NCBI GenBank assembly: GCA_913030835.1
Contig: CAJWDP010000032.1
Location: 1-35,748, forward strand
Direction of reading: 5' to 3'
From: an uncultured Flavobacteriales bacterium
Lineage (GTDB): Bacteria; Bacteroidota; Bacteroidia; Flavobacteriales_D; Parvicellaceae
DNA length: 35,748 nucleotides
This document shows positions 1 through 35,748 of this stretch, one piece after another. Every line of letters starts with the position of its first letter. Position 1 is the first letter of the stretch. The position numbers and the translations under genes were made by a program. Under the pieces are notes generated by a model. The model made no database searches, was not told the origin of the DNA, and saw only the letters and a list, made by a program, of their open reading frames with translations.

Positions 1-441
1 GATCTTTTCGCTGCACTGGAGGATTCGTTGGAAGAACAGGTGTCGTTTTTTAGAGGCATTTCATTCGATAAGGCAGACCATCGATACGAACCTGGAAAGT
101 GGAGTATAAAAGAGATCCTTCAACACCTGATCGATACCGAGCGGATCTTCGTTTACAGAGCACTCACTTTTCTCAGAGAACCCGGTGTCGAATTGCCCGG
201 TTACGATCATGAGAATTACGTCAGAAATTGTCCATTGGATCAGGTGTCTTTTGATGAGCTCATTGAAGAATTCAGACAGGTGCGATGCAGCTCGTTGTCT
301 TTCTATCGCAATGCTGATAAGGAGCTATTGAACAATGTCGGGATTGCCAATGGGAACGAAATGTCTGTGGATGACATCGGACGTATTTTGGTTGGGCACG
401 CAAAGCACCATATCGCCATGATATCGGAGCGTTATTTGTGA
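1..441 (+). CDS. DinB-superfamily protein (5' end outside window)
   Basis: The frame is open from base 1, and the first in-frame start-like codon (TTG, base 28) falls inside the fold, so the true start lies to the left. About 146 residues are visible, against roughly 150-175 for the family. What is seen: a helix containing LQHLID near the start and HAKHH near the end, the usual spread of histidines for the DinB/YfiT metal-binding four-helix bundle. The segment around YDHENYVRN is also typical. DinB-like proteins are small metal-dependent enzymes, some of them thiol transferases; the substrate here is unknown. It is followed by an independently promoted purH, so the context says little about its role. 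Family assignment is good, function is not assignable. Confidence 0.8.
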   Translation, partial: DLFAALEDSLEEQVSFFRGISFDKADHRYEPGKWSIKEILQHLIDTERIFVYRALTFLREPGVELPGYDHENYVRNCPLDQVSFDELIEEFRQVRCSSLSFYRNADKELLNNVGIANGNEMSVDDIGRILVGHAKHHIAMISERYL

Positions 442-535
442 CCGAAATATAGTCTGCTGTTGAGACAGTTTTGAACATTCTTGATTCACTTTTCAACATA
501 AGTTAAAAATCCCGTGGTAAGCTGCTTGGAACGGC

Positions 536-543
536 TATCTTTG
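536..543 (+). promoter_or_regulatory. purH promoter -7 element
   Basis: TATCTTTG matches the Bacteroidota -7 consensus TAnnTTTG exactly, 29 bases before the purH ATG. No convincing -33 TTTG is visible at the expected distance. Confidence 0.5.
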
Positions 544-572
544 CCGATAAATTACAAGCAAAATCTGCACGC

Positions 573-2093
573 ATGAAAAAGATAAAAAATGCACTCATCT
601 CGGTCTTTGATAAGGGCAATCTCGACCCCATCGTTAAAAAACTGGACGAGCTGGGTGTAACCATCTATTCGACCGGGGGAACTCAAAAATTCATAGAAGA
701 TATGGGGGTAGGAGTTGTTGCTGTTGAAAGTCTAACATCGTATCCATCGATCTTAGGTGGTAGAGTGAAAACGCTTCACCCAAAAGTGTTTGGTGGAATT
801 CTGAGCAGGAGAGAATTGGATGGGGATGTAGCCCAGCTGGAGGAATACGATATTCCAGAGATCGATCTTGTTATAGTTGACCTATATCCTTTTGAAGACA
901 CGGTATTGAGCGGTGCGGATTATCAATCCATCATTGAAAAGATAGACATTGGCGGGATCTCATTGATCCGTGCAGCAGCAAAGAACCACAAAGATGTAGT
1001 GATCGTTCCATCCAAAAATGAATACGGCTTTTTGTTGGATCTGCTCAACGATAAAAACGGGGAAACATCATCAGAAGATCGCATGAAACTGGCTTCTGCC
1101 GCGTTTAATGTGTCATCTCATTACGACACGCAGATCTTCAACTGGTTTTCCCATAGCGATGATGCGGTTTTTAAGCAGAGCATTTTACAGAGTAAAACAC
1201 TTCGATACGGAGAAAATCCGCATCAGAAGGGTGTTTTCTATGGAGCATTGAACGAGCTGTTCGATCAGCTCCACGGGAAAGAACTTTCGTACAACAATTT
1301 ATTGGATGTGGACGCAGCGGTTGCATTGATGCAGGAATTTGCGCAGAGTGAACCAACTTTTGCTGTCCTGAAACACAACAATGCATGTGGTCTTGCGACA
1401 AGAAGCACCATCAAACAGGCGTATGTTGATGCTCTTGCCGGGGATCCCGTTTCTGCATTTGGAGGAATTCTTATTGCCAACCGAACGATAGACATTGAAA
1501 CAGCGAATGAAATTCATCAGCTGTTCTGCGAGGTGGTTATTGCCCCGGGATTCCATGATGATGCGTTGGAAGTGCTTAAAGGTAAAAAGAACCGAATTAT
1601 CCTATTGCAAAAGCAGCTGGAATTGCCAAAAAATCAATTTAGAACAATACTGAATGGCGTGCTTTTTCAGGAAAAAGACAATGTGACGGATCAAAAAGAA
1701 GATTTTGAGGTCAAAACTTCTGCCATACCGAATGAGGCAGAGCTGGTAGATCTTGAATTTGCCAATAAGCTGGTGAAGCATACGAAGTCCAACACCATCG
1801 TTCTTGCCAAGAATGGGCAGCTACTTGCAAGCGGCACAGGACAAACGTCTCGAGTGGATGCACTAAGACAGGCCATACACAAAGCAGGCTCGTTTAACTT
1901 TGACCTCAATGGCGCTGTAATGGCATCAGACGCTTTTTTCCCGTTTCCTGATTGTGTTGAAATCGCATCAGAAGCCGGTATCAAGGCGGTGGTTCAGCCG
2001 GGCGGCTCTATTAAAGATCAGCTTTCCATCGATTTTTGTAACGAAAATGGTTTGTCCATGGTCTTTACAGGTAATCGACACTTTAAGCATTAA
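573..2093 (+). CDS. purH: Bifunctional AICAR formyltransferase / IMP cyclohydrolase
   Basis: Carries out the last two steps of de novo purine synthesis: AICAR is formylated with 10-formyl-THF, then FAICAR is cyclised to IMP, in the cytosol. The N-terminal MGS-like cyclohydrolase domain (about residues 1-140) shows ALISVFDKG and YSTGGT. The C-terminal transformylase part shows LRYGENPHQ and VLKHNNACG, whose Lys-His pair corresponds to the catalytic KH of the family. The end (VQPGGSIKD, then FTGNRHFKH) is canonical. At 506 aa it is near the usual 510-530. The ATG at 573 lies after a TAnnTTTG element and gives the typical N-terminus. It stands alone; the 118 bases to mreB hold AT-rich sequence with no clear terminator. 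The 10-formyl-THF requirement links it to the folate genes further along. Confidence 0.97.
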   Translation: MKKIKNALISVFDKGNLDPIVKKLDELGVTIYSTGGTQKFIEDMGVGVVAVESLTSYPSILGGRVKTLHPKVFGGILSRRELDGDVAQLEEYDIPEIDLVIVDLYPFEDTVLSGADYQSIIEKIDIGGISLIRAAAKNHKDVVIVPSKNEYGFLLDLLNDKNGETSSEDRMKLASAAFNVSSHYDTQIFNWFSHSDDAVFKQSILQSKTLRYGENPHQKGVFYGALNELFDQLHGKELSYNNLLDVDAAVALMQEFAQSEPTFAVLKHNNACGLATRSTIKQAYVDALAGDPVSAFGGILIANRTIDIETANEIHQLFCEVVIAPGFHDDALEVLKGKKNRIILLQKQLELPKNQFRTILNGVLFQEKDNVTDQKEDFEVKTSAIPNEAELVDLEFANKLVKHTKSNTIVLAKNGQLLASGTGQTSRVDALRQAIHKAGSFNFDLNGAVMASDAFFPFPDCVEIASEAGIKAVVQPGGSIKDQLSIDFCNENGLSMVFTGNRHFKH

Positions 2094-2190
2094 TTAATTA
2101 ACAATTAATCGGTTTTTATTAACGAACAATAACTGACGCATCCGATGAGATTGTTTAATTAGTACATTTAATCCACGCATTAAAAACCTA

Positions 2191-2197
2191 AAGGAGG
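2191..2197 (+). promoter_or_regulatory. Strong Shine-Dalgarno sequence of mreB
   Basis: AAGGAGG is a full-strength anti-SD complement, rare in this window and in Bacteroidota generally. It lies 14 bases before the mreB ATG at 2212, further than the usual 5-9. Confidence 0.5.
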
Positions 2198-2211
2198 CAG
2201 GAATATAGTCA

Positions 2212-3237
2212 ATGGGAATGTTCGATTTTTTTACTCAAGAAATTGCGATCGATTTGGGCACGGCAAATACCCTGGTCATTCATAATGACAAGGTAGTAGT
2301 TGATGAGCCTTCAATTGTTGCGATTGATCGTACATCGATGAAAATCATCGGTATCGGACGCAAGGCGCAGCAGATGCATGGTAAAACCCATGAGAACATT
2401 AAAACCATCCGACCATTGAAGGATGGTGTGATCGCTGATTTCCAGGCTGCTGAGCATATGATTCGTGGCTTTATTAAAATGATGAAGCCCAATGCTCGAT
2501 TTTTTAATCCTACACTAAGGATGGTGATTTGTATTCCATCGGGAATCACGGAAGTAGAGAAACGAGCAGTTCGCGACAGCGCAGAGCATGCAGGTGGAAA
2601 AGAAGTGTATCTGATCCATGAACCCATGGCGGCTGCAATTGGAATCGGAATCGATGTGGAAGAGCCAATGGGGAATATGGTGATCGATATCGGCGGAGGA
2701 ACTTCCGAAATTGCTGTGATCGCTTTGGGCGGAATTGTATGCGATAAATCCATCCGCGTGGCCGGGGATGATTTCACAAGTGACATTGAGGAGTACATGC
2801 GTCGACAGCACAATATCCTGATCGGTGAAAGAACAGCAGAACAGATTAAAATCGAAGTTGGTGCGGCATTACCTGATCTAGAAAATCCGCCGGAAGATTA
2901 TGCAGTAAGAGGAAGAGATTTAATGACGGGTATCCCGAAGGAGATTTTTGTTTCATACGTAGAAATTTCGCAGGCATTGGATAAATCCATATCCAAAATT
3001 GAGGAGGCAATTTTATCAGCCCTGGTACTTACTCCTCCTGAGCTTTCTGCCGACATTTACAAAACTGGGATTTATCTTGCAGGTGGCGGTTCGATGTTGA
3101 GAGGATTGGATAAACGGATCTCCATAAAAACAAAATTACCCGTGCACATCGCAGAAGATCCATTGAGGGCCGTGGCAAGGGGAACGGGAATCGCATTAAA
3201 AAATGTAGATCGATTCCAGTTCTTGATAAAAGAGTAA
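2212..3237 (+). CDS. mreB: Rod-shape actin homologue MreB
   Basis: ATP-binding bacterial actin that forms membrane-attached filaments and steers lateral cell-wall synthesis. Actin-fold motifs are present: phosphate-1 loop EIAIDLGTANT near the N-terminus, phosphate-2 loop VIDIGGGTSEIAV mid-protein, and an adenosine-type GIYLAGGGSMLRGLD motif near the C-terminus. The 341 aa length is normal. The first ATG gives MGMFDFF, the usual short hydrophobic membrane-binding N-terminus; a second ATG follows two codons later. It heads the operon mreB-mreC-mreD-mrdA-rodA, with 25 bases to mreC. Upstream is an unusually strong Shine-Dalgarno sequence (2191-2197). No good TAnnTTTG promoter was found in 2094-2211. 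Confidence 0.97.
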   Translation: MGMFDFFTQEIAIDLGTANTLVIHNDKVVVDEPSIVAIDRTSMKIIGIGRKAQQMHGKTHENIKTIRPLKDGVIADFQAAEHMIRGFIKMMKPNARFFNPTLRMVICIPSGITEVEKRAVRDSAEHAGGKEVYLIHEPMAAAIGIGIDVEEPMGNMVIDIGGGTSEIAVIALGGIVCDKSIRVAGDDFTSDIEEYMRRQHNILIGERTAEQIKIEVGAALPDLENPPEDYAVRGRDLMTGIPKEIFVSYVEISQALDKSISKIEEAILSALVLTPPELSADIYKTGIYLAGGGSMLRGLDKRISIKTKLPVHIAEDPLRAVARGTGIALKNVDRFQFLIKE

Positions 3238-3262
3238 TTGAACCAAATATTGAGGAAAAGAG

Positions 3263-4126
3263 ATGCAAAATTTATTCGCACTCCTAAAACGATATAGCAG
3301 CTTCCTCTATTTTCTCCTTTTGCAGTTTATTTGCTTTTTCTTACTGATCAATTACAACAATTTTCATGGTTCAAAATACTGGAATTCCACCAACGATCTT
3401 GTCGGATGGATACAGGAAAAAGAAGCGGATATTACGTCCTACTTTAGCTTGAAACAAGAGAATGAAAAGCTCTCTGTAGAGAACAGCCGGCTCAAAGAAG
3501 TGCTATTTTCCGGGTTAGATTCACGCAAACGAAAATGGCTGCAAGAGATCGATAGCATCAAAGAATGGAAATACGAATACATCCCGGCTAGAGTAGTTTC
3601 AAGTACAAGCAAATACCGGAAGAATTATCTCCTCTTGGATATTGGTTGGGCAGATGGAGTAGACCCGAATCAACTGATGGGTGTAGTCGGGCCACAGGGA
3701 GTGGTCGGATATGCTAAGAAAGGGGGGAGTGAGCATTACACTCAAGTGGTTTCCATTCTTCATTCCAAGTTTCTACTGAGCGTGGTGCATAGCAAATCCG
3801 AACAACAGGGCATGCTTTCCTGGCAAAATGAAGACGATCGATTTACGGCAACGATTTCCGATTTCCCGGCCTATGTGGATATTCAGGTCGGTGACGCAAT
3901 AGTTACCAGTGGAAACACAGGGGTATTCCCAAGGGGAGAAGTTGTGGGAACTGTGAGCGACGTAGTTGAAATTCCAAAAAGCAATAGTGCGAAACTAACC
4001 ATAAAGCTGGCAACGGATTTTAACAGCGTGTACCACGTGTCCGTAATCAGAAATAATGAAATCCTTGAGCTACAGGATTTGGAAAACGGTACGGAAGACG
4101 AGCCTAAAACACCGACGACTGAATGA
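3263..4126 (+). CDS. mreC: Rod-shape protein MreC
   Basis: Bitopic inner-membrane protein whose periplasmic part activates PBP2/RodA in the elongasome. What is seen: a short cytosolic N-terminus, one membrane helix at about residues 13-31, a likely coiled coil at about 55-85 (repeated Glu/Lys/Leu heptads around QENEKLSVENSRL), then the MreC beta-barrel region with LLDIGWADGVDPNQLMGVVGPQGVVG and GDAIVTSGNTGVFPRGEVVG-type segments. The 287 aa length is normal. The C-terminal tail after about residue 265 is acidic and Thr/Pro-rich, as in many homologues. Its stop overlaps the mreD start (ATGA), suggesting translational coupling. Confidence 0.95.
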   Translation: MQNLFALLKRYSSFLYFLLLQFICFFLLINYNNFHGSKYWNSTNDLVGWIQEKEADITSYFSLKQENEKLSVENSRLKEVLFSGLDSRKRKWLQEIDSIKEWKYEYIPARVVSSTSKYRKNYLLLDIGWADGVDPNQLMGVVGPQGVVGYAKKGGSEHYTQVVSILHSKFLLSVVHSKSEQQGMLSWQNEDDRFTATISDFPAYVDIQVGDAIVTSGNTGVFPRGEVVGTVSDVVEIPKSNSAKLTIKLATDFNSVYHVSVIRNNEILELQDLENGTEDEPKTPTTE

Positions 4127-4650
4127 GAGAAGTTATAGGACATATCGGTCGTTTTGTAGTTCTGATTCTTCTGCAGGCATTGATATTGCAGAATATAGAG
4201 CTGGGTTCGCTATCCTCGTATTTCAACCCTTTTCTGTACATCCTGTTTATTATGATGTTGCCCTTTGATCTACCTACATGGGCAGTACTAACCCTCTCCT
4301 GTATACTGGGATTCACACTCGATTTATTTACCGAAACTCTAGGTATGCATGCTTCGGCTTGTGTATTGATCGCTTTCTTAAGACCCTGGGTGCTAAAATT
4401 GTTGGCAAGCCGTGATGAGTACGAGTTTAGAAACAAACCCAATATTCATGTGATGGGATTTAGCTGGTCTTTATACTATGGGTTTTTAATGGCCCTAATT
4501 CATCATTTCTGGTTCTACTTTATTGAAGATTTTAGATTGATCGATCTGCATATCATAATTTTGAAAGCGCTGTGCAGTGCAATCTTCACAACGGCATTGA
4601 TCATTAGCGCCCAGTACTTGACCAATAAACATAGGAAGGAAAATGGATAG
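4123..4650 (+). CDS. mreD: Rod-shape protein MreD
   Basis: Small polytopic membrane component of the elongasome. The 175 aa sequence is mostly hydrophobic, with about five membrane helices (around residues 8-26, 32-50, 54-75, 105-128 and 140-162). Short conserved features such as FNPFLYILFI and LGFTLDLF resemble Bacteroidota MreD. The sequence is weakly conserved across bacteria, so the call relies partly on its place between mreC and the PBP2 gene. The start overlaps the mreC stop by four bases and the last codons overlap the mrdA start by eight, so its translation is probably linked to both. Confidence 0.9.
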   Translation: MREVIGHIGRFVVLILLQALILQNIELGSLSSYFNPFLYILFIMMLPFDLPTWAVLTLSCILGFTLDLFTETLGMHASACVLIAFLRPWVLKLLASRDEYEFRNKPNIHVMGFSWSLYYGFLMALIHHFWFYFIEDFRLIDLHIIILKALCSAIFTTALIISAQYLTNKHRKENG

Positions 4651-6505
4651 TGTACAGAATCGGAAGTTTGTGATTCTTGCTATTTTCATTCTAGTCGGGA
4701 TGATCTATGTAACCCGATTAATTTACGTTCAGATCTTTGATGAGGATCATAAGAAATGGGCGCTTACGGTAAGTCAGAGAAGTTTGAGGATATTACCCGA
4801 TCGAGGGGTGGTTTTTGATCGCAATGGAAAGGTGCTGGTTAAAAATGAAAATAGCTATGACTTGTGTATTACCCCTGCAGACTTTGGTGAAGAAGATTCC
4901 GCCGAAATTGGTCAATTGCTGAACATGTCTATTGAAGAATTGAGAGCGATTCTCAATGTAACAGGTATTGAACGGATTGTGCCACAAAAAGCAATATCGG
5001 GGTTGGAAATTGAGGAAATGGAATCATTACAGCACCAGCTCATTGAGAGTGAAGCATTTCATTTTATCGAATCAAGCAAACGGGTTTATCCCGGAAGAAT
5101 CGCTGCACATGTGCTAGGTTTTACGGGAATCATACAACCAAAACAGCTGGAAAGGGACACCGCGAATTACTACCGGGAGCAGGATTTTGTCGGCAGATCG
5201 GGCATTGAACAGGTCTATGAAGAAGAACTGAGAGGTTTGATCGGTTATAGACAGATCATCAAGGATAATAAAGGACAGGAAAAACAGCTCGTCGAGTACG
5301 ATACCGCAATTGCCGGAAATAACCTTACGCTCACGATTGATGCAGATTTGCAAGAATATGGTGAGCAGCTGATGGTAAATAAGATTGGAAGTATTGTGGC
5401 TATTCAGCCGCAAACCGGGGAAATATTAAGTATGGTTAGTGCGCCGGGGTACGATCCGAATCTGTTTTCCGGGGATGGTTTGAGAAAAAATTACGACAGT
5501 ATTTTTAACCCGAAAGACACATTGCAGACCTCAAAGAATAAAGCGATATACAACGATACCTACAGGCCGGGTTCCATTTTCAAATTGGTTCAGGCCTTAA
5601 TCGCTATGCAAGAGGGAGTGATCGATTCAACAACGGGTTTCCCTTGTAATAAAATACCCATGAATTGTCACAATCATCCGCACCCGTCAAATGTAAAAAT
5701 AGCGATACAACATTCCTGTAATCCGTATTTCTATAATGTGTATAGAAGACTTTTACTCCGAGGAGAAAGAAAAAGTCATTTTCTGGACAGTCGAATCGGG
5801 CTTACACGCTGGGAAAATGCAGTCCGATCTTTTGGTTTGGGAACGGCCTTTGAAACCGACATTCCCGGAGTGAAGACAGGCAATGTTCCTGACACTACGT
5901 TCTATGATGAAGAGTTCCCTCGGAACAAACCCTATGGACGAAACAGGTGGGCCTTCAGTATGATCTATTCCAATGCTATCGGGGAAGGAGAAATTGGAGT
6001 GGCACCTATCCAGATGGCCAATCTTGCAGCAATAATTGCGAACAGAGGATGGTACAGAACACCACATTTTGTTAAGGCCGTCGGAGACTCGTTAATAAAA
6101 GACGAACGCTATATCAGAAAGAATTATTCGGCGGTCGAATCAAAGTACTTTGAGCCGGTCATATCTGCTATGGAGTCGGTGGTGGTAAACGGCACGGCTA
6201 GAAATGCTCAAATTGATTCGGTTCGGGTTTGTGGTAAGACTGGAACGGTAGAGAATAAATCATTCAACGATCATTCTGTATTCATCGCATTTGCACCACG
6301 AGAAGATCCAGAAATAGCCATTGCAGTTTATGTAGAGTATGGCACATGGGGAGGAACCTGGGCGGCTCCTATTGCAAGCTTGATGATGGAAAAATACCTT
6401 AGGCAGATCGGTTCTATTCAAGGAGCTCGGTCGGAAAAGTCACTTGCAAAAGAGAAGCGAGCGTTCGAATCAGTAATATTGGATAAGAATGCGGACATCA
6501 GGTAG
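4643..6505 (+). CDS. mrdA: Penicillin-binding protein 2 (class B transpeptidase)
   Basis: Elongation-specific DD-transpeptidase that crosslinks peptidoglycan made by RodA. What is seen: an N-terminal membrane anchor (about residues 8-28), the PBP dimerisation/pedestal region (about 50-210, with LPDRGVVFDRNG and YPGRIAAHVLGF), then the transpeptidase domain with S311-I-F-K314 (nucleophile tetrad), S358-C-N360 and K532-T-G534. Between the first two motifs lie C335, C342, H343, H345, H347 and C359, a possible zinc site. The length, 620 aa, is normal. The start overlaps mreD by 8 bases and the end overlaps rodA by 17, so the unit is tightly coupled. The C-terminal 35 residues or so are charged and probably not part of the domain. 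Confidence 0.96.
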   Translation: MDSVQNRKFVILAIFILVGMIYVTRLIYVQIFDEDHKKWALTVSQRSLRILPDRGVVFDRNGKVLVKNENSYDLCITPADFGEEDSAEIGQLLNMSIEELRAILNVTGIERIVPQKAISGLEIEEMESLQHQLIESEAFHFIESSKRVYPGRIAAHVLGFTGIIQPKQLERDTANYYREQDFVGRSGIEQVYEEELRGLIGYRQIIKDNKGQEKQLVEYDTAIAGNNLTLTIDADLQEYGEQLMVNKIGSIVAIQPQTGEILSMVSAPGYDPNLFSGDGLRKNYDSIFNPKDTLQTSKNKAIYNDTYRPGSIFKLVQALIAMQEGVIDSTTGFPCNKIPMNCHNHPHPSNVKIAIQHSCNPYFYNVYRRLLLRGERKSHFLDSRIGLTRWENAVRSFGLGTAFETDIPGVKTGNVPDTTFYDEEFPRNKPYGRNRWAFSMIYSNAIGEGEIGVAPIQMANLAAIIANRGWYRTPHFVKAVGDSLIKDERYIRKNYSAVESKYFEPVISAMESVVVNGTARNAQIDSVRVCGKTGTVENKSFNDHSVFIAFAPREDPEIAIAVYVEYGTWGGTWAAPIASLMMEKYLRQIGSIQGARSEKSLAKEKRAFESVILDKNADIR

Positions 6506-7814
6506 ACTAGATATTTTTCCGAAGCGGATCGACAATCTAATGCTGTTGATATATGCTGCATTTGTACTTCTCGGTTTGCTTACCATCTATTCTTCTGCTT
6601 ATACAGCCGATCTGCCGTCCCTGTTTTCATTGGAAAAAGAATATGGAAAGCAGGTCCTGTACATTGGTATTTCGATTGTTGTAGGAATGATCATATTACT
6701 CATTGACGGCAAATTCTTTATCAATTACTCCTACCACATTTACGGATTTATCATCTTACTGCTCATTGCTGTCCTTTTTACTCCTGCTGTTAAGGGTGCT
6801 CATTCCTGGTTCAAACTGGGAGGGTTTTCGTTGCAACCATCGGAATTTGCAAAGTTCGCAACCACGTTAGCATTTGCTAAATTGCTCAGCTCTCCAAACC
6901 GAAAACTAACAGACAACAAAACCCGATTTTATGCGGTAAGCTTATTGATGATGCCGGCTGTATTGATTACCCTTCAACCCGACCCGGGAACCGTTTTGGT
7001 GTTTGTGTCGTTTCTTTTGGTCATGTATCGGGAAGGAATGTCGGGAATCATTTTGCTACTGGGTTTGCTCGTAGCAGTAATTACCGTAATGACCATATTT
7101 ATACGCGATTCTGTCCTATTGTGGGGGCTTCTCCAGGGCCCTTGGATCCTGGTCGCATTTGCTTGTATGCTGTTCGCGGTTTCTATATTTGTGATTCGAA
7201 AAACAGTGCGGAAAAGACAACGTAAAACACAGGTGGTTCGAGCGATCTATGTGCTGGTGATTACCGTTGTAGTTTCCCTAAGCACAAAGTTGGTTCACGA
7301 ACATGTGTTTAGTGACAGGCATCGTGATCGGTTTGATGTTATTCTCGGCCTGATAGACGACAAAACCGGAGTAGGGTACAATCAGGCACAGAGCATGGCG
7401 GCAATAGCTTCGGGTGGAATCGTTGGTAAGGGCTACAGAAATGCAACGTTGTCGAATGATCAATTCAATCAGGTTCCGGAACAGAGTACAGATTTTATCT
7501 TTTGCGGTTGGGGAGAGGAATGGGGCTTGATTGGAAGCGTTCTTTTTATTGTTCTTTATATTACGATGCTGATCCGAATCATCATGATCGCAGAACGACA
7601 GCGGTCTCAGTACACAAGGATTTTTGGATACTGTACGGCCTGCATTTTATTTTTCCATTTCCTGATTAATATTGGCATGGTGATCGGCGTGGTGCCGGTA
7701 GTAGGAATTCCTCTGCCGTTTTTCAGCTATGGAGGATCTTCGATCATAGGCTTCACCATTCTCTTGTTTATTTTCCTCCGATTGGATTCAGAACGGATGG
7801 ATGTGCTGCGTTAA
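6489..7814 (+). CDS. rodA: Peptidoglycan glycosyltransferase RodA (SEDS family)
   Basis: SEDS-family polymerase that builds glycan strands from lipid II with PBP2. It is polytopic, with about ten membrane helices. Family segments include WFKLGGFSLQPSEFAK, LQPDPGTVLV, the periplasmic loop with the GYNQAQSMAAIASGG motif, and near the end GVVPVVGIPLPFFSYGGSS, the SEDS signature. At 441 aa it is longer than Escherichia coli RodA (about 370); the extra length lies in a charged loop around residues 225-270, common in Bacteroidota. The ATG at 6489 is inside the mrdA 3' end (17-base overlap). Its stop TAA shares bases with the stop of the convergent gene at 7811. Confidence 0.95.
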   Translation: MRTSGRLDIFPKRIDNLMLLIYAAFVLLGLLTIYSSAYTADLPSLFSLEKEYGKQVLYIGISIVVGMIILLIDGKFFINYSYHIYGFIILLLIAVLFTPAVKGAHSWFKLGGFSLQPSEFAKFATTLAFAKLLSSPNRKLTDNKTRFYAVSLLMMPAVLITLQPDPGTVLVFVSFLLVMYREGMSGIILLLGLLVAVITVMTIFIRDSVLLWGLLQGPWILVAFACMLFAVSIFVIRKTVRKRQRKTQVVRAIYVLVITVVVSLSTKLVHEHVFSDRHRDRFDVILGLIDDKTGVGYNQAQSMAAIASGGIVGKGYRNATLSNDQFNQVPEQSTDFIFCGWGEEWGLIGSVLFIVLYITMLIRIIMIAERQRSQYTRIFGYCTACILFFHFLINIGMVIGVVPVVGIPLPFFSYGGSSIIGFTILLFIFLRLDSERMDVLR

Positions 7815-8755
7815 AGTCCGTTCAAGTTAAGACTGTCGATGCTCCTTAAAGGATCACTTGTATTGAAAAAGTCAATCATTACAAAATTGGGAATATGGTT
7901 GTTGTATGCCCAGCAGGATCGGGCACGTGGTAGAAGGAAACTAACGTCATTGATAATCGCTGCATCATCCTGCTGAGGGGTAATGTCAGTAATAAAATGA
8001 TTCAATGTAAACAATGTGCCACCCGTATGGTTACCCCGAAATTTTTCACAATCGAACGTACTTGGGTTTTGGTGATCGTAATCTGTGTCGTAAATGAAGT
8101 TGTACATGTCGTGGATCTTTGGGTACGGATCGGTGCTCGCCCCATCGTCCATAAAAACGACCAGCCGTTTATTGGCATCAATCATTGATTGAAGTGTGGG
8201 CCAGGGAGAGGAGAAATCCTGTTCGTGCATGAATTCGTCCATCCCTTCTGCAGCAAATGCGGCCATTACCTCTCCGGGAGGCGCATCCCCTTCAATGGTG
8301 ATTGGAATCACCTCTTTAGGATGGGCAAGATAAAATGCCTTGATCTCATTCAAAACGCTTTCAAATGTTTCGCATCCAAGCGTCGGATCACCATGATATA
8401 CATAAAGATTGTCCGGAGCGCCGGAGCAGAACAGCCACCCTGTTGTGCTTCCTGAGGTATTGTACACTTTCAACCCAATTCCTCGAACGCCGGCATTCAA
8501 TTGCTCTGTGATGTCTCCGTCCTGATTGGCTGCGAGCGAGCTAAAATCTGCGAGATCAGCATGCGCATTATGCGTCATTAGATAGGAAACCTCATTGAAT
8601 CTTTTGGCGCATAGCTCGGGATGCAAATTACATGTGTCTGTGATTGCACCTGACGAATTGCCTCCCGATGGACATTCCTCTGTATTTCGATCCTCCTTTT
8701 TGCATTGAATAATGCAGACGGATACAAGCAAAATGAATACTACTCTATAGCTCAT
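7811..8755 (-). CDS. PI-PLC-like phosphodiesterase, predicted lipoprotein
   Basis: Resembles the PLC-like TIM-barrel phosphodiesterase superfamily (phosphatidylinositol-specific phospholipase C X region). Visible signs: a hydrophobic signal with possible lipobox IIQC (C18, followed by Lys-Lys), a Cys-containing linker, then THNAH with H62, GVR with R91, and YHG with H121. These correspond to the two catalytic histidines and the arginine of the family. The Asp that usually follows the arginine (LDIDVY-type) is replaced: the segment here reads GLKVY. Substrate is unknown; homologues act on phospholipids or are uncharacterised surface proteins. It lies 46 bases after folA on the same strand and may be read from the thyA promoter. 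Gln before C18 is unusual for a lipobox, so lipidation is uncertain. Confidence 0.78.
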   Translation of the reverse strand: MSYRVVFILLVSVCIIQCKKEDRNTEECPSGGNSSGAITDTCNLHPELCAKRFNEVSYLMTHNAHADLADFSSLAANQDGDITEQLNAGVRGIGLKVYNTSGSTTGWLFCSGAPDNLYVYHGDPTLGCETFESVLNEIKAFYLAHPKEVIPITIEGDAPPGEVMAAFAAEGMDEFMHEQDFSSPWPTLQSMIDANKRLVVFMDDGASTDPYPKIHDMYNFIYDTDYDHQNPSTFDCEKFRGNHTGGTLFTLNHFITDITPQQDDAAIINDVSFLLPRARSCWAYNNHIPNFVMIDFFNTSDPLRSIDSLNLNGL

Positions 8756-8801
8756 AAATATTGTGGTAAAGTCTTAATCTCCTAAATATACAAAAGGACA
8801 A

Positions 8802-9305
8802 TTATATCTTATCGTAGATGCTGATAGAAAAGGGAATTGGGTTGTTCTCGTCTGCAGGGTAACTTTTGACGGAAACAAGATTCCAGTCGGACTCGTCAAA
8901 TTCAGGAAAAAATGTGTCTCCTTCAAATGACTCGTGCACATGGGTCAGATACATGCGATCGATAAGGTTCTCTTTTAGTGCCAGTTCGTAAATCTGCCCA
9001 CCTCCAATAACAAAAGGCTCTTCATCTCCACTTCTTATAGCGTGGTCAATGCCTTCTTTCAAAGAATGAAAAACGATGCAATCTTCAGCCCTGAAATCTG
9101 TGTTACGCGTGATAATCACGTTGGTTCTGTTTGCAAGCGGTCGGTACTTATGGGGAATGGATTCGTAATTTTTACGCCCCATTATTACGTGATGTTCAAG
9201 CGTCGTAGCTTTGAAAAAAGCCATGTCTGCTGGAAGGTGCCAAATCAGGTCATTGTCTTTTCCAATGACCCCGTTTTCTGCTACTGCCGCAATTAAACTA
9301 ACCAT
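8802..9305 (-). CDS. folA: Dihydrofolate reductase
   Basis: NADPH-dependent reduction of dihydrofolate to tetrahydrofolate, replacing the cofactor oxidised by thymidylate synthase. Typical motifs: N-terminal VSLIAAVAENGVIGKDN, the substrate-binding LIWHLPADMAFFK (with the Asp that protonates the pterin), VIMGRKNYESI for NADPH binding, and EPFVIGGGQIYE in the second half. The 167 aa length is normal. It follows thyA by 11 bases and the pair clearly forms an operon, a common pairing because ThyA consumes methylene-THF and releases DHF. Confidence 0.96.
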   Translation of the reverse strand: MVSLIAAVAENGVIGKDNDLIWHLPADMAFFKATTLEHHVIMGRKNYESIPHKYRPLANRTNVIITRNTDFRAEDCIVFHSLKEGIDHAIRSGDEEPFVIGGGQIYELALKENLIDRMYLTHVHESFEGDTFFPEFDESDWNLVSVKSYPADENNPIPFSISIYDKI

Positions 9306-9316
9306 TGATAATTGGA

Positions 9317-10141
9317 CTAAATTGAAACGGCAGCTTTGATGTGCGGGTGCGGATTGTAATCAATCAATTGAAAATCATCGTACCTGAAATCATAGATGGA
9401 TTTCACATCCGGGTTAAGTACCATTTTAGGTAATTTCAATGGCTCTCTTGTAAGCTGTAGTTCAGCTTGATCGATGTGATTGTTGTACAAATGCACATCT
9501 CCAAATGTATGAACAAAATCACCCGGTTGAAGCTCACACACCTGTGCTACCATCATCGTCAGCAGAGCATAGCTGGCGATATTAAATGGAACACCTAGAA
9601 AGGTGTCTGCAGACCTTTGATACAGCTGACAGCTGAGCTTGCCATTGCTGACATAGAACTGAAAGAATGCGTGGCAGGGTGGGAGAGCAGCTTTCCCATT
9701 CGCTACATTTTCCGAAAATGATACAGAAGTGTCTGGAAGAACACTTGGATTCCACGCAGAAATTATGATCCTTCTGCTATTGGGATTGGATTTGATCTGA
9801 TCGATGGCGTTTTGCAGCTGGTCTATACCTTCCGAATTCCAGTTTCTCCATTGGTGGCCATATACAGGGCCAAGGTCACCGTTTTCATCGGCCCACTCAT
9901 CCCAGATCCGAACACCGTTTTCCCTGAGATATTCAGTATTCGTATCCCCCTGGATGAACCAGAGCAGCTCATGAATAATGGATCGCAGGTGTAATTTTTT
10001 GGTCGTAAGCATCGGAAACCCCTCAGAAAGGTCGAATCTCATCTGATGTCCGAATGTACTAATCGTGCCTGTTCCGGTTCTGTCTCCTTTTTGCTCTCCG
10101 TTCTTCAGAACGTGATCCAGTAAATCTAAGTATTGCCTCAT
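9317..10141 (-). CDS. thyA: Thymidylate synthase
   Basis: Methylates dUMP to dTMP with 5,10-methylene-THF. Motifs are complete: the GDRTGTGT loop near the N-terminus, [12 protein letters not shown] with the catalytic cysteine, [20 protein letters not shown], and [12 protein letters not shown] near the C-terminus. The 274 aa length is about ten more than the Escherichia coli enzyme; the extra residues lie just before the catalytic Cys (around [19 protein letters not shown]), an insertion also known in Bacteroidota ThyA. It is first gene of thyA-folA, with a TAnnTTTG element (minus strand, 10163-10170) upstream. Confidence 0.97.
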
Positions 10142-10162
10142 TGTAACTTAACGTATATGCAT

Positions 10163-10170
10163 CAAAAGTA
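10163..10170 (-). promoter_or_regulatory. thyA-folA promoter -7 element
   Basis: Minus strand reads TACTTTTG, an exact TAnnTTTG match about 21 bases before the thyA ATG. No clear -33 TTTG. The rest of the 117-base gap 10142-10258 shows nothing recognisable. Confidence 0.5.
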
Positions 10171-10258
10171 AGGGTAAAATTTCATCCATTTCTGATAAGG
10201 TGGATAAGTAGTTTGCGAAGTTGAAAAACTAATGGTCCCTTCCGTGCAAAAAAGAAAT

Positions 10259-12091
10259 CTAGATAAGCATGCCTACTACCACCATAGTAAAAAGACAAGC
10301 GATCGTTCCACCGATCAATGCCTTAAAACCAAGTGATGACAACAGGCCTTTTCTGCTAGGAACAAGTGCTCCGATTCCACCGATCTGTATTCCAATAGAA
10401 GCGAAATTAGCGAATCCGCAAAGCATATAGGTAGCCATTATAGTGGAGCGTTCAGAAATCGCGTTTGCATTTTTCATATCACCCAAACTTTTGTAGGCAA
10501 CGAATTCATTCAAAATAGTCTTTGTACCCAATAGTTCACCCAACGACCAAATGTCGGCTGTTTCAACTCCCAATAACCACATAATTGGGCCGCACAAATA
10601 ACCCAAGATCATTTCAAACGAAAGAGATTCATACGGTGTGTGGGTTGCGATCCATCCATTCAGATCTCCGATTGTTCCAGCTTTTCCAAGAATGAAATTG
10701 GCCATAGCCATAAGGGAAAGAAAAACGATCAGCATGGCTCCCACATTTACGGCAAGTCGCAATCCATCTGATGTTCCATTTGAGATGGCCTCAAGAGCAT
10801 TCGTACCTATTTTATCTTTGGAAATACTTAGGTCTTGATTCACTTGTTCGGTTTCAGGCACCAGCATTTTTGCGGCGACGATGGCCGCCGGAGCAGAAAT
10901 AATAGAAGCCGTGAGCAGGTGTTTGGCATAAAACAGCTCTTGCGCAGGATCTCCGTTACCCAGGAATCCAATGTAAGCAGCCAGAACTCCGCCGGCAATT
11001 GTTGCCATTCCTCCGGTCATCAGACACATGATCTCTGATTTGGTCATCCCAAGAAGGTAGGGGCGAACAAGCAGGGGCGATTCCGTTTGACCCAAAAAAA
11101 CATTGCCCGCGGCAGCAAGACTCTCTGCCCCCGAAAGTTTCATGAATTTTTTCATGATCCAGGCGAATGCATAAACAATTTTTTGAAGAATGCCCCAATA
11201 ATAAAAGAGACTCATCAATGCAGAAAAGAAAATAATGGTAGGTAGTATGACCACTGCGAATGTCATTAATGGAGATTGCACTTCCTGGGGGTCGGTACCG
11301 AATTGACCAAACACAAAGTTGATTCCGACTCGGGCAAAATCAATGACATTGGTGAAAAAGCTGGCGATGTTCTCAAATACAAGGTCCACATAAGGTACTT
11401 TGAGCACTAGTACCGCTATAATCAGCTGCAATACGATTCCTTTGATAACCAGATTCCAGTTGATGGCTTTTCGGTTAGAGGAAAAGAGAAATGCCATAAA
11501 CAAAAGAAAAGCCAATCCAATGATACCTCTTGAAATGGTGGTGAAGGAGATGAAGGAAGTTGCGGGTGGTGTTTGATACGAAAAATGATAGATGGCTTGA
11601 TCATCTTCACTCTGAAGCTGCATGAACGTATCCTGTAGTCGAACAATTCGGAAAGGGCGAATTAATCCGTGGGTATTGAAATTACCTTGGTTATCAAAAT
11701 GACCAACCTTCGTACCGTCTTCATCAAACAAGCTAACCGATTGATCCCCATCTCTTCCGAAATGGGTAATCATACTGTCCGTAGGAAAGTATTGGGGCAT
11801 TTGCTCAACGATCAGAACAGAGTCTCCTTGAATTTCCCAGGAGCCAAAAATGGTGTCTTCCGGCGATAATGAAATCTGGAAGTAGTTCTGACCGATACTT
11901 GCGTTCGAGGAAAACATCCACATCAACTGTTGTCCTTGTTCACCTAAATTGGTTCGGCCACCGGTACCCGATTCGTACACTTCCAGCTGCCAGTTTCTTT
12001 GAATTTTATCTGCAGAGGTTGGTTCCTTCACGCAGGAAAACAATCCAACGGCAAGTACTCCGATCAGTATATATTTATACAGTCGAATCAT
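10259..12091 (-). CDS. CNT-family nucleoside transporter with N-terminal lipoprotein-like domain
   Basis: The C-terminal two thirds (about residues 185-610) is a concentrative nucleoside transporter (NupC/CNT): many membrane helices, the GQTESPLLV and TGGMATIAGGVLAAYIG segments, TKTILNEFVAYKSLG, and the closing FANFASIGIQIGGIGALVPSR. It should import nucleosides with Na+ or H+. Residues 1-180 are unusual: a signal-like helix with lipobox LFSC (C20), then a hydrophilic, beta-rich domain of about 155 residues (WQLEVYESG, SWEIQGDSVLI) reminiscent of lipocalin-like periplasmic modules. The ATG overlaps the stop of the preceding BFN gene by one base (TAATG), so the two are probably co-translated. 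Substrate class is solid; lipid modification and the role of the extra domain are inference. Confidence 0.9.
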   Translation of the reverse strand: MIRLYKYILIGVLAVGLFSCVKEPTSADKIQRNWQLEVYESGTGGRTNLGEQGQQLMWMFSSNASIGQNYFQISLSPEDTIFGSWEIQGDSVLIVEQMPQYFPTDSMITHFGRDGDQSVSLFDEDGTKVGHFDNQGNFNTHGLIRPFRIVRLQDTFMQLQSEDDQAIYHFSYQTPPATSFISFTTISRGIIGLAFLLFMAFLFSSNRKAINWNLVIKGIVLQLIIAVLVLKVPYVDLVFENIASFFTNVIDFARVGINFVFGQFGTDPQEVQSPLMTFAVVILPTIIFFSALMSLFYYWGILQKIVYAFAWIMKKFMKLSGAESLAAAGNVFLGQTESPLLVRPYLLGMTKSEIMCLMTGGMATIAGGVLAAYIGFLGNGDPAQELFYAKHLLTASIISAPAAIVAAKMLVPETEQVNQDLSISKDKIGTNALEAISNGTSDGLRLAVNVGAMLIVFLSLMAMANFILGKAGTIGDLNGWIATHTPYESLSFEMILGYLCGPIMWLLGVETADIWSLGELLGTKTILNEFVAYKSLGDMKNANAISERSTIMATYMLCGFANFASIGIQIGGIGALVPSRKGLLSSLGFKALIGGTIACLFTMVVVGMLI

Positions 12092-12684
12092 TAGTTGGAT
12101 TTCCTTCTGTCGATCTCGTCTCGGATTCTGGAAGCACTTTCGTAGTCCTCGTTGGCAATTGCTTCGTTGAGTTTGGTTTCAAGCTCTTCTAAGCTTATGG
12201 ATTCCAATGGTTCGTTCTGGATTGATGTAAGCTCTTCAATGTTCAGGTCCTCCATTTCTTCTGAAATTCCTTGATCTTCGAGAATAATGCCCGCTGAGCT
12301 GAGAATAAATTCGTAGGTAAAAATAGGACAATTGAATCGAACGGCAAGTGCAATTGCATCAGACGTACGAGAGTCAATTTCTACTGTTTTACCATTGTGG
12401 ATACAAACGATTTTCGCATAAAAGATTCCCTCTACCAAATTGTAGATCAATACTTCTGTAATTTCTATGCTGAATTCTTGCGCAAAGCTTTTAAAAAGAT
12501 CATGGGTCAAAGGCCTGCTTGGAGCCATACTTTCCAATTCAATGGCAATAGCTTGCGCCTCAAAACCACCTATTATTATTGGGAGTCTTCTTCGGCCATC
12601 CGCCTCGGCGAGAACCAACGCATATGCGCCTGACTGTGTCTGACTGTAAGATAACCCTACAATATCCAACTGAATCTTTTCCAT
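12091..12684 (-). CDS. Bifunctional-nuclease (BFN/DUF151) family protein with UVR motif
   Basis: Residues 1-130 match the BFN/DUF151 fold: LAEADGRRRLPIIIGGFEAQAIAIEL, RPLTHDLFKSF, and DSRTSDAIALAVRFNCPIF. Residues about 160-195 form a UvrB/UvrC-type helical hairpin (LNEAIANEDYESASRIRDEIDRR), a protein-interaction motif. The architecture is the usual one in Bacteroidota. Plant members were reported as bifunctional nucleases; the bacterial role is uncertain. It is cotranscribed with the nucleoside transporter (one-base overlap), so a link to nucleotide supply or turnover is possible but unproven. Upstream, 13 bases before the ATG, is a perfect 10-bp hairpin. Confidence 0.9.
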   Translation of the reverse strand: MEKIQLDIVGLSYSQTQSGAYALVLAEADGRRRLPIIIGGFEAQAIAIELESMAPSRPLTHDLFKSFAQEFSIEITEVLIYNLVEGIFYAKIVCIHNGKTVEIDSRTSDAIALAVRFNCPIFTYEFILSSAGIILEDQGISEEMEDLNIEELTSIQNEPLESISLEELETKLNEAIANEDYESASRIRDEIDRRKSN

Positions 12685-12697
12685 CAGAATTAAACAA

Positions 12698-12722
12698 GTT
12701 GGGAAGCACTAGGCTTCCCAAC
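12698..12722 (-). terminator. Perfect 10-bp hairpin between etfA and the BFN gene
   Basis: Arms GTTGGGAAGC (12698-12707) and GCTTCCCAAC (12713-12722) with a 5-base loop. On the minus strand it is followed by TTGTTTAATT, a broken T-run, 53 bases after the etfA stop. Best read as the etfBA terminator. It could instead sit in the BFN 5' leader, since it ends 13 bases before that start codon. Confidence 0.55.
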
Positions 12723-12775
12723 GAATCTCTACGAAAATAACATTAAATTAATGAACCTCAAAAGAGGAGGAGCAT

Positions 12776-13729
12776 TTAATTGTTAGATTCCTTGAACTTT
12801 TTAATGGCCTCCGTTAATCTGGGAAGAACCTCAAAGGCATCTCCAATGACACCATAATCTGCTGCCTTGAAAAACGGTGCTTCAGCATCCGTGTTGATTA
12901 CAACGATCGTTTTGGACCCGTTAACACCAGCCAAATGCTGTATTGCCCCAGATATTCCCGATGCGATATACAGATTGGGCCGTATTGCAATTCCCGTCTG
13001 ACCAACGTGCTCGTGGTGAGGTCTCCAGCCGATGTCTGCTACCGGTCTTGAACAAGCTGTAGTCGCACCCAACGTTTTTGCCAGATCTTCCACTATGCCC
13101 CAATTCTCAGGTCCTTTGAGGCCTCTTCCCGCGGAAACAACCAGCTCCGCTTCCGGCAATGGCGCCACATCTCCTTCTTGAAGCTTCCTTTCCTTTACAG
13201 TTATTCTGTTGTCGCCTAAATCCAAGTTAAGCTCTTCTACCGGAGCATTACCACCGTCTTTTGTGGCGGCTAGTGAGTTTGGCGTGTAAGAGATCACTTT
13301 AATTGCCGAATTCACCGCAACGTGTGCAAAGGCTTTACCCGAAAAAACATTGGTTTTTACTACAAATCCATTGGATGTATCCGGAACATCTACGGCACTT
13401 GATACATGTCCTGCACCCAATTTCGCCGCAATTCTCGGTCCGATCGATTTTCCTGTTTGGTCCTGAGCCAATACAACTACGTCAGCCCCTAAGGATTCTG
13501 CGGTTTTCGCAACAAGCTGGGTTAGCTGATCACCATTTCCTTCTGTAATGCCTCTGTGCACAAGCACCTTGCTCGCACCATATGTTCCCGCCCCTGCTAA
13601 CGCATCGGAGCTAAGATCTCCAAAAGTAACGACCGTAGTTTCCCCGATCCTTTTTCCATATGAAACTGCTTCCAGTCCTGCTTTGACCAGATTGCCGTTT
13701 TTTGATTCTACAAATACTACTACTGTCAT
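12776..13729 (-). CDS. etfA: Electron transfer flavoprotein alpha subunit
   Basis: FAD-binding subunit of the ETF heterodimer that accepts electrons from acyl-CoA and other dehydrogenases and passes them to ETF:quinone oxidoreductase. The N-terminal domain (about 1-190) is of the ETF/adenine-nucleotide fold; the C-terminal FAD domain shows SAGRGLKGPENW, the VGQTGIAIRPNLYIASGISG segment that contacts FAD, and INTDAEAPFFKAADYGVIGD, all canonical. The 317 aa length is normal. It starts three bases after the etfB stop, a tight two-gene operon. Confidence 0.96.
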   Translation of the reverse strand: MTVVVFVESKNGNLVKAGLEAVSYGKRIGETTVVTFGDLSSDALAGAGTYGASKVLVHRGITEGNGDQLTQLVAKTAESLGADVVVLAQDQTGKSIGPRIAAKLGAGHVSSAVDVPDTSNGFVVKTNVFSGKAFAHVAVNSAIKVISYTPNSLAATKDGGNAPVEELNLDLGDNRITVKERKLQEGDVAPLPEAELVVSAGRGLKGPENWGIVEDLAKTLGATTACSRPVADIGWRPHHEHVGQTGIAIRPNLYIASGISGAIQHLAGVNGSKTIVVINTDAEAPFFKAADYGVIGDAFEVLPRLTEAIKKFKESNN

Positions 13730-13732
13730 GAT

Positions 13733-14473
13733 CTAAATAACTTTTGCTTCTGTGTGTAATAAGTTGACTAACTCATCCATATTCTCAGGATCGATATACT
13801 TGCAAGCGGCCTTTTCATCCGGCTTGGAATAGGCTACCACTGATGTGAGGTCGTCACAATCAACCGGCTGAACGACATTCAATGGTTTAGTACGAGCAGC
13901 CATAATGCCCCTCATGTTCGGAATCCGTTGTTCTGCCATCCCTTTAGCCGCAGAAAGTACGAATGGCGTACCTACTTCAACAACCTCTATGCCTCCTGAC
14001 ACATCTCTCTCCAGTGTTGCTACATTACCTGCAACTTCGAGTTTAGTGGCCAACGAAACAAACGGTTGTCCGAGCAGCTCTGCTACCATCGCACCCACCT
14101 GAGCACCATTGTAGTTAATGGTCTCTTTTCCGGTTAATACAATGTCATATTCATTGGCTTTTGCATATTCTGCAATTTGTTTTGCCACGTAAAAGGAGTC
14201 TTTCGGATCTGCATCAATTCGAACCGCATCCGTTGCTCCTATTGCAAGCGCCTTTCTGATCGTAGGATCATCCGCTGCAGTACCAACGGTTATGGTGGTT
14301 ACGGTTCCGCCGCTGGTTTCTGTTAATTCAAGGGCCCTTACCAATGCGTACCATTCATCGTATGGATTTACGATGAACTGTACACCGTTTTCATCAAATT
14401 TTGTATCTCCATCAGTGAAGGCAATTTTTGCGGTGGTATCCGGAGCCTTACTGATACAAACTAATAATTTCAT
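13733..14473 (-). CDS. etfB: Electron transfer flavoprotein beta subunit
   Basis: AMP-binding partner of EtfA. Features: N-terminal MKLLVCISKAPDT, INPYDE-type motif (here VNPYDEWYALVRALEL), IVLTGKETINYNGAQVGAMVAELLG near the middle, and the signature-like VEVGTPFVLSAAKGMAEQRIPNMRGIMAARTKP region. At 246 aa the length is normal. It is first gene of etfB-etfA, divergent from pdhB, with a TAnnTTTG element on the minus strand at 14538-14545. Its likely metabolic partners (acyl-CoA dehydrogenase, ETF-QO) are not in the window. Confidence 0.96.
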   Translation of the reverse strand: MKLLVCISKAPDTTAKIAFTDGDTKFDENGVQFIVNPYDEWYALVRALELTETSGGTVTTITVGTAADDPTIRKALAIGATDAVRIDADPKDSFYVAKQIAEYAKANEYDIVLTGKETINYNGAQVGAMVAELLGQPFVSLATKLEVAGNVATLERDVSGGIEVVEVGTPFVLSAAKGMAEQRIPNMRGIMAARTKPLNVVQPVDCDDLTSVVAYSKPDEKAACKYIDPENMDELVNLLHTEAKVI

Positions 14474-14537
14474 ATATGAGTTTTAATATTAGATAACATT
14501 CAGCCGAGTGCTTTTTTGGGCTGTGTTTTTACGGCAA

Positions 14538-14545
14538 CAAAACTA
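14538..14545 (-). promoter_or_regulatory. etfBA promoter -7 element
   Basis: Minus strand TAGTTTTG fits TAnnTTTG, 64 bases before the etfB ATG. A TTG lies 15 bases further upstream (14561-14563), closer than the usual spacing of about 20. Confidence 0.5.
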
Positions 14546-14586
14546 AAAAAAAAGCGGTTACAAGTGAGTTTTTTGGACACTAAATG

Positions 14587-14600
14587 TTATGCATGCATAA
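14587..14600. promoter_or_regulatory. Perfect 14-bp palindrome between etfB and pdhB
   Basis: TTATGCATGCATAA reads the same on both strands. It lies in the 245-base divergent gap, upstream of both predicted -7 elements (14538-14545 minus, 14660-14667 plus), where a dimeric regulator could act on both units. No regulator is identified. The rest of the gap is AT-rich and also holds the inverted repeats noted at 14629-14660 and 14683-14702. Confidence 0.35.
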
Positions 14601-14628
14601 TAAATTAGCGAAAAATATGCTAAAGGCG

Positions 14629-14660
14629 AATAAAACCACCGATTTGGATGTAGTTTTATT
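14629..14660. repeat. Inverted repeat AATAAAAC/GTTTTATT at the pdhB promoter
   Basis: Eight-base perfect arms (14629-14636 and 14653-14660) separated by 16 bases. The right arm ends on the first base of the pdhB -7 element, a position suited to an operator. AT-richness raises the chance of coincidence. Confidence 0.3.
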
Positions 14661-14667
14661 ATTTTTG
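14660..14667 (+). promoter_or_regulatory. pdhB promoter -7 element
   Basis: TATTTTTG, an exact TAnnTTTG match, 51 bases before the pdhB ATG. A TTTG at 14643-14646 is only 13 bases upstream, too close for a standard -33. Confidence 0.5.
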
Positions 14668-14682
14668 CTCAGCAAATAAAAA

Positions 14683-14702
14683 AGATTGATTTTTTTCAAT
14701 CT
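14683..14702 (+). repeat. Hairpin in pdhB leader
   Basis: AGATTGA and TCAATCT form a 7-bp stem around six T's, 16 bases before the pdhB ATG and downstream of the predicted promoter, so it would lie in the mRNA leader. It lacks a following T-run, so it is not a terminator. Any effect on translation is conjecture. Confidence 0.3.
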
Positions 14703-14718
14703 GATTCAATGATAAAGT

Positions 14719-15696
14719 ATGAGAGAGATTCAGTTCAGACAAGCCCTAAACGAGGCCATGAATGAAGAGATGAGGAGAGATGAAAATGTCTTCCTTATGG
14801 GCGAAGAGGTAGCAGAGTACAATGGGGCCTATAAAGTATCGCAAGGAATGCTAGATGAATTCGGCCCTGATCGTGTTATCGATACACCTATAGCCGAGTT
14901 GGGTTTTGCAGGTATTGGTGTTGGCGCGGCAATGAATGGCTTGCGGCCGATCATTGAATTCATGACCTGGAATTTTGCAATTCTGGCAGCTGATCAGATC
15001 ATAAATAGTGCGGCGAAAATGTTACAGATGAGCGGTGGTCAATACAATGTGCCAATCGTGTTTCGCGGTGGGAATGGCTCAGCCGGACAGCTTGCGGCAA
15101 CTCACTCACAGAGCTTTGAGGCGTTTTATGCCAACATTCCGGGGCTGAAGGTGGTTTCTCCTTCTACGCCTTATGATGCAAAAGGCTTGTTGAAATCCTC
15201 CATACGCGATGATGATCCGATCGTGTTTTTAGAATCGGAGAGAATGTATGGAGACAAAGGAGAAGTTCCTGAGGGAGAATATTTGCTTCCTATAGGATTG
15301 GCGGATGTGAAGCGAAAAGGTTCTGATGTTACGATCGTATCTTTCAATAAAATGATGAAAGAGGCTCTAGGTGCTGCGGCTGCATTGGAAAAAGAAGGCG
15401 TTTCTGCTGAGGTAATTGATCTGAGAACAATTCGACCTTTGGACCACGATACTATTGTTGAATCGGTTAAAAAAACAGGCAGAATTGTAGTGGTTGAAGA
15501 AACCTGGCCATTTTGTGGTGTTGCTTCTGAAATAACCTACAATGTTCAGAAATATGCATTCGATTATTTAGATGCCCCCGTAAAGCGTGTTTCTCAAGCC
15601 GACACTCCTTTGGCTTTTGCCAAACCATTGATCGAGGCAAGTCTTCCGAATGTGTCCAGAGTTGTAGAGGCCTGTAAAGCGGTTCTTTATAAATAG
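14719..15696 (+). CDS. pdhB: Pyruvate dehydrogenase E1 component, beta subunit
   Basis: Thiamine-diphosphate-dependent decarboxylase subunit of the pyruvate dehydrogenase complex. Typical features: LNEAMNEEMRRDENVFLMGEEV with the Glu that activates TPP, DTPIAELGFAGIGVGAAMNGLRPIIEFM, RGGNGSAGQLAATHSQSFEA, PGLKVVSPSTPYDAKGLL, and the C-terminal transketolase-like domain with DLRTIRPLDHDTIVESVKKTGRIVVVEE. The 325 aa length matches family norms. E1 alpha and E2 are not adjacent, which is common in Bacteroidota. A branched-chain 2-oxoacid E1 beta is the main alternative, less likely because the sequence best resembles PdhB. Confidence 0.92.
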   Translation: MREIQFRQALNEAMNEEMRRDENVFLMGEEVAEYNGAYKVSQGMLDEFGPDRVIDTPIAELGFAGIGVGAAMNGLRPIIEFMTWNFAILAADQIINSAAKMLQMSGGQYNVPIVFRGGNGSAGQLAATHSQSFEAFYANIPGLKVVSPSTPYDAKGLLKSSIRDDDPIVFLESERMYGDKGEVPEGEYLLPIGLADVKRKGSDVTIVSFNKMMKEALGAAAALEKEGVSAEVIDLRTIRPLDHDTIVESVKKTGRIVVVEETWPFCGVASEITYNVQKYAFDYLDAPVKRVSQADTPLAFAKPLIEASLPNVSRVVEACKAVLYK

Positions 15697-15791
15697 AGAC
15701 TTTTCAATTTAAAAATTGAGTATCATCAAGGGTTAAACTGTCCTTAAAAGGTTGGGCTTGAATAAACTTCCAATGACCTTCATTGAGATAA

Positions 15792-15823
15792 TTTGTTTTA
15801 TCAATAGGAAACATCTACTTTTG
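15792..15823 (+). promoter_or_regulatory. hppA promoter (TTTG-N20-TACTTTTG)
   Basis: TTTG at 15792-15795 and TACTTTTG at 15816-15823 with 20 bases between fit the Bacteroidota -33/-7 arrangement. The -7 element ends 27 bases before the ATG. The best-formed promoter in the window together with that of tRNA-Gly. Confidence 0.65.
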
Positions 15824-15850
15824 CCCACCTAAAAATTTAAGAACATCTAA

Positions 15851-18283
15851 ATGGAAAATTTAATCTACATCCTTCCCGGCTTCGGAATTCTGGGATTGTT
15901 ATACATGTTATACTTGTCTGTATGGGTCAAAAAACAGAATGCAGGAAGTGACAAAATGAAAAAATTATCAGGCTACATTGCTACAGGGGCATTGGCATTT
16001 TTGAAAGCAGAATATAGAATGCTGGCTGTATTTGTGGTGATAGCCGGAGGTGCACTCGGTGTTTTATCCGGACTGGATTACATTCCTGCCGGAATGTACA
16101 TTGTTGTTGCCTTTGTTATTGGCGCAGTTTTTTCTGCTGTCGCTGGTAATATTGGTATGCGTATTGCCACTAAGGCAAATGTTAGAACCGCTGAAGCTGC
16201 AAAGACAAGTCTACCTCAGGCAATGAAGGTTGCATTTAGAGGAGGAACGGTAATGGGACTTGGTGTAGCAGGTTTGGCTGTATTCGGTCTATCAGCAATT
16301 TTCTTATTCCTGGTTATGAACAAGGGAGAAGCAGATACGATGGAAGTGATCCTTGAAACATTGGCCGGTTTTTCTTTGGGTGCTGAGTGTATTGCATTGT
16401 TCGCTAGAGTAGGTGGTGGAATTTATACGAAAGCAGCCGATGTTGGCGCCGATCTTGTAGGAAAGGTAGAAGCCGGTATTCCTGAAGATGACCCAAGAAA
16501 CCCCGCTACGATTGCAGACAACGTTGGAGACAACGTAGGAGATGTTGCCGGAATGGGTGCAGATCTTTTTGGTTCTTATGTAGCTACCATGCTTGCGGCT
16601 ATGGTTCTTGGGAATTATGTAATTCGAGATATTGCATCTGCAAGCGGTGAGGCCTTTACCGACTCATTTGGCGGATTAGGACCGATTTTGATGCCAGTAT
16701 TAATTGCCGGTGTCGGGTTGATCTTCTCTATTGTTGGAACATGGGTAATCAGGATTAAGAACAACGAAGCAAAGGAAAAGCAGGTTCAAGGAGCGTTCAA
16801 CCTAGGAAACTGGGGATCGATCGTTTTAACGGGTATAGCATCTTATTTTATTATTCAATACATGTTACCTCCGGTTATGGAAATGAAGTTCTTTGGTGAA
16901 GGATTTCAAACCATAACTTCCATGAATGTATTTTATGCAGTACTGATCGGTTTGGCTGTAGGTGGTCTGATTGCGATGTTAACTGAGTATTACACGGCGA
17001 TGGGTAAAAAACCGGTTTTGGGGATCATCAAAAATTCCTCAACCGGTGCGGCAACCAACATCATTTCCGGTTTAGCATTGGGTATGATGTCTACTTTTGC
17101 TCCGATCATTTTGTTTGCTGGTGCAATTTGGGGAGCATATGCTTGTGCAGGATTTTATGGTGTTGCGATCGCAGCTTCCGCTATGATGGCAACAACTGCA
17201 ATGCAATTGGCCATTGATGCTTTTGGACCAATTGCAGACAACGCGGGTGGAATTGCTGAAATGTCTGAGTTGGATCCGGAAGTAAGAGAAAGAACGGATA
17301 TCCTTGATGCTGTTGGTAATACTACTGCGGCGGTAGGAAAAGGTTTTGCGATTGCTTCAGCAGCACTAACGGCACTTGCCTTATTTGCGGCATACGTTAC
17401 TTTCACAGGAATTGACGGTATCAATATCTTTAAGGCCAAAGTATTGGCGGCCTTATTCATCGGTGGTATGATTCCGGTAGTATTTTCTGCGATGGCAATG
17501 AGCTCTGTAGGTAAAGCGGCTATGGCTATGGTAAAGGAAGTTCGAAGACAATTCAAGGAGATCCCCGGGATTATGGAAGGTGAGGCTGAGCCGGAATACG
17601 ACAAATGTGTTGATATCTCTACGAAAGCTGCTTTGAAGCAAATGATGCTGCCCGGGATTCTAACCATTGTTGGTCCTCTATTGATTGGCTTTACGATGGG
17701 TGCTGAAGCATTGGGTGCTTACATGGCAGGTGTAACCGTATCAGGAGTACTTTGGGCAATTTTCCAGAACAATGCAGGTGGAGCATGGGACAATGCAAAA
17801 AAATCCTTTGAAGCAGGTGTTGAGATCGATGGTGAAATGACGTATAAAGGTTCTGACGCGCACAAAGCAGCCGTTACCGGAGATACGGTAGGAGATCCGT
17901 TCAAGGATACTTCCGGTCCATCCATGAATATATTGATCAAGTTGACATGTCTAGTTGGCCTTGTGATTGCTCCGATTCTAGGTGGAGGTCATTTGGGCAA
18001 CCATGGAAGCAATCATGCTACAGAGGCACACGTTTGCCCTCCGGGATGTAAAAAAGAGTGCTGTGCAGGTGCAGAAAAGAAGTGTGCTCCCGGTTGCACA
18101 AAGGAGTGCTGCGCGGGTAAAGAAAAAGAGAACATTGAGAAAATGGTGCTGAAGTTCAAAACAGACTCAACGGAAGTTATGGTGGAGTCCACTAACGGAG
18201 AGGTTGTTTGGACACCGGTAAAGCCTGACTCTTTATCTGAAGAAATGATTACTGCGTTGGATGAAGCAGGAATTGAATATTAG
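15851..18283 (+). CDS. hppA: Membrane-bound ion-translocating pyrophosphatase with His/Cys-rich C-terminal tail
   Basis: Hydrolyses PPi and pumps H+ or Na+ across the inner membrane. It has about 16 membrane helices. The substrate site is intact: [16 protein letters not shown] and DDPRN followed by DNVGDNVGD (D223-D231). [10 protein letters not shown] (A493, not Lys) is the signature of the K+-dependent subfamily, which includes Na+-PPases; the ion is not settled here. The family body ends near residue 710. A tail of about 100 residues follows: H714, H718, H722, H727, then two 16-residue repeats of CxPGC/KECC type with eight cysteines (C729, C733, C737, C738, C745, C749, C753, C754), then about 50 charged residues ending in an acidic helix. 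By family topology the tail should be periplasmic. It is monocistronic: own promoter, strong terminator at 18305-18335. Confidence 0.96.
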
Positions 18284-18304
18284 AATCAATTTTTTGATCA
18301 TTAC

Positions 18305-18335
18305 AAGTGCCACCCATATAGGTGGCATTTTTTTT
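18305..18335 (+). terminator. Rho-independent terminator of hppA
   Basis: TGCCACC (18308-18314) pairs with GGTGGCA (18321-18327) around CATATA, flanked by A's, followed by eight T's. It lies 22 bases after the hppA stop. Confidence 0.9.
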
Positions 18336-18385
18336 GTCTAGGATTATTGAACATTTTTCTCCAATCTGCGTTAGTTGAGGTATCG

Positions 18386-19063
18386 ATGAAAAAAAAGTTA
18401 GTTGTCTTAGGAATTGTAGGAGTTTTGCTCATTGGTCTTGTGATCGTGGCATATACTATTTTATTCCCAAATGAAAGCCTAGTGATGGAGGATCGGGATC
18501 TTTCACACTTACAGACCGATTCATCGGCGGTGGACGTCGAAGGTCAGATTCAAGGCTTTAATACAATGTTTGGTTCCTATATTTCCGTTCCGGATTCCAG
18601 TGAGCTGTTCTTTCTGAATGGTGGAGAAAAAGGCACGTCCGGAAGGTTTAATGACTTTGAGGTCAGTTTCGAACGTGACTCGACATCGGTTCAACCGGAA
18701 ATTTCTGTTGTGATACAGTCAAAATCACTATTTACTGACAATGACATCAGAGATAGTCATTTGCAGGAGGCTGAATTTTTCAATACTTCGGTCTTCCCGG
18801 AAATTACCTTTCAATCAACAGGGATTCAACAAACCGACTCAAACTATGTCGCAATTGGAGAAATGACTTTTTTGGGCGTGAAGGAAGAAATAAGTATTCA
18901 GTTTGACTACCGAGGTAGCGCAACCGATCCAAATGGAAAGCAGTACCACGTTCTTGAGGGTGGTTTTACTTTTAATCCCGGTGATTACGGAATGGATGTC
19001 GGGATGGTTATTGCCGACATTAGTGATGTTAAATTCTATCTGGAATTAATTCGATCAGAATAA
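18386..19063 (+). CDS. YceI-like domain protein, membrane-anchored
   Basis: A 225-residue protein from the ATG at 18386; a TTG 39 bases upstream in frame is a worse start because it sits almost on the hppA terminator. Residues about 4-23 form one hydrophobic helix (signal anchor or uncleaved signal). The remainder has the YceI lipocalin-like pattern: SSELFFLNGGEKGTSGRF, then the LQEAEFFNTSVFPEITFQST motif, and GEMTFLGVKEEISIQFDY. YceI proteins bind polyisoprenoid-type lipids in the periplasm; the ligand here is unknown. It converges on the deoxynucleoside kinase gene, overlapping its 3' end by nine bases. Confidence 0.8.
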   Translation: MKKKLVVLGIVGVLLIGLVIVAYTILFPNESLVMEDRDLSHLQTDSSAVDVEGQIQGFNTMFGSYISVPDSSELFFLNGGEKGTSGRFNDFEVSFERDSTSVQPEISVVIQSKSLFTDNDIRDSHLQEAEFFNTSVFPEITFQSTGIQQTDSNYVAIGEMTFLGVKEEISIQFDYRGSATDPNGKQYHVLEGGFTFNPGDYGMDVGMVIADISDVKFYLELIRSE

Positions 19064-19669
19064 ACCGTGTATCTCGGCATCAATACCCTGAATGATCTTA
19101 CCCAGATCTTCAGCATCTTCTTTGAAATTGTTTTCATCAACATCAATGATTAGCAATTTGCCTTTATCATAGGTTGAGATCCAAGCTTCGTATCGCTCAT
19201 TTAACCGTTTCAGATAATCAATACGGATACTTTCTTCGTATTCTCTACCTCTGTCGGAAATGTGGTTAACCAATGTAGGAATAGTTGATCTGAGATAAAT
19301 CAATAAATCAGGAGCTGAGATGAATGTTTCCATCAAATTGAATAAGGAAAAATAATTCTCAAAATCCCGAGTTGTCATGAGCCCCATGGAATGTAGGTTG
19401 GGAGCAAATATGTAGGCGTCTTCATAGATCGTACGATCTTGAATCACTGTGTTTTCATTTTCCTTGATCTCCTGGATCTGGGTAAATCGACTGTTCAGGT
19501 AGTAGATCTGAAGATTGAATGACCACCGCTGCATGTCATTGTAAAAATCATTCAAATATGGATTTTGCTCTACGTCTTCGAAATGTGTATCCCAGCCGTA
19601 ATGCTTGCTGAGAAGTCCCGTAAGTGTTGTTTTTCCCGAACCAATATTACCTGCTATTGCAATGTGCAT
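19055..19669 (-). CDS. Deoxynucleoside kinase (dNK family, copy 1)
   Basis: Phosphorylates deoxynucleosides to dNMPs for salvage. Features: P-loop GNIGSGKTT (residues 7-15), a substrate-binding E-x-x-E region (FEDVEQNPYLNDFY), the catalytic DRS-type motif D78-R79-T80 followed by IYEDAYIF, APDLLIYLRS, and a LID with DRGREYEESI. The 204 aa length is typical of bacterial dAK/dGK enzymes; base preference cannot be read from sequence. No TAnnTTTG element is seen upstream; the gap 19670-19763 separates it from the hypothetical gene on the same strand. A second family member lies at 28061. Confidence 0.92.
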   Translation of the reverse strand: MHIAIAGNIGSGKTTLTGLLSKHYGWDTHFEDVEQNPYLNDFYNDMQRWSFNLQIYYLNSRFTQIQEIKENENTVIQDRTIYEDAYIFAPNLHSMGLMTTRDFENYFSLFNLMETFISAPDLLIYLRSTIPTLVNHISDRGREYEESIRIDYLKRLNERYEAWISTYDKGKLLIIDVDENNFKEDAEDLGKIIQGIDAEIHGLF

Positions 19670-19763
19670 CGATAGAGTTTTTGAGAATGTCTAAAATACA
19701 CATTTTGCCTAGATATGAAAGGAGTTGTTCGTATTAAAAAAGTCAAAAGATTTCAACAAAATA

Positions 19764-20585
19764 TTATCTGCTTTCCTCTATCCTGTATCGGTAAACCTTG
19801 CCCTTTTTTAGAATGTAGATGAGCGCATTCTGCACTGCGATCGAATCAAAGTCAGACAATGGGGTAGGAATAACTTTTTCGGTGAATAGGATTGCATTGT
19901 AAAAGTGGATAGAGTCGTTTTTGAAAGCAACAATGAAATTGTTGTACAGCTCAAAGTCATCCATTCCCATTAAATGTATTGTATTGTAATAGGTTCCGAA
20001 TACATCAAATACATGAATCCCGGTTTTCGGATTATTCAGGTACACCTTACTTTGATATTCTTTGATCTGTCTAGCCTGAATGGAATCAAGACCAATAATC
20101 TGGAGTAAATTACCACTGCGTTGTTCAATTTCAAGCTGTCTGCTTACCAGCAGTAATTCAAAATTCGATTGATCGTATAACCAAACTTTGTTGTCATTGA
20201 AACTTGAAGCAATCCGTGTAACCTGCTGCCAATCCAGCTGTTCCAAAGGAATGGTCTGGTCGACCTGTTCACTCAGGGTATTATCCGTTACGATGATCTG
20301 ATTAGAGCTCTTGTAAAAAATCAATGGCCGTAGAGCCAATGAAACGTCAAGCTGATCGATTTCGCCAAGTAATTTGTTGCTGTAGTGGAACATGGAGTCA
20401 CCTTTCGGACTGTACTTGATGATTCGCTCATTTTCAATTGAGTATAGGTAGCCCATTTTGTCCACTACGATATCTGAACCTTCTACAGCAAAAGAATCCA
20501 GAAAAGTAATTTCCTGTGCCCTAAGCTCGCTGACACTTAAGGACAAAATCAAATTAACGCACAGCCATAACCGAATCGAGCTCAT
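19764..20585 (-). CDS. Secreted hypothetical protein downstream of GH3
   Basis: Not recognised as a named family. It has 273 residues with a signal peptide (hydrophobic stretch about residues 5-19, likely cut after RAQ at 24). The mature part alternates short beta-strand-like segments (IVVDKMGYLYSIENERIIKY, KVWLYDQSNFELLLV, GIHVFDVFGTYYNTI, NALIYILKKGKVYRYRI) at intervals of about 40 residues, which suggests a beta-propeller of NHL/YncE type. There are few cysteines and no catalytic motif. Its start lies inside the end of the GH3 gene (32-base overlap), so it is very likely co-translated with it. Lipid or metabolite binding is possible but not shown. Confidence 0.7.
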   Translation of the reverse strand: MSSIRLWLCVNLILSLSVSELRAQEITFLDSFAVEGSDIVVDKMGYLYSIENERIIKYSPKGDSMFHYSNKLLGEIDQLDVSLALRPLIFYKSSNQIIVTDNTLSEQVDQTIPLEQLDWQQVTRIASSFNDNKVWLYDQSNFELLLVSRQLEIEQRSGNLLQIIGLDSIQARQIKEYQSKVYLNNPKTGIHVFDVFGTYYNTIHLMGMDDFELYNNFIVAFKNDSIHFYNAILFTEKVIPTPLSDFDSIAVQNALIYILKKGKVYRYRIEESR

Positions 20586-22068
20586 CTATTATATCTCTGT
20601 TGTTTGAAAGCCTGGGAACCTTATGTTGTCCACCTAGCTTTCCTTTACTTTTTAACCAATCATAGAACGTGCCATTTGGCATACTTCGTACAATTGGTGT
20701 GCAAATGGTCAGGTCGCCCGTCCTTTTCGCCTCATAATCGGAGTTCAAAGACATCAATGATTGATCAAAACACTGTATAAAGTACGCCAAATTTTTTGGT
20801 TCTCTTTCAAATTCGATCAACCACTCATGACCACCCGAACTTCCTTGGGTCATGTAGATCGGGGCTCCCGTGTAGTCTTTAATAGAAGCATCGCATGCTG
20901 AACATGCATTGGTCAGGGCCCGATTGACATTGTCTTCGATAAGCTCTTCTCCGAATGCATTAATGAATTGGTTGGTTCTGCCTGTCACTTTGATTCGGTA
21001 GGGTGCCCGGCTTGTAAACCGCACTGTATCTCCAATGATATAGCGCCATAAACCTCCGTTGGTTGAAATGACCATAGCATAGTTTACGCCCAACTCAATT
21101 TCCGACAGTGAATAGACCTTTTGATTGTCTTTGCCAAAATCTTCCATCGGAATGAATTCGTAAAAAATTCCATAATCCAGCATGAGTAACATGTCGTTAG
21201 AATCGGATTGGTCTTGTATTCCAAAGAATCCCTCCGATGCATTGTATGTTTCCACATAATTCATGGAATTACCCTGGATCAATTGTTTGAACTGAGCCCG
21301 GTAGGGTTCGAAGTTTACACCCCCATGCATAAAGAGCTCAAGGTTTGGCCAGATGTCACGAATGTTATCAGTTGAATTCAATTCCAGAATTCTGTTTAAT
21401 AAGACCATGGTCCAGGATGGCACTCCGGCTAGAATGTGCACATCTTGATTGGCCGTTTCTCTGGCCAAGCGCTCAATTTTTTCTTCCCACTGATCCATCA
21501 GTGCTGTTTCTTTGCTTGGCGTTCTTCGTATTTCACACCACCATGGGAGGTTTTTTATGATGATTGCACTGAGGTCACCAAAATAGGAATCCTTACTGAT
21601 GTGATTGATCTGGGCGCTTCCCCCCAGTATCAGATGTTTGCCGGTAAATAGTTTGGTTTTAGGGTGATTGTGATAATATAAGCCAAGTAGGTCTTTTCCT
21701 CCTTTGTAGTGGCAGGTTTCAAGAGATTCTTTACTTACGGGAATCAACTTGCTTTTTCCACTAGAGGTTCCTGATGATTTTGCGAACCATTTGATCTCAT
21801 TGGGCCAAAGTAAGTTTTGCTCTCCGGCTTTCAATCGATCCACAAATGGTTTCAGCTGATCGTAGGTTTGCAGAGGAACAGCTTCTCTGTACTGCGTATA
21901 GTCGGTGATTCGATCGAATCGGTTTTTTCTGCCAAATTCGGTTGCGTAAGCGGTTTGGATCAGACCTTCAAATACTTCACGCTGGACATCGTGCGGATGT
22001 TTCTTGAAGAGCTCAATTTGGTGAACTCGCTTCTTTATGATCCAGGAAAAGAGCTTGTTGAACGGCAT
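20554..22068 (-). CDS. GH3-family acyl-acid amido synthetase-like protein
   Basis: The GH3 family, named for plant auxin-responsive enzymes, adenylates carboxylic acids and joins them to amino acids or other amines. The adenylation motifs are intact: SSGTSSGK (98-105, ATP phosphate loop), YNASEG (275-280), GD with W341-R-Y (341-347), and TGRTNQFINAFGEEL (362-376). The 504 aa length matches bacterial members. The acid and amine substrates are unknown; plant hormone conjugation is not implied. It is flanked by a micropeptide gene 21 bases upstream and a secreted hypothetical protein overlapping its 3' end, all on one strand behind a TAnnTTTG element. Confidence 0.9.
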   Translation of the reverse strand: MPFNKLFSWIIKKRVHQIELFKKHPHDVQREVFEGLIQTAYATEFGRKNRFDRITDYTQYREAVPLQTYDQLKPFVDRLKAGEQNLLWPNEIKWFAKSSGTSSGKSKLIPVSKESLETCHYKGGKDLLGLYYHNHPKTKLFTGKHLILGGSAQINHISKDSYFGDLSAIIIKNLPWWCEIRRTPSKETALMDQWEEKIERLARETANQDVHILAGVPSWTMVLLNRILELNSTDNIRDIWPNLELFMHGGVNFEPYRAQFKQLIQGNSMNYVETYNASEGFFGIQDQSDSNDMLLMLDYGIFYEFIPMEDFGKDNQKVYSLSEIELGVNYAMVISTNGGLWRYIIGDTVRFTSRAPYRIKVTGRTNQFINAFGEELIEDNVNRALTNACSACDASIKDYTGAPIYMTQGSSGGHEWLIEFEREPKNLAYFIQCFDQSLMSLNSDYEAKRTGDLTICTPIVRSMPNGTFYDWLKSKGKLGGQHKVPRLSNNRDIIDELDSVMAVR

Positions 22069-22089
22069 CGTTTACCGTTTCTCTTTTTA

Positions 22090-22194
22090 TTACACTAAAA
22101 ACAGTATGCACCCGATTGCGAGTAATGCAAGGGTAACGTAGATATATCCTATACCAGCTGTTGATTCGTCAAAATGCTTTTCGGCCATAACCAT
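22090..22194 (-). CDS. Predicted 32-34 aa single-span membrane peptide
   Basis: Minus-strand frame from ATG at 22194 (MVMAEKHFDESTAG...) to TAA at 22090; a second in-frame ATG at 22188 gives 32 residues. It has a charged, hydrophilic N-terminus (AEKHFDEST) then one hydrophobic span of about 20 residues (IGYIYVTLALLAIGCILFLV) reaching the C-terminus, so it would be N-in or N-out tail-anchored. The gene lies 21 bases before the GH3 start and a TAnnTTTG element (22205-22212) lies 10 bases before the first ATG, so its mRNA would have almost no leader. The clean hydropathy and placement argue for a real gene; no homologue can be named. Confidence 0.6.
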   Translation of the reverse strand: MVMAEKHFDESTAGIGYIYVTLALLAIGCILFLV

Positions 22195-22204
22195 TGGTTT
22201 TTAT

Positions 22205-22212
22205 CAAAGGTA
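22205..22212 (-). promoter_or_regulatory. -7 element for the micropeptide-GH3 operon
   Basis: Minus strand TACCTTTG, an exact TAnnTTTG match. A TTG lies 15 bases further upstream (22228-22230), the same spacing as at etfB but shorter than the 20 of hppA. Confidence 0.5.
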
Positions 22213-22294
22213 AAAATTGATTTTCCTCAACGCTAAAAAAAATGGGATTTTTTCTGTTTTGTCTGGATTATCCATCAAATCTGCTATTCAAGAA

Positions 22295-24382
22295 TCAGTT
22301 TTCTATCAATTCAATATTGCCATCTTCGGTGAGCTGCAATTTGCCTTCACTTTTTTCTGTCCTTCCGTCAATCAAAAATCCTTTCAGCTTGCTTGTTTTC
22401 CCCTTTAGGATCAAATCTCGACCTTGCTTTTGTGTTAACTTTTTACCCATAAGAACAAAAGGTATTCTAAAGTCACAGCCTGTTTTCCAGTCGCTGCACC
22501 CCCATGCGGTTTTTCCGGTTAACACATTTCCTTTTCCACATTTTGGGCAAGACCAATCTTGCGGTTCGTTTTTAGCTTTAGAGTTATTCGCTGAACTTTC
22601 TTTCGCTGTTTCAATTTTCACAGCGTGCCGGTCATATTTTACTTCATGGCATAGCTCATTTACCATCTGAAACATTTCCTGCTTAAATGCTGATGCTTGG
22701 TAATTGCCCTTTTCAATGTCTCGTAATTTCTTTTCCCACTGTCCGGTTAATTCGGGAGATTTTAGAAGGTCACTTTTTATCGTGTCTATAAGCTGCATAC
22801 CAGTTGTCGTGGCAACAAGTCGTTTTTTCTCTTTTCGTATGTACTTTCTTCTGAACAGGGTTTCTATGATGTTTGCCCGGGTAGATGGCCTGCCGATTCC
22901 GTTTTCTTTCATTAGGTCGCGAAGCTCATCATCGTCTACTTGTTTTCCTGCAGTTTCCATTGCCCGGAGCAGGGATGCTTCTGTAAAATAGTTGGGTGGT
23001 TTCGTTTGTTTTTCCTGAAGTTCCGGTTCGTGTGGCCCTGTTTCTCCCTCTTCAAATATTGGCATCACATTTTCTTCGTTCGGGTCTTTGTGTTTATCGG
23101 AAGCGTAAACAACCCGCCACCCCGGATCTATGATCTGTTTTCCGCTGGCTTTAAAGGAAATACCTCCTGTTTCGCCGACCACGGTCGTGTTGGAGACTTT
23201 GCAATCGGGATGAAACACCGAAATAAATCTGCGCGTAATCGCATCATAAACTCGTTTTTCCTCGAGACTGATCCCTCTAGGGTCTTCTCCAGTTGGGATG
23301 ATGGCATGATGGTCGGTAACTTTTTTGTCATTGAATACCTTTTTTGACTTTTTAATGGGCTTAGTTAAAAGGTCGGCTGTCAGTTTCGCGTACGGTTGCA
23401 AACGCTTTAAAATACCAGGCACTTTTGGATAGATGTCATCAGGCAAATAGGTCGTATCCACTCTCGGATAGGTCACCAGCTTTTTTTCATAGAGCTTTTG
23501 TACGTAGTTCAATGTGTATTCTGCCGAGAAAGCAAATTTCTTGTTGCATTCGATCTGAAGAGCTGTGAGATCAAACAATCGGGGTGGGGCTTCTTTGCCT
23601 TCCTTTTGTTCGTAGCTTTTCACTTCAAACACCTCATTTTCAATTTCCTCAACCAATTTGGCTCCTTGTTCTCGGGCGGTTATTTTTCCCTTTTCAGAGG
23701 AGAACAACACTTCTCGATAAACCGTTTTGAGCTCCCAATACGTTTCGGAGGTAAAATTGTCTATGGCTTTCTGCCGATCAACGATCATAGCCAACGTGGG
23801 GGTTTGCACCCGGCCGATCGAGAGTACTTGCTTGTCTTTTCCGTATTTGAGTGTGTAGAGCCGTGTGCAATTCATTCCTAGGATCCAGTCACCGATGGCT
23901 CGTGAAATTCCTGCTGCATACAAATTGTCAAACTTCTTGCCGTCCTGGAGATTTTTAAACCCTTCTTTGATCGCTTCCTCTGTAAGAGATGAGATCCACA
24001 ACCGCTTTAAGGGCTTCTTGCACCCGGCCTTGGTCAATACCCATCTCTGGATCAGCTCACCCTCTTGTCCGGCATCCCCGCAATTGATTACTTCATCACA
24101 TTCGTTGAAAAGCTTTTCAATGGTTTGGTACTGTTTTTCAATTCCACTGTCTTTCTTCAGCTTTATTCCGAAGCTGGAAGGAAGCATCGGAAGCACATTC
24201 AAATTCCACCATTTCCATTTTTCCGTGTAATCGTTGGGTTCTTTGAGTGTACAAAGATGTCCGTATGTCCAGGTAACGCAATACCCGTTGCCCTCAAAAT
24301 AACCGTCCTTTCGGGAGGTGGCTCCAAGCACTTCCGCAATTCCTTTGGCAACACTGGGTTTTTCTGCGATACAGACTTTCAT
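22295..24382 (-). CDS. topB: DNA topoisomerase III (type IA)
   Basis: Type IA topoisomerase that decatenates and passes single strands. Order of features: toprim domain with CIAEKPSVAKGIAEVLG (acidic Glu) and NCGDAGQEGELI (DxD-like Mg site), then RVQTPTLAMIVDR, the active-site TYPRVDTTYLPDD with the catalytic tyrosine, HHAIIPTGE, and ENGIGRPSTRANIIE; near the C-terminus a single four-cysteine zinc ribbon (CPKCGKG...GCSDWKTGCDF). The 695 aa length is normal for TopB. Such genes often ride on conjugative elements in Bacteroidota, but no relaxase, integrase or tra gene is nearby, so this looks chromosomal. Confidence 0.94.
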   Translation of the reverse strand: MKVCIAEKPSVAKGIAEVLGATSRKDGYFEGNGYCVTWTYGHLCTLKEPNDYTEKWKWWNLNVLPMLPSSFGIKLKKDSGIEKQYQTIEKLFNECDEVINCGDAGQEGELIQRWVLTKAGCKKPLKRLWISSLTEEAIKEGFKNLQDGKKFDNLYAAGISRAIGDWILGMNCTRLYTLKYGKDKQVLSIGRVQTPTLAMIVDRQKAIDNFTSETYWELKTVYREVLFSSEKGKITAREQGAKLVEEIENEVFEVKSYEQKEGKEAPPRLFDLTALQIECNKKFAFSAEYTLNYVQKLYEKKLVTYPRVDTTYLPDDIYPKVPGILKRLQPYAKLTADLLTKPIKKSKKVFNDKKVTDHHAIIPTGEDPRGISLEEKRVYDAITRRFISVFHPDCKVSNTTVVGETGGISFKASGKQIIDPGWRVVYASDKHKDPNEENVMPIFEEGETGPHEPELQEKQTKPPNYFTEASLLRAMETAGKQVDDDELRDLMKENGIGRPSTRANIIETLFRRKYIRKEKKRLVATTTGMQLIDTIKSDLLKSPELTGQWEKKLRDIEKGNYQASAFKQEMFQMVNELCHEVKYDRHAVKIETAKESSANNSKAKNEPQDWSCPKCGKGNVLTGKTAWGCSDWKTGCDFRIPFVLMGKKLTQKQGRDLILKGKTSKLKGFLIDGRTEKSEGKLQLTEDGNIELIEN

Positions 24383-24452
24383 GTAACACGAAAATAGGAA
24401 GGAAAAGCCTTGTATTTAAAAATGTTGAAAAGTTCGTTTCATATAGATGACT

Positions 24453-24474
24453 TTAAATTCAATACTGAATTTAA
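24453..24474 (-). repeat. Hairpin over the serine hydrolase stop codon
   Basis: TTAAATTCA (24453-24461) and TGAATTTAA (24466-24474) form a perfect 9-bp stem with a 4-base loop. The stop codon (24471-24473) lies within the stem. No T-run follows on the minus strand, so this is at most a weak 3'-end structure. Confidence 0.35.
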
Positions 24475-25586
24475 TTGTCATTTTCAGCTTTGTAAAGCAT
24501 GGAAAGTAGCCCGTAGCACAATCGATTAATTTCTCGGGCATTGGGATTATTCGTACCAATATTGGATAAAACAACGACACCATAATTGTTTTCTGTGTCA
24601 AAGACCATACAAGATCGAAAACCTCCTATAGCACCATTATGCATGTAGGTGGTTTTTAAGCTGTCAGAGTTAATGAACCACCCCAAGCCTATGGATGTAT
24701 TGTTCGATTCGTGCGTCACTTTTCGCGTTAGTGCCAGTTCTTCGTTAGAGGGGTCGAATTGTGCTTTCACAAATTTGGTTAGATCTTGAACGGTTGAAGA
24801 GATGCCGCCTGCGCCGACAAGCGCATTTAGATCATAACAAGGCATCGCATTACCAATTGCATCTAACCCCGTTACCCGATCACCTAGCTTGTTGCAACGT
24901 GACGAGCTGTTGTTCATTCCATATTTACTGAAGATCTTTGTTTGCAACAATTCTTCAAAGTCCATTTTTACAGCCTCTGATAAAACATTAGCAAGGATTC
25001 CTACTGCGACATTCGAATATGCGAAAGCAGTTCCGGGTTTAGACTCGGGAATAAAGTGTTTATTTAGATACTCAATTAGATTTTCTTTTGAGTAATTTTT
25101 TTCGGGATTCACACCGCTCCACAGGTTCAGGTTATTTGGCATGTTAGGAAAACCTGCCGTATGATTGGCAAGCTGCTGGAGCTGGATCTCCTTAATTTTA
25201 CTTTTTTTAACCTTCAGATACTTGTATGCAGGATCTGTCAATTTCAGTTTTTCTTCATTTACCAGACCTGCAAGCAATGTAGAAGTGAACACTTTAGAAA
25301 TGGATCCGATCTGAAATACTCGATTACTGTTTTCTACTTGTTGTATGGAATTGTTTTTCTTTTTGGCACCATAAAATGTTTCGTTGCTCTTATTGATCAC
25401 AACGATGGCAATTTCGGAATGGTTGGGCAATTTGGTCAAAAGTGAGGAAACCTTCTTGTCACAAGAGTCTATTACTGTAGATTGATTTTGCTTATCAATG
25501 AGAATCCCACTGCTAGTTTGGGTATTTCCCATCATGGTTGCGGTGGCAAGTATAAAAAGTAGTAAGACTTTTTCTTTCATTTTCAA
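24471..25586 (-). CDS. Class C beta-lactamase-like serine hydrolase, exported
   Basis: The beta-lactamase/DD-peptidase fold (AmpC-like, Pfam Beta-lactamase). The signal peptide is at about residues 1-22. Catalytic motifs: S95-I-S-K98, Y190-S191-N192, and H316-N-G318 in the place of KTG, as is common in this group. Substrates include D-amino acid peptides, esters or none known; resistance activity cannot be inferred. The 371 aa length is typical. It lies 46 bases after sppA on the same strand and its stop codon is inside an AT-rich hairpin. An envelope role fits the neighbourhood. Confidence 0.9.
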   Translation of the reverse strand: MKMKEKVLLLFILATATMMGNTQTSSGILIDKQNQSTVIDSCDKKVSSLLTKLPNHSEIAIVVINKSNETFYGAKKKNNSIQQVENSNRVFQIGSISKVFTSTLLAGLVNEEKLKLTDPAYKYLKVKKSKIKEIQLQQLANHTAGFPNMPNNLNLWSGVNPEKNYSKENLIEYLNKHFIPESKPGTAFAYSNVAVGILANVLSEAVKMDFEELLQTKIFSKYGMNNSSSRCNKLGDRVTGLDAIGNAMPCYDLNALVGAGGISSTVQDLTKFVKAQFDPSNEELALTRKVTHESNNTSIGLGWFINSDSLKTTYMHNGAIGGFRSCMVFDTENNYGVVVLSNIGTNNPNAREINRLCYGLLSMLYKAENDN

Positions 25587-25632
25587 TGGATTGATGTATT
25601 TAAAGCTCTACTACCAAAGGCTTTGTAATTCC

Positions 25633-27465
25633 TTATTTGGCCAGCTGATTATTGAAGTACAGCTCGAATGGTAGTCTGGCCTGAATGCCCTTCATGCCTG
25701 CCGCCTCATCAATTGCTTTGAGCTGTTTCATCAGCTGCATACTCAGACTCGGATCCTTTTTTTCCTTGCCATCATCCATGGATTCCGACAGTTGTTCCAA
25801 TAGTACCTCAAGGTCGTTTTCTTCGATCATCGGATATTCGATCAAGCAAATGTCTTCTGCCTCTATGCCGCTCTCTTCAGCTGCATAATCGATAGCGTCT
25901 TGAATGCCCCCGAGTTCATCCACCAATCCGATTTCGATAGCATCCGTTCCGCTCCATACTCTGCCTTGTCCTATACTATCAACTCCGGCAACATCGAGAT
26001 CGTCTCTTCCGTCAGCAACCCGTTTTTTGAAAAGATCATACACTTCATCAACTCCTTGCTGTATCATCCTTATCTCTTCCGCTTCTAAGGGTTTTGTGAT
26101 GTTCAACATGGCATATTCATTGGTTTCTACTCGATCTGTGGTTATTCCAATGTGATTGGTCAGCATTCCTTCGATGTTAGGGATCACTCCAAAAACTCCA
26201 ATCGAACCTGTTAGGGTATTGGGTTGCGCATAGATCTTATCCGCGGCGCACGAAATGTAATAACCTCCTGATGCGGCGTAGTCGCCCATTGAGACAACCA
26301 CAGGCTTATCCGTTTCTTCCAGCAACTTTAATTCTCTCCAGATCACATCAGAAGCAAGTGCGCTTCCACCGGGAGAATTCACTCGGAAAACGACTGCTTT
26401 TACACTGTCATTCAACCGGGCGGCTCGCAGTGCTTTTGATACGCCTTCCGACCCGATTGATTCCAAGTCGCCTTCACCACCCGAAATGGCTCCGGTTGCA
26501 TACACAATTGCAATGTTTCCTTTTTTGTTTCCTTTTTTACGGTTCTTTCTGTTTTTGTCCTTCGCATATTTAGCGAATTGTACCACATTCAGATCCTTTG
26601 TTGATTCTACTCCCATTTTTACCTTCAGGAGCTCAATCATCTCGTCTTTGTACTTGGCTCCATCCACCAATTTATAATCAATGGCATCCTGGGCCGTTCT
26701 GACCAAAACGCTGTCGGCAATCTTTTCCAGCTCATCCGCTGAGATGCCTCGTTCGTTTTCTATTCCACCTTTCATTTGATCCCACATTGAGGAAAGCAAT
26801 TTTTCCATTTGAGCTCTGTTGGACTCACTCATGCGGTCCAGCATAAATGGCTCGACAGCGCTTTTAAATTTGTTGTTTGAACCACGAATGATCTGCATGT
26901 CGATGTCCCATTTGTCCAGCATAGGCTTGAAAAACATCAGCTCTGTGCCCAGTCCTCTAAAATCAAGACCTCCTTCCGGATAAATATATAGCTCGTCTGC
27001 TACTGAGGTCAGATAGTAATTGCTCTGGAAGTAGAGTTCGCTGTAGGCTACAATAAATTTGTTCGATTTTTTGAAATCGATTAGCGCCTCTCTTATTTCT
27101 TCATGTCCTGCCATTCCGGCACCTACAACACCCGAAACATCCAGGTAAATACCTTTGATGTTATCGTCTTCTTTTGCTGCAGCAAGCCCCGCCCGGATTG
27201 CGTCAATTCCAAGCCGATCTTCCAGCTGGAAACTCGTTTGTGAAAACGTTGTATGCGTTCGTTCCGAGATCATTTTATTCAGCTTCATATGAAGCAGTGA
27301 ATTCTTTTTGACCTTTTGAGCCTTCGCCTCCACATCTGCGCCAAAGCTTCCGAAAAGTGCAGATAAGCTACCGATGAATATGAATACTACTACAATGCCA
27401 CCAATTACAAAGGCGATTAGGGACGACAAAAATGATGCTAATAATGTTCTGAAAAATGACCTCAT
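25633..27465 (-). CDS. sppA: Signal peptide peptidase SppA, 67K type
   Basis: Membrane-bound serine protease with a Ser-Lys dyad that degrades cleaved signal peptides. One N-terminal membrane helix (about residues 10-38), then two tandem S49 domains. The N-terminal domain carries the general-base Lys in FKSAVEPF; the C-terminal domain carries the nucleophile in GDYAASGGYY. This matches the duplicated, long form (610 aa; Escherichia coli SppA 618). AINRVNSPGGSA-type sequence (FRVNSPGGSALASDVIW) is also present. The gene is divergent from folK across 117 bases with no strict TAnnTTTG element on its strand. Confidence 0.95.
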   Translation of the reverse strand: MRSFFRTLLASFLSSLIAFVIGGIVVVFIFIGSLSALFGSFGADVEAKAQKVKKNSLLHMKLNKMISERTHTTFSQTSFQLEDRLGIDAIRAGLAAAKEDDNIKGIYLDVSGVVGAGMAGHEEIREALIDFKKSNKFIVAYSELYFQSNYYLTSVADELYIYPEGGLDFRGLGTELMFFKPMLDKWDIDMQIIRGSNNKFKSAVEPFMLDRMSESNRAQMEKLLSSMWDQMKGGIENERGISADELEKIADSVLVRTAQDAIDYKLVDGAKYKDEMIELLKVKMGVESTKDLNVVQFAKYAKDKNRKNRKKGNKKGNIAIVYATGAISGGEGDLESIGSEGVSKALRAARLNDSVKAVVFRVNSPGGSALASDVIWRELKLLEETDKPVVVSMGDYAASGGYYISCAADKIYAQPNTLTGSIGVFGVIPNIEGMLTNHIGITTDRVETNEYAMLNITKPLEAEEIRMIQQGVDEVYDLFKKRVADGRDDLDVAGVDSIGQGRVWSGTDAIEIGLVDELGGIQDAIDYAAEESGIEAEDICLIEYPMIEENDLEVLLEQLSESMDDGKEKKDPSLSMQLMKQLKAIDEAAGMKGIQARLPFELYFNNQLAK

Positions 27466-27582
27466 ATGAAATTCAATTAGTTACTTTGAAGCTAAATTAG
27501 AGAGTTTGTACTCGGAATTAGTAGGTTTATACATAAGTGGTTTTTTTTGAGTACAACGGGTAAGAAAGATAGATTTGATTGT

Positions 27583-28068
27583 ATGCAAGGCAGTGTAATC
27601 CTCGGTCTGGGCTCCAATTTAGGGGTAAGGGAAGATAACATCAGGCAAGCCATTTTGATGATCCAAAATTATGGAGAGGTTACCCATCAATCTAATCTAT
27701 ATGAGACATCTTCCTGGGGGTATGAATCGGAAAATAAGTACATCAACTCATGTATCGAATTAAATACTAAAATGGAAGCCAAAGAGCTGCTGGGTGCCAT
27801 GCTGAAAATTGAGTTGGAGATGGGAAGAACTCGAAATCCCGGAGGATATTCTGATCGCGTTATAGATATAGATGTACTCTTGTTTGGCGATCAAATTGAA
27901 AATAAAGCTACTATTCAAATTCCACACCCGGAAATGCACAATAGGTTGTTTGTTCTTGCTCCGATGAATGAGCTGGTCCCAAATAGAATTCACCCGATTT
28001 TTAAAAAGTCCATCAACGAGCTATACAATTTATGCTTAGATTCAACTCAAATTCAAAAAGTTGGATGA
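27583..28068 (+). CDS. folK: 2-amino-4-hydroxy-6-hydroxymethyldihydropteridine pyrophosphokinase
   Basis: Transfers pyrophosphate from ATP to 6-hydroxymethyl-7,8-dihydropterin in folate synthesis. From the ATG at 27583 the protein has 161 aa, beginning MQGSVILGLGSNLG, the normal HPPK N-terminus; an upstream TTG at 27547 would add twelve atypical residues. Motifs: YETSSWGYESENKYINSC, the metal and ATP site GYSDRVIDIDVLLFGD, and IPHPEMHNRLFVLAPMNEL. It overlaps the following dNK gene by eight bases. Confidence 0.95.
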   Translation: MQGSVILGLGSNLGVREDNIRQAILMIQNYGEVTHQSNLYETSSWGYESENKYINSCIELNTKMEAKELLGAMLKIELEMGRTRNPGGYSDRVIDIDVLLFGDQIENKATIQIPHPEMHNRLFVLAPMNELVPNRIHPIFKKSINELYNLCLDSTQIQKVG

Positions 28069-28678
28069 CCGACCGTTTATAGTGATCGAGGGAAACATTG
28101 GAGTTGGCAAGACCAGCTTGGCAAGGGCCTTATCCGAAAAATGGGGCTATTCTTTAGTTTTGGAGGAGTTTGAAGAAAACGAATTTCTATCCGATTTTTA
28201 TAAACCAGAGGTCAGCGTTAGTTTTCAAACAGAAGTTCGTTTTATCGTGGATCGTTTCAATCAGCTGAGAGAAGCGCTTGACGAAAATCAACCAGTTATT
28301 ACGGATTATTTTATAGAAAAGTCACTCATATTTTCAGAAAATAGTTTGTCAGCAAGGGAGTTCAATTTGTTCAGAGACTTGTACAGTATTTTGTTTGATA
28401 AGATAAGAAAACCCGATCTGTACGTATACCTCAGTGCTGACGTTGCTCGCCTTCGCAGTAACATCAGAAAAAGGAACAGGGGCATGGAACAGGAGATATC
28501 GGAATCGTATCTTGAACAGATCAACAACCGATATTTAAAGTATGTATCGGCTCATAAAGAGCTGAATTCCTTATTACTGGATGTTACAAAGTATGATTTT
28601 CTGACCTACCCGGAGCACTTGACGGAAATAGCCTCCTTGATTCAATCTAAATTGTTAGCAATTCAGCAGGTCAGATAA
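28061..28678 (+). CDS. Deoxynucleoside kinase family protein (copy 2)
   Basis: The dNK fold, 205 aa, with P-loop G11-N-I-G-V-G-K17-T, E36/E37 region (LEEFEENEFLSDFY), KPDLYVYLSADV and a LID-like KRNRGMEQEISESYL. Where copy 1 has Asp-Arg-Thr (the DRS/ERS catalytic motif), this protein has D82-Y83-F84, then IEKSLIF. The protein resembles the Bacteroidota dNK encoded next to folK. The start is TTG at 28061, inside the folK end (8-base overlap); no ATG lies near the P-loop, so TTG is the only reasonable start. Pterin/folate coupling is suggested by context only. Whether the Arg loss alters activity is unknown. Confidence 0.88.
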   Translation: MDDRPFIVIEGNIGVGKTSLARALSEKWGYSLVLEEFEENEFLSDFYKPEVSVSFQTEVRFIVDRFNQLREALDENQPVITDYFIEKSLIFSENSLSAREFNLFRDLYSILFDKIRKPDLYVYLSADVARLRSNIRKRNRGMEQEISESYLEQINNRYLKYVSAHKELNSLLLDVTKYDFLTYPEHLTEIASLIQSKLLAIQQVR

Positions 28679-28690
28679 CCATTTTATCTG
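28672..28690 (+). repeat. Hairpin over the dNK-2 stop codon
   Basis: CAGATAA (28672-28678) pairs perfectly with TTATCTG (28684-28690) around CCATT; the TAA stop is in the left arm. No T-run follows. Possible 3'-end stabiliser or coincidence. Confidence 0.3.
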
Positions 28691-28721
28691 TTGGCAGAGT
28701 TAAAAACTTTGGTTATTATTG
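28691..28721 (+). promoter_or_regulatory. Probable promoter of the TPR lipoprotein gene
   Basis: TTG (28691-28693), 20 bases, then TATTATTG (28714-28721), one mismatch to TAnnTTTG. The ATG is 32 bases further on. Confidence 0.4.
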
Positions 28722-28753
28722 CAGCACATTATAGTATACTTTAAAAACCAGTA

Positions 28754-30466
28754 ATGAAAAGAAGAAACCTAAAACTCGTTGCAATAGCTACACTAGTGGG
28801 TAGTTTTGCTGCTTCTTGTACTCTATTAAAAGATTTGGAATATACGGTAACTCCAAATCCAATTGAACAACATGGAGATACATGTACTTTACGTATCAAT
28901 GGAAAGTTTGTTGAAAAAGGACTGAACGCAAAGGCCTTGGTAGAAGTTACACCTGTTTTGATCAATTCAGATGGAACGGAAAGATCATTCAAAACAGAAT
29001 TTTTTAAAGGAGAAAAAGCAGCTGGAAATGGCATTGTTGTTCCAAAAGCTGGAAAGTCGTTCACCTATAACAGTGAAATTGGCTGTGAGTGCGGTGAATT
29101 TGCTGCTTCAGAGTTGAAAGTTAAATTACTGCCGAAGAAAGGGACCAAAGTGATGGACGAAATTCTTACGGATAAAATTGCCGATGGAGTTATCCACACT
29201 CCATGTATGCTGATGACCGATGATAAAGTGGTAGCCGCAGAAGACAATTTTGTGAGAGTAACGCAACATACTACAGGAGTTACGATCAATTACCTGAAAG
29301 GAAAATTCAATGTGCGGTCTAACGAGTTGAAAGATCAGGATATAGCTGACTTCAATGCTTGGTTAACTGCTGCAATGACCAATCCTAAGATCGTAATGAA
29401 GCAGGTTGGAATTATGGCGTATGCATCTCCTGAAGGTGAAATAGAAAAGAACGATAACCTTGCTTCTGATCGTGCAAATAGCGGTAAAGGTGCAATGGTT
29501 AATATCATGAAAAAAGCAGGGTTTGAAGCAGGTACGCAAGACGGCTTTTACAATCTGATGCCGAAAGGTGAAGACTGGGCAGGATTGAAGGAGCTGATCG
29601 CTGCTTCTGATCACCCAGACAAGAACATCATCATTTCAGTAGCTGAAATGAATGGCGATGATGCCAAAAGAGAAGCGGAAATCAAAACGCTGGCGCACAC
29701 CTACAAGTTTTTGGAAGATGATATTTTCCCTCAGTTGAGAAGGTCTCAAATGACATTGAGCTATGACCTTAACGGATTGACAGACGAAGAATTGTTGCAG
29801 TGGGCTCAGGCCAAGCCGGATTCATTAACGATAGAAGAATTGTTGTTCACAGCAAACACGTTAGTGGATGATTTGAATGAAAAGCTAAGGTTGTTTCAGG
29901 TTGCTGAGAAAGTTGCACCGAAAGATTGGAGAGCTGCCAACAACGTGGGTTATATTATGATGTTGCAAAACAAAATGGACGATGCGTCCGCGCAGTTTGA
30001 AAAAGCGGCCGGTCTAGGATCTGATCCAATTATCAAAAACAATTTAGGCGTAATTGCCAGAATGAATGGAAATATAGCAAAAGCTGAAGAGCTGTTCAAC
30101 GAAGGGCTTTCTGCAGGTCCTGAGGCGAAGTACAACCTTGGTTTGGTTCAAATCAAAAAAGCAGAATATGCGTCAGCTGTTGACAATATGGGTGCTTTTG
30201 AAACATTCAACCTGGGACTTGCAAAGTACCTTAATGGTGACACTGATGGTGCAGTTGCTGCAGTTGATGCGTCTTCCGAGGCAACAACGGCTATGGGGCA
30301 TTACCTAAAGGCTGTGATTGGTGCAAGAACAGGAAATAAGGAAATGATGACAACAAACTTGAAAGAAGCCATTTCTAAAGATGCACAATGCAAGCCAAAA
30401 GCTGCTGCGGACAGAGAATTCATGAAGTACTTTGAAGATGCTGATTTCAAAGCAATGGTTCAGTAA
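28754..30466 (+). CDS. Lipoprotein with OmpA-like and TPR regions
   Basis: A 570-residue protein with a signal peptide and probable lipobox AASC (C22). About residues 30-150: a beta-rich domain with several cysteines. About 155-260: an OmpA-C-like stretch in which IMAYASPEGEIEKNDNLASDRANSG resembles the peptidoglycan-binding GYAS...N..LS..RA pattern. About 365-500: tetratricopeptide repeats (NNVGYIMMLQNKMDDASAQFEKA, NNLGVIARMNGNIAKAEELFNEG). The protein is probably anchored in the outer membrane facing the wall and organising partners; no partner is identified. It is monocistronic, with a strong terminator 22 bases after the stop. Confidence 0.8.
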   Translation: MKRRNLKLVAIATLVGSFAASCTLLKDLEYTVTPNPIEQHGDTCTLRINGKFVEKGLNAKALVEVTPVLINSDGTERSFKTEFFKGEKAAGNGIVVPKAGKSFTYNSEIGCECGEFAASELKVKLLPKKGTKVMDEILTDKIADGVIHTPCMLMTDDKVVAAEDNFVRVTQHTTGVTINYLKGKFNVRSNELKDQDIADFNAWLTAAMTNPKIVMKQVGIMAYASPEGEIEKNDNLASDRANSGKGAMVNIMKKAGFEAGTQDGFYNLMPKGEDWAGLKELIAASDHPDKNIIISVAEMNGDDAKREAEIKTLAHTYKFLEDDIFPQLRRSQMTLSYDLNGLTDEELLQWAQAKPDSLTIEELLFTANTLVDDLNEKLRLFQVAEKVAPKDWRAANNVGYIMMLQNKMDDASAQFEKAAGLGSDPIIKNNLGVIARMNGNIAKAEELFNEGLSAGPEAKYNLGLVQIKKAEYASAVDNMGAFETFNLGLAKYLNGDTDGAVAAVDASSEATTAMGHYLKAVIGARTGNKEMMTTNLKEAISKDAQCKPKAAADREFMKYFEDADFKAMVQ

Positions 30467-30487
30467 TTGAAGACATTTTATCAACGG

Positions 30488-30519
30488 AAAGCCTTCTGCC
30501 TAGCAGAGGGCTTTTTTTT
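30488..30519 (+). terminator. Rho-independent terminator of the TPR lipoprotein gene
   Basis: A 12-bp stem with one G-T pair: AAAGCCTTCTGC (30488-30499) and GCAGAGGGCTTT (30503-30514), loop CTA, followed by a run of T's to 30519. Confidence 0.92.
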
Positions 30520-30588
30520 GTGCCCAAATTTTGTTTTGAAAATGGAAAACAATTGTTGATCTTGTATTAATTATTCGATAAAGTAGAG

Positions 30589-31161
30589 GTGCATAGCTTG
30601 CGAGTCGTTTCGGTAAATATTGGGGAAAAGAGAACCATTACATTCAACAACAGAACGATTGAAACAGGTATTTTTAAGCGTCCTGTAGAGGGATCAATAT
30701 TTTTGGATTCGGAGCATGTTCGTGGAGATACCATTTCAGACCGCAAGCACCATGGTGGTGTAGATCAGGCGGTTTATGGTTACAGTGCAATACATTATTC
30801 TTATTGGGGAAAAAAGTACGATCTGGTAAATAAGAATTACGGAGTATTTGGGGAAAATATCACGTTTTCAGAACTAGAAGAATCTGAAATTCACCTAGGT
30901 AATGTGTACCGTTGTGGAGACATCCGTATTCAGGCTGCGGGACCTAGAATACCGTGTTTTAAATTGGGCATCGTGTTCAAAACACAGCAGATTGTGAAAG
31001 AGTTTTGGCAAACCACAAAGTGCGGTGTTTATTTTAAGGTGCTGACAGGTGGGGAGGTTCGTTCAGGTGATGTGTTTGTTTTAGAGAAAGAAAACACCAA
31101 TCAACCTACTATTGCCGAGCTATTTCAGGAGCATAGACCAAAGTCGATTAACTGTGAATAA
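30589..31161 (+). CDS. MOSC-domain protein, YiiM-like
   Basis: MOSC domains bind a molybdenum-cofactor-type sulfur or act on N-hydroxylated compounds; YiiM in Escherichia coli reduces 6-N-hydroxylaminopurine. Features: GDTISDRKHHGGVDQAVYGY (family HGG motif), GVFGENIT, and GPRIPCFKLG with the conserved cysteine C123. The 190 aa length is short for YiiM (about 224) but covers the domain; the C-terminal three-helix part is reduced. GTG at 30589 is the chosen start, and TTG three codons on is the alternative. A detoxification role for base analogues is an inference. Confidence 0.88.
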   Translation: MHSLRVVSVNIGEKRTITFNNRTIETGIFKRPVEGSIFLDSEHVRGDTISDRKHHGGVDQAVYGYSAIHYSYWGKKYDLVNKNYGVFGENITFSELEESEIHLGNVYRCGDIRIQAAGPRIPCFKLGIVFKTQQIVKEFWQTTKCGVYFKVLTGGEVRSGDVFVLEKENTNQPTIAELFQEHRPKSINCE

Positions 31162-31211
31162 CCCATTTACTGGTCACTAATTGTAAATAATAAAGTGGGT
31201 ATTGAAAAGGT

Positions 31212-32204
31212 TTAGAAAGAAGCCTTAATTCTTCTGCTTCCTCCTCTGTATCGGCCTTTGGCTGTAGCTCTTGGTCTGTAATAAACACCCAAAACGGCAT
31301 ACATATAACCGTCACGATCTGTAGGGTCACCTCTCTGCATTCCTGCCTTTGTTGGATTGTACTCGTATGTACCATCTGTATAGGTCGGAATTATATTCAG
31401 TGTCGGGTTCGCAAAGTATGCAGCCTGAGATCCATAAGCATTTGCAATGGCGTCATTATCGTAATATACCGTGCTCACATCATCGATGTAATCGGTAAAA
31501 GTAAATCGGTGAGCTAGCTCTAATTTTATTCCCCATTCTCTCGACAATCCATATCGTAATCCAAATCCAACGGGAACAATTACTCCGTATTTTTTGTAAG
31601 GTTCTGGTCCACCTTCAAGTCCCTGTCCTTCTGTACCTAGTGGTGCGAGATCAACCCACATTCCGTTCGATGGGTTCTGTGCTTGAGGATTGAAATAGAA
31701 TCCACCTAGACCAAAAAATGTATAGAAACCAACATTAACTTTTTTCAGACCTAGCTTTTTTCCCAAGTTACTTTTTAGGTTGTACAGGTTTCCATATTTC
31801 TCTTTGATTATGTGAAATTCGATTGTCGTGGTAAAATCGTAAATATTGGCTCGAAAATGGAGGTTCCTATTTTGTCTGAAAATTTCGGTTGTTGTATTGT
31901 CATTTCCGGCAACGCGCTGCACTCCTCCTTGCGCCCGAATACCCACTCTTTCACCAAGGTACATCATGTAACTAAGGCTACCCGCAAATTTTGTTTGGTT
32001 GAATTCAAGATCCCAAAGAAAGTCAGACCCAATCTGATCTCTTCCGCCAAGTTCACCCAAAAAGTTGGATGCTCCCAACTGCAGAGTGTACTCGTGCTTC
32101 TGTACCTTCCACATCCGACTGCTATAAAACCCTTGAGCGTAATATTCGTGAGTGTAGGCAGCGAGTAGAAGAGCGGCTAATATGAAACTTCTAAACAACA
32201 TCAT
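31212..32204 (-). CDS. DUF6089-type outer-membrane beta-barrel protein
   Basis: 330 residues from the ATG at 32204 (the longer frame from TTG at 32249 would start upstream of the likely promoter at 32232-32239). The start reads MMLFRSFILAALLLAAYTHEYYAQG, a signal peptide. The rest alternates amphipathic strands rich in Gly, Tyr and Phe (LQLGASNFLGELGG, VGFYTFFGLGGFYFNP, IIVPVGFGLRYGLSREWGIKLEL), as for an outer-membrane beta-barrel; the mature start KHEYTLQLGASNFLGELGG is typical of DUF6089. Function unknown. The C-terminus is Arg/Gly-rich (YYRPRATAKGRYRGG), unusual for a barrel end, which typically stops at an aromatic residue. Confidence 0.8.
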   Translation of the reverse strand: MMLFRSFILAALLLAAYTHEYYAQGFYSSRMWKVQKHEYTLQLGASNFLGELGGRDQIGSDFLWDLEFNQTKFAGSLSYMMYLGERVGIRAQGGVQRVAGNDNTTTEIFRQNRNLHFRANIYDFTTTIEFHIIKEKYGNLYNLKSNLGKKLGLKKVNVGFYTFFGLGGFYFNPQAQNPSNGMWVDLAPLGTEGQGLEGGPEPYKKYGVIVPVGFGLRYGLSREWGIKLELAHRFTFTDYIDDVSTVYYDNDAIANAYGSQAAYFANPTLNIIPTYTDGTYEYNPTKAGMQRGDPTDRDGYMYAVLGVYYRPRATAKGRYRGGSRRIKASF

Positions 32205-32231
32205 TTTTTTCGCGTACTTAACGCGAGTACT

Positions 32232-32239
32232 CAAAAATA
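32232..32239 (-). promoter_or_regulatory. -7 element of the DUF6089 gene
   Basis: Minus strand TATTTTTG, an exact TAnnTTTG match, 27 bases before the ATG at 32204. It supports that start over the upstream TTG. Confidence 0.5.
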
Positions 32240-32351
32240 GGAAAATCAATCCAATATCACTATTATTTGATTGGCTTTAACACCAATCGCTTTGTTACTG
32301 TTTAACAATTGGACAACGCAATAAGTTACACAGGTTGCCTTTCGGAATCAT

Positions 32352-32885
32352 TTAATTTCTGAGGTATGAGGAGAATACATTCACAACGATGCCTGTGCAA
32401 ACGGATACGTTCAAGGAGTGTTTTGTTCCGAATTGCTCTATTTCTAAGCAATGATCCGATGCATTTACAACTTCCTGATCCACTCCATCAACCTCATTTC
32501 CAAAAACTAGTGCAATCTTTTTGCAAGACAGTTGATCTGCTTCGGACAAGTTTACGCTATCTTCAGTTTGCTCAACGGAAACTATCGTAAATCCTTCTTT
32601 TTTTAGCGAATGGATAGCTTCCATGGTTGTATTGAAGTGGCTCCAGTCAACACTTTTGGTAGCACCGATCGCTGTTTTTGTAATTTCCCGGTGGGGAGGC
32701 CGGGGGGTGATGCCACACAGATAGAGCTCCTGAATTCCGAAGCAATCCACAGTCCTGAAAATAGAACCCACATTACTTAGGCTGCGGATATTGTCCAACA
32801 CGACAATTAGAGGAATTTTTATTAGTTGTTTGTATTCCTCTACTGTAGGTCTGTTCAGCTCGTCTAATTTTAGCTTTCTGTTCAT
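32352..32885 (-). CDS. SpoU/TrmH-family RNA methyltransferase
   Basis: SPOUT-class methyltransferase acting on tRNA or rRNA ribose 2'-O. The three family motifs are visible: NIRSLSNVGSIFRTVD (motif 1), IALVFGNEVDGVDQEVV (motif 2) and FGTKHSLNVSVCTGIVV (motif 3, the knotted SAM site). The 177 aa length is that of a minimal SpoU domain without the N-terminal L30-like domain of larger members. Substrate cannot be told from sequence. It is divergent from mutS across 86 bases. A hypothetical gene or partner is not apparent. Confidence 0.9.
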   Translation of the reverse strand: MNRKLKLDELNRPTVEEYKQLIKIPLIVVLDNIRSLSNVGSIFRTVDCFGIQELYLCGITPRPPHREITKTAIGATKSVDWSHFNTTMEAIHSLKKEGFTIVSVEQTEDSVNLSEADQLSCKKIALVFGNEVDGVDQEVVNASDHCLEIEQFGTKHSLNVSVCTGIVVNVFSSYLRN

Positions 32886-32971
32886 AACTTAAATTGAGGT
32901 GTGTATAAATCGGTGTGGTCCTCAGCCGAATGCGTCGTACCTTTAGTGTTTATTGACACGAAGGTAACGCA

Positions 32972-35590
32972 TTGGCAACAAAAACGAAATCAAAAAAAGC
33001 GAAGAAGGAAACCCCTCTGATGACTCAGTACAATCAGATCAAGGGGAAATATCCGGATGCACTCCTTTTGTTTCGGGTAGGGGATTTCTATGAGACGTTT
33101 GGTTCGGATGCGATCAAGGCATCAAAGATTCTAGGAATTGTTCTAACAGCGAGGAACAACGGGGCCTCGAAAATCGAGCTGGCCGGGTTTCCGCACCATG
33201 CTATGGATACGTATCTGCCAAAGCTGGTTAGGGCTGGGCAACGGGTGGCGATCTGTGATCAGTTGGAGGATCCGAAACTGACCAAAAAGATCGTGAAACG
33301 CGGAGTAACTGAGCTGGTCACTCCGGGTGTTTCGTTCAATGATCAGGTGCTGGAACAGAAAAGCAATAATTTTTTAGCTGCTGTGCATTTTTCTAAAACC
33401 GGTGCTGGAGCTTCTTTTTTGGACGTGTCAACGGGAGAGTTCTTACTTGCAGAGGGTTCTCTGGAATACATTGACAAGCTAATGCAGGGGTTTCAGCCCA
33501 AAGAAGTACTCTACGAAAAAAACAAGGAAACGCTCTTCAGTGTGCACTTTGGCGATAAATTATTCACTTATAAGCTGGACGATTGGGTGTTTTCTGAGGA
33601 CTTTTCCAGAGAGACACTGCAAAAACATTTTGGAACGAATTCTTTGAAAGGATTTGGGGTTGAGACCTTGAGCAACGGAATTGTTGCTGCAGGAGCGATA
33701 CTGCAGTATCTTTCTCAAACTGAACACAAGAAGCTGGATCACATCACCAATCTTTCACGCATTGAAGAAGAAAAGTACGTGTGGCTGGATCGGTTTACGG
33801 TCCGTAATCTGGAGCTGCTGTACAGTCCAAATCCGGATGCGAAAACGTTGATCGATGTGATCGATGACACGACATCACCTATGGGCGGTAGAATGTTGAA
33901 GCGATGGATGTTGCTGCCGTTGAAAGACAAAAAAGCCATAGATGAGCGATTGGATGTGGTAGAGCATTTTATTAATCAAGCTGGTGAAAGAGAACGACTC
34001 ATAGAGGAAATAGCAAAGATCGGTGACTTGGAGAGACTGATCTCCAAAGTAGCTGCCGGTCGGGTAAATCCGCGTGAAGTAAATCAGCTCCATAGAGCAC
34101 TTCTTGCTTTGGAGCCCATTCGTGAGCTGTGTATGCGTTCGAATATCAATGCGGTTCAACAGCTGGGGGATCAGCTGAATCTTTGTGAAACGATCCGAGA
34201 CCAGATCCGCTATCGATTAAAAGAGGATGCGCCTGTGTTGTTGTCCAAGGGTGGAGCGATTGCCGATGGAGTGAATGAGGAGCTGGATGACCTGCGGTCG
34301 ATCGCATTTTCCGGCAAAGACCATTTGGTGCAGATTCAGCAGCGTGAAATGCTGGCAACGGGCATATCCTCGCTAAAGATTGCCTACAACAATGTGTTTG
34401 GCTATTATCTGGAGGTGCGGAATACCTACAAGGATAAGGTTCCGGAGGAATGGATTCGGAAACAAACGCTAACACAAGCGGAGCGGTACATTACTGAAGA
34501 GCTCAAAGAATACGAAACCAAAATATTGGGTGCCGAAGAAAAGATCCTTGCCCTGGAAGCTCAGCTTTTTCACGAACTGGTGGTGGAGCTGGCTCAGTTC
34601 ATCGCACCGATCCAGCACAACGCTACGATCATTGCCCAGCTGGATTGTCTGATCTCTTTCGCTTCGGTTTCGGAAAGGCACGGCTATACGAAACCAAACA
34701 TCAACGAAGGATACGAGCTGGTGATTAGTGCTGGACGCCATCCGGTGATTGAAAGACAATTGCCGTTGGGAGAAAGCTATGTTCCCAACGATACGTTTCT
34801 GGACAATGACAAACAGCAGATCGTTATGATCACCGGGCCGAACATGTCGGGGAAGTCCGCCATCTTAAGACAAACCGCATTGATTGTTCTGATGGCGCAG
34901 ATGGGTTGTTTTGTTCCGGCAAAATCCGCCGATATTGGTGTGGTAGATAAAATTTTTACTCGTGTAGGAGCTTCGGATAACATCTCATCCGGAGAGTCAA
35001 CTTTCATGGTTGAGATGAACGAAACTGCGTCTATACTCAACAACTTGTCTGATCGTAGCTTGATCTTGTTGGATGAGATCGGTCGGGGAACCAGCACGTA
35101 CGACGGGATTTCCATTGCTTGGGCAATTGCAGAGTACCTGCATGAAATGAAGTTCAAGCCTAAAACTCTTTTCGCTACTCATTATCATGAGCTGAATGAA
35201 ATGTCTTCCACTTTTTCAAGGATCAAAAATTTCAATGTATCGGTAAAAGAGGCCGGAGAGAAGGTTCTTTTTCTAAGAAAGCTAGTTCCCGGAGGCTCCA
35301 ATCATAGTTTTGGAATCCATGTGGCACAGATGGCAGGTATGCCCAGAAGGGTAGTAGGAAGGGCCAAGGAAGTGCTGCTGCAGCTGGAGCAAACCAAGTC
35401 CGGAGATCAGCTTTCACTTAAAGCGAAAGAGGTAGCTAAGGATGCCGCGATGCAGCTTAGTTTTTTCCAGCTGGATGATCCCGTTTTAGAGCAAATTAGA
35501 GATGAGATCACAAAAATAGATATCAATACACTTACACCTGTTGAAGCATTGATGAAACTAAACGAGATCAAGAAGCTGACGGGCGGATAA
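32972..35590 (+). CDS. mutS: DNA mismatch repair ATPase MutS
   Basis: Recognises mismatches and starts repair. Domains in order: mismatch-binding domain I with [11 protein letters not shown] (Phe-x-Glu at about residues 39-41), connector, core/lever, clamp, then ATPase with Walker A GPNMSGKS (622-629), Walker [15 protein letters not shown] and the signature GESTFMVEM. The 872 aa length is normal. Start: TTG at 32972 gives [20 protein letters not shown], matching the conserved KKETPLM-Q-Y start of homologues; the internal ATG (codon 17) would cut it. The likely promoter is TACCTTTA (32938-32945), one mismatch from TAnnTTTG. Confidence 0.96.
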
Positions 35591-35596
35591 TTTCAT

Positions 35597-35626
35597 TTTG
35601 GCGAATCAAAAAAAACCTTATTTTTG
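35597..35626 (+). promoter_or_regulatory. tRNA-Gly promoter (TTTG-N18-TATTTTTG)
   Basis: TTTG at 35597-35600 and TATTTTTG at 35619-35626, 18 bases apart; the -7 element ends 12 bases before the tRNA. Good fit to the Bacteroidota promoter. Confidence 0.65.
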
Positions 35627-35638
35627 GCTTCCCGTTCA

Positions 35639-35710
35639 GCGAGTGTAGCTCAGGGGTAGAGCATCACCTTGCCAAGGTGAGGGTCGTGAGTTCGAATCTC
35701 ATCACTCGCT
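35639..35710 (+). tRNA. tRNA-Gly (GCC)
   Basis: A 72-base cloverleaf: acceptor GCGAGTG pairs with CACTCGC (35703-35709), discriminator T; D-stem GCTC/GAGC; anticodon stem TCACC/GGTGA with loop TTGCCAA, anticodon GCC (35671-35673); T-arm GTGAG/CTCAT (one G-T pair) with TTCGAAT. The 3' CCA is not encoded, so it must be added by the CCA enzyme. Confidence 0.96.
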
Positions 35711-35711
35711 C

Positions 35712-35738
35712 AAAGTGACTCAGGAGGGTCACTTTTTT
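35712..35738 (+). terminator. Terminator after tRNA-Gly
   Basis: An 8-bp perfect stem AAAGTGAC (35712-35719) and GTCACTTT (35728-35735) with an 8-base loop and T-run to 35738, immediately after the tRNA. Confidence 0.85.
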
Positions 35739-35748
35739 CGATTTTGCT

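Follow-up and report, generated by a model that had tools for sequence, protein, structure and literature searches.

The window, an entire contig of 35,748 nucleotides from an uncultured Flavobacteriales bacterium (genome of 3.14 Mb on 86 contigs, 99.95% complete), carries on its minus strand a micropeptide gene followed by genes for a GH3-family ligase and an exported protein, and this raises the question whether these genes form a unit and what the ligase would make. The original prediction had described a TAnnTTTG element, a peptide of 32-34 aa, a GH3 enzyme with its ATP motifs and an overlap between the ligase and exported protein frames; all of these were confirmed, the overlap being exactly 32 bases. 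The cluster as we delimit it has four genes (micropeptide, GH3, propeller and deoxynucleoside kinase, with TAnnTTTG ahead), listed with the upstream gene topB in Table 1. The kinase gene (dNK) begins 94 bp past that of the exported protein in the same orientation, and its product scores 194.9 bits against PF01712, above the cut-off of 27.

Table 1. Coordinates of the cluster and of its upstream neighbor in the window.
Feature	Positions	Strand	Remarks
TAnnTTTG element TACCTTTG	22205-22212	minus	starts 24 nt ahead of the conserved micropeptide start
Micropeptide, 32 aa	22188-22090	minus	second ATG, aligning with the starts of relatives
Micropeptide, 34 aa alternative	22194-22090	minus	first ATG
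GH3-family acyl-acid amido synthetase, 504 aa	22068-20554	minus	Pfam GH3 domains
Exported NHL-like beta-propeller protein, 273 aa	20585-19764	minus	propeller fold from model; signal peptide by eye
Deoxynucleoside kinase (Pfam dNK, PF01712)	19669-19055	minus	last gene in the conserved cluster
topB	24382-22295	minus, co-oriented	upstream of the cluster

We compared gene order across 60 genomes, the source genome and 59 relatives. Of these, 55 yielded GH3, 54 the exported protein and 38 a clear micropeptide (E <=3.5e-7); the G045 match (2.3e-5) and weaker ones were left out of the adjacency counts, which used the best GH3 match and one propeller match per genome and excluded paralogues and two weak second propeller matches. 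GH3 and the exported protein were adjacent in 50 of the 53 genomes with both, with no more than 200 bp separating the match edges in 49 of them and 259 bp in the fiftieth. In the three others the two lie on separate contigs, in one case as fragment matches. Each of the 38 clear micropeptide genes shares its strand with GH3 and precedes it by 20-95 bp, and 17 of the 55 GH3 genomes are without one. We also looked at named loci, taking the 80 best-scoring of 588 confirmed GH3 matches, which is not a random sample, and excluding lptB and dNK below 45% and GH3 below 50% identity. Among these best 80, 18 have the micropeptide upstream. The exported protein is present in 38 loci and dNK also in 38; one dNK gene runs in the opposite direction and one lies 2.4 kb past the exported protein. 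In 32 loci GH3 has lptB ahead of it, at most 200 bp away in 30 and at distances of 457 and 808 bp in the other two. The kdsB gene occurs in five, and four have none of the listed neighbors. Micropeptide-bearing records include Crocinitomix algicola (L142, without the exported protein), Taishania pollutisoli (L159), a Lishizhenia-labelled MAG (L148), Crocinitomicaceae and Flavobacteriales; the named Lishizhenia strain L165 is without the micropeptide. As the rows in all these counts share descent, the counts are not independent.

A position control, for which ORF picking was crude and one locus (L182) with a missing GH3 frame was dropped, showed how sharply conservation is bounded. Where the exported protein is present, homologous pairs amounted to 0.97 at position +1 and 0.73 at +2 (dNK), and the five other positions examined gave 0.01-0.07; position -1, occupied by topB in the window, was homologous in only 0.04 of the pairs. 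In loci of the lptB class the values were 0.88 at -1, 0.70 at -2 (recJ) and 0.22 at -3, with 0.01-0.02 downstream. NCBIfam equivalog models identified three of the lptB proteins, one recJ and one kdsB above cut-off. On this comparative evidence we are close to certain that TAnnTTTG-micropeptide-GH3-propeller-dNK is a conserved unit. The three genes originally proposed thus belong together, but three is not the total, since dNK at +2 is also part of the conserved cluster. A neighborhood comparison had been suggested as the check, with loss of order in relatives as the adverse outcome; the order was conserved and that outcome did not occur. The cluster probably predates the order in part, because GH3-dNK-kdsB is found in five records labelled Bacteroidales or Lentimicrobium, two of which (L193 and L217, Bacteroidales, outside the order) have the exported protein between GH3 and dNK.

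We asked where transcription of this unit might start. Across the whole window TAnnTTTG is at chance level (29 occurrences for 30.9 expected). Ahead of the micropeptide, it was found within 70 bp in 52 of 62 upstream regions, window included and identical regions merged, and in 46 of those 52 it lies at -20 to -27; in 200 base-composition shuffles of these regions the mean was 3.7 and the maximum 11. Only two copies were found within 100 bp downstream of the micropeptide. The copy in the window, TACCTTTG, we take to be a Bacteroidota-type -7 promoter element, and the recurrent placement of the element among relatives suggests a transcription start directly ahead of the micropeptide and not between micropeptide and GH3. 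Sigma-70-like promoters were fewer in the region than expected (7, compared with 10.5 in shuffles). Six terminator-like sites were found for 3.7 expected, two of them on the minus strand, both weak and intragenic (22124-22109 in the micropeptide gene and 20338-20325 in the propeller gene); the former, a hairpin at that gene's end, would speak against read-through if it is genuine. The overlap and tight spacing had been taken to suggest joint expression, and the order kept across one Bacteroidota order fits co-expression from a start ahead of the micropeptide.

The micropeptide has, by eye, a polar N-terminus and a single C-terminal hydrophobic span, with a consensus close to M[SA]D..F..[ST]T...G[YT]IY....L.II..I..[FW]G. 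Its length is near-constant among relatives, and in 28 sequences F6 is invariant and D3 and G14 are conserved in at least 90%. Judged by substitution rates it is under purifying selection, with a pN/pS of 0.11 (pS 0.473, pN 0.050) pooled over 77 related pairs, some of them drawn from one genome that was entered twice. The window copy had no Pfam or NCBIfam match up to E 1, and 17 members searched against Pfam hit five families at best E values of 0.08-0.49, with no more than two members each. At E <=0.01 the micropeptide was found in 168 of 245 genomes of the order (completeness at least 90%), and at E <=0.001 in 2 of 345 genomes of the phylum, namely the source genome and another member of its order; at the search sensitivity used, it looks restricted to the order. 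Certain copies (L151, L168) have a His-rich N-terminus, and G045 and G055 hold weakly matching His-rich variants with a similar span, apart from GH3 and beside unrelated genes that give no hint at function. CydX, AcrZ and KdpF are small single-span bacterial membrane proteins, which the micropeptide resembles in size and in having one hydrophobic span, but from which it differs by its place upstream of GH3 and, for the window copy, by matching nothing in either library up to E 1.

The ligase contains the N, central and C domains of GH3 in Pfam (223.1, 72.3 and 89 bits, all above the cut-off of 23.6 each). The three nucleotide-binding motifs defined for GH3 enzymes in PMC12493201 are represented by SSGTSSGKSK, YNASEG and GLWRYIIGD, and over 20 orthologues 16 of 25 motif positions are invariant and 3 more are at least 90% conserved. 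The structural model (pLDDT 87, pTM 0.82, with residues 101-103 of motif 1 below pLDDT 50) has its closest structural matches among plant GH3 amido synthetases (E 3e-30), and the window protein is thus predicted to have the GH3 fold. It has fold and sequence profile in common with plant GH3.5, GH3.6, GH3.12 and JAR1, which conjugate hormones or benzoates, but identity is about 20%, and within its class the bacterial gene is nearly universal. With the domains, motifs and predicted fold of the family, the window enzyme would be expected to conjugate carboxylic acids to amines, as the original prediction stated of GH3 enzymes. The N-terminus (MPFNxIFSWxIKKRxHQI) was considered as an amphipathic membrane helix and rejected: it is conserved, but its best hydrophobic moment, 0.31, is far below the 0.63 of the top helices of the protein.

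The gene is the sole PF03321 match in its genome, and 23 relatives from other families have 2-4 matches each, a few of them fragmentary, which were assigned to paralogue groups by identity. In a less biased sample of 118 phylum genomes, 79 had no GH3 match (59 of these not itemised). All 29 own-class genomes among those listed, the source genome included, have a GH3 of at least 46% identity, ten genomes of other classes have a weaker homologue, and the unmatched genomes listed, sorted by kinship, start with other classes. In the 28 own-class genomes besides the source, with contexts scored by reading, lptB is upstream of GH3 in 10 (9 within 200 bp, one at 1.15 kb), a divergent DUF2797 gene (one confirmed by Pfam) adjoins it in 9, exported protein and dNK accompany it in 2, both from the own order, and 7 have none of the neighbors looked for. 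All nine DUF2797 cases fall in one family, f17, which we take to be Flavobacteriaceae and in which 9 of 10 genomes have GH3 facing DUF2797. A GH3-DUF2797 link in flavobacteria was previously noted (PMC9425974).

Concerning the product, bacterial GH3 substrates had been called mostly undefined. This holds for Bacteroidota but needs an update for planctomycetes, in which one GH3 enzyme, OlsH, uses ATP to join free fatty acid to ornithine, yielding N-acyl ornithine (PMC12493201). OlsH was the only characterised bacterial GH3 relative that we found in print. We therefore considered whether the window enzyme could be an ornithine-lipid enzyme of this kind, making lyso-ornithine lipid. Its best NCBIfam match is indeed OlsH (NF052613), over the full length (residues 7-498), and it shares with the OlsH of Singulisphaera acidiphila (Sinac_1599), a lyso-ornithine lipid synthetase, the GH3 family, a similar length and the three motifs. 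However, the score of 413.5 bits is below the equivalog cut-off of 620, as is that of one further orthologue, and the model does not single out the window protein, because seven paralogues from two other groups score 274-432 bits. The planctomycete gene stands in an operon with the alpha/beta hydrolase OlsI, whereas the window gene lies among topB, micropeptide, propeller and dNK; OlsI does not adjoin GH3 at the window locus, and the conserved neighbors are propeller and dNK, or lptB and recJ. For this group of bacteria, PMC12493201 reports OlsI homologues outside an operon and holds N-acyl ornithine formation by their GH3 homologues to be unlikely. The source genome also encodes GlsB (454.5 bits, cut-off 300), next to which a GlsA-like gene was seen by eye, as well as a two-domain protein resembling OlsF (434 bits for a cut-off of 620), which makes a glycine or ornithine lipid a less likely product of GH3. 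We judge the OlsH identity quite unlikely.

No N-acyltransferase of the OlsB/OlsF/GlsB kind (PF13444) was found in 20 of the 60 genomes, 12 of them among the 34 that are near-complete, and GH3 is present in 55; GH3 therefore has a distribution of its own and its product is probably something other than a glycine or ornithine lipid. One candidate, by analogy, is N-acyl tyrosine, as Olivibacter (Sphingobacteria) forms this compound and encodes GH3 homologues (PMC12493201). The same observation is what favors a ligase making such an N-acyl amino acid for signalling or defence instead of a membrane lipid; near-universal presence in the class would be unusual for a specialised metabolite, and lptB, LpxH-like and kdsB neighbors also speak against it, so that we give this alternative little credence.

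The exported protein was modelled from 34 sequences (pLDDT 93, pTM 0.86) as an all-beta domain behind a signal-peptide-like helix. The best structural match was the NHL domain of Brat (Z 22.6 over 242 residues, rmsd 3.2 A), variants of the designed propeller Pizza6 gave Z 18-19, and PorZ of the type IX secretion system, at rank five in Foldseek, fitted in part (query TM 0.48). We are confident, on the strength of the model, that this is an NHL-like beta-propeller, presumably of six blades, as the Pizza6 matches suggest; the guess of a propeller, for which a fold prediction had been proposed, is borne out. The fold is shared with Brat, TRIM2 and Pizza6 and more distantly with PorZ, but identity is about 10%, and the window protein is exported and has motifs of its own, such as LDNTLS and GILVFDIFGTY. 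Structure comparison yields the fold alone for this protein and no ligand information. It had no NCBIfam match and one sub-threshold Pfam match (NosD, 12.2 of 23.6 bits). The 34 members gave scattered weak Pfam matches (best E 0.0016, no more than two members per family), and no NHL family was among the 18 matched up to E 0.1.

The propeller family was found in 67 of 345 phylum genomes (E <=0.001). Among the best-scoring 28 of 64 genomes with loci outside the order, an LpxH-like gene comes ahead of the propeller gene in 18, dNK follows it in 8 and neither adjoins it in 2, and GH3 was absent from the roughly 1.5 kb on either side. Neither of the two LpxH cut-offs is reached by the LpxH-like protein (95.6 of 134 and 81.4 of 190 bits), and sequence supports no label beyond LpxH-like. 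These contexts bear on the proposal that peptide or exported protein handles the ligase product. In its strong form, GH3 would make an acyl amide that micropeptide and propeller bind, export or sense as a dedicated three-protein system. Tight linkage and overlap, the presence of every clear micropeptide at GH3, and the GH3-propeller adjacency in the two Bacteroidales records are in its favor. Nevertheless, the propeller follows the LpxH-like gene without GH3, GH3 follows lptB without the propeller, the propeller does not adjoin GH3 in 26 of the 28 own-class genomes besides the source, His-rich micropeptide-like genes stand apart from GH3 in G045 and G055, and a clear micropeptide is missing from many GH3 genomes. 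Handling of the product by either partner is possible but unsupported, because each component occurs without the others, and we regard such a system as unlikely.

We give about an even chance to an explanation, drawn from gene context, in which the GH3 ligase, near-universal in its class, makes an amide lipid of the envelope. By its family, GH3 would adenylate a carboxylic acid with ATP and transfer the acyl moiety to an amine, so that an amide forms. The product would be a lipid of the envelope and probably, glycine and ornithine lipids apart, an N-acyl amino acid or peptide lipid, because GH3 relatives follow lptB, which encodes the LPS export ATPase, propeller relatives follow the LpxH-like gene, and in some records kdsB comes after the kinase gene. 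The micropeptide might anchor or tune a membrane partner, conceivably GH3 itself, the propeller might act beyond the inner membrane, and dNK could be a passenger from nucleotide metabolism. Several observations count against this explanation: in f17 GH3 faces DUF2797 and not an envelope gene, 7 of 28 contexts have no listed neighbor, the OlsH cut-off is missed, the LpxH label is sub-threshold, the hydrophobic moment of the GH3 N-terminus is ordinary, 17 of 55 GH3 genomes are without a clear micropeptide, and there is the weak hairpin at the end of the micropeptide gene.

Adjacency need not imply a common pathway, because recJ, a DNA repair gene, is kept with lptB and GH3 almost as well. The order could thus be held without common function, as a housekeeping run maintained by expression level; the micropeptide gene would then be the one closest to the promoter and serve some unrelated purpose, such as providing a small subunit of a membrane complex. 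Both recJ-lptB-GH3 and GH3-propeller-dNK combine different processes, contexts switch between clades, and unlinked micropeptide variants exist, all of which would fit; yet adjacency persists while flanking positions drop to 0.01-0.07, and three different LPS-type genes adjoin cluster members. We consider this explanation possible, if doubtful.

If the product is indeed an envelope lipid, a bolder version can be drawn, in which GH3 forms an amide bond of Bacteroidota lipids, the order-specific micropeptide keeps the ligase or its lipid attached to the inner membrane, and the propeller acts on the product on the far side of that membrane, in parallel with Lpt-dependent LPS export. Such a dedicated device seems to us a long shot as a whole, including its example bonds, that of serine to N-acyl glycine in flavolipin-type lipids or the acylation of the sulfonolipid base. 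We know of no enzyme in Bacteroidota for such lipid amide bonds.

Among the open-access papers searched on GH3 in Bacteroidota, essentiality, OlsH elsewhere and flavolipin genes, we recognised no description of this cluster. Bacteroidota account for almost 90% of more than 7500 bacterial GH3 homologue hits, as given in PMC12493201. The analysis brings out two conserved families that are unnamed in Pfam and NCBIfam, a membrane peptide of about 32 aa and an exported propeller. It also brings out one GH3 group that is present in all listed own-class genomes and has, in several clades, genes for LPS export, Kdo and an LpxH-like protein as neighbors. These neighbor genes direct the search for the GH3 product to the envelope, where lipidomics can test it.

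A second group of GH3 paralogues, found in other genomes, has a distinct gene context of its own that is repeated among four loci. An M23 peptidase lies upstream of the paralogue in three of them (one confirmed by Pfam, the others by eye) and a DUF1573/VWA-type protein lies downstream, likewise in 3/4 (one by Pfam, the others by eye), with RseP-like or Dxr-like genes, recognized by eye, also downstream in two of the four. Micropeptide-like genes with a His-rich N-terminus occur away from GH3, near genes that by eye are thymidine-kinase-like and short-chain-dehydrogenase-like.

Within the window, a second deoxynucleoside-kinase-like gene, separate from the kinase of the cluster, overlaps a folK-like gene (by eye). 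The membrane pyrophosphatase-like protein carries close to its C-terminus a Cys-rich stretch of 28 residues, which looks metal-binding and seems uncommon for a pump of this type.

Coordinates of GH3 paralogue loci, related genes and other window genes
Feature	Location	Strand	Remark
Second GH3 paralogue group	L219 2935-7427		
Second GH3 paralogue group	L220 421-5378		
Second GH3 paralogue group	L224 1610-5831		
Second GH3 paralogue group	L227 1531-5397		
Micropeptide-like gene, His-rich N-terminus	L231 952-1107		not linked to GH3
Micropeptide-like gene, His-rich N-terminus	L235 3049-3195		not linked to GH3
Second deoxynucleoside-kinase-like gene	window 28061-28678	+	by eye
Membrane pyrophosphatase-like protein, 810 aa	window 15851-18283	+	named by eye
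Secreted protein, similar to phosphatidylinositol-specific phospholipase C family	window 7811-8755	-	by eye only
OlsF-like protein	L272 1033-2814		own genome, other contig
GlsA-like gene adjoining GlsB	L273 504-2268		own genome, other contig; GlsA by eye

Considering these amino-acid lipid genes, the genome appears equipped to produce both glycine lipids and lipids of the ornithine type independently of GH3.
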